A stretch of DNA of 64,000 bases from Candidatus Blochmannia vicinus (GTDB lineage Bacteria; Pseudomonadota; Gammaproteobacteria; Enterobacterales; Enterobacteriaceae): assembly GCF_023586525.1 (NCBI RefSeq), contig NZ_CP097763.1, positions 434,001-498,000 on the forward strand. The letters are read 5' to 3'. A program made the position numbers and the translations under genes. The notes beneath the pieces are model-generated. The model did not search any database. It had not been told where the DNA came from and saw only the letters and a list, made by a program, of their open reading frames with translations. The first letter of the stretch is position 1. Each line of letters starts with the position of its first letter. Shown here in pieces: positions 1 to 64,000 of the stretch.

Positions 1-26
1 TGAAATTTGTATAAATGATATTAGTG

Positions 27-425
27 TTATTTGTTATCATAATTTTTTAAAGTATTTTCCGTATTATTAGAATAATCTAGTGGCGCTTCTATAGGTAGTT
101 GTTCATTTTGTATATTTGTTTCTTTGGTGTTAAACATGCACATTATATCTTGAATATGTGTGTTTGGTAAAAAAAAGTTAGCACTTTTTTTTACATTATG
201 ATATAGATGACGATAATCAACTATCATTTTGTTTAATAATTCTATGGTGCATAAAAAGTGTTTACTTAGTTCTCTTTGGTATTCATTTAGTTTAATTTTG
301 TTTTCTTGTAATTCATCATATAAATTTTTTTGATTATATAATAAATAGCGAGTTCTGTAATACATTATAATTGCTCCTGTAGCAATGCCAATTATTAAGA
401 TTGCGAGCATATATATATATATCAT
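27..425 (-). CDS. zapG: ZapG (YhcB) family inner-membrane protein
   Basis: DUF1043/YhcB-type protein that in E. coli links cell division and envelope growth at the inner membrane. It is 132 residues, the same length as I recall for the E. coli protein. An N-terminal hydrophobic helix (about residues 2-22) is followed by a charged helical stretch likely to form a coiled coil (about 30-70) and a polar, asparagine-rich tail. It lies divergent from rplM, as in E. coli apart from the loss of zapE (yhcM) between them. The assignment rests on length, topology, the helical core and position next to rplM; the tail is poorly conserved. It starts at ATG 425. Confidence 0.85.
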   Translation of the reverse strand: MIYIYMLAILIIGIATGAIIMYYRTRYLLYNQKNLYDELQENKIKLNEYQRELSKHFLCTIELLNKMIVDYRHLYHNVKKSANFFLPNTHIQDIMCMFNTKETNIQNEQLPIEAPLDYSNNTENTLKNYDNK

Positions 426-472
426 GGTAACGACTCCTAAAAAATTTCTTGTTGATATATTCTGTTTTGTAT

Positions 473-522
473 GGTTTTAATCGCCTAAATATTTAGCTAG
501 AAATATTTAGGCGATTAAAACC
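473..522. repeat. Perfect 22-bp inverted repeat between zapG and rplM
   Basis: Arms 473-494 and 501-522 are exact reverse complements, separated by a 6-nt loop (agctag). Neither flank has the T-run of an intrinsic terminator, and the element lies upstream of both divergent genes. It may be a cruciform, a protein-binding site or an mRNA leader hairpin; its role is unknown. Confidence 0.85.
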
Positions 523-853
523 AAAAATAGTATTTAAAAATTGTTTAGTACATTAATTATCAATTTTATTAATTGATAATATACAACGAATTTATTTATT
601 ATAAAATATAATATGATTATATTTCTTAATTATTTAATTTTTAGTTAATATATAGACATATAGATGTGACACATTTTATGTGCGAAAATATTAGTTCAAT
701 ATTTATTTGAAATTTTTAAATAATATTGGAGAAATTTTATTTTTCAATAATGTTATTTTAATATAGAATCTATTATGTTATAATTATACTTTTATATTAA
801 AAGTTTATTTTTGATTGGAACGTGTGTTTTATGTTGAGTTGATTTTTGTTTTT
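523..853. other. AT-rich spacer upstream of rplM
   Basis: Together with the region from 426 this makes a 428-bp divergent spacer. Apart from the inverted repeat at 473-522 I see no RNA gene or gene remnant. Promoters for zapG and rplM must lie here, but the uniform AT content prevents a reliable call. Confidence 0.5.
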
Positions 854-1282
854 ATGAAAACTTTTATGGAAAAATCAAATATAATTAGACGAAAATGGCA
901 TGTTATTGATGCTAAAAGTAAAATACTTGGTCGTTTATCTACTATAATTTCTAGATACTTAATTGGTAAACATAAAGTTGAATATGCCCCTCATATTGAT
1001 ATTGGAGATTACGTTATTGTTTTAAATGCAAAAGAAGTATCTGTAAGCGGTCGCAAACGTGATAATAAAATTTATTATCATCATACTGGGTATGTTGGAG
1101 GAATTAAACAATCTAGTTTTAAGAGAATGATTGACAGGAATCCTGAAAAGGTAGTTGAAATTTCAGTAAAAGGTATGTTACCTAAAGGACCTTTAGGTCG
1201 TATTATGTATCGTAGATTGAAAGTATACTCGGGAAGTACACATATACATTCTGCTCAAACACCTCAATGCATAGATTGTTGA
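854..1282 (+). CDS. rplM: 50S ribosomal protein L13
   Basis: L13 is an early-assembling large-subunit protein. Seen: the starting MKTF, then [32 protein letters not shown] and [10 protein letters not shown], all characteristic of bacterial L13. Starting at ATG 854 gives 142 residues, the E. coli length; the reading frame extends upstream to 815, but those 13 residues have no counterpart in the family. No strong Shine-Dalgarno precedes the ATG. It is first gene of the rplM-rpsI operon, 29 bp before rpsI. Confidence 0.97.
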
Positions 1283-1311
1283 CGAATAAAATAAAATGGA
1301 AAATTTTGAGT

Positions 1312-1716
1312 ATGACCTATAATCAATATTATGGTACCGGGCGAAGAAAAAGTGCATCTGCTCGAGTATTCATTAAGTTAGATGAAATGAGCAATGGGAA
1401 AATTATTATAAATAAGCGTAAATTAAATAAGTATTTTCCTAAAAATAGCATGCAGTTTATTGTTACCAGACCTTTGAAAACTGCTAATTTACTAAACAAT
1501 AAGTTAGATGTATATGTTACTGTAAAAGGCGGAGGTATATCCGGGCAGGCTGGTGCTATATGTCATGGAATAACGCGCGCATTATTACAATATGATGATA
1601 AGTTACGTGATGTATTGCGTTCAGTTGGGTTAGTTACTAGAGATTCTAGAGAAGTAGAAAGAAAAAAGGTAGGATTACGCAAAGCACGAAGGAGTCCTCA
1701 ATTTTCTAAACGTTGA
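1312..1716 (+). CDS. rpsI: 30S ribosomal protein S9
   Basis: S9 is a small-subunit head protein whose C-terminal tail reaches the P-site tRNA. Seen: the N-terminal [12 protein letters not shown], the central [12 protein letters not shown] and the invariant ending SPQFSKR with the terminal KR that contacts tRNA. The start at ATG 1312 aligns with the family N-terminus (134 residues; E. coli 130); an in-frame extension back to 1267 overlaps rplM and is not conserved. A few residues are inserted around DEMSNGK. It is co-transcribed with rplM. Confidence 0.97.
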
Positions 1717-2816
1717 TATTTTGACATATTTGTATATATAAATATAAGGATGTAGTGGTTTTATCTTTTAAATGAGATTTTTTAAAATTAAGTATGAAAT
1801 TATTTTTTAATAATGAGTGTTGGGATAAACATTGAGTATATTGGGAATGCTTTAGTTGATGAAAATTAGAGATGATATTATTTAAAATAATAGTGATTTC
1901 TATGGGTTGTGATGTATCATGTAAATATTGTATTGATAGTATATTAGATATATTATCTAACTAATAATTATATTTATTTATATTGTGTTATAAAAAATAA
2001 ATCAACATGATCATATGCTTTTTTGTGAAAATTGTATATTTTTTAATATTCGTTAAATTATACTGGATTAATAATTGCGTAGGAATGTATTCGTGTAAGA
2101 AATCGGGATTTGTAAGTATGAAGTATAAACTTTTAAAGTCACAGTATGTTTTTAGTAAAAAAATAAATTCTTCATTGAAGAATGAGTGTATACAGAGTTA
2201 TTGGTTATTATTAAAATAATTAGACATATGGATAAGTTTATTTTATATAAATGGTTGTTTTATTGCTTAATTTTTACATTTTTTGTAAATTCTACAAGTA
2301 TATGAATTCGCAGGTAAGATAATGATGTACAATATTTAGTTTTTATTAAAGATTTAAAAAGTATATTAAATATTGTTTATAAATTTAAATGGAATAACTT
2401 TATTTTGTTGCATGGGTGTAGGCATATTGAATAAAAATCTAGCGCTGGATGTGCGTTGTTGTTTTGGGATATTTGTATCTATTTTAAAAATAATGTTGAT
2501 TTATCAATATATTGCATTGAAAAAATAAATGATTAATTTTTTATATTCAGAATTATTTTTAAAATAGAATACGAAGATATTTTATTGTTTTGTTAAAAAT
2601 GTTCTGTTGTTTGTAGATAGGATTGATTAAAAATTTTTTTAATTTGGCATATTTGTGAATATAAACAAAAAACATTAATTAATGATGATTAAACTTAATA
2701 ATATGGTACTAAAAGTTAGTGAATAAATTAGATTATATAGATATGCATTTTCTCTATTTTTAAGTATTATTTATATTCTATACTTATATAAATAAATTTT
2801 ATAAAATATAATAAAT
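1717..2816. other. 1.1-kb gene-free region between rpsI and dolP
   Basis: No supported gene. A 70-codon reading frame at 2007-2219 (+) has no recognisable motif and the composition expected by chance. In E. coli, sspA-sspB and then many other genes, including the ispB-to-infB block found at the other end of this window, separate rpsI from dolP. The gap is therefore both a deletion scar and a rearrangement joint. I could not recognise remnants of any E. coli gene. Confidence 0.6.
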
Positions 2817-3449
2817 TTACTGAAGAAAAGATTTATATTTATGATTTGTAACCACCGCATTTCCTATATATGAAAATGTAGTGGTTACATTTTTTACCCT
2901 ATTTGTTGTATTTGCTATTTTTTCAGCATACTTACCTTCTGCATAAGTAACTTGACCCAATAGAAAGACTTCTTTATTTTCTGTAACTATTTTAATACTA
3001 GAAGCACGTATATCTCTTTTAAGAAAAAGGTTTAAACGTATTTGATTACTAATCAAAGCATCTGCGAAAATAGATTGTAAACATATTGGCGTACCTTGTC
3101 GAATTGCATTATAAATATTTTTTGTTCCATTAATTTTAGTTACTATTTTTATAGCTTCTTTAATAAAAGAAGCAGAAGGAGCTTGTCCAGTTAATAATAC
3201 ATTACCTTGGTATACAGTGGGTTTTATACGTGCGTATTTTTTAATATGTTGATGCTTATTAAAAGCATAAGTAATATAAGTTTCTAAGATATTATCATCT
3301 AGCTGAGTACCTATAGTACGAGGATCATGCCATGCTGTAGTAATAAATGCAGCAGTCCCTATAGCTAACATACTTGAACAACAAGCTTGCAATACTAATA
3401 TAGAAAATAGAATCAATAATAACTGAACTACATGATATCTAATGTTCAT
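2817..3449 (-). CDS. dolP: Outer-membrane lipoprotein DolP (YraP), two BON domains
   Basis: DolP is a lipoprotein of the inner leaflet of the outer membrane that supports envelope integrity and, in E. coli, BAM activity at division sites. Seen: an N-terminal signal peptide ending in a lipobox LQAC with acylated Cys23, the DPRTIGTQLDD segment, a first BON domain (about 50-115, VYQGNVLLTGQ, YNAIRQG) and a second (about 125-200, TENKEVFLLGQVT). 210 residues against about 191 in E. coli. The E. coli neighbours lpoA, yraN and diaA are missing between it and the divergent rsmI. Confidence 0.93.
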   Translation of the reverse strand: MNIRYHVVQLLLILFSILVLQACCSSMLAIGTAAFITTAWHDPRTIGTQLDDNILETYITYAFNKHQHIKKYARIKPTVYQGNVLLTGQAPSASFIKEAIKIVTKINGTKNIYNAIRQGTPICLQSIFADALISNQIRLNLFLKRDIRASSIKIVTENKEVFLLGQVTYAEGKYAEKIANTTNRVKNVTTTFSYIGNAVVTNHKYKSFLQ

Positions 3450-3967
3450 TCATATGTGTTTACAAATTTAGATATTAAAAATTGGATATTAATATCAGTT
3501 CACTTATTATATTTATGTAAGTAAATTACTTGCAATTAATCATTCCAATTGTATAAAAATTTTTATTTTACTACAAGTAGTAGCAGTATAATTCACTTTT
3601 ATAAAATTGTTATATTTTTGTTAAATATTTTTAATAACTTCATTATGTTTATCATTTGTTTTAAAGTAACCATTTTGACAAAAATAGTTTTGAAGTGAAT
3701 TATATTTCACCGGTAAATGTTCATTATCTAATGTTGAAGTATTAATTAAAACATGTTTTAGTTAAATATACATTTAAAATACGTTTTAATTTTTAAAAAC
3801 AATAAAAACAATATACTAATTAATTCTTATGTTATTTAATTATTTATATATTGGTAGTCTTAGTATATAAAATACTGATTTAGTGTATTGAGTATTAACA
3901 ATAAAGATGTACTATATTTTATAGTGATTTTGTTAAAAACGATACTTATTAAAGTAGATATTAATAT
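3450..3967. other. Spacer where lpoA, yraN and diaA are lost
   Basis: A 518-bp divergent gap between dolP and rsmI. In E. coli this interval holds lpoA, yraN and diaA. I see no frame resembling any of them, so they appear fully eroded rather than present as recent pseudogenes. Promoters for both flanking genes must lie here but are not distinguishable. Confidence 0.55.
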
Positions 3968-4864
3968 ATGAAAAAAATATCGTCATCAGAAACTAATTGT
4001 GTATCTGCTTTGTATATAGTTCCAACTCCTATTGGAAATTTAAAAGATATTACATATCGAGCGTTGTCAGTGTTGCGCCAAGTAGATTATATTGCTGTAG
4101 AGGATACGCGCCGTACTCGCATATTATTAAATTTTTTTTCTATTCGTACATCTTTGTATGTATTACATCAATATAATGAATATAAAAAAATACCAATATT
4201 AATTTCAAAATTACAAGCAGGATTAAGTGTTGCTGTAGTTTCTGATGCAGGTACTCCATTAATTAATGACCCAGGATATCGTTTAGTACAATGTTGTCAA
4301 AAACTAAAAATCAAAGTTATCCCGCTTCCTGGTCCATGTGCCGCTATTACTGCATTATGTGGATCTGGATTGCCGACAGATCGGTTTTGTTTCGAAGGAT
4401 TTTTACCCCATAAACACAGGCTACGCATAAACCGCTTACAAGCCTTATTGGAAGAGCCACGCACATTAATTTTTTATGATGTAAAACATCGCATAATGGA
4501 TACTTTAAAAGATATGATTAGTATTTTTGGATTAGAACGTTATGTTGTATTAGCTCGGGAATTAACTAAAATATGGGAATCTATTTACGGAGCTCCTGTA
4601 GGCCAATTATTATCTTGGATACAAAGAGATAGTTCTCGAATTCAAGGAGAAATGGTTTTGGTAGTAGCAGGAAATTGTCTAAAAAATCATGAATTGTCGC
4701 CAAAAATATTTCATGTCATGAACTTGTTGGCATCGGAATTACCTGTAAAAAAAGCTGCAACTTTAGTAGAATATATATATGGAGTAAGAAAAAATATACT
4801 TTATAAAAAATATTTGAGTAAGCGATTAAATAAAATTGTAGATCAAAATATTAATATTGATTAA
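3968..4864 (+). CDS. rsmI: 16S rRNA (cytidine1402-2'-O)-methyltransferase RsmI
   Basis: RsmI uses S-adenosylmethionine to 2'-O-methylate C1402 of 16S rRNA in the decoding centre. Seen: the tetrapyrrole-methylase-type fold signatures VPTPIGNLKDIT (about 18-29), AVEDTRRTR, the glycine-rich SDAGTPLINDPGY, PLPGPCAAITAL and the C-terminal VVLARELTKIWE...GEMVLVV. 298 residues against 286 in E. coli, with slightly longer termini. It is followed 36 bp later by the RNase P RNA on the same strand. Confidence 0.96.
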   Translation: MKKISSSETNCVSALYIVPTPIGNLKDITYRALSVLRQVDYIAVEDTRRTRILLNFFSIRTSLYVLHQYNEYKKIPILISKLQAGLSVAVVSDAGTPLINDPGYRLVQCCQKLKIKVIPLPGPCAAITALCGSGLPTDRFCFEGFLPHKHRLRINRLQALLEEPRTLIFYDVKHRIMDTLKDMISIFGLERYVVLARELTKIWESIYGAPVGQLLSWIQRDSSRIQGEMVLVVAGNCLKNHELSPKIFHVMNLLASELPVKKAATLVEYIYGVRKNILYKKYLSKRLNKIVDQNINID

Positions 4865-4900
4865 TGATATCATTTAAAATAATGGTTATAATATTTCAAG

Positions 4901-5299
4901 GAGTTAGCCAAACAATCGCTGCTTCTTTGTATTTGAAGTAATAAAGATAAAATTGATATAAATACAAATGAAGGGGAGGAAAGTCCGGGCTCCATAGGGC
5001 AAAGTGCCAGGTAATGCCTGGGAGATGCGAATCTACGACAAGTGCAACAGAAAGAAAACCGCCGATAATTATTTTTTATAACGAATAATAATATAGGTAA
5101 GGGTGAAAAGGCGTGGTAAGAGCACACCATATGGGCTGGTAACAGTTCGTATCATGTAAACTCCACTCGGAGCAAGGCTGAATAGAAGTTCTATAGTATG
5201 GTCCGTACTGAACTTGGGTAAGCTGCTTAAGCTGGCATGAGAATGCCAGCGTAGATGAATGATTGTTTAAAACAGAACCCGGCTTAAAGGCTAGCTCTT
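4901..5299 (+). ncRNA. rnpB: RNase P RNA (bacterial type A)
   Basis: Catalytic RNA that removes 5' leaders from pre-tRNAs. Seen: near-verbatim conserved blocks including gaggaaagtccgggctccat (from about 4976), gtgcaacagaaag, gtaagggtgaaaag, ggtaacagttcgt, aaactccac, gagcaaggctgaatag and the 3' segment gatgaatgattg...cagaacccggcttaaagg. The P1 helix closes it: gagttagcc at 4901-4909 pairs with ggctagctc at 5289-5297 with one G-U. About 399 nt, close to the 377 nt of E. coli; variable helices are AU-enriched. The ends are set by P1, so are approximate by a few bases. Confidence 0.96.
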
Positions 5300-5855
5300 T
5301 GTTAAAAATAAATATAGAGTAGTAAAAATAAAATAAAAAATAATTTGAATAGTTAAATATTTAGTTTTGTAGTCGGTAATGTTGCTTTAAAACTATTAAT
5401 TATAGAAAAGTTATAGTATTTATAATAGAAAATGAAAACTTTGTTGGATACTTTAATATAAATATATTATATGTTATATATTAGCACAAATATTTTATTT
5501 GTAGTATTGTTAAACGAATTTTTCAAGTTATCAATAAATACAATAGATAAATATATAAATTAAAAAAATTGAATTAGTATTCATTTAAAACATATCATTA
5601 TATATATTTCATATAAATAAATATATCATTGAATTAAAATTTCTATAAAAATATTTAGGAATTTGTAGTTATAGTGATTAAACAAACAAATATTACTCTC
5701 TAACTACTCGTTAGTAGTATAATGTAGAGATGTTAGGGGAATACTATATTTATACTTTTCGTTAAGCAGTGATGTAACTAACAAATAAAGATATGTGAAG
5801 ATATAAATTTTTTAAATTAATTGTATATTTTTATATGTATGAAATTAAGTGAGTC
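5300..5855. other. AT-rich spacer between rnpB and yqjA
   Basis: About 550 bp without a supported gene. A small imperfect hairpin occurs near 5700-5730 (actact/agtagt), too weak to call. No gene remnant recognised. Confidence 0.5.
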
Positions 5856-6410
5856 ATGGATATTTTAAAAGAATTACTAAATATAATATGGCAAAATAAT
5901 ATTACGTTATTTCCCAGCTTAAGGTTAGCATTAGCTATTTACTCGTTAGTATTTATTATTCTTTTTTTAGAGAATGCTATTCTTCCTGCATTTTTTTTGC
6001 CTGGAGATAGTTTGTTAATTGTATTAGGAGTATTAATTGCGAAAGGTATTTTGAATTTTACTGCAACTTTAGGAATTTTAACAGTAGCTGCAGGTTTAGG
6101 TAGTTGGATGAGTTATTTACAAGGTAAATTTTTAGAAAATAATAAGACTATAAAAAGCTGGTTATCTTTTATACCTAATAAGTCCTATCAAAGAGCAAAT
6201 CGTATGATCCATAAACATGGGCTATCTGCCCTTTTTATCGGTCGTTTTATAGTATTCGTGAGAACAGTGTTACCTACTATTGCAGGAGTGTCTGGATTAA
6301 GCTCCTTTCGTTTTCAATTATTTAATTGGATTAGTTCGTTTGTATGGGTATTTATACTTATTGTTTTGGGTTTTTTTTTAGAACGATTAGAATTTTTCTA
6401 TGTATCATAA
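5856..6410 (+). CDS. yqjA: DedA-family membrane protein YqjA, C-terminally shortened
   Basis: DedA proteins are inner-membrane proteins related to the VTT/SNARE-associated superfamily and are linked to undecaprenyl-phosphate or phospholipid recycling and proton-coupled transport. Seen: hydrophobic segments, the motif ENAILPAFFLPGDSLL (about 39-54) and the C-terminal signature HKHGLSALFIGRFIVFVRTVLPTIAG (about 112-136) with its essential arginines. The best match is YqjA by the run GVLIAKG...TVAAGLGSWMSYLQG. The protein ends at 184 residues against about 220, so the last transmembrane segment and basic tail are missing. It is probably functional, as the core is intact. Confidence 0.88.
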   Translation: MDILKELLNIIWQNNITLFPSLRLALAIYSLVFIILFLENAILPAFFLPGDSLLIVLGVLIAKGILNFTATLGILTVAAGLGSWMSYLQGKFLENNKTIKSWLSFIPNKSYQRANRMIHKHGLSALFIGRFIVFVRTVLPTIAGVSGLSSFRFQLFNWISSFVWVFILIVLGFFLERLEFFYVS

Positions 6411-6537
6411 TAGATAATTTAGTAAAAATCATCCCTAATAATATGGCTACAATGTTACTAAATTATGGTTTCTGTTAAAAAGTACTTTGTAAACATATGA
6501 TGAGATAAGATAAAAAATTATTTTTTGGAAAAAATTG

Positions 6538-6612
6538 TGACCCCTGCTGGATTTGAACCAGCGACCAAGCGATTATGAGTCGCCTGCTCTAACCAATCTG
6601 AGCTAAGGGGCC
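6538..6612 (-). tRNA. ileX: tRNA-Ile2, anticodon CAU (ileX-like)
   Basis: 75-nt cloverleaf on the minus strand: acceptor GGCCCCT pairs with AGGGGTC, anticodon loop CTCATAA. The anticodon reads CAU, but the body matches the E. coli ileX tRNA almost base for base, so it should be the AUA-reading isoleucine tRNA that needs TilS lysidine modification at C34, not a methionine tRNA. Its place downstream of rpoD agrees with ileX. CCA is not encoded (CAA follows the discriminator). Confidence 0.95.
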
Positions 6613-6721
6613 TTGATTTCAATTTTATATTAAATGAATCATTTATGATCGAGTTGTTTATATTTTTATTAAATTTTATTGACGTTCTACCATGTAATTT
6701 TTATTTATTGATATTGTAAAC

Positions 6722-6746
6722 GCGTAGTGTATAGCACACTTTACGC
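6722..6746 (-). terminator. Possible hairpin downstream of rpoD
   Basis: Minus-strand gcgtaaagtgt and acactacgc can pair around a short loop with a 2-nt bulge, about 130 nt after the rpoD stop. There is no good U-run after it, so it may be a processing hairpin rather than an intrinsic terminator. Confidence 0.3.
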
Positions 6747-6872
6747 AACTTTGCAAAAAAATTGTTATGTTTGATATTTGTATGTTAAATATATATATTG
6801 TAAATTAATTTCTAATGCTACAAATTATACCAACAAATTGGCAATTATAATTTTTAAAATTTTTATATTTAT

Positions 6873-8729
6873 TTAATCATCTAAAAAGCTGCGTAATATT
6901 TCAGAACGGCTAGGATGACGTAATTTTCTTAAAGCTTTTGCCTCTATTTGACGGATACGTTCCCGAGTTACGTCAAATTGTTTTCCCACTTCTTCTAAAG
7001 TATGATCAGTATTCATATCAATACCAAACCGCATGCGTAATACTTTAGCTTCTCTTGGAGTTAATCCAGCAAGTACATCATGGGTAGCAGTACGTAAATT
7101 ATCTGAAGTTGCTGAGTCTAAAGGTAAATCAAGATTCGTATCTTCAATAAAATCACCAAGATGAGCATCTTCATCGTCTCCTATAGGAGTTTCCATGGAA
7201 ATAGGTTCTTTCGCGATTTTTAATACTTTTCTGATTTTATCTTCTGACATAAGCATGCGCTCTGCTAATTCTTCTGGTGTTGGTTCATGTCCTATTTCTT
7301 GTAGCATTTGCCGAGAAACTCTATTAAGTTTATTAATAGTTTCTATCATATGAACTGGAATTCTAATAGTACGTGCTTGGTCTGCTATTGATCTAGTAAT
7401 TGCTTGGCGAATCCACCAAGTAGCATAAGTAGAAAATTTATAACCACGACGATACTCAAATTTATCTACAGCTTTCATCAAACCAATATTACCTTCTTGT
7501 ATCAAATCTAAAAATTGTAACCCTCTATTTGTATATTTTTTAGCAATAGATATGACTAAGCGAAGATTAGCTTCAACCATTTCTTTTTTAGCTCTGCGAG
7601 CTTTAGCTTCCCCAATCGACATACGACGATTAATATCTTTCACTTGTTCTATTGTTAGTCCTGTTTCTTTTTCAATTTGGTGTAGTTTTGATAAACTATG
7701 TTGTACATCCTCATCAACTTTATGTAATGTTTCCGACCATGACGTGTTGTTCATAGATAAAGCTGTATCAAACCAAGCTTTATTAGTTTCATTTCCTGAA
7801 AATAACTCTATGAAACTTTTCTTAGGCATTTTACTAATTTCAACACATAATTTCATAATCAAACGTTCTTGTATGCGTACTCGTTCCATCATAGAGCGCA
7901 TATTATTAACTAAATTATCAAATTGTTTTGGAACTAATCTAAATTGTTTAAATACTTCGGAAAGCTTTAAGATTTCTTTTGATGATTGAGCATGATTGCG
8001 TCCATTATATTTTATTGATTTTCGAGTTATTTCATATTGATCACGTAGCGCTATAAATTTTTTACGAGCTATGTCTGGATCAATGTTATTTTCATCATTA
8101 TTTTCTTCTTCATCGTCATCAGATATTGCTTCAGAAACAGTCTCAGAAGTTATATTTTGAGTTATATTTGTGTGTGCTGATGCTGATATGTTTTCTTCAT
8201 CTGCGGCGTTAGGATCCACGAAACCTGTAATTAAATCTGAAAGGCGTGTTTCTCCGGTTTCTACGCGTTTATATTGGTCCAGCAAATAAGTAATTGCTTC
8301 TGGATATTCAGCAACTGAGCATTGCACTTGATTTATTCCATCTTCGATTCTTTTAGCGATATCTATTTCGCCTTCTCGTGTTAATAATTCTACAGTGCCC
8401 ATTTCTCGCATATACATTCGTACTGGATCAGTTGTTCTACCTAACAACTCTGAATCAACATTAGCTAACGCCTGCACAGCTGCTTCTGTTGCATCTTCTT
8501 CATCATTAGTTGAACTAGTGTGTTCAATTAACAAAAATTCATCGGAATTAGGCGCTTCTTCCATGACTTGAATACCCATATCATTCATCATTTGGATTAT
8601 ATTTTCAATTTGACCTGGATCCACAATATCTTCTGGTAAATGATCGTTGACTTCAGAAAAAGTTAAATATCCTTGTTCTTTCCCAAGTGTGACGAGTAAT
8701 TTAAATTGTGATTGTGGGTTATGTTCCAT
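6873..8729 (-). CDS. rpoD: RNA polymerase sigma factor RpoD (sigma-70)
   Basis: Housekeeping sigma factor for promoter recognition. Seen: region 1.1 (about 1-85), region 1.2 (about 100-130, [21 protein letters not shown]), an acidic linker [12 protein letters not shown] (about 204-215), a full non-conserved region (about 130-375), regions 2.1-2.4 (about 380-450, [44 protein letters not shown]), region 3 and region 4 with the helix-turn-helix [18 protein letters not shown] near the C-terminus. 618 residues; E. coli 613. Last gene of the rpsU-dnaG-rpoD operon. Confidence 0.98.
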
Positions 8730-8895
8730 AAAAAGACTCCCACGTTTGCAGTAATATTTAAAAGTTTAATAGATGGTGTAACGTCCATCTATCGATGATA
8801 TGTAAATAAAACTATTAATAAATAATTTATTCAGGAGGTATTTTTATGATTATTTTCATTAGTAATATTGAACCTAAAAAGTGTATAATTTTATA

Positions 8896-10641
8896 TTAAC
8901 GTTTTGATAATGTTTGAGTTAATAACCACAACTCTTGACGTTCTTGTGTTGTTAATCCAGATATTCGATCATGAGCAATAAGCATTTCTTGACGTTGTTC
9001 AAGAGTCAAATTATATAATTTAGTTAATGCATCAATAAAAGTGGTTTCTATCATATCATTTGTAATCAAGTGGTTCCAATAGGCTAGTGTTTCAAGTTTT
9101 GAAAAAAATTTATTCTCACGGTAATGCTCTAACAGTTGCGCAGGAGTTGGTGCTGGACATGTCTTGCATATTTTAACCAAATCAGTAAAAATCAAAATCA
9201 TGACATCGTCTTTTTTAAATTGTTTTAATTCTTGTATGTTTGGTACTAGTTTGGCAAGATGTGGATTTTGTATTAATAATCCTATTAATATGTGTTCTAT
9301 TCCATAACTTATACAATATTTTCTTGTTTTGTTAGTAGATAAAATAGGTTTTTTTATAAGTAATTGATTTAGCTTATTTTCATCTAAAATTCCTATTTTA
9401 TTACCTAATTGTTGTAGTAAACACAATTTTAGTGTTTTTCCAGGAATTTTATTAAGCATAGGCAATATTAGGCTGCTTAATTTAACCCGACCCTCCAACG
9501 TTTGTAAATTTATTTTTTGTGATAATGTTTTAAATAGAAAATTTGATAAGTCTTGTTTTTGTGTTAATATTCTCAAAAAATTATTTTTTCCTATTTTACG
9601 TATTAATGTATCTGGATCTTCTCCATGAGGTAGAAATATAAAATTTATTTGTCGATCATCAGTAAGATATGGTAAAACAATGTTTAATGTACGCCATGCA
9701 GCTTTTTTACCAGCATGGTCGCCATCATAACAACAAATAATTTGATTGGTGATGTTATATAATAATCGAATATGATTAGCAGTAGTAGTTCCTAAAGAGG
9801 CGACTGCATAATTAATTCCAAATTGTGTTAATGTAATAACGTCTATATAACCTTCTACTAAAAGTATGTGAGAAGGATTTTTGTGTTGTATGCGTGTTTC
9901 ATATAAACCATATAAATGTTGATTTTTTTTAAAAATTTCGGTATCTGGCGAATTTAAATATTTGGGCATTTTTTTGTGTGTGATAACACGCCCTCCAAAT
10001 GCCACAATTCTTCCTGCTATATCTCGTATAGGGAACATAAGACGATTACGAAATCGATCATATTTATATTTTTTGTTATTACTAATTAACATACCTGATT
10101 GGTCAAGTAGTGTTTGATCATATGATGTAAAACTAAATTTTTGTACTATGTTATCCCATCCAGGTGGAGCAAATCCAATGTTGAAGTCAGCAATAGTTTT
10201 AGCGTTTAATCCACGATTGTGCAAATATTTGTAAGCATATAAATATTTTCTTTGCATTAGTATATTTTGATAGTATTGACTTAATTTATTCATTAACTGA
10301 TATAGATTGGTTTTTTGATGATTATTTTTTTTTAAAATGTCTACATTCAGCTCTAATGATATCCCATTTATAATTGATAGTTCTTTGATAGATTCAAGAA
10401 ATGTAAGTCGGTCATAATTCATCAAAAAATCTATTGCATTCCCATGTGATCCACAACTAAAACAATAATAGAACTGTTTTTCGATATTAACAGTAAATGA
10501 TGGGTGTGTTTCGATATGAAATGGGCAACGAGCCAGAAAATTTTTTCCTTGTTTTTTTAAAGATATGCGTCGACTAATTAACTCAACAATATTAGTACGC
10601 GATATCAATTCATTGATTATTGTACTTGGGATACGGGTAAT
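8896..10641 (-). CDS. dnaG: DNA primase DnaG, apparent ATT start codon
   Basis: Primase makes RNA primers for replication. Seen, numbering from the ATT start: a CHC2 zinc-binding domain with Cys-Pro-Phe-His...Cys-Phe-Ser-Cys (about 39-63), the RNA polymerase domain with GFAPPGW, FGGRV, YLNSPDTEIF, the TOPRIM motifs VEGYID and CCYDGDHAG, and a helicase-binding C-terminus. The first ATG/GTG/TTG in frame (TTG at 10608) would drop eleven conserved residues: upstream codons read TRIPSTIINE, aligning with E. coli GRIPRVFIND. The in-frame stop TAA at 10653-10651 is followed only by GGA GAT ATA ATT. TAAGGAG (10653-10647) sits 5 nt before ATT 10641, giving 581 residues, the E. coli length. Confidence 0.93.
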   Translation of the reverse strand: MTRIPSTIINELISRTNIVELISRRISLKKQGKNFLARCPFHIETHPSFTVNIEKQFYYCFSCGSHGNAIDFLMNYDRLTFLESIKELSIINGISLELNVDILKKNNHQKTNLYQLMNKLSQYYQNILMQRKYLYAYKYLHNRGLNAKTIADFNIGFAPPGWDNIVQKFSFTSYDQTLLDQSGMLISNNKKYKYDRFRNRLMFPIRDIAGRIVAFGGRVITHKKMPKYLNSPDTEIFKKNQHLYGLYETRIQHKNPSHILLVEGYIDVITLTQFGINYAVASLGTTTANHIRLLYNITNQIICCYDGDHAGKKAAWRTLNIVLPYLTDDRQINFIFLPHGEDPDTLIRKIGKNNFLRILTQKQDLSNFLFKTLSQKINLQTLEGRVKLSSLILPMLNKIPGKTLKLCLLQQLGNKIGILDENKLNQLLIKKPILSTNKTRKYCISYGIEHILIGLLIQNPHLAKLVPNIQELKQFKKDDVMILIFTDLVKICKTCPAPTPAQLLEHYRENKFFSKLETLAYWNHLITNDMIETTFIDALTKLYNLTLEQRQEMLIAHDRISGLTTQERQELWLLTQTLSKR

Positions 10642-10798
10642 TATATCTCCTTAGTTTGTGCTATTGAATAACACTAACGTCATTATAAATTATGATTAAA
10701 TGCTTATGCCTATAAATATAGGTAATTCAGTTTTACTAATTATAAAACAACATTTTCATTTATTTTTGTATGCTAAAAATTATATGAGTGAGAATGAT

Positions 10799-11014
10799 TT
10801 AATATAATCGAACACGTCGTAAATTTTCTCGAGCTAATTTTTTTGTATGACGCTTAATTGCTGATGCTTTTGCTCGTTTACGTTCTGTAGTTGGCTTTTC
10901 ATAAAATTCTCTGCGACGTACCTCAGATAAAATTCCTGATTTTTCACAAGATCTTTTAAAGCGGCGTAACGCTACATCAAATGATTCGTTTTCACGTACT
11001 TTAATTATTGGCAT
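10799..11014 (-). CDS. rpsU: 30S ribosomal protein S21
   Basis: S21 binds the 30S platform near the anti-Shine-Dalgarno and helps initiation. The 71-residue protein has the family length and its basic helical signature: [31 protein letters not shown], then [15 protein letters not shown]. First gene of the macromolecular synthesis operon rpsU-dnaG-rpoD. A 157-bp spacer before dnaG contains only a short imperfect hairpin (10709-10722, cctata/tatagg). Divergent from tsaD. Confidence 0.97.
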
Positions 11015-11181
11015 ATATCCTTTCTCTATTATTATTTATTTTAAATTTTTTGTTGAAGATTATGATTTCAATATGATTAAAATAACTATATTTTTACTAT
11101 TTTGTAATATAACATTATGACATGAAATATAAAACTAATGTGAAGTATTTTATAATTATTAATTAAATATGGAAAATGTAT

Positions 11182-12198
11182 ATGCGAGTTTTAGGTATTG
11201 AAACCTCATGTGATGAAACCAGCGTAGCAATTTATGATCAATGTCAGGGATTGTTAGTTAATAAAGTATATAGTCAAGATTCGTTACATGCTGACTATGG
11301 GGGAGTTGTGCCTGAATTAGCTGCTCGTGATCATGTACGAAAAATAGTTCCTTTAATTTTGTCTACATTAAGACAAGTTTATTTAAAGCCTGAAGATATC
11401 AATGGAATAGCGTACACTGCTGGACCTGGGCTGATAGGTTCTTTATTAGTTGGAGCGACTGTTGCTAGAACATTTGCTTATGCTTGTAAAATACCTGCTA
11501 TCGATATTCATCATATGGAAGCTCATTTATTAGCCCCAATGTTAGAAAAAAAAGCTCCTGAATTTCCGTTTGTAGCATTATTAGTATCTGGTGGGCATAC
11601 TCAACTAGTATTTGCAAGTAATATAGGAGAATATAAAATATTAGGAGAGTCTATTGATGATGCTGTTGGAGAAGTATTTGATAAAATTGCTATATTATTA
11701 GGATTAAAATATCCTGGCGGCGCTTTGTTATCACAAATGGCTCAACAGGGTATTACGGATCGTTATATATTTCCTCGTCCCATGATTGATCGACCAGGCT
11801 TAAATCTTAGTTTCTCTGGATTAAAAACTTTTGCTGTAAATACTATTATGTCAAGTGCTCACGATGTTCAAACTCATGCTGATATTGCGCGTGCATTTGA
11901 AGATGCAATTGTTGAAACATTAGCAATTAAATGTCGCCGCGCATTGGACCAAACTGGATTAAAATGTTTAGTAGTATCCGGAGGTGTTAGCGCTAATCAT
12001 GCGTTGAGAGCGTATCTTGCAAGAATGATGCATATCTTAAAAGGAAAATTATTTTTTCCTAGCCCAGAATTTTGTACAGATAATGGAGCAATGGTTGCTT
12101 ATACTGGATTTATTAGACTTAAGGCTGGATTATTCAGTGATTTACCGATTTTAGTAAGACCACGCTGGTCTTTAGAATCCCTTCCGAGAATAAGATAA
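11182..12198 (+). CDS. tsaD: tRNA N6-adenosine threonylcarbamoyltransferase TsaD
   Basis: TsaD transfers the threonylcarbamoyl group to A37 of ANN-decoding tRNAs (t6A), working with TsaB, TsaC and TsaE; tsaE is also in this window. Seen: ASKHA-fold start [16 protein letters not shown], the metal-binding HHMEAH (about 110-115), [23 protein letters not shown] segment with [18 protein letters not shown] and [12 protein letters not shown]. The start at ATG 11182 matches the family N-terminus and has GGA 8 nt upstream; ATG 11176 would add two residues. 338 residues; E. coli 337. Divergent from rpsU as in E. coli. Confidence 0.96.
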
Positions 12199-12229
12199 TT
12201 ACTTTAATTATTATTAGCAATATTTTATA

Positions 12230-12817
12230 TTAATTACGCCAAATACGTTTTTCTTGATGATTCCATAGTCGTTTAATATTGATAATATGCTTGATTAAAA
12301 CTAAAGAAGATATTATTATTGTTGGAAGTAAATGTTGGGGTTGAAAGTACCAAGTGTAGAAAGGTACGATCAATGCAGCAATAATAGCACCTAATGAGGA
12401 ATACCCAAAAGATAGTACAGTTAACAACCAGGTACTTATCATAATGACGGAGAGGTTAATGTTTATTGTAGTAAGTGCTCCAAATGCGGTAGCTACACCT
12501 TTTCCCCCATAAAATTTGAAAAATACGGGATACATGTGTCCTAAGCAGGAAAAAATAGCTGCTATTCCTAAAGAATCAGGTGAAATTTCTAGATAATGGC
12601 CTAGCCATATTGGAATTGCACCTTTTGATATATCGAATAATATTACAAAAATTGCAATTTTATAACCTGCGATACGAAAAATATTAGTAGCACCGGGGTT
12701 TTTAGAACCAAAATATCTTGGATCTGAAATATTTAATATTTTGCATATTAAAATGGCGCTAGATATTGATCCTAACAAATAAGCGGATATTATTATTAAA
12801 ATAGAAACAGAAGTCAT
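12230..12817 (-). CDS. plsY: Glycerol-3-phosphate acyltransferase PlsY
   Basis: PlsY acylates glycerol-3-phosphate from acyl-phosphate in the inner membrane, the first step of phospholipid synthesis. Seen: several hydrophobic segments in a 195-residue protein, the conserved AYLLGSISSAILICK near the N-terminus, DPRYFGSKNPGATNIFRIAG (about 32-51), GHMYPVFFKFYGGKGVATAFG (about 92-112) and a C-terminal IKHIINIKRLW. These are the three known PlsY loops. Convergent with tsaD with only about 30 bp between; divergent from folB. PlsC later in the window supplies the next acylation. Confidence 0.95.
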   Translation of the reverse strand: MTSVSILIIISAYLLGSISSAILICKILNISDPRYFGSKNPGATNIFRIAGYKIAIFVILFDISKGAIPIWLGHYLEISPDSLGIAAIFSCLGHMYPVFFKFYGGKGVATAFGALTTININLSVIMISTWLLTVLSFGYSSLGAIIAALIVPFYTWYFQPQHLLPTIIISSLVLIKHIINIKRLWNHQEKRIWRN

Positions 12818-12945
12818 AAGTTATTCTTTTTTGATGTGTAATGAATGATTATTATATAGGAATTAATATATAGTGTATTTTTTACATCGTTAGTGTTATT
12901 TTAATAAATGATTTATTTACATAAATTAAATATCACAGCATATAA

Positions 12946-13305
12946 ATGAATATTCTATTTATAGAACAACTAATAGTAATGGCATATATAGGTATATATG
13001 ATTGGGAAAAAAAATATCTACAGAAGTTAATTTTTGATTTGCAATTATCATATAATACTGCAGTTTTTCTAGGTAAAACAGGTACTACATCGTATGTAGA
13101 TTACACTCGTGTAAGTCAAACAATACTTGATTTAGTGAGTAAAAAATATTTCTATTTAATAGAAGATGTTGCTAATTTAACAGTAAACACGTTAGTAAAA
13201 AAGTTTTGTATTTGTTGGATTCGTGTAAAAGTGAGTAAACCTGGCGCGATTCGTAGCGCTTCTAATGTTGGTATATGTATTGAACGAAAAGTGAATATTT
13301 CTTAA
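12946..13305 (+). CDS. folB: Dihydroneopterin aldolase FolB
   Basis: FolB cleaves dihydroneopterin to 6-hydroxymethyl-dihydropterin in folate synthesis; FolP, a later step, is also encoded here. Seen: FIEQLIVMAYIGIYDWEKK with the catalytic Glu, VDYTRVSQTI, LIEDVANL and KVSKPGAIRSASNVGICIER near the C-terminus, including the conserved Lys in VKVSKPGA. 119 residues; E. coli 122. Neighbours plsY and uppP keep E. coli order. No clear Shine-Dalgarno. Confidence 0.94.
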   Translation: MNILFIEQLIVMAYIGIYDWEKKYLQKLIFDLQLSYNTAVFLGKTGTTSYVDYTRVSQTILDLVSKKYFYLIEDVANLTVNTLVKKFCICWIRVKVSKPGAIRSASNVGICIERKVNIS

Positions 13306-13479
13306 ATATTTAAAATAAGATTAGTTTCTTAAGAAAGAATATGTGTATTTATTTCAGATAAAATGAGTTTTTAAATAAAAAAATTGTATTCTATATCCTA
13401 CAAACAATATGGTAGTTTATGTTTCAATTATTTATATTAAATTAAATGTTATAATCATGTTGTTTATTTTGGGTTATTA

Positions 13480-14304
13480 ATGTTAGATGTACATAGATTA
13501 ACTATTTCATTAATTCTGGGGATAGTGGAGGGCTTAACAGAATTTCTTCCTATTTCTTCAACAGGCCATATGATGCTAGTGGAGAGTATTGCTCATTATA
13601 TGGATGATTCAGAAAAAACTTTTGCTGTGATTATTCAGCTAGGTGCGATTTTATCTATAACAATAATGTTTTGGAATAGATTATATAGTATGGGTGTAAT
13701 TTGTATAAAAAAAATATTTGTTAAACAACATTATGATAAAAATCATTTATGTATTCGACATATATTATTAGGGACATTTCCTGGGGTAATATTGGGTTTA
13801 ATTTTTTATGAAGAAATTAGATTGATTTTTGGGTTAACATATATTATGTATGGATTAATAATCGGTGGAATATTTTTATTAATTGGAGAATTATGTTTAC
13901 TAAAAGGACCGCGTGTATCAGATATTGATAATATAACCTACGTGCAATCTTTTTTAATTGGATGTTTTCAATGTTTAGCATTTTGGCCAGGATTTTCTCG
14001 TGCTGGAGCTACTATCGGAGGAGGGTTATTAGTTGGATTAAACAGGCGTATATCATCAGAATTTTCATTTTTTTTAGCAATTCCTATTATATTTGGCTCG
14101 GTAGTATTAACTTTATATCATTGTGGATCTTCTATTAGTGCGATGGATGCTTTATTATTAGTTGGCGGTAGTATAGTGGCATTTGTTATAGCTTTACTTA
14201 CCGTAAAATGTTTCTTAAAAATAGTTCAAAATATCTCTTTGGTTCCTTTTGCTATATATCGATTTTTGTTAGCCGGAGGAATTTATTGGGGATTAATAAC
14301 ATAA
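13480..14304 (+). CDS. uppP: Undecaprenyl-diphosphatase UppP (BacA)
   Basis: Integral membrane enzyme that dephosphorylates undecaprenyl diphosphate to regenerate the lipid carrier for peptidoglycan and LPS. Seen: the first signature GIVEGLTEFLPISSTGHM (about 14-31) with catalytic EGxTE and the second FWPGFSRAGATIGGGLLVGLNR (about 168-189) with the essential arginine. 274 residues with about eight hydrophobic segments, the family size. E. coli order folB-uppP-cca is kept. Convergent with cca. Confidence 0.96.
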   Translation: MLDVHRLTISLILGIVEGLTEFLPISSTGHMMLVESIAHYMDDSEKTFAVIIQLGAILSITIMFWNRLYSMGVICIKKIFVKQHYDKNHLCIRHILLGTFPGVILGLIFYEEIRLIFGLTYIMYGLIIGGIFLLIGELCLLKGPRVSDIDNITYVQSFLIGCFQCLAFWPGFSRAGATIGGGLLVGLNRRISSEFSFFLAIPIIFGSVVLTLYHCGSSISAMDALLLVGGSIVAFVIALLTVKCFLKIVQNISLVPFAIYRFLLAGGIYWGLIT

Positions 14305-14563
14305 TCAAAATTGGTGTTTTCAAATAGTAATTAATAGATGATATAGGAATTGAGAATGGATCTATATATTTTATTCTAGATCTTACATAAGAAGATCATC
14401 GTTATGTATATGACAATCTTAAATCTATATGAAAATTTCTTAGACAATTTTGGTGTTGATAAAAGAAGATATTCTTCGTATTTAAATAATTGTTTTTTAG
14501 TTTGAATTATGTACTTTAAGTTATTTTATTATTTATAGTTTTTAAAATTTTTATATTTAAATA

Positions 14564-15796
14564 TTATTTGTTTTTATTTTTCCATATTTTTAAAGCATGC
14601 AATTGTCTAGTATATAATTCTTTACTTATATTGACTCCAGTAAATCCGTCTTCAATAATATTTGAAATGGGGATTTTTTTAGCAATAGAAAAGGCTGTAT
14701 ACAAAAAATTTTTCTGATTATATAAATAATTATTATAATTTATGCATCCTAGCATATTAGCTTGACTAATTAAAATGATTTGTTCTAGTCTTCTAGGACG
14801 TCGCCAACAATCAAAAACATCAAATAATTTCATTAACATTTTAGGTGTTAACGTTTCGATATTATATAAATAGTCATGATATTCGGAAACAATTTTTGCA
14901 AAATTACAAATTTCATGTGGTATTTTTAATCTATTACATAAATTATTGATTAAAGGCACCCCTAATTTTCTGTCATCATGATATTCGATACAGTTTTTTT
15001 TATTATTAAGAAAAGTTGGCTTTCCTAAGTCACGACATAAAATAGAGAAGCGCACATTGAGATCGTCTGTTAAACAAGCAGTCTTAGTAAGCATCATCAT
15101 AGTAAGATTCTCTGTGTTTATTGGTGTACTCTGCTGTACCACTGAAGTAGGTATATCAAATAATGTGTCTAATTCAGGAAACAAGATTTTTAATGCTCCA
15201 CAATGACGCAAAACCATAAAATATATTTGTGGATTATCTGTAATTAAAGCTTTCTTTGTTTCAATCCATATACGTTCTGGGGATAGAAATAACAATTCAT
15301 GAGTCATTTCTTGCATTAATATTAATGTTTCTGGAGCTATAGTAAAATTCATATGCGCGAACCGCGCAGCAAACCGTGCAACTCTTAATACTCGTAGAGG
15401 ATCTTCATTAAATGTATGAGAAACGTGCCGTAATAATCGTAATTGTATATCTCGTTGTCCATGATATGGATCCACAAGATTGCCATGTGTATCATAGGCC
15501 ATAGCATTAATGGTTAAATCTCTGCGATATAGATCTTCTTCAATAGTGACTGATGGATCTGCATGACAAGTAAAACCAGTATAGCCTTTACCGGATTTTC
15601 GTTCAGTACGTGCTAACGCATATTCTTCATGATTTTCTGGATGCAGGAATACTGGAAAATCTTTTCCAACTTGCTCGTAACCATTGTTTAACATCTCTTG
15701 AGGGCTAGATCCTACTACCACCCAATCTTTTTCTTTAATTGGTAATTTTAACAATGTGTCTCGTACAGCGCCACCTACTAAATACTTTTTCATCAT
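14564..15796 (-). CDS. cca: CCA-adding tRNA nucleotidyltransferase with altered HD site
   Basis: Adds or repairs the 3' CCA of tRNAs without a template. Seen: nucleotidyltransferase motif YLVGGAVRD and the metal-binding EKDWVVVG (about 21-24), RRDLTINAMAYD, the nucleotide-selecting EDPLRVLRVARFAARF, and a C-terminal HD-type domain (about 225-320). In that domain the E. coli CHDLGKG motif reads CRDLGKP: the metal-binding His is Arg, from a CGT codon. 410 residues; E. coli 412. None of the five tRNA genes in this window encodes CCA, so the polymerase activity should be essential; the HD phosphohydrolase activity is probably lost. Confidence 0.95.
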   Translation of the reverse strand: MMKKYLVGGAVRDTLLKLPIKEKDWVVVGSSPQEMLNNGYEQVGKDFPVFLHPENHEEYALARTERKSGKGYTGFTCHADPSVTIEEDLYRRDLTINAMAYDTHGNLVDPYHGQRDIQLRLLRHVSHTFNEDPLRVLRVARFAARFAHMNFTIAPETLILMQEMTHELLFLSPERIWIETKKALITDNPQIYFMVLRHCGALKILFPELDTLFDIPTSVVQQSTPINTENLTMMMLTKTACLTDDLNVRFSILCRDLGKPTFLNNKKNCIEYHDDRKLGVPLINNLCNRLKIPHEICNFAKIVSEYHDYLYNIETLTPKMLMKLFDVFDCWRRPRRLEQIILISQANMLGCINYNNYLYNQKNFLYTAFSIAKKIPISNIIEDGFTGVNISKELYTRQLHALKIWKNKNK

Positions 15797-16283
15797 GCAA
15801 TTTTTTAATTAAATGATCTATATCTTAATAGAAGAGATATATAAATTATACACATATTTTATATGATGCTGATGAATCAGAAAATAAAATTATTTTATAT
15901 GCCATATAATTTTTAATATAAAATATAGTGCGATTGGGTTTATTGTTGTTAATCATCTTATATAAGAAATTAGTCAAATAACTATTTTAATAATAATAAG
16001 AAAATTAGCTGGGATATATAAAATTGTATGTGGTGTAAGCAATTTTAAATATAAGAACACTAATATATGTTTTTTAATTTAGTATAAAATTCTTGTCTAT
16101 AAATTTTTGGGGAGATACACGGTTCATTTTAATTAAACACAATACTATAAAACATCAAGAATTATTTATATTTATAGATTTTAATTATTTACTAAATAAT
16201 TTAATATATTATTGTTGTTATTAACTTAATGTAAAATTAATCATGGTTTTATTTGTTTAAGTAAGGTGTATTTTAAGTAAATT
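15797..16283. other. Divergent spacer between cca and hldE
   Basis: 487 bp without a supported gene. E. coli has ygiM, ygiF and glnE between cca and hldE; no remnant is recognisable. A slightly G-rich patch (near 16108-16125, ttttggggagatacacgg) stands out from the AT background but has no assigned function. Confidence 0.5.
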
Positions 16284-17732
16284 ATGACTATTATTTTTCC
16301 GAGTTTTTCCAAATCTAGTGTGTTAGTTGTAGGAGATGTTATGTTAGACCGATTTTGGTATGGGTCTACCGACAAAATTTCTCCAGAAGCACCTGTTCCG
16401 ATCGTTAAGATTAATAAAATTATAGATAGACCAGGTGGAGCTGCCAATGTTGCAATGAATATTGCCGCTTTAGGTGCTCAACCAAGATTGTTAGGATTCA
16501 CTGGAGTTGATGAAGCGGCTAACATTTTAAAAAAACAACTAGATCAGTCGAATGTAAAATGTAATTTTATTCCAATTAATACTTGTCCTACTATAATTAA
16601 ATTGCGAGTAATGTCACGTAATCAACAAATTATTAGATTAGATTTTGAACAATATTTCCATAATGTTGATACTACAAAATTGCTTAAACAAGTTGAATTT
16701 TATTTACCTAAATATAAGGTATTAGTATTATCTGATTACGCTAAAGGTTCTTTAAATAGTATAGAAGAAATGATTAAATTAGCACGTTATATCAATATAC
16801 CAATTATAATAGATCCTAAAGGTATACAGTTTTCTCGTTATAAAGGGGCTACTTTATTAACTCCTAACATATCAGAGTTTGAATCTATAGTAGGATTTTG
16901 TCGTAATGAAAAGACTTTAATAAATCGTGCCCAGGAGATTATAATTGATTATAATTTATCAGCTTTATTGATTACACGTTCTGAACGTGGTATGACTTTA
17001 TGTACACGGAATGCAGCTCCGTTACATTTTCCAACTCAAACAAAAGAAGTGCATGATGTAATCGGCGCTGGAGATACAGTGATTGGTGTATTATCAGCGG
17101 CGTTATCTTCCGGTAAAAGTTTAAAGAAAGCATGTTTTTTAGCTAATTTAGCTGCTAGTGTGGTAATAAAAAAATCTGGTACTTCTACTACTAATTTGAA
17201 TGAAATAAAAAGTATTATAAATAGTTATACGTACATTAATTTGCCTTATGGCATATTAGATGAAAAGACGTTAAAACAAATAATATCTTTAGTTCGTAAT
17301 AAAGGTGAAAAAATAGTGATGACTAATGGTGTATTTGATATACTGCATCCTGGCCATATAAGTTACTTAACCAATGCTAAAAAACTTGGAGATAAGTTAA
17401 TTGTGGCTGTAAACAGTGATGATTCAACAAAACGATTAAAAGGCGAAACAAGGCCTATAAATACTTTAGAGAAACGTATGCTTGTGTTAGCTGCTTTATC
17501 AGTAGTAGATTGGGTAGTTCCTTTTCATGAGGATACGCCTGCAAGATTGATCGCAAATTTGTCGCCAGATTTTTTAGTGAAAGGAGGTGACTATCACGTT
17601 TGTGACATTGAAGGAAGTCAAGAGGTATTTAAAAATGGAGGAAAAGTACATGTATTAAATTTTAAGACTGGTTGTTCTAGTAGTAATATTATTAATGCTA
17701 TTAAGCGTAAAAGTAAAAATGATATAAATTAA
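16284..17732 (+). CDS. hldE: Bifunctional heptose kinase/adenylyltransferase HldE
   Basis: Makes ADP-heptose for LPS inner core: the N-terminal ribokinase-like domain phosphorylates heptose-7-phosphate at C1, the C-terminal nucleotidyltransferase adds AMP. Seen: [13 protein letters not shown] (about 13-25), [15 protein letters not shown], the PfkB signature [11 protein letters not shown] (about 258-268) with the catalytic Asp, then [16 protein letters not shown] (about 349-364, HxGH motif) and LKGETRPIN. 482 residues; E. coli 477, so both domains are complete. Its retention argues that the organism still makes a heptose-containing LPS core. Confidence 0.96.
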
Positions 17733-18603
17733 ATTATAAATGGTGAATTTTTAGTGTGATGTTACAAAAGAATATAGTAAATATTTGGACAATGAAATGT
17801 GGGTATTACAAATAATGTGTAAATTTCAGATGTAATGCAAAAAATGTATTGAGATGATGAGAGGTCCTTATCATAAATAGATGTATTTATAATTATGTAG
17901 TTATGACAGGATTTATTTTAGTTGTATTTATTATTAAAATTTTTTATTTTAATTTTTATTAAGGTTTATATTTGTATTAGCTTTAATGTTTTATAGTTTA
18001 TTTAGTTATATATTTTGAATAAAAATTTATAGTTGTACATCGATTTTTTATTGATTTATATAATAAATATTAACTACTTGGGGTATGATAATTATTTGGT
18101 TTTACTCTTTGAATTATGCGTAAAATATTAAATAATTTTTTAGAGTGGATTATTAGGAATAGCAGTAAGTTTTAGTTTTTCAATATTTATAATAATTAGT
18201 GTTTTTAGTTATTTTTTGATTATTTAAGAATTAAGTTTAGTTATCCGGGATTTAATATAAATTTAAGCGCATATAGAGTTATGTAATGTATGTTTTATGG
18301 ACGTAGTGTTTTAATTTTTCTTATCAATCAGATATAATTTTGGGATAGGATGATTTATTACATATATACTATGATGTGCTTTATAATGATAGAAATGCAT
18401 ATATAGTATGTATGGTGCTATTAGTAGAATTTTTAAATAGTGTTTTAACATGATTTTGATATTTATAATGATAATATAAATAAGGGTACTGTTTTGATAA
18501 ATTTTAATTTATGAGTATTTGGTTTTTACTGAATCATAGTTTTAATTCATGTCTATTTTTTCCCTTGTTTCATAAATGATGAGGTTGATGAGGATTAAAA
18601 ATC
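17733..18603. other. 0.87-kb spacer upstream of ribB, no FMN riboswitch seen
   Basis: No supported gene. The E. coli ribB leader carries an FMN riboswitch with well conserved G/C-rich blocks; I looked for these (agggcggggcgaaa-, ccggcggtaaa-like strings) and found none. The spacer is uniformly AT-rich. Only a local gaggttgatgagg just before the ATG gives a Shine-Dalgarno. Confidence 0.6.
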
Positions 18604-19251
18604 ATGCGTCGGCAGAGTTTTCTATCTGAATTTGGTACTCCTGTGGAGCGTGTCCAAAATGCACTAGAAGCACTTCGTAATGGTCGTGGTATTTTAGTAA
18701 TGGATGATGAAAATCGTGAGAATGAAGGTGATATGATATTTGCTGCAGAAAATATGACAGTTGAACAAATGGCATTAGCTATTCGTTATGGTAGCGGAAT
18801 AGTTTGTGTATGTTTAACAGAAGACCGGTGTAATCAGTTGAATTTACCAATGATGGTAGAAAATAATAGTAATCGTTATGGCACTGCTTTTACTGTTACT
18901 ATAGAAGCAGCAGAAGGTATAACTACTGGAGTTTCAGCTGCAGATAGATTAACTACAATTAAGGCTTCTATAGAAGATAATGCAAAACCTTCTGATTTGA
19001 ATCGCCCTGGCCATGTTTTTCCTTTGCGCGCCCAAAATGGTGGGGTTTTAGCTCGTATTGGACATACAGAAGCGGCTATAGATTTAACTTCATTAGCTGG
19101 ATTGAGACCGTTTGGAGTATTGTGTGAAGTAACAAATAAGGATGGCAGTATGGCGCGTATATTAGAAATTGTTACATTTGCACATAAATATACGATGCCA
19201 GTGCTCACTATTTCAGATTTAATAACTTATCGCGTCAATGTAACTTCTTAA
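18604..19251 (+). CDS. ribB: 3,4-dihydroxy-2-butanone-4-phosphate synthase RibB
   Basis: Converts ribulose-5-phosphate to dihydroxybutanone phosphate plus formate in riboflavin synthesis. Seen: the acidic metal-binding loop [11 protein letters not shown] (about 37-47), RYGSGIVCV, the [11 protein letters not shown] segment, [30 protein letters not shown] (about 132-150) and GHTEAAIDL with the catalytic His. 215 residues; E. coli 217. The protein is a monofunctional RibB without a RibA domain. GAGG about 10 nt before ATG supports the start. It may help supply riboflavin to the host. Confidence 0.97.
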
Positions 19252-19493
19252 TATATGTTAAGTAACTTGAGCTGTTTATGGGTTTGTAAATATTTTAAAT
19301 AATATTAATCATAAAATAATTATCGTTAAACATAATGAATGGTAGCGTATCCAATTCAATTAATTTTTTAGCATAATTTAATAATATTTATTTACATAGT
19401 AAATGTTTTCTATTCTATAAATAGGCCCTATATGTTCTGGGCGAGATTAGTTTTTATTAAAAATTTGTACTGTGATACTTTTAGAGAGAGAAA

Positions 19494-20255
19494 ATGCTTG
19501 CTATTATACGCATTATTTCAGTGTTGATATTGTCAATTATTATTTGTATATTTGGCATCGTTTATTGTTTATTAAGACCTCATCAGTCATATCATTCTGA
19601 TCTTTTGGGTCGTTTGTTTGGGAGCATGGCTCCTATTTTTGGTATTACAGTTAAAATACGAAATTTTTCAAATAATCCATTACCGAGGAATTGTATATAT
19701 ATTTCCAATCATCAAAGTAATTATGATATGATAACAGTATCTCGTGTTGTACAGCCACGTACAATAATAGTCGGTAAAAAGAGCTTACTATGGATTCCGT
19801 TGTTTGGTCAATTATATTGGTTGTGTGGAAATATATTGATTAATCGGAGTCAAAGCTCTCGATCTCATAATATTTTAATAAAAATAGCTAAATCTATTAG
19901 AACGCGCGATGTTTCTATTTGGGTCTTTCCGGAAGGTACGCGTAGTTTTGGAAAGGGATTATTGCCGTTTAAAATAGGCGCTTTTCATGCTGCAATTTCT
20001 GCCAAAGTGCCCATTATACCTGTTTGTGTTTCTAATACTTCTAACAAAATAAAATTAAATCGTTGGTCTAATGGGTTAGTAATTGTTGAAATTCTGACGC
20101 CTATAGCAACTCAACAATATGAACCTAATAGAATACGTAGTATGACTAAATATTGTTATGAAGTTATGAAAAAAAAAATTGATGAGTTAAATCAAGAAGT
20201 AATTGAAGCTGAAACACAGGTTATTCGATCATTACACTCACGCCGTACAAAATAG
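19494..20255 (+). CDS. plsC: 1-acyl-sn-glycerol-3-phosphate acyltransferase PlsC
   Basis: Acylates lysophosphatidic acid to phosphatidic acid. Seen: an N-terminal membrane helix (about 5-27), the catalytic NHQSNYD (HX4D, about 72-78), a GxxxINR-type ILINRSQS block, and FPEGTRSFGKG (about 146-156), followed by IPVCVSN. 253 residues; E. coli 245. GAGAGAG lies just upstream of ATG 19494. It follows PlsY in phospholipid synthesis. In E. coli parC is next; it is not here. Confidence 0.95.
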   Translation: MLAIIRIISVLILSIIICIFGIVYCLLRPHQSYHSDLLGRLFGSMAPIFGITVKIRNFSNNPLPRNCIYISNHQSNYDMITVSRVVQPRTIIVGKKSLLWIPLFGQLYWLCGNILINRSQSSRSHNILIKIAKSIRTRDVSIWVFPEGTRSFGKGLLPFKIGAFHAAISAKVPIIPVCVSNTSNKIKLNRWSNGLVIVEILTPIATQQYEPNRIRSMTKYCYEVMKKKIDELNQEVIEAETQVIRSLHSRRTK

Positions 20256-20389
20256 CTTTCAAATTGTATTACAGATAAATACTCAGTCAGTGGGAACCCC
20301 CCCGTATTGATTGATTGTTTTAAGTTAACAGAATGTTATATATGCAATATATAGCCATAAAATAACATGCATAACTTATATTTATGCTA

Positions 20390-21577
20390 TTATAAATTAA
20401 TGCGATTGAAACCATCTGATAAATCATTAATCAGATCATCAGGATGCTCTAATCCTATGTGTACCCGAATCAATGTTCCTGTGAAATCTAACGTTCCAGC
20501 TGGACGTATGTAGCGTAGCTCTTCTACTTGATTTACTAAAATTAAAGATTCAAATCCGCCCCAGGAATATGCAAGTTTAAAATACTTAAGGTTGTCAATA
20601 AAACTAGATAATTGTAGTTTATTTAAACGTTTCTTTAGAATAAATGAAAATAATCCACTGGATCCGCTAAAATCTCTTATGAAATATTCATGTCCTTTGC
20701 ATGTAGCTAAAGCAGGGTGATTTACTCGTTCTACTGCTGGATGTTTGGCTAACCAATGCGCAACATGCAGTCCATTTTCTTCATGTTGTTTTAATCTAAC
20801 ATATAAAGTACGTAGTCCTCGTGATGCCATATAAGCAGTATCAGCATCAACCATTTGACCCATCAAATAAGATTGTTCTTGTAATTGATCCCAACAACGT
20901 GCATTAGAAACTGCAGTGCCTATCATGGCATCAGAATGACCTGTGATATATTTAGTTCCAGATTGCAAGGAAATATCAACTCCTACATCTAGTGCTTTAA
21001 AAAAAACTCCTGCTGACCAAGTATTGTCTAATAATATGATGATATCTGATTTTTTTTCACGCACTGTTTTAACAATGTCAGGGATATTTTGTACTTCCAT
21101 AGTTATTGAGCCTGGTGATTCTAATAAAACTAAACGGGTGTTATGTTGAATGAAATTATAAATATCACTTCCAATCAAGGGGTCAAACCAGGTAGTATGC
21201 ACGTTCATTTTTTTTAAAACATGCCGACAGAATTTTTGAGTTGGTTCATATGCTGATCCTGTCATCAATATATGGTCTCCTGGCTTGATAAAAGAAAGTA
21301 TTGCATGAGTAATTGCTGCTGTACCACATGGATATAACATGCAACCAACGCCATTTTCTAATTCAGTCATAGATTGGCGTAAAGAAAAATGGGTAATAGT
21401 CCCGTATCTACCATAGAATAATGTATCAGTGGTGTTGTAATTCTTAATAGCTTGTTTTTTTTGTTGAATAGAATTGAACACTACTGAAGATGTCCGTTGA
21501 ATGATAGGATTTACTGCGCCGTGTGTATATTGCTTATCTCTTCCAGATGTGATTAGTTCGGTTTCAAATTTTATCAT
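20390..21577 (-). CDS. metC: Cystathionine beta-lyase MetC
   Basis: PLP enzyme that cleaves cystathionine to homocysteine, ammonia and pyruvate in methionine synthesis. Seen: [26 protein letters not shown], the LLDNTWSAG segment, the PLP-binding [15 protein letters not shown] with the Schiff-base lysine, and SWGGFESL near the C-terminus. ATG 21577 gives 395 residues and aligns with the E. coli start ([10 protein letters not shown]); the frame extends 14 codons upstream to 21619 without conservation. Convergent with plsC. A symbiont keeping MetC may supply homocysteine or methionine to itself or the host. Confidence 0.95.
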
Positions 21578-22691
21578 AATTACTGTTTTAAATTGATTAA
21601 CCCTAAAACTTGCGATCAACTTTTATCACGATATCATATTTCTATTGTGATTATTCTTTTATTAGATAAAAAATTAAAATTCTTTATAAATTACCTATTA
21701 AATTTATATATATTCAAGTTATTTAATTAAACTACAATATAATAACTGTATGTTGCTCCAATTTCAATGGATGTATGTAGATTATATTTAGTATTATATC
21801 TAACAGCATAATACATAGTGCGATTTATGTTAAAGAGAAAATTATTTTTAATTAAATGATTTATATCAAGTGAATAATCATTCAATGATATTTAAATATA
21901 TAATTTTTATGTGTTAATTGTTTATATAGTTGTTACATAAATTTTATTTTTAGTTTTTAATGCGCTGTGATTGAATATAATTGTTACATTAATTTTTTAA
22001 GAAATGATGTTTATCATAAGTTTATGAGTGTATGGTTGAATTGAATCGTTGCGTTATTTATACGATATATAGAGTTTAATAAAACAGATAGGTCAATATT
22101 ATTTCATGGTAGTATTACATTATTTAAATGATTTGAATAAATATATGATAACTACTATAATATTAGTTGATAGTTAATTATCATTGTAAAATGAAAATCC
22201 CTTTGGGATATATCTTGATAAAAGTAAATAACGTTGAGACAAAACAAAATGTTGACATCAGTGTGGTGATTATTGATTGATCAATAAGCCGGCATTAGTT
22301 GTAGTTGATAAAATTAATTGGACTAAATATAAGTTGTCTATTCGACTATCACTAAATATAGTTTATGTTACTTAAATACAGCATAACGTAAATAAGATTA
22401 TAAATCATTTTAAAAAGCTATTATATCCGTATGTATAGACAAATATCTGTTACTGTAATCGTTATATTGATATATAGTAAATAGATATATTTATGTTTTA
22501 TTTTTGTTTTAAAAGGATAGGTTTTGCTAAAACCATACATAATTTCTACGGTTATCTTGCAATGGTTATCAGTTTCAATATAAAGCCATGATTTGTTTTA
22601 TTTATACTGAAATATTGCTAGGTTTTAGTTTTTTGTAAGTATAACAAATTTTCTAATATTTTAATTTATAAATTAGTTAATTTTTAAAATA
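21578..22691. other. 1.1-kb gene-free region between metC and tRNA-Phe
   Basis: No open frame or RNA gene that I can support. The flanks come from distant E. coli regions (metC versus the pheU-cutA-groE region), so this is a synteny joint. Short palindromic words such as attgatcaat (near 22273) and a weak 5-bp hairpin near 22198 are within chance expectation. Confidence 0.55.
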
Positions 22692-22764
22692 TGCCCGGAC
22701 TTGGAATTGAACCAAGGACACGAGGATCTTCAGTCCTCTGCTCTACCGACTGAGCTATCCGGGC
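22692..22764 (-). tRNA. pheU: tRNA-Phe, anticodon GAA
   Basis: 73-nt minus-strand cloverleaf: acceptor GCCCGGA/TCCGGGC, D-arm AGCTCAGTCGGTAGAGCA, anticodon loop ACTGAAGAT with GAA, T-arm GGTTCAATTCC. Near-identical to enterobacterial tRNA-Phe. Its position before cutA and groE matches E. coli pheU. CCA is not encoded. Confidence 0.97.
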
Positions 22765-23141
22765 TTTTAGTTTTGATCGACATTTTTAATAAAAGAATCT
22801 AGTCGTATTATCTTTATTCTACTTATTTCGTCAATATATTTCATATGTTAATGAAAACTATTATTTAAGTATTTCAAAATAACAAATCATTCCAGATTCC
22901 ATATTAGTTTATATCAGCAACACCATTTTAATTAAACAGTATAAATAGCAACAAATAGATAATTGTTATTCGTTTTACTAAAATATATCTCATTTTACTA
23001 TTTGAAATAGTGATTTTTATTTTCTATTAATTTATCAAATAAAATACTTTTATAAAATTTTAGAATACAAAGTTCAATTCTTAAGACTTATTGTTATAGT
23101 AAGTATATTAGGCTTCGTTGCATAATTAATATTATATAGTA
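22765..23141. other. Spacer between tRNA-Phe and cutA
   Basis: 377 bp, AT-rich, no supported gene. E. coli has dsbD and other genes near here; no remnant recognised. Confidence 0.5.
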
Positions 23142-23453
23142 TTATGGTAATGTGGATCGTATCCACGATAGGTAGCTTGGTTCTCCATCTATAATAGGTA
23201 GTACTAATAATTCCGGAACTTTATAAGGATGTAACTTTTTAATTGTTGTAAACACTGCATCTTTTAAAAATTTTTGTGTTTTAATTAATAGTTGTAATTC
23301 AGTGTGATCTTTCAGGGTAGTTTCCCAATAATAAAATGAGCGCACTTCGTGCAATAAAGTTATACATGCTGCTAATTTATTATTTAATAATGTTTTTGTA
23401 ATATTTAAAACAACAGACATATCGTTTGGTGTAGTACACAGGATTATTATCAT
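23142..23453 (-). CDS. cutA: Divalent-cation tolerance protein CutA
   Basis: Small trimeric PII-like protein associated with copper tolerance; its biochemical role remains unclear. Seen: 103 residues with CTTPNDMSVVLNITKTLLNNKLAACITLL, the conserved SFYYWE, ELQLLIKT, and the C-terminal HPYKVPELLVLPI and YLSWI, all diagnostic of CutA. E. coli CutA is 112 residues, so the N-terminus is shorter here. It lies divergent from groES. In E. coli it is in an operon with dsbD, which is missing here. Confidence 0.94.
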   Translation of the reverse strand: MIIILCTTPNDMSVVLNITKTLLNNKLAACITLLHEVRSFYYWETTLKDHTELQLLIKTQKFLKDAVFTTIKKLHPYKVPELLVLPIIDGEPSYLSWIRSTLP

Positions 23454-23862
23454 GTTTTTTCTTTAAACAATCAAGCTATGCAATCCATTGATGCAATATA
23501 TAGTGAAATTTTTGTACTCTGTTTTTATAACGAAAGTCAATTATTTCAGTATATATCGATCTTTTTTATATTGTGTTTGTATTATACTTTATGTTATTAT
23601 ATTAAATGATATTTGTAAATATAATGTTAATTATAATAAAAAATTAATTGCTATTAATGATTTGATAGATTGCTTATTTACGAGAATAAAGATGTTTATA
23701 TATGTAAAAAATTTTTCATCCCCCCTTGAAGCAATCTTGAATGCCCCCATTTTAACTATTGTCCTGAAGTGGTGAATATTAATAAAATTTGCATCTGACG
23801 TTCGGTATAAAATTGTTAACGTGATATGTAAATAGTTAGATAATATAATTAGGGAGCATTAA
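23454..23862. other. groE upstream region
   Basis: 409-bp divergent region between cutA and groES. A 95-codon frame at 23488-23775 (+) overlaps the groE promoter, lacks motifs and is judged spurious. The functional content I can support is the heat-shock-type promoter at 23725-23752. Confidence 0.55.
23725..23752 (+). promoter_or_regulatory. Sigma-32-type heat-shock promoter of groES-groEL
   Basis: The -35 element cttgaa (23725-23730) and the -10 element ccccattt (23745-23752) are separated by 14 nt, matching the RpoH consensus CTTGAA-N(13-15)-CCCCATnT. The surrounding ttttt...ccccccttgaag also resembles the E. coli groE promoter. The C-runs stand out sharply from the AT-rich background, which argues for selection. 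The leader to groES would be about 100 nt. Confidence 0.88.
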
Positions 23863-24156
23863 ATGAAAATTCGTCCATTGCATGATCGTGTAATTGTTAA
23901 ACGTAAAGAGGTTGAATCAAAATCTGCAGGAGGTATCGTGTTGACTGGATCTGCAGCAGGAAAATCTACACGTGGAGAGGTATTGGCTGTTGGTCATGGC
24001 CGTGTTTTGGAAAACGGGGGGGTAAAAGCTTTAGATGTTCGTATTGGAGATACCGTGATTTTCAATGACGGGTATGGTGTAAAAGTGGAGAAAATTGATA
24101 ATGAAGAAGTATTAATTATGTCAGAAAGCGATATCCTTGCTATCGTTGAGAAATAA
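23863..24156 (+). CDS. groES: Co-chaperonin GroES
   Basis: Heptameric lid of the GroEL folding chamber. Seen: [13 protein letters not shown], the mobile loop [18 protein letters not shown] (about 18-35), [11 protein letters not shown] and the C-terminal [10 protein letters not shown]. 97 residues, as in E. coli. AGGGAG about 7 nt before ATG is a strong Shine-Dalgarno. First gene of groES-groEL, behind a sigma-32-type promoter. Confidence 0.98.
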
Positions 24157-25842
<1,686 letters not shown>

Positions 25843-25856
25843 TTTTAATTAAATAA

Positions 25857-25941
25857 TATAATCACCACCGGAACTAAACAACCCTAATCTAAAATAGGAA
25901 ATAAATAAGATTAGGGTTGTTTAGTTCCGGTGGTGATTATA
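25857..25941 (+). terminator. 34-bp perfect-stem hairpin after groEL
   Basis: Arms 25857-25890 and 25908-25941 are exact reverse complements with a 17-nt loop. The stem begins 15 nt after the groEL stop and is followed by cttttta, so a Rho-independent terminator for groESL is the simplest reading. The arm is much longer than terminator stems usually are and relatively GC-rich for this genome; RNA stabilisation or processing is an alternative. It ends 22 bp before the efp start. Confidence 0.75.
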
Positions 25942-25963
25942 CTTTTTAGAACTAATTTGTTTT

Positions 25964-26530
25964 ATGGTACTGTATAGTATTAATGAGCTTAAAACTGGGC
26001 TTAAGATTATTCAAAATGATGAACCATGTGTTATAATCAGTAATGAGTCTATAAAGCCTGGAAAAGGGCAGTCTTTTAATCGAGTGCGATTTAGGCAAAT
26101 AATATCTGGAAAAATATTAGAAAAGACTTTTAAGTCTGGTGATTTGTTAAGATCAGCTGATCTTTATGATATCAGTTTAATTTATGTATATCATGATAAT
26201 GAGTTTTGGTATTTCATGGATGAAAAAAATTTTGAAGAGATCGCTGTTGCTTCAAAAATAATAGGAGATAACTTTAAATGGATTGCAACTCAATTACATT
26301 ATTTAATAACTTTATGGAATAAAGTGCCAATTCTTATAACTCCTCCTAATTGTATAGAACTAAAAGTAATAAAAACTACTTCAATAAAAAAAAATAACTC
26401 TAGATCGTCTGAAACAAAATTAGCTACTGTAAATACTGGAGCTATGATTAAGGTTCCACTTTTTATTCAATTAGGAGAGTTAATTAAAATTAATACTCGC
26501 TCAGGAACATATGTCTCTCGAGCAAAGTAA
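25964..26530 (+). CDS. efp: Elongation factor P
   Basis: EF-P enters the ribosomal E site and relieves stalling at polyproline. Seen: a KOW-like N-terminal domain with [12 protein letters not shown] carrying Lys34, the residue that EpmA beta-lysylates in E. coli; [14 protein letters not shown]; and the C-terminal PNCIELKV...[32 protein letters not shown]. 188 residues, as in E. coli. More diverged than other translation proteins here. The E. coli neighbour epmB (yjeK) is absent upstream, and epmA is absent beside mscM. No clear Shine-Dalgarno. Confidence 0.95.
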
Positions 26531-26551
26531 ATCTATACCAGATGATAGTAT

Positions 26552-29500
26552 CTATTTTGTTGTGTAATAATTTGCATTAGGATAATTAGAATCAAAATTG
26601 TTGACAAATAATTGGTTGTTATAAGAATATATAGGTATGTATGGTAGTTTTAACCCATTATTTTGGTAATATTCTATGATTAACATATGTATTTGATGAC
26701 ATAAAGGCATGCGAAGTTTTATATCTGATATATGCATTCGTATCTCAAATATAGGTAATCCTTGTTGTAAATCTACTAAATATACTTCTGGAGGCGGAGT
26801 ATTTAAGGCAAGAGAAGAATTTTGTACTATTTGTAGTAAGATTTGTACTATCTTTTTAGTATCTGTTTGTAACGGAGCTGGTACACGTAATACTACACGT
26901 GTTAATGTGTCCGATAAAGACCAATTAATAAATTGTTTTGTAATAAATTCTTTGTTTGGAACAATAATTTCTTTATGATTCCAATCAGTAATGATAGTTG
27001 CACGAGTATTAATGCGAGTGATATTACCAGTAAGATTGCTAATAGTTACAGTATCGCCAATACGAATTGGTTTTTCAAATAGTATTATTAATCCAGAGAT
27101 GAAATTCGCAAAAATTTCTTGTAATCCAAAACCTAATCCTACACCTAATGCTGCTACTAACCATTGTATTTTAGTCCATTCTATACCTATTAATGAACAT
27201 CCTATTATCCCTCCAAGAAACATCAATATATATTTAGTTAACGTAGTAATTGCATATCCTGTGCCTGGCGTAAGATCTAAATGTTGTAAAAAAGTGAGCT
27301 CTAGAAACGCTGGCAAATTTCTTACTGTTTTTGTAGTAATGACGATTACTAAGACAGAAATAATAAATGAATTCAACGTTATAGGTTGGATATTATCTAC
27401 GCCTTTTATAGTAGAAGTAACATCCCACAATGTAATATTTTCTAAAAAAGAGAATGCTGAATATAATTCAGACCATAATAAAGTGGTTAATAATAAGGCG
27501 ATGAGAGTAATAATAGATCGTATTAATTGTAATGACTGCGTACTAATAGTATCTAAATCTAAAATCTTTTTATTGTTTTTATCATTAGATACTAATTTAT
27601 TAGTCTGTAATTGATAAGCATTTGATTCATTATTATATGCTCTTAGATTTAATTGAGTAACTCGTTTTTGTTTAGCTCGCTCAAAAGCAATACGACGTCT
27701 CTGAATGGATGTCCATCTACGAATAATATGGTATATGATTAACAACATAATCCAAATAAATAATGATGTTTCTAATCGTGCTAATAATGCTTGAGCAGCA
27801 AATAAATAACCTAAAATACAAGAAATTGCTGCTATTATTGGCGCGCATATCATAAAATTCCATAAAGAATAATTGATGATATTGTCGGAAGAATCATATT
27901 TATTTAAATATAGAGGCAATCCAGAACATTTTAGATTATTGGTAATGAATGTTAAATAAATACATAGCAAAATAAAGCATAACCGTCCCAAAGTATTAGA
28001 AAATTCTCTATCATTATAGTTATTAAATATAGTTAGCATCATTATTAAAAACACAACTGTTACAACAGCCCAGATATAATGATGTGAAAAAACTTGTTGA
28101 ACTCTTTTTTTTGGCCAGCCAAAATGGATAATAAACAATCCTTTTGGAAACGCAAAATAAACGCCCACTATAAATACCCACAATATAAAGGTTGTAGCAT
28201 TAATTTCATCACTAATTTCTACAGAAATAGGGTATAACCAAGCGTGATTTAAAGTATGTCCTATAATTGCCCATAAAATTGGAATTGGTAATGCTATTAA
28301 CATTGAGTACCATATATTATACAAAGTAAGCAAAAAATTATCTTGATTTACTTTGCCTATTTTTTTACTAGATCGGTTTAAAAATTCTTGATAATGACGT
28401 TGTGCAGTAAAATGAAATCCAATTGATGCAATAAAACATAATATTATTAGTATTAAAGTTTTCTGATTAGAAAAAGTCATTTTTAAAACATGCATTATTT
28501 GACGATCAAATTTATTTGCAGTTAATAATCTGTATAAATCATGATAAATGTCTAACGGGTAAGATATAGTAATTGGATGTACATCAGCTACCCAAAATAA
28601 ATGACGATGCGTAGCTTTTTGTATATCTTGTAATGCTTCTTTAAGCTGTTCATAAGAAATTTTTAATTTTGTTAATTCAAGAATTTGTGTATCATAATTG
28701 TCTAATAATGCAGAGATAAGATTACGTTGTATAATTAGTTTTTTTTCAAGAATATGTTTTTGCAGTAATGTTAATGATGATCCATCGTCTTGTTTGCTTT
28801 GTGATGATATTAATGTTAATTTATTTAACTGATTTTCACATTGAAGACGCTTGGCTCTTAATTGCGCCATATCATGATCTAGTTGCTGAAATTTAGGCAT
28901 TTTTGGTAACTTAGAAACTTGAGAACGTAATGTTTCTCCAAGAGCTGGAGATTTGTCTAACCACTGCGCTTGTTCAAGTAAATTCGCAAAAGTTTGACGT
29001 ACTTGTAATGTATATGATGTTGCTTCTTGTTGTTTAGATATGATACTGGTTATATAATGCGCTTGTTGATTTAAAGTAATTGAAAGATCATGATTGGTTT
29101 GTATCTGCTTTATAATGGATTTTGGTAATGTATTATTTTGTTCTGATAATATTTTTTCGCTATATTTAATAGGTTGTTTTGATTCGTGTTGACATAAATA
29201 GCTTAATTTGTTTCTTAATATCTGTGGTTCATTATCTACATATTTATATTTTTTTTTCAAAAATACTGTCCGAAGTTGGGATAATTCTTTATGATTGTTG
29301 GCGCTTAATTGAGCGAGTTCGAGTTCGGCTACTTTTAGTTGTTTAGCTACCTGTTCTGCTTGTAATGCCATAAATTTGGCTTCTTCTATCGGAGTATTTT
29401 TATTTGTAATAGATAATATGTGTTGTTGCGCTAAATTATTTAATATATTTTTAACCGTAGTCTGTTGTTTTAGTAATAGTATCAATGATTCATTAATTGA

Positions 29501-29980
29501 AGATATATAATTTTGTTCTTGTTTCAATTGTTTTGACAAATCTGTTAATTGATTATTAATTTGGAATAATTTCTGTTTCAGTTCATGAGTAGAAAGATTT
29601 TTATAGATATTAATACTTTGATTACATATATTGCTATATTCTCTGTGTAATTGAAGAATTGTACACGGAAAATCGTCTATTATTTTTTGATATTCTCTAA
29701 TTTTAACATTAGAAAAGTTTCTTTCAGAAATAAAATCTAAAGTAGATTGTAGACTTTTTATAATGGATTTTTGATGAATGTCAAAATGTTCTTGTTGTTG
29801 TGCATATTGTAAATATTTTTTAATTTCATGTTCTTTTGAAAAATCATAAGAAAATAGTATCAGTGGATATAAACATCCTACAATAAATATTAACGAAGAA
29901 AAATATTCAAAAAATATGGTTTTCTTTTGAAAAGAGATCATACTGTGTACAATATTATTGCATGATTTTGGATAATGCAC
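26552..29980 (-). CDS. mscM: Miniconductance mechanosensitive channel MscM (YjeP)
   Basis: Large MscS-type channel that relieves hypo-osmotic stress. Seen: an N-terminal export or membrane segment, a long periplasmic coiled-coil region (about 50-460; AELELAQLSANNHKELSQL), then about ten transmembrane segments (about 490-930), the pore-region signature VAALGVGLGFGLQEIFANFISGLI and KPIRIGDTVTI, and a cytoplasmic beta domain (INTRATIITDWNHKEIIVPNKEFI). 1142 residues; E. coli 1107, so complete. YjeP is the best match by collinearity along the whole length and by adjacency to psd. Starts 12 bp after the psd stop. Confidence 0.95.
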   Translation of the reverse strand: MHYPKSCNNIVHSMISFQKKTIFFEYFSSLIFIVGCLYPLILFSYDFSKEHEIKKYLQYAQQQEHFDIHQKSIIKSLQSTLDFISERNFSNVKIREYQKIIDDFPCTILQLHREYSNICNQSINIYKNLSTHELKQKLFQINNQLTDLSKQLKQEQNYISSINESLILLLKQQTTVKNILNNLAQQHILSITNKNTPIEEAKFMALQAEQVAKQLKVAELELAQLSANNHKELSQLRTVFLKKKYKYVDNEPQILRNKLSYLCQHESKQPIKYSEKILSEQNNTLPKSIIKQIQTNHDLSITLNQQAHYITSIISKQQEATSYTLQVRQTFANLLEQAQWLDKSPALGETLRSQVSKLPKMPKFQQLDHDMAQLRAKRLQCENQLNKLTLISSQSKQDDGSSLTLLQKHILEKKLIIQRNLISALLDNYDTQILELTKLKISYEQLKEALQDIQKATHRHLFWVADVHPITISYPLDIYHDLYRLLTANKFDRQIMHVLKMTFSNQKTLILIILCFIASIGFHFTAQRHYQEFLNRSSKKIGKVNQDNFLLTLYNIWYSMLIALPIPILWAIIGHTLNHAWLYPISVEISDEINATTFILWVFIVGVYFAFPKGLFIIHFGWPKKRVQQVFSHHYIWAVVTVVFLIMMLTIFNNYNDREFSNTLGRLCFILLCIYLTFITNNLKCSGLPLYLNKYDSSDNIINYSLWNFMICAPIIAAISCILGYLFAAQALLARLETSLFIWIMLLIIYHIIRRWTSIQRRRIAFERAKQKRVTQLNLRAYNNESNAYQLQTNKLVSNDKNNKKILDLDTISTQSLQLIRSIITLIALLLTTLLWSELYSAFSFLENITLWDVTSTIKGVDNIQPITLNSFIISVLVIVITTKTVRNLPAFLELTFLQHLDLTPGTGYAITTLTKYILMFLGGIIGCSLIGIEWTKIQWLVAALGVGLGFGLQEIFANFISGLIILFEKPIRIGDTVTISNLTGNITRINTRATIITDWNHKEIIVPNKEFITKQFINWSLSDTLTRVVLRVPAPLQTDTKKIVQILLQIVQNSSLALNTPPPEVYLVDLQQGLPIFEIRMHISDIKLRMPLCHQIHMLIIEYYQNNGLKLPYIPIYSYNNQLFVNNFDSNYPNANYYTTK

Positions 29981-29992
29981 AAATATGTGTGA

Positions 29993-30871
29993 TTATTTTT
30001 CTTGATTACATCCTTGTGCTAAAGGCATACCGATACGAGCAATATCGTATGGTTGTAATAGATTGTTTAAAATAACCTTTTTGTTATCAAATAAATTAAT
30101 AACAGTAGATCCTAATTTAAATAATCCCATTTCATGTCCTTTTTGTAATATAATTAGATCTTCAATATTTGAAGTGTTTGGGTAACGCCAATGCTTAACA
30201 ATCCCTTCTCGCGGCGGGGTAATTGCGCCTAACCATGCAGTTTCAATGCTTCCTACTATTACAGTTCCAACTAAAATTTGAGCCATATAACCAAAATCTG
30301 TTTCAAATAGACAGATAACTCTTTCATTGCGAGAAAATATATTAGGTATATTTTTTGTAATTTTTGGATGTACTGAAAATAAATCGCCGGGTATATACAA
30401 CACCTCACGAAGTGTGCCTGTACAAGGCATGTAAACACGATGACAATTTTGAGGAGGTATATAAATGATAACGAAGTTTCCATCATTAAAATAATTAATG
30501 ATGTTATCATGACCTGCTAGTAATCCATCTAGATGATAAGGAATTCCTTTTACTTGGAAGATATTTGTTTGATTTATTTTTCCTATTTGAGTAATGATTC
30601 CATCAGCTGGAATAACTAATGTAGATGGATTGGTGTCTATAGGTCGAGAATTATTACGCAATTTTCGAGTAAAAAACTCATTAAACGTTGTATAATTGGA
30701 TGGATTAGGGTTATCGAATTCTTTCATATCTATTTTATAGACATGAATAAACAATTGGATCGCATAACGTGTTATCCACCCACCTTTCCATGAGGCTCCT
30801 AATCCTAATAAATAAGTAATCCAATATTTTGGTAATAAGTACTGCAGTAGAACTTGTATTTTTTCTAACAT
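29993..30871 (-). CDS. psd: Phosphatidylserine decarboxylase proenzyme
   Basis: Converts phosphatidylserine to phosphatidylethanolamine at the inner membrane; self-cleaves to form a pyruvoyl cofactor. Seen: the self-processing LGST motif ([13 protein letters not shown], about 250-262), [26 protein letters not shown] with the catalytic Asp, and [11 protein letters not shown] with the catalytic His. 292 residues (E. coli 322), with a shorter C-terminus after the LGST site. It is upstream of mscM as in E. coli. rsgA, between psd and orn in E. coli, is missing. Confidence 0.95.
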
Positions 30872-31284
30872 AATATGTACCTAATTTTTAGATTATTAAT
30901 TTTTAGTTAAATGATTATAATGATTATATGTATTTCGTTATTAACTTTTTATAAATTCATATTATTCTTAAACGTTAATATAACATATAATATAGTTGTA
31001 TATTGTATAAAAGTGCGCAAAAGTATGTTAAACTTTTGCTTATAGAATGAAGTTACTTTATTCCTAAGAGAAAGTTGCAGAATAACAGCGATCAATATAA
31101 GAGATTTCGTTTAATGGTATAGTGATCCATATTTAAAATTTCGATATATATTCACACTATAATAATATGTTTTATATATTTTATTTAACTTAAATTAAAA
31201 TAATATTAAAAATAAAATGATTATAGATAACATTTATGTGTTTAGATTAAATTTTAAATAATATAACCGTATAGGTAGAGTTGA
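30872..31284. other. Divergent spacer where rsgA is lost
   Basis: 413 bp between psd and orn. An 8-bp hairpin (31017-31024 with 31032-31039, gcaaaagt/acttttgc, 7-nt loop) is the only structure noticed and may be chance. No remnant of rsgA (yjeQ) could be recognised. Confidence 0.5.
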
Positions 31285-31824
31285 ATGCATGATAAGAATT
31301 TAATATGGATTGATTTAGAGATGACTGGATTGAATCCAGAGAAAGACCGTATTTTGGAAATAGCTACCGTAATTACTGATAGTAAATTAAATATTTTATC
31401 GGAAGGCCCTGTTATAGCGATACATCAATCTGAATCTCAACTGTTGTTAATGAATGATTGGAATATGCGTGTTCATAGTTTTACTGGATTATTAGAAAAA
31501 GTTAGATCTAGTAAACTGGATGAGATAGATGCATCTAATTTAACGGTAAAGTTTTTAAAAAATTGGGTGCCTTTTAAAAAATCACCAATATGTGGGAGTA
31601 GTGTAGCTCAAGATCGACGCTTCTTATTTCGATACATGCCAGAATTGGAATCATATTTTAATCATCACTATTTGGATGTTAGCACTATTAAAGAATTAAT
31701 GATTCGTTGGAGACCAGATTTGATATCTGGATTGAAGTTACGTAAAACTCATCGTGCATTGGAAGATATTCATGAATCTATTGTAGAATTGATGTATTAT
31801 CGAAAATATTTTATGAAATTATAA
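31285..31824 (+). CDS. orn: Oligoribonuclease Orn
   Basis: DEDDh 3'-5' exonuclease that degrades di- and short oligoribonucleotides at the end of RNA decay. Seen: [11 protein letters not shown] with the first Asp and Glu, the [18 protein letters not shown] segment with the third acidic residue, and [11 protein letters not shown] with the catalytic His and last Asp. The E. coli MDDI reads LEDI, changing only the non-catalytic acidic residue. 179 residues; E. coli 181. Upstream of tRNA-Gly as in E. coli. Confidence 0.96.
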
Positions 31825-31982
31825 AATAATATATTGTTTATAGTATAAGTGTTATTTAGTCATTTAATGATGAGGGATCAACGCACAATAATTAATTAGT
31901 ATAAAAATTTAGTTATTAGTGTGGCTATTATATATGTATGTTAATGAATGGTAATTATGGTCTTTATTTTTATTTTAAATAA

Positions 31983-32055
<73 letters not shown>

Positions 32056-32399
32056 TTATTGAATTTATTTTCAGCGCTCTATTTATTAATTAAAAAATCA
32101 TATATTAATATCGACATTAATGAATTTTTAAGGAGAAGTGCAAATATTTACATATTTAGCATAGTAAATTATAAATTATTATTTAGTTTTTAAATAATTT
32201 AATGATTGTTATATTCAGAAAATAATGATCTATCCTACTTTAGGCATGTAGATCTGTAGTAAATTATTACATATTAGTTCTCATAAGAAAATCAGTAACG
32301 TATGTCTTGTTGTTTCAATACATTTAATGCTTATATTAAGTTTTTGTGTTGTTTTATGTATAAAATATTTTGTCGCATAAGGTATAAATTATATTGAAG
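32056..32399. other. Spacer where queG and nnr are lost
   Basis: About 344 bp between tRNA-Gly and tsaE. E. coli has queG (yjeS) and nnr (yjeF) here; no recognisable remnant. Confidence 0.5.
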
Positions 32400-32885
32400 A
32401 TGAAAAAATATGTATTGACGTTGTCTGATGAATCAAAAACCTTATTATTAGGTGCTACATTGGCTTCTGTTTGTGTTAGAAGTTGTGTGGTTTATTTAAA
32501 TGGTTATGTGGGATCAGGAAAATCTGTTTTTTGTAAAGGATTTTTACATGCGTTAGGACATGTTGGGCATATAAATAGTCCAACTTACACTTTGATTGAA
32601 TCTTACATTTTAACGCATTGGCATGTATATCATTTTGATTTTTATCGGTTAACTTCTTCAGAAGAACTTGAATATATGGGAATTAGAGATTATTTTGATG
32701 GCCATGCTGTATGCTTAATAGAATGGCCAAAACAAGGGATGGGATTTTTACCAACAGAAGATATTGCAGTGACAATGAATTATCATGACTGTAAAGAGTC
32801 TAGGAAAGTAGTGATAGAATCTTTTAGTAATTTAGGTCACAGAATGCTAGATGATTTATTAGCATATTGGAAATTGCATATATGA
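32400..32885 (+). CDS. tsaE: tRNA threonylcarbamoyladenosine ATPase TsaE
   Basis: P-loop ATPase that supports the TsaB-TsaD complex in t6A synthesis. Seen: Walker A as GYVGSGKSVF (E. coli GDLGAGKTTF), SPTYTLIESY, HFDFYRL, GIRDYF and the EWP motif (IEWPKQG). ATG 32400 aligns with the E. coli N-terminus; a TTG two codons upstream is the alternative. 161 residues; E. coli 153. Its stop overlaps the amiB start as ATGA, so the pair is translationally coupled. Confidence 0.94.
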   Translation: MKKYVLTLSDESKTLLLGATLASVCVRSCVVYLNGYVGSGKSVFCKGFLHALGHVGHINSPTYTLIESYILTHWHVYHFDFYRLTSSEELEYMGIRDYFDGHAVCLIEWPKQGMGFLPTEDIAVTMNYHDCKESRKVVIESFSNLGHRMLDDLLAYWKLHI

Positions 32886-34189
32886 AGTTGAAATATGAAA
32901 TAGTTTTTGTAATAATAATCTTATCAAAATATTTATGTATTGAACCGATAATAGCGTCAACTCTTAGCGCAATCTCTGTTACAAATAATAAAAATCAATC
33001 TACGATAATGTTAGATTGTGCTGTTGTTCCTGTTTATATGATCTTTTCTTTACGCAATCCAGAAAGAATTGTAATAGATCTTCTAACGACATCTAAGGTT
33101 GAAAAAGATATATCTCCAATAAATTTCAACGGTTCTAATTTAGTTAGATGTATTCGAACAAATACATCTGTTAATCACCAAAATATACGTATAGTATTAG
33201 ATTTAACTTGTCCCGCAAATATAGGAACAGTAACACAAAAGCAAATAAAAGAAAATTATCGTCTTATGTTAACAATTTTGAAAAAGAAAACATTTACCGT
33301 GGCGGATGATATAAATCTTCATAAGATGCCGTCTATTATGATTCATAAAACTCGTTCACATGTAAATAAAGTAATAAATCATCAAAAAAAAATAATAGAT
33401 ACGCAATTTAAAAAAAATCAAAATCACAAACAAGTATTGTCTCCGATTATTGTAGCAATCGATGCCGGACATGGAGGTCAAGATCCAGGAGCTATGGGAC
33501 GTCATGGCGGGATATATGAGAAAAATATTACGATTAATATAGCTAAAAAGCTAAAAATGTTATTGGATTTAGATCCGAGTTTTAAAGCCGTAATGATCCG
33601 GGATGGAGACTATTTTTTATCGGTTATGGAACGTTCTAATTTGGCTCGAAAAAGAGGAGCAAATGTTTTAATTTCTATTCATGCAGATTCTGCTGTAAAC
33701 GCTAATGTTAGAGGAGCGTCAGTTTGGGTATTATCTGATCGTCGCGCTAAAAGCGAAATGATACATTTGTTACAATGCAGTGAAAAACATTCAGAATTAT
33801 TAGGAGGATTAGGAGATATACTAACTAGTTATTGTAATGATCCATATTTTAGCCATTTAGTTTTAGATTTACAGTTTGGTTATGCTAAGCGAGTAGGATA
33901 CGACATTGCGGTACATATATTACATCAATTAAAAAATATTACCCCTTTACATAAGAACACACCTGAGTATTCCAGTTTTGCCGTATTGCGATCTCCCGAT
34001 ATTCCATCTATTTTAGTAGAAACTGGATTTATTAGTAATATAAAAGAAGAGTATCTTCTTGTTAGTAATATTTATCAAGAAAAAATAGCTAATGCTTTGT
34101 ATAAAGGTTTATGTTCTTATTTTATAAAATCACAAAAGAAACCGTTAGATTCCTCACAAGTAAAAAGAACATATGCTGCCGCCAGTTAA
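32882..34189 (+). CDS. amiB: N-acetylmuramoyl-L-alanine amidase AmiB
   Basis: Periplasmic zinc amidase that cleaves septal peptidoglycan during cell separation, normally activated by EnvC. Seen: signal peptide (about 1-25), AMIN domain (about 26-130; NPERIVIDLLTTS, GSNLVRCIRTN), a polar linker, then the amidase_3 domain (about 190-420) with zinc ligands in DAGHGGQDPG, YEKN and SIHADSA and the catalytic Glu in LVETGFISN. 435 residues; E. coli 445. ATG 32882 overlaps the tsaE stop; an in-frame GTG/ATG at 32867 is less likely. mutL, next in E. coli, is missing. Confidence 0.95.
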   Translation: MKLKYEIVFVIIILSKYLCIEPIIASTLSAISVTNNKNQSTIMLDCAVVPVYMIFSLRNPERIVIDLLTTSKVEKDISPINFNGSNLVRCIRTNTSVNHQNIRIVLDLTCPANIGTVTQKQIKENYRLMLTILKKKTFTVADDINLHKMPSIMIHKTRSHVNKVINHQKKIIDTQFKKNQNHKQVLSPIIVAIDAGHGGQDPGAMGRHGGIYEKNITINIAKKLKMLLDLDPSFKAVMIRDGDYFLSVMERSNLARKRGANVLISIHADSAVNANVRGASVWVLSDRRAKSEMIHLLQCSEKHSELLGGLGDILTSYCNDPYFSHLVLDLQFGYAKRVGYDIAVHILHQLKNITPLHKNTPEYSSFAVLRSPDIPSILVETGFISNIKEEYLLVSNIYQEKIANALYKGLCSYFIKSQKKPLDSSQVKRTYAAAS

Positions 34190-34342
34190 TGAATAATTAA
34201 TATTACTGTATATTGAAGCTATTATTATGAAAATTTCAGTTTTTTAGAAAATTATTATCAATATTTGTTGTATACTCTTATATATAAGAGTTAATATGTT
34301 CGTTGAAATAATTGAAGTGTCTTCATACATCATTTTATTTAC

Positions 34343-35332
34343 ATGACCTATCGAAGTAATACTTTTATATTGTATAAGTTAAGGAAGAAGAGTATTAAAC
34401 GTCAACCATTAGTTATATTTTTAATGGGTCCTACAGCTTCTGGAAAAACAAGTGTAGCTATAGCTTTAAAAAAAAGAAAGTTAAAAATAGATATCATTAG
34501 TGTTGATTCAGCTTTGGTATATCGTGGTATGAATATCGGTACAGCTAAACCTATTCCTGCAGAATTAAAGCTTGCTCCTCATAAACTGATAGATATTCGT
34601 GATCCAGTTGAATGTTACTCAACAGCGGATTTTTGTCATGATGCAAACAATGAGATAGAAAAAATTATAAGATCCGGACATACACCTTTTTTAGTTGGTG
34701 GAACAATGTTATATTTTAAGAATTTGCTGGAGGGTTTGTTTTTTTTACCGAAGACTAATCAAAAAATTCGCGATGATCTAGAATACGAAGCAAAAAAAAT
34801 AGGATGGGTAAGTATGTATAATCTACTTAAACATATTGATCCTGTTGCTGCTAATAAAATTCATTTAAATGATCATAAAAGAATAATTCGAGCATTAGAA
34901 ATTTTCTTTATTTCTGGTAAAACATGGACAGAGTTGAAATTAATTGTTAGCCTCAAATTGAAATATCGAGCATGTCAATTTGCAATTGTTCCATCAAGCC
35001 GTGAAATTTTAAATAAACGAATTGAGCAACGGTTTTATAGAATGTTAGAAATAGGATTTGAGGATGAAGTTAGTAAATTATTTGATCGTTCTGATTTACA
35101 TAGAAAAGAAGTAAGATCATCTATATCTTGTGTTGGCTATCGCCAAATGTGGGAATATTTATCTGGTGAGATTAACTACAATCAGATGATAATTAAGGGG
35201 ATTTCTGCTACTCGACAACTTGCAAAACGGCAACTTACGTGGTTGCGTAAATGGCCAAATTTACATTGGTTATGTAGTGATAATTTGTCTGCTGCGATTG
35301 AAAGTATCTCAGCAGTATTAGTTAAAAATTAA
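34343..35332 (+). CDS. miaA: tRNA dimethylallyltransferase MiaA
   Basis: Adds an isopentenyl group to A37 of tRNAs reading UNN codons. Seen: P-loop LMGPTASGKTSVAIAL (about 28-43), ISVDSALVYRGMNIGTAKP, HKLIDIRDP, VGGTMLYFKNLLEGL and the C-terminal SCVGYRQMWEYLSGEI with ATRQLAKRQLTWLRKW. 329 residues against 316; the first about 23 residues are longer and basic. An alternative internal start is possible, but ATG 34343 is the first in frame. Upstream of hfq as in E. coli. Confidence 0.95.
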   Translation: MTYRSNTFILYKLRKKSIKRQPLVIFLMGPTASGKTSVAIALKKRKLKIDIISVDSALVYRGMNIGTAKPIPAELKLAPHKLIDIRDPVECYSTADFCHDANNEIEKIIRSGHTPFLVGGTMLYFKNLLEGLFFLPKTNQKIRDDLEYEAKKIGWVSMYNLLKHIDPVAANKIHLNDHKRIIRALEIFFISGKTWTELKLIVSLKLKYRACQFAIVPSSREILNKRIEQRFYRMLEIGFEDEVSKLFDRSDLHRKEVRSSISCVGYRQMWEYLSGEINYNQMIIKGISATRQLAKRQLTWLRKWPNLHWLCSDNLSAAIESISAVLVKN

Positions 35333-35424
35333 TTTTATGTATGAAATTTTCAAAATAAACTTGAAGTTATATAATTTTTGAGATTATTTAAAATGATAAA
35401 AATAAACTTTAAGGAAATCGAAAA

Positions 35425-35655
35425 ATGAATAAAGGTCAATCATTACAAGATCCGTTTTTGAATGCATTACGTCGAGAACGCATTCCGGTTTTTATTTATT
35501 TAATAAATGGTATCAAATTACAAGGAGAAATTGAGTCCTTTGACAAATTTGTGATACTGTTAAGAAATACAGTTAATCAAATGATTTATAAACATGCTAT
35601 ATCTACCATTGTACCTTCCCGTCTCGTCCCATACTACATCAGTCGTAACAGTTAA
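35425..35655 (+). CDS. hfq: RNA chaperone Hfq, short C-terminal tail
   Basis: Hexameric Sm-like protein that pairs small RNAs with mRNAs. Seen: Sm1 ([28 protein letters not shown], about 17-44) and Sm2 ([12 protein letters not shown], about 56-67) with the proximal-face KH residues. 76 residues against 102 in E. coli: the disordered acidic tail that recycles RNAs is nearly absent. Core residues Q8, F42, Y55, K56 and H57 are conserved by alignment. AAGGAA precedes the ATG. First gene of hfq-hflX-hflK-hflC. Confidence 0.96.
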
Positions 35656-35830
35656 AAACTTCTTCATAATCATTTATTTCAGAGATTTTCATGTCTTTTT
35701 GTATGTGATTATATATAAACTTGATTATTACTATTAAATATTATTAAGTGTAGTATACTATACTACGAGATATTTGACTAATTTTATTATATGTGATTAC
35801 GTATATCAAATTTATTTGGAGTAGTTATTG

Positions 35831-37117
35831 TTGTATGACTCAAATTTTTTTAATAAACAAGCTATATTAGTTCATACTATTTTTCCTAAAAAAAAAGAAG
35901 ATGAAAATTTTGATTTAAAAGAATTTTTATCTTTAGCTTCCACAGCAAGAATACAAATTCTAAGTATTCTTACTAGCAATTGTAAAACTTGCAATAGTAA
36001 ATATTTTATTGGAACTGGAAAAGTGTTAGAGCTTGAACAGATGGTTAAAAATAATCCCGTATCTATTGTATTATTTAATTGTATTTTATCCCCTCATCAA
36101 GAACGTGATCTTATGCATTTATTACAATGCAAAATAATTGATAGAAATCAATTAATTCTTAATATTTTTGCACAGCGTGCACGCACATATGAAGGTAAAT
36201 TACAGGTAAAATTAGCCCAATTACGTCATTTAAATTCTCGTTTAGTACATGAATGGAGTCATCTTGAACGTCAAAAAGGAGGTATTGGTTTACGAGGAGG
36301 ATCAGGGGAGATGCAATTAGAAAGTGATCGTCGTTTATTGCGTAAAGAGATTACTCAGGTCTTATTGCGTCTAAAAAAAATAGAAAATCAAAGAGAACAA
36401 AATAGAAGACATCGCCTTAGAATTGGAGCGCCTACTGTTTCTTTAGTAGGATATACAAATGCTGGAAAATCTACTTTATTCAATATGATGACCGAATCAC
36501 ATGTTTATACAGCAGAGAAATTATTTTCCACTCTTGATCCTACATGTAGACGAATTGTATATAAAGGAGGGTCTAATATTATATTATCAGATACAGTAGG
36601 TTTTATTCAAAATTTACCACAAGGCTTGATATCTTCTTTTAAGGCAACTTTACAAGAAACAATACAAGCAACATTATTATTACATGTTGTAGATGTTTCT
36701 AATGAAAGATTTGAACAAAATATTGATACAGTACGTTATATTTTAAATAATATGCATATCCATAACACCCCCATACTTTTAGTGATGAATAAAATAGATC
36801 GATTAAAAAAACTAGTACCGCGTATTGACCGGGATCATGATAGTCGTCCAATACGAGTATGGATATCTGCTCAAGATAATTTAGGCATTTCTTTATTAAT
36901 ACAAGCCCTTAATGAGTTGTTACTAAATAATATGATTTCTTATGAATTACGGATGCCTATAAATAATGATTTATGCCAAAAATTATATAGGTTGCAAGTT
37001 GTTAAACAATATTGGGTTGAAGATAATAATTATATTAGATTAAAAATATATTTGTCTTCTATAGATTGGTGTCGTTTGTTAAAAAATAATAAATTATTAA
37101 TAGATTATGTTATTTAA
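35831..37117 (+). CDS. hflX: Ribosome-associated GTPase HflX, TTG start
   Basis: GTPase that splits stalled ribosomes. Seen: N-terminal HflX domain (about 1-190), G1 GYTNAGKST (about 202-210), G3 DTVGFI, G4 NKID and a C-terminal domain. Two adjacent in-frame TTG codons (35828, 35831) are the only plausible starts; GGAG at 35818-35821 fits both, and 35831 gives the E. coli N-terminal length. The conserved loop GLRGPGETQLE reads GLRGGSGEMQLE, with one extra residue, which may alter nucleotide handling. About 428 residues; E. coli 426. Confidence 0.94.
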   Translation: MYDSNFFNKQAILVHTIFPKKKEDENFDLKEFLSLASTARIQILSILTSNCKTCNSKYFIGTGKVLELEQMVKNNPVSIVLFNCILSPHQERDLMHLLQCKIIDRNQLILNIFAQRARTYEGKLQVKLAQLRHLNSRLVHEWSHLERQKGGIGLRGGSGEMQLESDRRLLRKEITQVLLRLKKIENQREQNRRHRLRIGAPTVSLVGYTNAGKSTLFNMMTESHVYTAEKLFSTLDPTCRRIVYKGGSNIILSDTVGFIQNLPQGLISSFKATLQETIQATLLLHVVDVSNERFEQNIDTVRYILNNMHIHNTPILLVMNKIDRLKKLVPRIDRDHDSRPIRVWISAQDNLGISLLIQALNELLLNNMISYELRMPINNDLCQKLYRLQVVKQYWVEDNNYIRLKIYLSSIDWCRLLKNNKLLIDYVI

Positions 37118-37174
37118 TATTTCTAAAATACAGAAGAATAATGTAAATTACTCATATAATATGTGAGGCAAAAT

Positions 37175-38473
37175 ATGATTTTTAATTTTTTCAATAACTA
37201 TAGGTATATTCACGATCCATGGGGAGATCGTAATAAAAATGATATAAATAGTTCTTCTTCCGAAGATAAAAATAAATCTAAATTTAATATATTAGATCCA
37301 GATAAATGCTTAAATAAAATAAATGACAAACTAAATATATTTAGTAATAAAAATAAAGACATAGAAAAATTTTCTAAAAATAAAAATTTTTTTATAATTT
37401 TAGTATTGATTATTATTGTTTTTATATGGATTTTTAGTGGTTTATACACTATTAAAGAAGCAGAACGTGGAGTAATTTTAAGATTTGGAAAATATCATCA
37501 TTTAGTGCAACCAGGATTAAATTGGAAGCCTACTTTTTTTGACGTTGTAATCCCAGTAAATGTAGAATCAGTACGTGAATTAGCAGCGTCTGGTATGATG
37601 CTAACTTCAGATGAAAATGTAGTTCGAGTAGAGATGAACGTGCAGTATCGTGTAACTGAGCCGAAAAATTATTTATTTAACGTTATTGATGCTGATGATA
37701 GTTTACGTCAAGCTACTGACAGCGCATTGCGCGGGGTTATTGGTAAATATAATATGGATCGTATTTTAACTGAAGGACGTACAGTAGTGCGTAGTGATAC
37801 TCGAAGAGTTTTAGAAAAAACGATATATCCTTATAATATGGGTATTACTTTATTAGATGTAAATTTTCAAACAGCTCGCCCGCCAGAAGAAGTAAAAGCA
37901 GCGTTTGATGACGCTATTGCCGCTAGGGAAAATGAACAACAATATATTCGTGAAGCTGAAGCTTATGCTAATGAAGTACAACCACGTGCCAATGGACAAG
38001 CACAACGTATCTTAGAAGAAGGTCGTGCATATAAAGCGCGCACTATTTTAGAAGCGCAAGGAGAGGTACAAAGATTTTTAAAAATTTTGCCAGAATATAA
38101 AGCAGCTCCTGAAATTACTCGCGAGCGACTATATATAAATTCCATGGAGCGTGTTTTGAGTAATACTAGAAAAATATTCGTAAACTTAAAAAATACACAG
38201 AATGTATTATTATTACCTTCAGGTCAAGTAAAGACAATTAAAAATAATAACGATAAAGTTGAGTATTCTGATAGCATTGATAACATCAATGATACTTTTA
38301 ATCTTAACAAAATATCTGCTACTGATGATTCTAATACCAATCATTCAAAATTAATATCAAAAAGTAGTAAACTGTCTTGTCATGCAAATACTATAGCTGA
38401 AGAAAAAGTTTTAGATCAAAGACAAGCTAATACACAACGTGTTAATATTGTGCGTAAAGGGAGAGAGTCATAA
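37175..38473 (+). CDS. hflK: FtsH protease modulator HflK
   Basis: SPFH/prohibitin-family inner-membrane protein that with HflC forms the cage around FtsH; ftsH is also in this window. Seen: an N-terminal DPWGDRN motif, a polar lysine/asparagine-rich linker replacing the glycine-rich one of E. coli, a transmembrane helix (about 72-94), IKEAERGVILRFGKYHH, the SPFH domain (LTSDENVVRVEMNVQYRV), RPPEEVKAAFDDAIAARENEQQYIREAEAYANEV and a polar tail ending with DQRQANTQR. ATG 37175 follows GAGG by 6 nt; GTG 37163 is in frame but less likely. 432 residues; E. coli 419. Confidence 0.95.
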   Translation: MIFNFFNNYRYIHDPWGDRNKNDINSSSSEDKNKSKFNILDPDKCLNKINDKLNIFSNKNKDIEKFSKNKNFFIILVLIIIVFIWIFSGLYTIKEAERGVILRFGKYHHLVQPGLNWKPTFFDVVIPVNVESVRELAASGMMLTSDENVVRVEMNVQYRVTEPKNYLFNVIDADDSLRQATDSALRGVIGKYNMDRILTEGRTVVRSDTRRVLEKTIYPYNMGITLLDVNFQTARPPEEVKAAFDDAIAARENEQQYIREAEAYANEVQPRANGQAQRILEEGRAYKARTILEAQGEVQRFLKILPEYKAAPEITRERLYINSMERVLSNTRKIFVNLKNTQNVLLLPSGQVKTIKNNNDKVEYSDSIDNINDTFNLNKISATDDSNTNHSKLISKSSKLSCHANTIAEEKVLDQRQANTQRVNIVRKGRES

Positions 38474-39496
38474 ATGATACGAAATGTTTTTTCATTCATT
38501 ATATGTATAATAGTAGTGGTGTTGTTTTTTTCTTTATTTACAATAGAAGAGGGACATAAAGGTATTATATTACGTTTCGGGAAAGTATTGCGCGATATGG
38601 ATAATAACCCATTAATCTATAATCCTGGATTACATATAAAAATTCCATTTATTGAGACAATAAAAATTTTAGATTCACGTATTCAAACTATGGATAATCA
38701 AGCAGATCGCTTTGTTACTATGGAAAAAAAAGATTTAATTATTGATTCTTATATTAAATGGCGCATCAGTGATTTAAGTCGATATTATTTAGCAACAGGA
38801 GGAGGTGATATTTCCCAAGCAGAAGTGTTAATAAAACGAAAATTTTCTGATCGATTACGCTCGGAATTAGGAAGATTAAATGTTCAAGGTATTGTAACAG
38901 ATTCACGAAATAGATTAATGACTGATGTACGCGCATCGTTAAATAATGGCACATCAGGAGAAGAAGCGCTGACATCATTCTCTAAAAATATTAAAAATTT
39001 TAATTCGGAGAAATACGATATCTCAGGACAAAAACGATATCGTATTTCTGATTCGGTTAATCCAAACAGTATGGCTGCGTTGGGTATTGAGATAGTAGAT
39101 GTGCGGATTAAACAAATTAATTTGCCAACAGAAGTATCTGATGCAATTTACCAGCGTATGCGAGCAGAACGTGATGCTGTTGCTAGACGTCATAGATCCC
39201 AGGGACGAGAAGAGGCAGAAAAATTACGTGCTACTGCAGATTATGAGGTAACACGTACTTTAGCAGAAGCTAAACGTCAGTCTTTGATTGTTAGAGGAGA
39301 AGCTGATGCTGAAACTGCTAAACTGTACGCTACTACTTTTAATGAAGATCCATCATTTTATTCATTAATACGTACCCTGCGCGCATATGAGAATAGTTTT
39401 AAGAAAAATAATAATGATCTCATGGTATTAAGCACAGAAACTGATTTTTTGCGTTTTATGCAATCACCACAAATTCTGCCAAGTATTAATAATTAA
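38474..39496 (+). CDS. hflC: FtsH protease modulator HflC
   Basis: Partner of HflK in the FtsH-HflKC complex. Seen: an N-terminal membrane anchor (about 3-22), EEGHKGIILRFGKVLRD, an SPFH domain (about 25-190; RIQTMDNQADRFVTMEKKDLIIDSYIKWRI), and a long C-terminal helix (about 225-290; RMRAERDAVARRHRSQGREEAEKLRA...EADAETAKLYA). 340 residues; E. coli 334. Starts directly at the hflK stop (TAA then ATG), so it is co-translated. yjeT, next in E. coli, is missing. Confidence 0.96.
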   Translation: MIRNVFSFIICIIVVVLFFSLFTIEEGHKGIILRFGKVLRDMDNNPLIYNPGLHIKIPFIETIKILDSRIQTMDNQADRFVTMEKKDLIIDSYIKWRISDLSRYYLATGGGDISQAEVLIKRKFSDRLRSELGRLNVQGIVTDSRNRLMTDVRASLNNGTSGEEALTSFSKNIKNFNSEKYDISGQKRYRISDSVNPNSMAALGIEIVDVRIKQINLPTEVSDAIYQRMRAERDAVARRHRSQGREEAEKLRATADYEVTRTLAEAKRQSLIVRGEADAETAKLYATTFNEDPSFYSLIRTLRAYENSFKKNNNDLMVLSTETDFLRFMQSPQILPSINN

Positions 39497-39616
39497 AATT
39501 TTAGAATAATAAATACTTGCCATATTTTATATTATAAATTAGGTATTATTTGTTATATTTCATATACTTAATCTCTACAGGAAATAATTATTTAAAAAAT
39601 TAATAGGTGATTTTAA

Positions 39617-40918
<1,302 letters not shown>

Positions 40919-41187
40919 TTAACATAAAGAGCTGATGCTTTACTGTAAATAAAATAATTATTTGTTTGATAATCATACGTTGGATCTATCAGCGCGTGGT
41001 TTTAACAAGTAAAATATTTAGATTTCATATTTAATTATAATTTTGAACTAATATTTTTATAACTTTTAGATGTAAAAATAGAATATAAAATAGAATCAAA
41101 GTGTTATTTTGTTTTCATGTGTTTAAGTATTTAAAAAATTAGTTCAATATTACATACTAAAATTAGGGTTGTTTTTTAGAAAATACG

Positions 41188-41931
41188 ATGATTGAATTAG
41201 TGTACGGTATACACGCTGTAAAATCTGTTTTAGATGACAATTCAAAACGGATTTTATCTGTGTATATTACACAAAAATCTAAAGACTTACGTTTAAAATC
41301 GTTAATTGATCAATTAAAACAATGTAAAATTGGCATTAAAAAATGTGATCGTCAGCAGCTAGATATTAAAGCGCAAGGAGCAGTACATCAAGGCATTATT
41401 GCTGAAATAGTTCAAAAATATTGTATGAAAGAAAATGATCTGTCTAATTTTTTAATACAATGTAAAACTACACCATTATTGGTGATATTAGATGGCATTA
41501 CTGACCCACGTAATTTGGGCGCATGTTTACGATCTGCAGATGCAGCTGGGGCACATATAGTTATTGCGCCCCGTAATCGATCAGCGCGTTTAAATGGAAC
41601 AGTTAGAAAAGTAGCTAGTGGCTCTGTAGAGCACATACCTTTCATGCAAGTGACTAATTTAATTAGGACATTACAATTACTTCAAAAACATAATATTTGG
41701 ATTGTTGGTACTATAACTCAATCTAAACGTTTTATTTTTAATACTAAATTAATTAAACCATTAGCTTTTGTAATGGGTTCTGAAGGAAATGGTATTCGTC
41801 GTTTAACTCAAAAATATTGCGATGAATTAATTACTATTCCAATGTTAGGAGCTGCTACATCATTGAATGTTTCAGTGGCTACAGGAATATGTTTGTTTGA
41901 AGCGTTAAGACAACGTGGGAAGTATAAATAG
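41188..41931 (+). CDS. rlmB: 23S rRNA (guanosine2251-2'-O)-methyltransferase RlmB
   Basis: SPOUT enzyme that 2'-O-methylates G2251 in the peptidyl-transferase P loop. Seen: an N-terminal RNA-binding domain (about 1-75; YGIHAVKSVL, QGIIAEI), motif 1 LDGITDPRNLGACLRSADAAGAH (about 95-117), RKVASGSVEHIP, then the knot FVMGSEGNGIRRLTQKYCDELITIPM and LNVSVATGICLFEALRQR. 247 residues; E. coli 243. rnr upstream is lost. Confidence 0.95.
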   Translation: MIELVYGIHAVKSVLDDNSKRILSVYITQKSKDLRLKSLIDQLKQCKIGIKKCDRQQLDIKAQGAVHQGIIAEIVQKYCMKENDLSNFLIQCKTTPLLVILDGITDPRNLGACLRSADAAGAHIVIAPRNRSARLNGTVRKVASGSVEHIPFMQVTNLIRTLQLLQKHNIWIVGTITQSKRFIFNTKLIKPLAFVMGSEGNGIRRLTQKYCDELITIPMLGAATSLNVSVATGICLFEALRQRGKYK

Positions 41932-42147
41932 TATAATGATTTAACATATATATATTTAACTATATAATTATTGTATGAATATACATTATTATTTAAGATA
42001 TATGGTATTAATCATAAAAGATTAACATTTATATATAATTTTTATTTATGTAAAATTATATAGAAGAAAATATAAGTGTCTTATTATTTTTTAAGAATGT
42101 TATTAAATTCAATAAAGACAAATATTTTGGAATAAAAGGAATAAAGC

Positions 42148-42501
42148 ATGCGTTATTATGAGATAGTTTTTATGGTTAACCCTGACTGCAGTGAACAAAT
42201 ATCTGGTATAATTAATCATTATACAGAAATTATCATAAATTCTAAAGGAAAAATTCATCGTATTGAAAACTGGGGACGTCGTCAATTAGCATATCCAATT
42301 AATAAATTTAGTAAAGCTTATTATATATTGTTAAATATAGAAGTGTCGCACAACATTATGAAAGAATTAAATAATGCTTTTCGTTTTAATAGTCTTATCA
42401 TACGCAGTATGATCATGCGAACTAAATGCGCAATATCTGATCCGTCTCCTATGATGAAGAGGAAAGAAGAAAATCAAGAGCGCTATGTTACTAACACGTA
42501 G
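42148..42501 (+). CDS. rpsF: 30S ribosomal protein S6
   Basis: S6 pairs with S18 on the 30S platform; both are encoded here. Seen: [12 protein letters not shown] start, [18 protein letters not shown] (about 38-55), HYILLNIE-like YYILLNIEV, and [13 protein letters not shown]. 117 residues against about 131-135 in E. coli: the acidic C-terminal tail that RimK glutamylates is absent. AAAGGA 7 nt before ATG is a good Shine-Dalgarno. priB, between rpsF and rpsR in E. coli, is missing. Confidence 0.96.
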
Positions 42502-42503
42502 TA

Positions 42504-42531
42504 AAGTATTAAAATATATATTTTAATACTT
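42504..42531. repeat. 28-bp perfect palindrome after rpsF
   Basis: aagtattaaaatat followed directly by its reverse complement, 2 nt after the rpsF stop. It lies where priB was deleted. It could act as a weak terminator or processing stem between rpsF and rpsR; there is no T-run. AT-only stems of this length can arise by chance in such a genome, but exact symmetry over 28 nt is unusual. Confidence 0.7.
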
Positions 42532-42686
42532 ATATTTATCTAATTAAATATTCGTGGATTTTTAGTAATTAATAATAATTAAAATTATAGATACATATTA
42601 TTATATATTGCATTGAATAAATATAACATTATTATATTAAATTTGATTAAATATAGAAGTATGTATAATAAAATATGGAGTTAATT

Positions 42687-42911
42687 ATGGGGCGATTTGT
42701 ACGTCATCGCAAGTTTTGTAGATTTACAGCAGAAAAGTGTATTAATATTGATTATAAAGATCTTGTTACAATACAACATTCTATTATAGAAAGTGGAAAG
42801 ATTATTCCAAGCAGAATTACTGGAACGAGAGCAAAATACCAAAGACAATTGGCTCGTGCCATCAAGAGAGCACGTTATTTGTCTTTATTGCCATATACTG
42901 ATCATCATTAA
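42687..42911 (+). CDS. rpsR: 30S ribosomal protein S18
   Basis: S18 forms a heterodimer with S6 on the platform. Seen: [15 protein letters not shown], then [10 protein letters not shown] and the near-invariant [40 protein letters not shown] 42687 follows GGAG by 6 nt and gives 74 residues, the family length; the frame extends four codons further upstream. It is separated from rpsF by the gap left by priB. Confidence 0.97.
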
Positions 42912-42969
42912 CTATTTAGAATGAATATAGATTAGTGTAATTTTGTTATCAAAAAAAATTGGAATAACG

Positions 42970-43440
42970 ATGAAAATTATTTTGATTAATGACGTTGATA
43001 AGCTTGGAAATATGGGATCAGAAATTACTGTGAAATCGGGTTATGCTCGTAATTTTTTAATACCAAAATATAAAGCAATGCCAGCTACAAAAAATAATAT
43101 CGCAATATTTAAAGCAAAACAGCTTGAGTTTCAAAATAAAGCTATAGAAATACAAACTAAGGCTGAACTTTGTGCAGAAACAATTAACAAATTAAAGAGT
43201 ATTACTATTAAAGCTAAATCAGGAGTGGAAGGAAAATTATTTGGTTCTATAGGTTCTCGCGATATTGCTGCCGCAATTACGACAGCTTCTGGGTTTAAAG
43301 TTTTTAAATCTCAAATCAGATTACCTAATCATAATGTATTGAGAACTACTGGCACGTATAACATAAATATACATATTTATAATGATGTTTTTGCTAAAAT
43401 AGACGTTATTATTGTTAGTCAAATGATAAAGAATAAGTAA
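42970..43440 (+). CDS. rplI: 50S ribosomal protein L9
   Basis: L9 is a two-domain protein near L1. Seen: N-terminal domain KIILINDVDKLGNMGSEITVKSGYARNFLIPKYKA (about 2-36), a long connecting helix (about 40-75) and a C-terminal domain with GKLFGSIGSRDIAAAI and NVLRTTGTYNI. ATG 42970 aligns with the family start (GGAA 5 nt upstream); the frame runs back to 42943 without conservation. 156 residues; E. coli 149. Last gene of rpsF-rpsR-rplI. Confidence 0.96.
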   Translation: MKIILINDVDKLGNMGSEITVKSGYARNFLIPKYKAMPATKNNIAIFKAKQLEFQNKAIEIQTKAELCAETINKLKSITIKAKSGVEGKLFGSIGSRDIAAAITTASGFKVFKSQIRLPNHNVLRTTGTYNINIHIYNDVFAKIDVIIVSQMIKNK

Positions 43441-43641
43441 TTATAAATGATGCGATCATTTTGTTATATGTATTAATTTTAAAAATATATATAGTAAAAT
43501 TGTGTGTCTTTTTATTTTGATTAAAAATCATAGTATATGTAATTAGTTATGACTAATCGTAGCCTCTTCTATAAATAAATTATTGATATATGTTTATAAT
43601 TTATATTATGACGGATATAAAAGGTTATCAGGAAATGTATT

Positions 43642-44415
43642 ATGCTAATTCATTATGGAATGATTGAAAAAATAAGCTATATTGCTCGTATAGCTGGAAC
43701 AGAAATTATGAAGATTTACAATGGGAATTTAAAGTTAAATGCGCACCAAAAGTTAGATAAATCTCCTGTAACTAATGCTGATTTACTTTCTCATAAGATT
43801 ATTATGTATGCATTACGAAATTTGACACCTGAAATTCCAGTGTTGTCTGAAGAGGATACTACTGAATGGAAAGTATGCAGAGATAAAAGTTGTTTTTGGT
43901 TGATAGATCCTTTAGATGGAACAAAAGAATTTTTATTGCGAAATGGTGCGTTCACTGTGAATATAGCCTTTATAGAATACGGTCAACCTATTATGGGAGT
44001 AGTGTATGTTCCCGCATATAATATATTATATGCAGCAGATAATGGAAAAGTATGGAAGATTAATTATAGAGGAGAACGTATAAATATTGCAGTGTGCGCA
44101 TCTCATTATCCAATGATAGTGATGAGTCGCAACGATGTTGATTATGATCAACATCGTTTGTATGGTTATTTAAAAAAATTTAAAAATTATAAAATTATTA
44201 ATATTGGATCATCATTTAAATTTTGTTTAATAGCAGAAGGTAGTGTGCATTTTTATCCGAGGTTTTCATATACTAAAATTTGGGATACAGCTGCTGGACA
44301 TGTTATTGCTAAATCAGCTGGTGCTATAATTAATGATTGGGATGGAAATTCTTTACATTATAGCAATATAAATCGATCCTTTTTAAATCCAGGTTTTCAA
44401 GTTTCATCATATTAA
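43642..44415 (+). CDS. cysQ: 3'(2'),5'-bisphosphate nucleotidase CysQ
   Basis: Mg-dependent phosphatase that turns PAP into AMP, clearing the by-product of sulfate assimilation and of acyl-carrier-protein metabolism. Seen: the inositol-monophosphatase-family metal site VLSEED (about 68-73), WLIDPLDGTKEFLLRNGAFTVNIA (about 87-110), and the second signature IWDTAAGHVIAKSAGA. 257 residues; E. coli 246. AGGAA lies 7 nt before ATG 43642, supporting this start over the internal ATG 43660. A 13-bp hairpin follows. Confidence 0.95.
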   Translation: MLIHYGMIEKISYIARIAGTEIMKIYNGNLKLNAHQKLDKSPVTNADLLSHKIIMYALRNLTPEIPVLSEEDTTEWKVCRDKSCFWLIDPLDGTKEFLLRNGAFTVNIAFIEYGQPIMGVVYVPAYNILYAADNGKVWKINYRGERINIAVCASHYPMIVMSRNDVDYDQHRLYGYLKKFKNYKIINIGSSFKFCLIAEGSVHFYPRFSYTKIWDTAAGHVIAKSAGAIINDWDGNSLHYSNINRSFLNPGFQVSSY

Positions 44416-44752
44416 TTTGTATTGTATGTTTTATTTTTATTATCTATATAAATTGATATAGATAATAAGATGTCTGTCGGTATTTAAATTTTAATTTTTA
44501 ATATTATTTAGAAGAGTTGTTATTATAAAATATTAATGATTTTCTAAGAATAACGGAATACTGAGTGTTATGTATTAATTATCAGATGTAATCATATATT
44601 ATAGAAAGTAAATGAATATATATGTATTTATACTGAATAAATATGAAATAAAATAAGGTGTTCCACAAGGATGTTTTGCAAAGAAACTATATTTGTTAAT
44701 ATAATGTTTTATTATTTCACTTAAAAATTTAATATATTCCAGGACTTCATGC
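44416..44752. other. Spacer between cysQ and tamA
   Basis: 337 bp. Holds the hairpin at 44437-44468 and presumably the tamAB promoter; no gene remnant recognised. E. coli has ytfJ, ytfK, ytfL and msrA in this interval. Confidence 0.5.
44437..44468 (+). terminator. 13-bp perfect hairpin downstream of cysQ
   Basis: Arms 44437-44449 and 44456-44468 are exact reverse complements with a 6-nt loop (aaattg), 22 nt after the cysQ stop. No T-run follows, so terminator function is inferred from position only. Confidence 0.45.
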
Positions 44753-46509
44753 ATGTTCAAGGAGCTTAAAAAATATATAGCGATAAGATCATATTTGATA
44801 GTTTATTTCTTCATGCCATTGATTTGTAATAGTAATATTAATATAGTAATAGAAGGATTAGATGGCGAATTAAATTATAACGTACGTGAGAAATTATCTG
44901 ATATTAATACTGATTACAAGTATGTAGATATAGATTTAAAAAAAAAATAGATAGCGCAGTTAGAGCTGGATTACGTCCATTAGGTTATTATAATCCAACG
45001 TTGATTTTTTCTTCATTTAAGCCTTGCGATAAACAATCTGATCTACTAGTCATTAAAATTGAACCTGGGTCTCCAATTATGATTACTGAGGTAAATATTG
45101 TTATTCATGGAGATGGAAGAAAAGATCATGACTATCAGAAAATGGTAAAAGATGGAAAATCTTTTGTTGGAACAAGATTGAAACATAGTGATTATGAAGA
45201 ATTTAAAAATAAACTTTATAATTTAGCTTTATTTAAAGGGTATTTCGATGCTACGTTCCAAAACAGTCAACTTATTGTTATACCTTCACTTTGTCGAAGT
45301 ATTTGGAATATAGATTTCTATAGCGGACAACGTTATTTTTTTGAAAAAATTAAATTTCATGGCAGTCAAATTAAAGAAAGTTATTTAAAAAATATATCTA
45401 ATATACATTCAGGAGAATACTATAATGCAGCGTCTGTTATGGAATTAAATCGCCGACTCTCTTCTACTAATTGGTTTGAATCAATATCAATCTCTTCAGA
45501 GAATACACGTTGTCAGCAAAAAAAACAATTAATATTAGACATCTTTTTTTATCCATGTACTAGAAACAGTTTTGAAACTGGATCTGGTTACAGTATGGAC
45601 ACAGGTCTACGCACTAAAATAATTTGGAAAAAACCGTGGATTAATGCATATGGACACAGTTTAGAAAATAATTTTAGTCTATCTACGTCAGAACAAGTTA
45701 TTGATTTAAGTTATAAGATTCCACTTCTTCGTAACCCATTAGAACAATATTATCTATTACAGGGAGGGTTAATACATGAAGATATACATAATATTCGATC
45801 TAGCATTATAACTATAAATATGGCTCGTTATTGGAATTGCCCCCATAAGTGGCAACGCGCAATTAACGTGCATTGGCATTTTAATCATTATGATAATAAT
45901 CATATTACTAGAAATATAGTATTAATTTATCCAGGAATAAGCGTACATCGCATTCGTAAGCGCGGAGAAGTAATGCCGTATTGGGGAGATAGTCAGCGTT
46001 ATTCAATTAATATATCCAATAATTATTGGAAATCAGATGTTAATTTTGTTGCTGTGCAAGCTCAAAATATTTGGATTCGAACATTATCAAAAAAACATCG
46101 CGTTCTAATTCGTGGGAATTTAAGCTGGATAGATACTAATAATTTCTCATTTATTGATTCAATGTTACGTTTCTTTTCCAGTATGGATAGTGGTATTCGT
46201 GGATATAAATATTTAGATCCTTATGACAACTCTGAATGTTATATAAATGTTGCTGCTAAATTAATTACTACTACAGTTGAATATCAGTATAACATGATTA
46301 GTAAATGGTGGGGAGTTATTTTTATGGATGTAGGAGAGATTACTAATAATATTAAATGGAATAATTTCAGATCTGGTATGGGTATTGGAGTACGCTGGCA
46401 ATTTCCAGTAGGTCTTATAAAATTAGATTTAGCAACTCCATTAATACATAGAGGAAAAGTAAATCATCAGTTTTTATATTTATATGTTAATTTAGGACCA
46501 GATTTATGA
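44753..46509 (+). CDS. tamA: TamA outer-membrane assembly factor, frameshifted at an A10 run
   Basis: Omp85-family barrel that with TamB inserts or transports outer-membrane material. Frame one (44753-44950) encodes a signal peptide and the first POTRA strand (INIVIEGLDGELNYNVREKLS), then stops at TAG after ten A (44938-44947). In the -1 frame translation continues from about 44947 (IDSAVRAGLRPLGYYNPTL, matching E. coli DDAIREGLKALGYYQPT) through three POTRA domains and the barrel to the C-terminal LGPDL. The two parts add to about 585 residues; E. coli 577. No other lesion is seen, and tamB overlaps its stop (ATGA). Either a very recent inactivation, a sequencing error, or a gene rescued by slippage at T-TTA-AAA-AAA-AAA. 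Confidence 0.9.
44938..44947 (+). other. Poly(A)10 slippery tract inside tamA
   Basis: Ten consecutive A precede a TAG in the upstream frame. Eleven A (or eight) would join the two halves. The codons t-tta-aaa also make a classic -1 ribosomal slippery heptamer, and RNA polymerase slippage on such tracts is known in insect endosymbionts. Confidence 0.9.
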
Positions 46510-49500
46510 TTTTTATAAAGAAAATCTATTTGATTTTCTTGTTATGGATATCAATAATATGTGGAGTTTTTATGTTTTTATTAGGTACTAATACTGGAAC
46601 ATATTTAACTCTTACAGGTATCGCTTATTATATCCCCGGGTTAACATTTGATTCTGTTTCCGGTACTTGGGGTAATTTTAATATAACCCATATAGTCTAT
46701 AAAACGCCGATAGGTATAATTGATATTGATCAATGTAACATTTTATTAAATCTAAAATATATATGGAATAAACAGATATATATTGATCATCTTTTTTTAA
46801 AAAATATTTTTATAAAAATAACAAAAGTAGATACTAAAAATCAAGAAAATGAAAAATATAAAAAAATAAAAATAGAAAATATTTTTTCTTTTCCGTTTCC
46901 TATAATACTAAAAAAAGTAATATTGAATAATACTCATATTATTTCAAAAAATATTATTTTTAAATTAAAAACGCTAGATACTGGATTAACATTTCAAGAT
47001 AATTTATTAACGGTTTTACCCGTATGTATCAAAGGAGCAGTTTTAAATGTTTCTAATATAAATATATCAAATATGAAAACTAATATAATAAACATGTATA
47101 AGCATAGTAACCAATGGAATATAAAATGTTTACTTAAATCATTATCTAGTACATTGTCAGTAACATTGTCTTCTTTTAAGATTCCCATAGATTTAGTTCT
47201 AAAAGATGTAAAAGGAGAGAATGTTTATATTTTCGATAATTATCGTAATTATTATACTATTAATCATTTTTGTTTTCGGACATATTTACATGATCAGGCG
47301 GCAAGTTTAAAATTAAATATTAAATTACCATATGGATATTTTAATGCGATAGGAAATGTAATATTTAAGGAATATTATCCAATAAATGTTACAGCTGATT
47401 ATATTGTATATAATATTTCTAGCACCAATAACTCTTCTAATAAGATAAAAAATCAGAATATCAGTAAAATAAAATTAATTCTCACTGGAGAATTATACAA
47501 TGATATATGTCTTCGTTGTGATTTTTTAGGCATTGTTTCTGCAGTACATGTATTATTAAAAATTAATATGATGAAATTTGGTATACCTATAGGCATATCT
47601 GTAGTTGGTAGAAAAATACCGCTTTCTTTTTTAGGAATGGATAATTATTTAATAGAAGATATTAATTTACGTTTAAACGGTGAAATACGAAGTTATTATA
47701 TTCAAGTAATATTACAATTGAGTAGTATCAAATTTTCAGCAGCACATGTAATCGTGAATGCTCACGGGGATACTAACAGTTGTACCGTTTCTAAATTAAA
47801 AGCAACAATGTCAGATGGATATCTTAATATGCAAGGAGTTATTAACTGGACTAATATGATTAGTTGGAACAGTGTATTTTTATTAAATAAAGTTAATTTT
47901 TTTCAAAAATGGTTTAAAAATCCAATTAAATTATCAGGTAATATCGTTACTCAAGGACGTTTATATTCTAATGCTTGGGATATTAGAGTATCTGATTTAA
48001 ATCTTAACGGAAGTGTATCAAATAGTAACATCTCATGTACAGGTGCATTATATAGTAACTCACTCGGTGAGTGGCAAGTCCCGGCATTATTAATAAAATG
48101 GGGAACTAATGCGTTAGAAATACAGGGAGACTTGAAAAAAAATTCTGTTTTAAAAGCTATGCTTTCAGCACCAGATTGCAATATAATCATACCTGGATTA
48201 AGCGGTAGTGTATATGGAAAATTTAAATTGTATGGACCTATTAGATGTCTTAGATTATTATCAAATGTTGATGTATTTTCTCTGAATTGGAAAGAAAAGA
48301 ATCTTAATATTAATAAGATAATGATAAATAGTGATATTTGCCGTGATGATATTACGCAAAGTAACCTTTTTTTACAAGCAGATAAAATACGGTGTAGATT
48401 TTTGTCATTGCGCCAAATAATAATGCAAGGAAAAGGTAATATTAAACAGCATTATTTAAATTTAACAGCCTGTGACGACATGTTGTCTGGGGAAATAAAA
48501 CTTTGCGGAAATCTGGATCTTTTTAATAAAACTTGGCATAGCAGAGTTAACAAAACGAGCATTATGACTCCAATGGGAACATGGAAATTAATGCAAGATA
48601 TTGTTCTCACTTATCAATATTTAACACAAAAAATTATTTTTGATTCACATTACTGGGAAATTATTAATTATACAATTCCTATTTCTAATGGTTTAAAAAC
48701 AAATATTTTAAACAAAATAGATGATTTATTTAAAAGTTTTAATATAGTTTCTTTAAAAATTTTATTTCCAGAATTAATAAATATACATACCGTTCGTATA
48801 TCTTTCTCGAATTGTTATTGGGTAGCAGGAGAACGATTACCTAAGGGTACAATTTTATTTTCAGGAAAACAATGCAATATTCAATCTTCTATGGAAGATA
48901 AAGAAATAAATTCAATTAAAATAAACAAAATCACTGTAAGAATTATATTAATGCAAGCCATTTCATATTGTAAATGGTTCATAAATTTTGGTAATTATGA
49001 TCAAAATTATGGATCGTTCAAAATAACCGAATTACATAATACATCTAAAATAACGGGCAACATACAGATTAAAAATACCTTATTATTTCCTTTTTGTCGT
49101 GCATTAATCTCATTAAAGGAGCCTATAAATGGATTGTTGAATTTGAATATTCATTTTTATGGATATGCGCATCACCTAAAAATTTATGGCTCTGCTCAAC
49201 TACAAAATTTTGATATTAATAAGCCCGATACACCGTTTTTTATAAAAAATGGTCAGCTGTTTATAAGATTTTTTGGGGATCATGCTATATTAAATGGCAC
49301 AATGAATACTGATAACGGAAGTAAGTTAAATTTAAATGGTGATATTGTTAATTTTAATTTTATTCGTAATATGCATGCATTTTTCAGAATATGGGGAAAT
49401 CAAGTTTATTTTTGCATATCTCCAAAAATAAAGATGAAAATCTCTCCTAATATTACTTGTATGCTGACTTCAGAAAAAATTCATTTGAGAGGCAATATAG

Positions 49501-50342
49501 AAATTCCTTGGGCTCATATTGAAGTTAAAGAACGTTCAAAAAATATAGTTAGAGCGTCTTCAGAAGAAATTTTATTAGATGATAATTTTGAACCTATTTT
49601 AGATAAATCTAAAAATTTATGTATTTCTATTTATTCCAATGTTACTGTATCTCTTGGTAATGATGTGAATTTTAACGGATTGGGTTTACGCACGAAATTA
49701 AAGGGTAACTTAGAAATTGGATATAATAGAAATAATTTACTTTTAACAGGGCATATTGATATGCTTTCTGGTTATTTTCAAGTATATGGACAAAATTTGA
49801 TGATAAAAAAGGGACACCTACTGTTTTCTGGATCAATAAACCAACCATATCTTGATATTGAAGCAATTTGTAATCCATCTAATATTAGAAATAGCAATAT
49901 AGTTAGTATACGAATTACTGGTATTTTTGATCAGCCAAAACTAGAAGTTTTTTCTACTTCTTCATTATTTTCTCCACAGGAAATAGTACCTTATTTATTA
50001 GGTGACAATAGAAATTTTATACTTTTTAATACGGATGCAAGTGTAATAACATCTTTTTTAATTGGAGCAAGTGTCAAAAATAGTGAGCAATTTATTAACA
50101 AGATCGGAAAAATATTTGGTGTACAAGATTTAGCATTAAATACTCAAGATATTATCGGAACCACGCCGTTAGTTGCGATCAGTGGATATATCGCTCCCGG
50201 TTTACAAATTAAATATGGAATAAGCATTTTTGATTTATTGACGACAATAACCGTACGTTATTGTTTATGTTCACAATTGTATTTAGAAGCTACATCTGGA
50301 AGTAATCAAGCAATTGACTTGTTATATAAATTTAATTTTTAA
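46506..50342 (+). CDS. tamB: TamB (YtfN) translocation and assembly module protein
   Basis: AsmA-like inner-membrane protein whose long beta-taco spans the periplasm to TamA; implicated in outer-membrane protein assembly and phospholipid transport. Seen: an N-terminal membrane anchor (about 7-27), the conserved TGTYLTLTGIAYYIPGLTFDSVSGTWGNFN, a long low-complexity beta-rich body rich in Asn and Ile, and the DUF490/TamB C-terminal domain (about 1000-1278; LLTGHIDMLSGYFQVYGQNLMIKKG, PYLDIEA, FSPQEIVPYLLG). 1278 residues; E. coli 1259, no frameshift. Starts within the tamA stop. At 3.8 kb it is the largest gene here. Confidence 0.95.
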   Translation: MIFIKKIYLIFLLWISIICGVFMFLLGTNTGTYLTLTGIAYYIPGLTFDSVSGTWGNFNITHIVYKTPIGIIDIDQCNILLNLKYIWNKQIYIDHLFLKNIFIKITKVDTKNQENEKYKKIKIENIFSFPFPIILKKVILNNTHIISKNIIFKLKTLDTGLTFQDNLLTVLPVCIKGAVLNVSNINISNMKTNIINMYKHSNQWNIKCLLKSLSSTLSVTLSSFKIPIDLVLKDVKGENVYIFDNYRNYYTINHFCFRTYLHDQAASLKLNIKLPYGYFNAIGNVIFKEYYPINVTADYIVYNISSTNNSSNKIKNQNISKIKLILTGELYNDICLRCDFLGIVSAVHVLLKINMMKFGIPIGISVVGRKIPLSFLGMDNYLIEDINLRLNGEIRSYYIQVILQLSSIKFSAAHVIVNAHGDTNSCTVSKLKATMSDGYLNMQGVINWTNMISWNSVFLLNKVNFFQKWFKNPIKLSGNIVTQGRLYSNAWDIRVSDLNLNGSVSNSNISCTGALYSNSLGEWQVPALLIKWGTNALEIQGDLKKNSVLKAMLSAPDCNIIIPGLSGSVYGKFKLYGPIRCLRLLSNVDVFSLNWKEKNLNINKIMINSDICRDDITQSNLFLQADKIRCRFLSLRQIIMQGKGNIKQHYLNLTACDDMLSGEIKLCGNLDLFNKTWHSRVNKTSIMTPMGTWKLMQDIVLTYQYLTQKIIFDSHYWEIINYTIPISNGLKTNILNKIDDLFKSFNIVSLKILFPELINIHTVRISFSNCYWVAGERLPKGTILFSGKQCNIQSSMEDKEINSIKINKITVRIILMQAISYCKWFINFGNYDQNYGSFKITELHNTSKITGNIQIKNTLLFPFCRALISLKEPINGLLNLNIHFYGYAHHLKIYGSAQLQNFDINKPDTPFFIKNGQLFIRFFGDHAILNGTMNTDNGSKLNLNGDIVNFNFIRNMHAFFRIWGNQVYFCISPKIKMKISPNITCMLTSEKIHLRGNIEIPWAHIEVKERSKNIVRASSEEILLDDNFEPILDKSKNLCISIYSNVTVSLGNDVNFNGLGLRTKLKGNLEIGYNRNNLLLTGHIDMLSGYFQVYGQNLMIKKGHLLFSGSINQPYLDIEAICNPSNIRNSNIVSIRITGIFDQPKLEVFSTSSLFSPQEIVPYLLGDNRNFILFNTDASVITSFLIGASVKNSEQFINKIGKIFGVQDLALNTQDIIGTTPLVAISGYIAPGLQIKYGISIFDLLTTITVRYCLCSQLYLEATSGSNQAIDLLYKFNF

Positions 50343-50400
50343 TAATTTTAATTTGCAATCGTCAACGTTTAATTAAAACTGTGTGATAAAAATATAAATA

Positions 50401-50934
50401 TTATGTAATCTTTTTAAAACGTTCAAAAGCCTTTAAAATTTCTGTTTTAGCAGCGTTACTGCTTTCCCAGTTTTTTATTTTAACCCATTTTCCAGAGTCT
50501 AAATCTTTATAATTTTTGAAAAAATGATTTATTTGATTACGTAGTAAATTTGGGAGATCATTTATATCTTGTATTAATGAATACTGCTCCGATATTTTGT
50601 CGTGAGGTACTGCAATTATTTTAGCATCATTGCCAGATTCATCAACCATGTTGAGCATACCTATAGGGCGGCAATGTATTACGCAACCCGATTGTAAAGG
50701 ATATGGAGTAGAGACTAACACATCCATTGGATCACCATCCAACGATAAAGTCTGATTGATATAACCGTAATTACAAGGGTAAAACGTAGGTGTTAATAAA
50801 AAACGATCAACAAATAGCATTCCTGTTTTTTTATCAATTTCATATTTAATTGGATCAGAGTTAGCTGGAATTTCAATAATAACGTATATATCTTCTGGAA
50901 TATTTCTTCCAGCCGGAACTTGATTTAAATACAT
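50401..50934 (-). CDS. ppa: Inorganic pyrophosphatase
   Basis: Mg-dependent family I enzyme that hydrolyses pyrophosphate and pulls biosynthetic reactions forward. Seen: [41 protein letters not shown], the signature DGDPMDVLV (about 66-74) with catalytic Asp residues, and [17 protein letters not shown]. 177 residues; E. coli 176. In E. coli it lies downstream of tamB-ytfP, so local order is kept, with ytfP lost. Convergent with tamB. Confidence 0.97.
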
Positions 50935-50970
50935 GTACGGTTACCTTATACCTGCAAGTGATTAATTCTG

Positions 50971-51001
50971 ATACATAACAATATGTATTGTTGTTATGTA
51001 T
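50971..51001. repeat. 11-bp perfect hairpin between ispB and ppa
   Basis: Arms 50971-50981 (atacataacaa) and 50991-51001 with a 9-nt loop, upstream of ppa. There is no U-run on either strand. Possible mRNA leader structure of ppa. Confidence 0.5.
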
Positions 51002-51184
51002 GTTTTCTGTTTAACATGTTTACAAATAATTATATTATTTTACTTATCGTAATTATAACAATATAATTATACGTTATTAAAATACAGTATTCCATATTAT
51101 TTGTAGAGAATAATTATAATTTAATATCCTTTATATATCTAATTTTTAAATATTAATTATGTTTGTTATTCTAAAAAATAATAA

Positions 51185-52156
51185 CTAATGAATCCTTTGA
51201 ATTATATAAGTAGCTAAACTTGCTAGTGCTTTTCGGTAAGGAGAAATAGGTAAAATATTAAGACAAGAAATAGCTTTTTTAATTTCTGTTTCAGCACATT
51301 TTCGAGTGTACTCTAATGATCCATATTGATGCATGGTATCTAGAATGATACCTAATAAATGACGATTATTACCTTGTTTAATGGCATGACATATAAGCGA
51401 TGCTTGTTTTGGGGTGCTATGATGAATAGCATGTAGTAAAGGAAGAGTAAGTTTTCCTTCATTTAAATCATTTCCAATATTTTTTCCAAATATTGTTTCT
51501 GGAGCAGAATAATCTAATAAATCATCAATTAATTGAAAAGCGATACCTACATATCGTCCGTAATTACGTAATGCTTTTTCTTGATAAATATCAGCATTAG
51601 CTAAAATGGCAGATGCTTGAGAAGCCACTTCAAATAAACGAGCAGTTTTACTATAAATAATTTTCATATAACTATCTATAGTGATAGTTGGATCATTGCA
51701 ATTTGTTAATTGTAATATTTCTCCTTTTGCAATTATATTAACGGCATCTGCCATCAATGATAATATTCGTAAGGATTCTAATTCTGTCATCATTTGAAAA
51801 GCTCGTGTATATATAAAATCACCTACTAATACACTAGCAGCATTTCCAAAAATCATATTAGTAGTTATTTTACCGCGTCTCATATGTGATTTATCTACTA
51901 CATCATCATGTAATAAAGTGGCAGTATGAATAAATTCTATTAATGTAGCAATAATGACATGTTGTGTTTTTTTATAACGTAACGCTCTTGCAGTTAACAA
52001 GGTAATCATTGGTCGAATTCGTTTTCCTCCACTATTAATAATATATTGAACAAGTTCGTTGATTAAAGTAATTTCAGATGCTAATCGAGCGCGAATTTCT
52101 GTATTCACATCTATCATATCTTGTTTAGTTAATTTGACGATTTGAGTAATATTCAT
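51185..52156 (-). CDS. ispB: Octaprenyl diphosphate synthase IspB
   Basis: Trans-prenyltransferase that builds the C40 side chain of ubiquinone and menaquinone. Seen: GGKRIRPMITLL, the first Asp-rich motif as LLHDDVVDKSHMRRG (about 80-94), GDFIYTRAFQMM, and the second motif FQLIDDLLDY (about 207-216). 323 residues, as in E. coli. Divergent from rplU, as in E. coli. The pair ppa-ispB marks a switch between two E. coli regions. Confidence 0.96.
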   Translation of the reverse strand: MNITQIVKLTKQDMIDVNTEIRARLASEITLINELVQYIINSGGKRIRPMITLLTARALRYKKTQHVIIATLIEFIHTATLLHDDVVDKSHMRRGKITTNMIFGNAASVLVGDFIYTRAFQMMTELESLRILSLMADAVNIIAKGEILQLTNCNDPTITIDSYMKIIYSKTARLFEVASQASAILANADIYQEKALRNYGRYVGIAFQLIDDLLDYSAPETIFGKNIGNDLNEGKLTLPLLHAIHHSTPKQASLICHAIKQGNNRHLLGIILDTMHQYGSLEYTRKCAETEIKKAISCLNILPISPYRKALASLATYIIQRIH

Positions 52157-52380
52157 TGATATTGTTGTAATTATTAAATGTCAGGTAATATGTACGTATT
52201 ATATATATGAAGTGATATGTATCATATATAGTGATTCCATAAGTAATACATGTGGTAATTTTCATTATTATTATTATTAATAACAATATTTACTATTATG
52301 GTTGAGAAACATTCTTTTTTAATGTATAAGACATACATAGAAATAATATCAGATTATAAACAAGAGATGGATCATTATTT

Positions 52381-52707
52381 ATGTATGCAGTTTTTCAAAT
52401 TGGTAGTAAACAGTATCGTGTTACTGAAGGTCAAATAATTAATGTAGAAAAGATTGGTGTCAATGTTGGTAATCAAGTTGAATTTAATCAAATATTGCTT
52501 CTTAAATGTAATGATTGCCTTCAAATAGGATATCCTTTCATAAAAGAGGGAAAAGTGATAGCGGAAATTGTAGAACAAAATGTCAATCGAAAGATAGAGA
52601 TTATTAAATTTCGTCGTCGTAAACATTTTCGTAAATTTCAAGGACATCGTCAGTGTTTTACAAAAATAAAAATAAAAAGCATAAATAGTTATAATTTAAA
52701 TAATTAA
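52381..52707 (+). CDS. rplU: 50S ribosomal protein L21
   Basis: Large-subunit protein binding 23S rRNA and L20. Seen: MYAVFQIGSKQYRVTEGQII, VEKIGVNVGNQVEF, and the C-terminal basic IIKFRRRKHFRKFQGHRQCFTKIKI. 108 residues; E. coli 103. First gene of rplU-rpmA, 16 bp apart. Confidence 0.97.
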   Translation: MYAVFQIGSKQYRVTEGQIINVEKIGVNVGNQVEFNQILLLKCNDCLQIGYPFIKEGKVIAEIVEQNVNRKIEIIKFRRRKHFRKFQGHRQCFTKIKIKSINSYNLNN

Positions 52708-52723
52708 GAGATAAGGAATAAAA

Positions 52724-52984
52724 ATGGCACATAAAAAAGCCGGGGGTTCTACTCGTAATGGTCGAGATTCACATAGTAAACGTTTAGGAATTAAATGTTT
52801 TGGAGGAGAGTTTGTGTCTTCAGGTGCTATTATTGTACGTCAACGCGGTAATACATTTCATCCAGGCAACCATGTAGGCTGTGGAAGAGACTATACTCTT
52901 TTTGCTTTAAAATCTGGGAAAGTTTTATTTGAAAAAAAGGGAGTGTCTCGTCGTAGGTTTATTAGTATTATTGCTAACAAATAA
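52724..52984 (+). CDS. rpmA: 50S ribosomal protein L27
   Basis: L27's N-terminal tail reaches the peptidyl-transferase centre. Seen: [28 protein letters not shown] (about 2-29), [27 protein letters not shown]. 86 residues; E. coli 85. GAGATAAGG about 10 nt before ATG. yhbE, between rpmA and obgE in E. coli, is missing. Confidence 0.98.
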
Positions 52985-53534
52985 AATAAGTGTGATTTTA
53001 TAGTAATGTTATTTAATATCAAATTGTTGTGATTTGATATCAAATAAATTGGTTAAGACGGAGTTTAATTATATTTTATAGTTAAAAAAGTAGCAGTTGT
53101 ATTAGTGTTGATGTCTCTGTAATACATGCTTTTAGATCGGTTAAAAATAATCCTAAATATGGATATAAATTTTTTATAGAAAAATAATAACTCATCATAG
53201 CGTGTAGATATGGTGAATATAAAATCTGTGACGTGAATAATTTATAATTTATAAGATTAATTAAATATATATTTACATAAATATTTGATTTAGTTGTGCA
53301 TATACTATTGATTATATTTTATTAGGATTGTAATAATTTTTGTTATTTTTAGATAGTCTATAGTAATAATTTTATTAAATTATAAAAATGATGAATTTAC
53401 GTCATATAAAATGGAAAAATACTAGAAATATGATTTAATAATATGAAATAAAATTAATTATTTCATAAATTTATTGAATGAGAGGTATATCTACATGCTT
53501 CCTAAAATTTAGTCGATGTATATAGAGGTGTATT
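52985..53534. other. Spacer where yhbE is lost
   Basis: 550 bp between rpmA and obgE. Besides the hairpin at 53016-53040 I see nothing. No recognisable YhbE (EamA transporter) fragment. Confidence 0.5.
53016..53040 (+). terminator. 9-bp hairpin downstream of rpmA
   Basis: atatcaaat (53016-53024) and atttgatat (53032-53040) with a 7-nt loop, about 30 nt after the rpmA stop. No U-run. Possible end of the rplU-rpmA transcript. Confidence 0.35.
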
Positions 53535-54557
53535 ATGAGATTTATTGATATGACTGATATTACAGTTGTTGCTGGAAATGGAGGGCATGGTTGTGTTAGT
53601 TTTCAAAAAACAAGAAAGGGCAGTTCTTTTTTAAAAAAACCTAATGGTAGTAATGGAGGAGACGGAGGTAATGTTTGGTTATTAGCAGATCCTAATGTAA
53701 ACACTTTAAATTATTTTCATTTTCATCATATTTTTAGAGCTGGGCATGGACAATGTGGACGTAGCCGGGGTTGTACTGGAAAAAAGGGTAAGGATATTTT
53801 TGTAAAAGTTCCGTATGGAACTAGAGTGAGTGACAAAAAAACAAATGAATTATTAGGGGAAATAGACAGTCATAAAAAATGGTTAATGGTAGCTAAAGGA
53901 GGGCGCCATGGTTTTGGGAATGGACATTTTAAATATGCTCCACGACACAAAAAACTTTGTAGTACACATGGGGGGGCAGGAGAGTTTCAGCACTTGAATT
54001 TAGAATTACTTCTGATAGCGGACGTCGGAATACTTGGACTGCCTAATTCTGGAAAATCCAGTTTTATTCGTGTAATATCGTCAGCGAAACCAAAGGTAGC
54101 AGATTATCCATTTACTACATTAGTACCATATTTAGGTGTAGTACAGATTAATGATTATGATAGATTTGTTATTGCAGATATTCCTGGTATTATTAAAGGC
54201 GCTTCTAATGGCTCAGGATTGGGAATGAGGTTTTTAAAGCATCTAGAACATTGTCAAATATTATTGCATTTTATTGATATTGCACCTTTGGATAATTCTG
54301 ATCCGTTAGAAAATATTATTACTATTAGACATGAATTAAATAACTATAGTAAAAAATTGACTTACAAACCTTGTTGGTTAATATTTAATAAAATAGATTT
54401 ATTAGAGAGATATGTAGTAGAAAAAAAGATTGAGTATATCATTAGTTCTTTACAGTGGAAAGGCCGTTATTATTCTATATCTTCGACACATAATACGAAT
54501 ATATCATTGCTGTGTGACAGCATTATGAAGTTTATTATTTATCATGGCCAAAATTAA
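53535..54557 (+). CDS. obgE: GTPase ObgE (CgtA)
   Basis: Essential GTPase acting in 50S assembly and stress signalling. Seen: the glycine-rich Obg fold (about 1-158; AGNGGHGCVSF, NGGDGGNVWL, CTGKKGKDIFVKVPYGT), G1 GLPNSGKSSFI (about 166-176), switch DYPFTTL, G3 DIPGI, G4 NKID. 340 residues against 390: the acidic C-terminal extension of E. coli is absent. The Obg domain has several substitutions (HGFGNGHFKYAPR), but the G domain is intact. Confidence 0.95.
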   Translation: MRFIDMTDITVVAGNGGHGCVSFQKTRKGSSFLKKPNGSNGGDGGNVWLLADPNVNTLNYFHFHHIFRAGHGQCGRSRGCTGKKGKDIFVKVPYGTRVSDKKTNELLGEIDSHKKWLMVAKGGRHGFGNGHFKYAPRHKKLCSTHGGAGEFQHLNLELLLIADVGILGLPNSGKSSFIRVISSAKPKVADYPFTTLVPYLGVVQINDYDRFVIADIPGIIKGASNGSGLGMRFLKHLEHCQILLHFIDIAPLDNSDPLENIITIRHELNNYSKKLTYKPCWLIFNKIDLLERYVVEKKIEYIISSLQWKGRYYSISSTHNTNISLLCDSIMKFIIYHGQN

Positions 54558-54858
54558 GAATAAATTCTTATAATATATATGTAAGAGAACGTAGCAAAGT
54601 GGTTAGATTAATGTGATTTTATTTATATTTTAAAATAATAAACTGAATATGCTATTGGATTTAAAATTTTTATACCATGGTATTTTTTGTTTTGTTTATA
54701 TGATGTTTCGTTATAGAGAGTGATGTTCTTGATAAGATTAAATATCTGTGTTAGAGAATACATTTTAATTAAATTATGTTATCTGATTATAATGTAAACA
54801 TTGTATACAGATAAGAATTTATTTTTTTTAAACATATATAATATGATGAAGGTAAGCC
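54558..54858. other. Spacer where dacB is lost
   Basis: 301 bp between obgE and greA; E. coli has dacB here. No remnant recognised. A short string near 54590-54607 resembles a tRNA D-arm but has no partner stems. Confidence 0.5.
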
Positions 54859-55335
54859 ATGAAGTATGTACCAATGACTTTACGTGGAGCTGAAAGATTG
54901 AGAAAAGAATTGGATTACTTAAAGAATATTCGTCGTCCAGAAATTATAAAAAATATTTCCGAAGCACGCGAGCATGGTGATTTAAAAGAAAATGCTGAAT
55001 ATAATGCTGCTCGTGAGCAACAGGGTTTTTGTGAAGGACGCATTCAAGAAATAGAGTCTAAGCTTTCTCATGCGCATATTATAGATGTCACAAAATTAAT
55101 TACTAACAATAGGATAGTTTTTGGAGCTACAGTTAATATTGAAAATTTAGATACAGCACATAGACGAACATATAGTATTGTAGGAGATGATGAGGCAAAC
55201 CTCAAAGAAAACACGGTTTCTATTAATTCTCCTATTGCTAGAGGTTTAATCGGCCATAAAGCAGGAGATGTTATCGAGATTGACACTCCAACAGGAAAAA
55301 TAAGATATAAAATAATTCAGATTAAATATTATTGA
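54859..55335 (+). CDS. greA: Transcription elongation factor GreA
   Basis: Rescues backtracked RNA polymerase by stimulating transcript cleavage. Seen: N-terminal coiled coil (about 1-75; [19 protein letters not shown], then [27 protein letters not shown] with the acidic DLKENAEY tip) and the C-terminal FKBP-like domain (VNIENLD...[21 protein letters not shown]). 158 residues, as in E. coli. GGTAAG 8 nt before ATG. Confidence 0.97.
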
Positions 55336-55716
55336 AATCATATGCTGTAAAAATTATATTTTCTGAAAAAATTTTAAAAAATAGCAATTTTGTAATTAAA
55401 AAGTTTAAGTTTTATTTATTATACAATTTATATTAAATTAAATTGTAGTGAAAGTATATGATGTAGTGATTTTGTTATTAAGGTTTTATGTTTTTAGTTG
55501 TTGTATGTTTTAGGGTATTTATTAATTTGTATTTCAGATGTATTTTGATCTGTATATTTTTTGTAATACTTAGAGTGATATTTAGATTATATACTAAAGA
55601 ATTAATTAATTTTTATATAAAAATTTTAATTTTTTATTTAAATAAGATTAAAAATACTAGTTACCTTTATTTTATCAACGTTGTTTATGCAAAAATATTC
55701 AAGAAATAAACCTGAT
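55336..55716. other. Spacer where yhbY is lost
   Basis: 381 bp between greA and rlmE; yhbY lies here in E. coli. A 73-codon frame at 55488-55709 (+) is composed of Phe, Ile and Leu codons as expected from T-rich DNA and overlaps the rlmE start; judged spurious. Confidence 0.5.
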
Positions 55717-56349
55717 ATGATAAATAAAAAATGTTCTGTACCTTCTTCAAGGTGGTTGCAAAAATATTGTAAAGACCAATATGTGATAGAAGCACGAAAA
55801 CTGAAACTGCGATCACGGGCTTGGTTTAAATTAGATGCAATAAATCATATGGATATGTTAATTGCTTCTGGAATGACAGTAATAGATTTAGGATCAGCGC
55901 CTGGTGGATGGGCGATGTATGTAAAAAATAGAATAGGTAATACAGGACGCGTTATAGCATGTGATATATTACCTATGCGTAGGATTTCTGGAGTAGATTT
56001 TTTACAGGGAGATTGCTCCGATCCTAATGTTTTTAAAACACTGCGTACATGGATAGGACAACAAAAGGTTCATGTTGTTTTATCTGATATGTCTCCTAAT
56101 ATAACCGGCATATCAATAATTGATGTTAATCAATCTATATATCTTGGAAATGTAGCCTTAAATATATGTCGTGATATCTTAATGTATGGGGGAAATTTTC
56201 TAGTAAAAATTTTTCAGGGAAAGGGGTGGGATCAATACATGTGTGATGTACATTCTTTATTTAACCTAGTAAAAATCCGTAAACCAGATGCTTCTAGGTC
56301 TCATTCTCGTGAAGTCTATATTGTAGCTAAAAAACGTAAATATAATTGA
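55717..56349 (+). CDS. rlmE: 23S rRNA (uridine2552-2'-O)-methyltransferase RlmE
   Basis: Heat-shock RrmJ/FtsJ methyltransferase for U2552 in the A loop. Seen: SSRWLQKY, LRSRAWFKLDAI with the catalytic Lys, SAM motif DLGSAPGGWAMYV (about 54-66), SDMSPNITG with the catalytic Asp, VKIFQG with the second Lys and SREVYIVA with the Glu (KDKE tetrad). ATG 55717 gives 210 residues (E. coli 209) and matches the family start; the frame runs back to ATG 55681. No clear Shine-Dalgarno. Upstream of ftsH as in E. coli. Confidence 0.94.
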   Translation: MINKKCSVPSSRWLQKYCKDQYVIEARKLKLRSRAWFKLDAINHMDMLIASGMTVIDLGSAPGGWAMYVKNRIGNTGRVIACDILPMRRISGVDFLQGDCSDPNVFKTLRTWIGQQKVHVVLSDMSPNITGISIIDVNQSIYLGNVALNICRDILMYGGNFLVKIFQGKGWDQYMCDVHSLFNLVKIRKPDASRSHSREVYIVAKKRKYN

Positions 56350-56369
56350 CATGTTATATAACATGTCAA
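56346..56369 (+). terminator. 24-nt perfect palindrome at the rlmE stop
   Basis: ttgacatgttat followed directly by ataacatgtcaa; the first half contains the rlmE stop codon. It could be a stem between rlmE and ftsH, perhaps attenuating or processing the shared transcript. No T-run. Confidence 0.5.
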
Positions 56370-56415
56370 AATTATTCAAATTTTGCTGTAATGCAATGTG
56401 TGCGAGGTTAATCTT

Positions 56416-58356
56416 TTGAGTGATATGGCTAAAAACCTAGGTCTCTGGTTGGTTATTGCAGTAGTTTTTATGTCTTTGTTCCAGAGTTTCGGGCCTAGCG
56501 ACTCAGGTAGTCGTAAATTGGATTATTCTACTTTTATGTATGATTTAAACCAAGATCAAGTTAAAGAAGCTCGTATTAACGGTCGTGAAATTGTTGTTAT
56601 AAAAAAGGATAGTAATCGTTATACTACTTATATCCCAGTAAATGATCCAAAATTACTTGATATTCTTTTAACTAAAAAAGTAAAAGTTGTTGGAGAGCCT
56701 CCAGAAGAACCTAGTTTAATTACATCTATTTTTATTTCTTGGTTTCCAATGCTATTATTAATTGGGGTATGGGTTTTCTTTATGCGTCAAATGCAAGGAG
56801 GCGGAAAAGGTGCAATGTCTTTTGGAAAAAGTAAAGCGCGTATGTTAACTGAGGATCAAATTAAAACTACTTTTGCGGATGTAGCAGGATGTGACGAGGC
56901 AAAAGAAGAAGTAAAAGAATTAGTAGATTATTTACGTGAGCCTAGTAGATTTCAAAAATTAGGCGGAAAAATTCCAAAAGGAGTATTAATGGTAGGACCT
57001 CCTGGTACTGGGAAAACGCTTTTGGCAAAAGCAATTGCTGGAGAAGCAAAAGTTCCATTTTTTACTATTTCAGGTTCTGATTTTGTAGAAATGTTTGTTG
57101 GTGTTGGAGCATCTCGTGTGCGAGACATGTTTGAACAAGCTAAAAAAGCCGCGCCATGCATTATCTTTATTGATGAAATTGATGCAGTTGGTCGTCAAAG
57201 AGGCGCAGGACTGGGAGGAGGACATGATGAACGAGAACAAACTTTAAATCAGATGTTAGTAGAGATGGATGGATTTGAAGGAAATGAAGGAATTATTGTT
57301 ATAGCCGCTACTAATCGTCCAGATGTATTAGACCCAGCCTTGTTGAGGCCAGGTCGATTTGATCGTCAAGTAGTTGTGGGATTACCAGACATTAGAGGTA
57401 GAGAACAAATATTAAAAGTACACATTAGTCACGTGCCATTATCATCAGACGTAGACATATTAGTAATTGCTAGGGGAACACCGGGATTTTCAGGGGCTGA
57501 TTTAGCTAATCTTGTGAATGAAGCAGCTTTATTTGCAGCTCGTGAAAATAAGAATATGGTATCAATGATAGAATTTGAAAAAGCTAAAGACAAGATTGTA
57601 ATGGGAGCTGAACGTCGTTCTATGGTAATGACAGAGGCGCAAAAAGAATCTACAGCTTACCATGAAGCTGGCCATGCTATAATTGGTAGATTAGTTCCAG
57701 AGCATGATCCAGTACATAAAGTCACTATAATTCCTAGGGGGCGTGCTTTAGGTGTAACATTTTTTTTACCAGAAGGTGATGCAATTAGTACAAGTCGACA
57801 AAAATTAGAGAGTCAAATTTCTACGCTATATGGAGGTAGACTTGCAGAAGAAATAATTTATGGTCCAAATAAGGTATCTACTGGCGCATCTAATGATATA
57901 AAGGTCGCCACTTCTATTGCTCGGAATATGGTAACTCAATGGGGATTTTCTGAAAAACTTGGTCCGTTATTATATGCAGAGGAAGAAGGAGAAATCTTTC
58001 TTGGACGCTCAGTAGCTAAAGAAAAACATATGTCTGACGAAACTGCTCGTATTATTGATCAAGAAATTAAATTTTTGATTGAAAAAAATTATGTTCGTGC
58101 TCACAATCTTTTAATAGAAAATATAGACATCCTTCATTCTATGAAGGATGCATTAATAAAATATGAAACAATCAATGCGTCTCAGATAAACGATTTGATG
58201 AATCGAAAATCAATTGAGCCTCCATCTGGATGGGAACATAGTTCATTTGATACAAGTAACGATAAGAATACTTCTTCTTGTATTTCTTCAGTAATAGAAC
58301 CAAAATCAGTAAACAGAGAATCTTATAAGGATAATCCTGATACTGCGTCGCAATAA
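56416..58356 (+). CDS. ftsH: ATP-dependent zinc metalloprotease FtsH
   Basis: Membrane AAA protease that degrades unneeded membrane and cytosolic proteins; its modulators HflK and HflC are also encoded here. Seen: two membrane helices (about 8-25 and 100-122) flanking a periplasmic domain, Walker A GPPGTGKT, Walker [11 protein letters not shown], the second region of homology, zinc site HEAGH (about 415-419), and a C-terminal coiled region. GAGG (56404-56407) is 8 nt before TTG 56416, which starts MSDMAKN as in E. coli; ATG 56425 is the alternative. 646 residues; E. coli 644-647. Confidence 0.98.
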
Positions 58357-58489
58357 TATTGTGATAATTTACATAAAAAAAATAAAAATTAATATTCGTT
58401 ATTTTTATCAAAAAATATTTTTTATTTTATAGAAACAAAATAATATATAGATTAAATTAAAACAATATATTAGAGATGTATGTGAATTT

Positions 58490-59329
58490 ATGAATTCAGT
58501 TATAAATAAATATAATTTAAATCTTTCTGAAGTTCAAATTATGGGTATTTTGAATGTTGCTCCTGATTCTTTTTTTGATGGAGGAAATTATTGTACTCTT
58601 TCTAAAGCTATTGACCATACATTTCATATGATTTCTGATGGCGCTACTTTGATTGATGTGGGAGGAGAATCAACACGACCTGGAGCTGATATGATCAGTG
58701 ATGAAGAAGAAGCAGAACGTGTTATACCTGTAGTACGTGCTATAGCGCAACGTTTTGATATTTGTATTTCGATAAATACATCATCAGCATTAATAATACG
58801 TGAAAGCGGGGATATTGGCGCTCATTTAATCAATGATGTACGTTCTCTCACCACTAAAGGATCTATGCAAGCTGCAGTATATTGTAAGCTACCGGTATGT
58901 TTAATGCATATGCAAGGAAAGCCTAAGACAATGCAAACTTCTCCAATGTATTTTAATATCGTAGCTGAAGTAAATGAATATTTTTCTAAACAAATATCTC
59001 GTTTTGAATCAGCTGGTATTACTAAAGATAAAATATTACTTGATCCTGGGTTTGGTTTTGGAAAGAATTTAGCACATAATTATCAGCTTTTAGCTAATTT
59101 GAAATATTTTCATCATTTTGGTTTACCTTTATTAGTTGGAATATCACGCAAATCGATGCTTAGTCTTAGTAACAATCAATGCAATCCTAAAAACAGATTA
59201 ATAGGCAGTATTACCTGTGCGGTAATTTCAGCCATACAAGGCGCACGAATTATTCGTGTACATGATGTCAAGGAGACGGCAGAAGCATTACAAGTAGTTC
59301 AAGCTATGTTTCGACATGAAAAAAAATAA
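58490..59329 (+). CDS. folP: Dihydropteroate synthase FolP with D96N
   Basis: Joins para-aminobenzoate to hydroxymethyl-dihydropterin diphosphate in folate synthesis. Seen: [15 protein letters not shown] (about 18-32), [11 protein letters not shown] (about 56-66), [38 protein letters not shown] and IIRVHDVKE, the seven DHPS segments. 279 residues; E. coli 282, aligned without gaps through residue 100. The conserved pterin-site Asp96 of ISVDTSK is Asn (ISINTSS), and loop 1 has Ala for Thr and Phe for Ser. Overlaps the glmM leader; glmM follows 13 bp later. Confidence 0.94.
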
Positions 59330-59342
59330 GGAAGCCTCTAAT

Positions 59343-60695
59343 ATGAATCGCCTCATATACTTCGGTACTGATGGTATTAGAGGTAGAGTTGGGAGCGCTC
59401 CAATCACTCCAGATTTTGTTTTAAAGCTTGGTTGGGCTGCAGGCAAGGTATTGAGTCGTTATAGTAAAGGACGATCTAATCAAATTATTATCGGAAAAGA
59501 TACTCGTATTTCTGGGTATATGTTAGAATCGGCATTAGAATCAGGGTTAGCTGCCGCTGGTTTGTCTGCGGCATTAACTGGTCCTATGCCTACTCCAGCA
59601 ATTGCATATTTAACTCGCGCTTTTAGAGCTGAAGCTGGTATTGTAATTTCTGCTTCGCACAATCCTTTTTATGATAATGGTATTAAGTTTTTTTCTGTTA
59701 AGGGCACCAAATTGGATAGCGAAGTAGAACATGCTATAGAGACAGAATTAAATAAATGTTTAACATGCGTTGATCCAAAAGAATTAGGAAAAGCTAGTCG
59801 TATTGTTGACGCAGCTGGTCGTTATATAGAATTTTGTAAAGGAACTTTTCCAACCCATCTTAGTTTGAGAAAATTAAAAATAGTTGTAGATTGCGCTAAT
59901 GGAGCTACTTACCAAATAGCTCCGAGTGTATTTCGTGAGTTAGGAGCTAAGGTGGTTACTATTGCATGTCATCCAAATGGAGTAAATATTAATAAGGAAT
60001 GCGGTGCTACAAATATTCGGCAACTACGTGCTCAGGTATTGGCAAAAAAGGCAGATTTAGGTATTGCTTATGATGGAGATGGCGATAGAGTAATTATGGT
60101 TGATCATTTTGGAAATAAAGTAGATGGCGATCAAATGTTATATATTATCGCTCGAGAAAAATTGTATCGTAATAAGCAACTAACAGGAGGTATAGTAGGT
60201 ACTCTTATGAGCAATATGGGACTTGTATCAGCATTAAAACAGTTAAATATTCCTTTTATACGTGCTGGGATCGGCGATCGCTGTGTGCTTGCAATGTTAA
60301 AAAAAAAAGGTTGGCATATTGGAGGTGAGAATTCAGGACATATTGTACTCTTAGATAAAACCACTACAGGGGATGGTATTATTGTTGCTCTCCAAATATT
60401 GTCTGCTATGGTGAATAATTGCGTAAGTTTATATGAATTATGCAATGACATATGTTTATTACCCCAAATTTTAGTTAATGTATATTATTCTGGTACTGAT
60501 AGTCCTTTAGATTCCGATTCAGTTAAAAAAGAAGCTAAAGCAGTAGCAGAGGAATTATCTGAACAAGGACGTGTGTTATTACGTAAGTCCGGTACTGAAC
60601 CATATATTCGTATTATGGTGGAAGGAAAACGTTATGATAAAATATTGTATTTAGCAAATAGAATAGCTTCTGCAATAAGATCACAAATGAAATAA
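59343..60695 (+). CDS. glmM: Phosphoglucosamine mutase GlmM
   Basis: Converts glucosamine-6-phosphate to glucosamine-1-phosphate for UDP-GlcNAc, hence peptidoglycan and LPS. Seen: [12 protein letters not shown], catalytic phosphoserine loop [16 protein letters not shown] (about 101-116), metal loop [13 protein letters not shown], sugar-binding GGENSGHIV and phosphate-binding [18 protein letters not shown] 59343 has AAGGAA 9 nt upstream and fits the family start; the frame runs back to 59316 inside folP. 450 residues; E. coli 445. Codons for LKKK near 60298-60308 form a run of ten A, in frame here. Confidence 0.97.
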
Positions 60696-60863
60696 ATATG
60701 ATAGTAGTTAAATTTAACATTTGTTATGTATCATATACCGTTAACTTTAGTAAATTATTTAACTTATACTTGTATGAAGAAAATTTATATAAGTATAAAA
60801 TTAAGTATATAACTATTATTTAATTATGATAATTTATGTTGATGTTAAGGATATTATAATGTC

Positions 60864-61139
60864 ATGTATCAAACTTTTTTAGTTATATTTGTAATAATAG
60901 CAATGGCTTTAATTGCATTGATTATGTTTCAACAAAATAAAGGTAACGATTCTGGGGGAATGTTTAGTAATCGATCTTTAAATGATATGTTAGGTTCGGG
61001 AGGATTTAATGATGGAATAACTCGTTTAATAGTAATTTTAGCTATATTGTTTTTTGTACTTAGTTTGTTATTAGGAAATATGAATAGCAAACAAAATCAA
61101 AAATATATTCAAAATAGTGTACAAAATAGTCAATTCTAA
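60864..61139 (+). CDS. secG: Preprotein translocase subunit SecG
   Basis: Accessory subunit of SecYEG. Seen: two transmembrane helices (about 3-22 and 54-74), the conserved LIMFQQNKG between, GGMFSNRS, and LLLGNMNS after the second helix. 91 residues against 110: the variable C-terminal tail is shortened. AAGGA 12 nt before ATG. glmM-secG-tRNA-Leu order as in E. coli. Confidence 0.93.
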   Translation: MYQTFLVIFVIIAMALIALIMFQQNKGNDSGGMFSNRSLNDMLGSGGFNDGITRLIVILAILFFVLSLLLGNMNSKQNQKYIQNSVQNSQF

Positions 61140-61315
61140 TATTGAATTAAATTTAATTAAATATTTTTTGTGAAAAACACAATATATAAAAATATGTCAA
61201 ATAAATATATTTGTTCATGTACGATAAAACAATATATACGTAGACATGTGTAATTAGTAATCAATGTAAATAATAATAATATTTAATATATTATTTTGAT
61301 GATATTTGCATCAAT

Positions 61316-61402
61316 ACCGAGGTGGTGGAACAGGCAGACACGCTACTTTGAGGTGGTAGTTTCTCTTTTTTGAGATTACGGGTTCGAATCCCGTCCTCGG
61401 TA
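61316..61402 (+). tRNA. leuU: tRNA-Leu, anticodon GAG
   Basis: 87-nt class II cloverleaf: acceptor ACCGAGG/CCTCGGT, D-arm GGTGGAACAGGCAGACAC, anticodon loop CTTTGAGGT with GAG, long variable arm, T-arm CGGGTTCGAATCCCG. Matches E. coli leuU in sequence and place (after secG). The first base pair is A-T where E. coli has G-T. CCA is not encoded. Confidence 0.96.
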
Positions 61403-61472
61403 TTGCTTTATGATATAAATAATTTGATTTTTTAGAGTTATATAGTGTATAATCTCATCGTTTTAGTATTGA

Positions 61473-61546
<74 letters not shown>

Positions 61547-62012
61547 CCCTATTAAATACAGTACATGCTCCAACAAGTATCATATTATAAAATAAAAAAT
61601 AATAAAAATTATTGTTTGTGTTTTTATTTAAAAGCCATCAATTATTTAATTGGTTTGTCAGTAAATCATTTAATATCTTAGAGAGTCTTGATGGATTTAT
61701 TCTGATACTAATGTATTATAGTATCGGGCAGGTAGATTGTTAATTATTTTAATATGAAAGTTTATCAAGATTCATTAGTTTCATAATATCAAATAGAATT
61801 CTGTTATATGTGCTATGAGGTTGTCTGATATGCGTAGGATGCTGAATTAGCGCTTGTCTGGTTAATCATGATTTTTTATAATTTAAACCGATAATCATAT
61901 GGTAATTTTGTGTTTTAAATAAAAATGACTAAAAGATTTTGATATTTAAAAAATTTACTTAAATTAAGTAATATTTAGTAGTTATTAAGAATAGATTTTT
62001 GAGATAATTAAA
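61547..62012. other. 466-bp gap where rimP is lost
   Basis: E. coli has rimP (about 450 bp) between metY and nusA. This gap is of about that size but has no open frame and no residue pattern I could match to RimP in any frame by eye. It may be a fully decayed rimP. Otherwise nothing seen. Confidence 0.5.
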
Positions 62013-63524
62013 ATGAATAAAGAGATTTTAGCTGTAGTAGAAGCAGTTTCTAATGAAAAAGCTGTACCTCAGGAAAAAATTTTCGAAGCGTTAGAGATTG
62101 CATTGGCCGCTGCTACAAGAAAAAAATATGAACAAGATATTGAAGTGCGTGTTGTAATTGATCGTAAATCAGGTCAGATAAACACGTTTAGGAGATGGGT
62201 TGTAGTAGAACAAGTTACTCAACCTACTAGAGAAATTACGTTAGATGCTGCTCGGTTTGAAAATCCAAAAATTAAAATTTATGATTATATTGAAGATGTT
62301 ATTGAATCTGTTAGTTTTGATCGTATTACAACACAAACTGCAAAACAGGTTATTGTCCAAAAAGTACGTGAAGCTGAACGAGCAATTATTATAGAACAAT
62401 TTTTAAGTCGCCAAGGTGACATTGTGACAGGCATAGTAAAAAAAATTAATAGGGATAGTATTAATATAGATTTGGGAAATAATGCTGAAGGAATTATTAA
62501 TAAGGAAGAGATGCTGCCGCGTGAAAATTTTAGATTAGGAGATAGAATTCGTGGGATTTTGTACTTAGTACGACCAGATTTTAAAGGCCCTCAATTGTTT
62601 ATAAGTAGAACTAGAACTGAAATGCTGATTGAATTATTTCGTATTGAAGTACCTGAAATTGGAGAAGAATTAATTACAATTAAGACTGCTGCCCGAGATC
62701 CTGGTTCACGAGCAAAAATTGCTGTCAAAACAAATGATAAACGTATTGATCCAATAGGTGCTTGTGTGGGTATGCGAGGAGCACGTGTTCAGGCTATTTC
62801 TAGTGAATTAGGAGGGGAACGAGTAGATGTTGTATTATGGGATGATAATCCCGTACAGTTTGTGATTAATGCTATGTCTCCTGCTGATGTCGCATCCATT
62901 GTTATAGACGAAGATAAGCATACAATGGATATTTCAGTAGAAGAATCTAATTTAGCTCAAGCTATTGGACGAAATGGACAAAATATTCGTTTAGTATCTC
63001 AATTAAGTGGCTGGGAATTAAATATTATGACTGTAGACGAATTAGAAAAAAAGCGTCAGGTTGAAATATCTGCTGTCACCAATATTTTCGTGAACACCTT
63101 AAATATTAGTGAAGAATCTGCTAAAATTTTAATTGATTCAGGATTTTCTTCACTTGAAGAATTAGCGTATGTACCTATAACAGAACTGTTATCGATAAAA
63201 AAAATTGATACTAAAACAGTGGAAGCAATTAGGAATCGTGCAAAAAATGCTTTAAAAAACTTTTCTATTACACATAATCAAGACGTTAAAGACAATAATC
63301 ATACTGCCGTTATTAATCCTATTATAGAGTTGTTGAGATTGTCCAATATTGAATATGAATTGGCATTGAAATTAATTGAACGTGGTATTTCTACATTAGA
63401 AGATTTAGCCGAACAAGATATATCAATTTTATCTGACATCGAAGGAGTAACCAAAGAAAAAGTTGGAGAATTAATTATGGAAGCTCGCAATATTTGTTGG
63501 TTTAATAATGATAATAAATATTAA
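62013..63524 (+). CDS. nusA: Transcription termination/antitermination factor NusA
   Basis: Binds RNA polymerase and modulates pausing, termination and rRNA antitermination. Seen: N-terminal polymerase-binding domain (about 1-125; [18 protein letters not shown]), S1 (about 135-200; [21 protein letters not shown]), KH1 and KH2 (about 230-345; [53 protein letters not shown]) and two C-terminal acidic helix-hairpin-helix repeats (about 365-420, 440-495). 503 residues; E. coli 495. Co-transcribed with infB 28 bp later. Confidence 0.97.
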
Positions 63525-63552
63525 TTATTTAATGTAATAATTAAGGAACACC

Positions 63553-64000
63553 ATGATAGATAGCACTATACAATCATTTGCTATGGAAATGAAGACGTCG
63601 GTAGATCAATTAATACAATGGTTTTCATATTTCGGCATTATTAAAACAGAAAAGGATATTATAACTCAAATAGAAAAAGAAATTTTGTTTAAACATATGA
63701 ATGATAATAAAAAAGGCTTATCCAATAAATTAACGTTGAAACGAAAAACACGTAGCACTTTGAGTGTATCCGGTATCGGTGGTAAAAGTAAACAAGTACA
63801 CATAGAGATACGAAAGAAACTTACATATATACAATATACTACTTTACAAGAACCAGAGTGTATTGACTTAAAAAATAAAATGGTATCTAATGTTAATCAT
63901 GAATTGGCTAATTCAACTAAAGAAAATAAATTAGTAAATAAAAAAGTAGATGACACCATAAATCCGTTTTTTTTAACTCAAAATTCTAAAAAAAATCATC
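63553..64000 (+). CDS. infB: Translation initiation factor IF-2, 5' part
   Basis: Only the first 149 codons are in the window; the gene runs off the end. Seen: the IF2 N-terminal domain pattern FAMEMKTSVDQLIQWFSYFGI, then KLTLKRKTRSTLSV, GGKSKQVHIEIRKKLTY, aligning with E. coli KLTLQRKTRSTLNIPG...GGKSKSVQIEVRKKRTF. ATG 63553 follows AAGGA by 5 nt. The stretch after it is Asn/Lys-rich and lacks the Glu/Ala/Arg repeats of the E. coli N-terminal linker so far. Follows nusA as in E. coli. Confidence 0.96.
   Translation, partial: MIDSTIQSFAMEMKTSVDQLIQWFSYFGIIKTEKDIITQIEKEILFKHMNDNKKGLSNKLTLKRKTRSTLSVSGIGGKSKQVHIEIRKKLTYIQYTTLQEPECIDLKNKMVSNVNHELANSTKENKLVNKKVDDTINPFFLTQNSKKNH

Follow-up and report, generated by a model that had tools for sequence, protein, structure and literature searches.

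A tamA gene out of frame at a poly(A) tract, in Blochmannia vicinus and in much of its genus, and its likely restoration by RNA polymerase slippage

The stretch of DNA that was analysed, called the window below, comprises 64,000 nucleotides of Candidatus Blochmannia vicinus, a symbiont living within ants (NZ_CP097763.1, positions 434,001 to 498,000), and is part of a single contig of 778501 bases. It contains a gene for outer-membrane assembly, tamA, divided between two reading frames and followed by tamB, Table 1. Direct reading of the sequence showed that the zero frame of tamA runs from the ATG at 44753 to the final codons GAT TTA AAA AAA AAA TAG and that the heptamers T-TTA-AAA and A-AAA-AAA both lie in this frame. 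The lesion is single and consists of one uninterrupted A10, a run of at least nine. Translation of the -1 frame gave 519 codons from 44950 to a TGA at 46507-46509 with no further stop. The first-pass annotation had placed the end of the first frame directly behind the A10, had carried TamA to its end in the -1 frame without a second lesion and had described tamB as intact and overlapping the tamA stop. All of this held on inspection, the A10 (44938-44947) running straight into the TAG (44948-44950), the 519 residues reaching the last position of the TamA profile and tamB starting at 46506 inside an ATGA overlap. The overlap was identical in all nine genomes printed, the window included. The beginning of the gene is more variable; the ATG of the window is ATT in one relative (G004) and absent in another (G005), and an ATG about eight codons further inside, which is ATA in the window, may be the true start in most relatives.

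Table 1. Features of the tamA-tamB locus, in positions of the window.
Feature	Position	Strand	Basis
Putative ribosome-binding site AGGA of tamA	44741..44744	+	Reading by eye, ahead of the tamA ATG
tamA upstream piece (65 aa) in the zero frame up to the TAG, with a hydrophobic start and the first part of POTRA1	44753..44950	+	Sequence reading and translation; weak match to E. coli TamA
Site 1, A10 tract, frame-change point in tamA	44938..44947	+	Sequence reading; relatives compared
tamA zero-frame stop TAG	44948..44950	+	Sequence reading and translation
tamA downstream piece (519 aa) in the -1 frame, with the Omp85 barrel and what remains of the POTRA part	44950..46509	+	Translation; Pfam and NCBIfam; match to 4c00
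Site 2, place of second tamA poly(A) tract; A8 and in frame in the window, split in four relatives	45518..45525	+	Sequence reading; relatives
tamB, intact, ATGA overlap with tamA	46506..50342	+	ORF; NCBIfam profile; relatives

The downstream piece matched positions 56-569 of the 569 in the NCBIfam TamA profile NF047950 with 587.6 bits, which is below the curated cut-off of 625, a value that expects the whole protein. It also gave Pfam POTRA and Omp85 matches and aligned with residues 44-559 of E. coli TamA (4c00). The upstream 65 residues have a hydrophobic start, as read from the translation, and gave no Pfam or NCBIfam family match, though they weakly matched the N-terminal part of E. coli TamA (best E 0.042). 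These two TamA matches, the weak N-terminal one and the one to 4c00 from residue 44, place the junction early in the POTRA part. The identification as tamA, a POTRA part and an Omp85 barrel adjoining tamB, was judged on the downstream piece. The product of tamB scored 897.4 bits against an NCBIfam cut-off of 825.

The frame of tamA was then compared in 14 Blochmannia genomes including that of the window (G000), 13 of which carry the gene. A scan of genome contigs yielded one distant relative only (L031) and this was left out of the analysis. The closest relatives are G009 and G011, with TamA identities to the window of 90% and 89%. The first-pass annotation had asked for tract lengths in relatives, and these showed that both the split and the tract persist across species: of the 13 genomes with tamA, 8 have lost the frame at site 1, more often than chance would allow, and each of these has A9 or A10. 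It reads TTT A10 TAG in G000, G002, G004, G006, G007 and G013, and TTTT A9 TAG in G009, where T-TTA-AAA is not kept. G011 has TTT A9 and is out of frame in the opposite phase. Site 1 is in frame in G005, as TTG A10, and in G001, G003, G008 and G010, which have no long tract there. A second site lies about 190 codons beyond the first and is out of frame in G002 (A11), G005 (A10), G003 (A11) and G010 (A9). It is in frame in G004, G006, G007 and G013 (all A12), in G009 and G011 (both A11), in G000 (A8) and in G001. Altogether, tamA is split at one or both poly(A) sites in 11 of the 13 genomes and only G001 and G008 have a single open frame. G002 is out of frame at both tracts, and a full-length protein would there need two corrections.

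Eleven of the 12 out-of-frame tamA tracts are in one phase, as if one base short, the exception being G011 (phases were derived by hand from coordinates). At site 1 alone the phase is common to seven of the eight split genomes. On a tree of tamB the window genome falls in a clade with G009 and G011. A second clade has G005 branching off, then G004, then G002, then G006, G007 and G013 together; beyond the two clades come G001, then G003 with G010, then G008. The fork joining the two clades has a support of 86/86, under the star threshold of the tool. This tree calls for a minimum of three changes at each of the two sites. For site 1, an early single-base loss reversed in G005 costs as much as two separate losses, three changes either way with that of G011 included. 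The remaining genome, G012, taken as B. obliquus, gave no match to tamA or tamB anywhere in the whole genome, and a 9-kb stretch with cysQ and ppa contained no tamA or tamB remnant at E 0.01. Thus the function is not indispensable. Between cysQ and ppa, G012 has obgE, rpmA, rplU and ispB (named by eye from the ORFs).

Selection on the two pieces was examined as dN/dS by the NG86 method in nine pairs of genomes, both members of each pair being split at site 1. The downstream piece gave 0.15-0.24, the comparison for G002 covering only the 193 codons up to its second split, and the first 62 codons of the upstream piece gave 0.19-0.32. Between G000 and G006, dS was 0.56 and 0.75 for the two pieces. 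In the 62 upstream codons, nonsynonymous changes were rarer than synonymous ones with a one-sided p<0.05 in 9 of 10 pairs, and with the signal peptide removed (36 codons) in only 3 of 10; the pairs share genomes and are not independent. Split lineages therefore show coding constraint on either side of the lesion, and purifying selection acts on both halves of tamA between species that are both split at site 1. For the downstream piece, branch values of dN/dS calculated by hand were about 0.19 for G000 and about 0.21 for G011, showing no rise in G011.

A screen for frame splits was applied to orthologous 64-kb windows of six genomes, each with 46-50 non-overlapping ORFs of at least 90 aa. The sole assigned gene with a frame split in the six windows was tamA; two small unassigned ORFs were flagged besides. 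The screen is blind near gene ends and detects tamA via site 2, site 1 being visible only in a looser screen, in which more short ORFs were flagged, many of them probably not genes. An ORF of 107 aa in G011 (4399-4722) matches 4870-5155 of the window, on the minus strand, and G009 in two frames, and is possibly a decaying gene. In G002, an ORF of 119 aa (10112-10471, minus strand) has its first 35-40 codons matching G009 and G006 in a different frame from the remainder.

Apart from the tract in tamA, the eight coding tracts of at least nine in the window keep their frame in G009, G011 and G006. In 162 ordered comparisons across clades outside tamA (rows 44700-46600 excluded), a run of at least nine was kept in only 26. 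Twelve of the 162 differed in length by a non-multiple of three, at five loci and never in an ORF screened as split, and these are regarded as probable alignment edges. Site 1 of tamA holds at least nine As in all six genomes while none of 16 other coding tract loci does so (reference G000 or G006), which with so few loci gives p 0.059. With a cut-off of eight, picked after the table had been seen, the two tamA sites qualify and so does 1 of the 16 other loci (Fisher p 0.020). The purity of lysine codons was also considered as evidence of a frozen tract and was rejected, the codons being too few, with 1 of 4 AAA triplets kept between G000 and G006; for the 934 AAA codons of G000 aligned to G006, the latter has 635 AAA, 92 AAG and 207 other codons.

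In the whole genome, 41 raw ten-A matches merged into 37 tracts of 10-12, which were classed by ORF layout, homology being used for the five splits only. Thirty-two tracts split no gene and five do, the genes being an L,D-transpeptidase (erfK/ybiS type), hisH, tamA, rluD and ubiH, all in a common phase as determined by hand. The four besides tamA lie at G000:C1:89493, 158800, 605197 and 672083 (L,D-transpeptidase, hisH, rluD and ubiH, respectively) and are split at A10-A12 in the phase of tamA. The hisH gene is split at A11 in the window genome and in 10 of the 14 genomes of the genus, all ten with A11. The histidine gene of an ant symbiont whose corrected transcripts are mentioned below is, we assume, hisH of B. 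pennsylvanicus.

Tamas et al. in 2008 and Wernegreen et al. in 2010 are said to have measured transcript heterogeneity at poly(A) frameshifts in Buchnera and Blochmannia and to have found rescue by transcriptional slippage. The window tamA resembles such genes in having a single indel in a long A tract that has been kept, with coding conserved on either side, and differs in that heterogeneity was measured there and is inferred here. Homopolymer frameshifts in ytfM, the older name of tamA, have been described in B. pennsylvanicus, B. floridanus and B. vafer and may be corrected by slippage; the events in B. pennsylvanicus and in the other two are independent and differ in location (Williams and Wernegreen 2010, PMC3017870). 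The first-pass annotation was thus right that slippage rescue had already been reported for Blochmannia, and frameshifts in this very gene are in print as well. The published cases and ours share the gene, the genus, a single homopolymer indel and an otherwise open frame. The locations also agree with PMC3017870, G006 (taken as B. pennsylvanicus) being split at site 1 like the window and G010 and G003 (taken as B. floridanus and B. vafer) at site 2. The present data differ in covering another species, the opposite-phase relative G011, the changed tract edge of G009 and the doubly split G002. A later survey of six Blochmannia counted 4-8 genes with a frameshift in each genome (Williams and Wernegreen 2015, PMC4389277). 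A review puts the share of corrected transcripts at long poly(A) runs at 12-50%, in cell-wall genes of an aphid symbiont and in the histidine gene of an ant symbiont (PMC5009743). In the Blochmannia and Blochmanniella literature on ytfM or tamA that could be reached, no account was found of the case in the window, of an opposite-phase relative or of the count of 11 in 13.

It is scarcely credible that the split is an error of assembly. Homopolymers are a weak point of some sequencing platforms, but seven further assemblies show the frame lost at site 1, the eight other coding tracts of at least nine in the window keep frame, 32 of the 37 genome tracts of at least ten split no gene, and the published ytfM frameshifts came from separate sequencing projects (PMC3017870). 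A fresh pseudogene is unlikely as well, since the frame is lost at site 1 in 8 of 13 genomes and at one or the other tract in 11 of 13. A young pseudogene in which the conservation predates the split is, in our judgement, very unlikely, even though the function can be lost, as in G012, which lacks both tamA and tamB, and even though selection holds tamA less tightly than the median gene of the window (medians of dN/dS 0.154 for 48 genes and 0.185 for 45 genes). In addition, a 2025 paper on a sister lineage calls fragments of hisH, rluD and ybiS non-functional (PMC12779916). A pseudogene would be expected to show several lesions or a dN/dS near 1, whereas one lesion was found and dN/dS was 0.15-0.32 in pairs with both members split, including the one-state group G004, G006, G007, G013 and G002; this speaks against a young pseudogene. 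So does the lack of a second lesion in 519 codons, and the unsplit tamB is under weaker constraint than tamA (dN 0.058 and dS 0.196 for G000-G009; dN 0.198 and dS 0.546 for G000-G006). Finally, the frame might not be restored at all, the downstream part starting internally and working without the N-terminus, or the two pieces acting separately. An in-frame TTG is available as an internal start, the first listed ORF running from 45001. However, the product would have neither an export signal nor the beginning of POTRA1, and the upstream piece is still selected, making this reading highly improbable.

Programmed -1 ribosomal frameshifting is known from dnaX and insertion sequences. By analogy, the ribosome could shift -1 on A-AAA-AAA just ahead of the TAG, and a plain A10 mRNA would suffice. 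The likeness extends to the A-rich slippery heptamers in the zero frame with the stop immediately after, and a -1 shift would restore the frame at 11 of the 12 out-of-frame tamA tracts and in all five split genes of the genome. The common phase nevertheless says little for the ribosome, since ordinary mutation can remove one A and either route repairs the result. Unlike dnaX and the insertion sequences, tamA gave no sign of a stimulator, the three stretches folded having z values of -0.77, -0.04 and 0.25, thus no downstream structure, and inspection by eye upstream of the tract finding no Shine-Dalgarno-like element; nor does anything suggest that the short product is used. Moreover, the phase of G011 departs from the conserved phase expected of -1 frameshifting and cannot be repaired by a -1 shift, although constraint continues there. 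The slippery sequence proposed by the first-pass annotation is present, both heptamers being in the zero frame, but lacks downstream structure, has lost T-TTA-AAA in G009 and meets the other phase in G011. A ribosomal shift as the source of full-length TamA is rather unlikely.

The opposite phase of G011 with no rise in dN/dS is better accommodated by slippage of either sign than by a -1 ribosomal shift. Given the similar tract, the same genus and the published corrected transcripts, the source of in-frame tamA mRNA with the strongest support is slippage of RNA polymerase. It is thus likely, judging from sequence comparison, that tamA still works, its frame having been lost in the genome at the long poly(A) tract and being restored by RNA polymerase slippage. 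The polymerase would slip on the A10 to give tamA transcripts of mixed length; the in-frame share would encode full-length TamA and the remaining products would end at the TAG after 65 residues. We infer that the frame is restored mainly by transcriptional slippage, and a -1 ribosomal shift on A-AAA-AAA may contribute alongside it. Less TamA would probably be made than from an in-frame gene and, via the ATGA overlap, perhaps less TamB. The earlier suggestion that tamA stays useful despite the split, with slippage as the likely rescue, is upheld by indirect evidence, namely selection on both halves, retention of the tract and the split in hisH.

The observation is sound, and slippage is a likely explanation. 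The kind of effect is known in these bacteria, ytfM poly(A) frameshifts being already in print for three Blochmannia, and the window tamA provides one more example, which is well conserved. To this the present comparison adds the recurrence within the genus, the doubly split G002 and the opposite-phase G011. If the explanation is true, the gene remains useful in a large part of the genus although its genomic copy is broken, and splits such as that of tamA should not be recorded as losses of function, the treatment given to hisH, rluD and ybiS in PMC12779916. The interest comes from the repeated splitting of a single gene and from the natural series that the genomes form, with tamA in frame, short by one base, in the opposite phase, doubly split or deleted. 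The series offers a natural test of polymerase against ribosome and of the reason why the tracts are kept.

As to that reason, a further possibility, which we regard as doubtful, is that the two tamA poly(A) tracts form a frame-blind dosage control holding TamA, and TamB via the ATGA overlap, at a low level. Transcripts would be mixed in length whatever the frame of the genome, and selection would keep the tracts long and the protein intact. As transcript length would always be mixed, the genomic frame would be free to drift. On this reading, such drift would account for the six or more changes of frame at the two sites within one genus, one genome being split twice and one being in the opposite phase.
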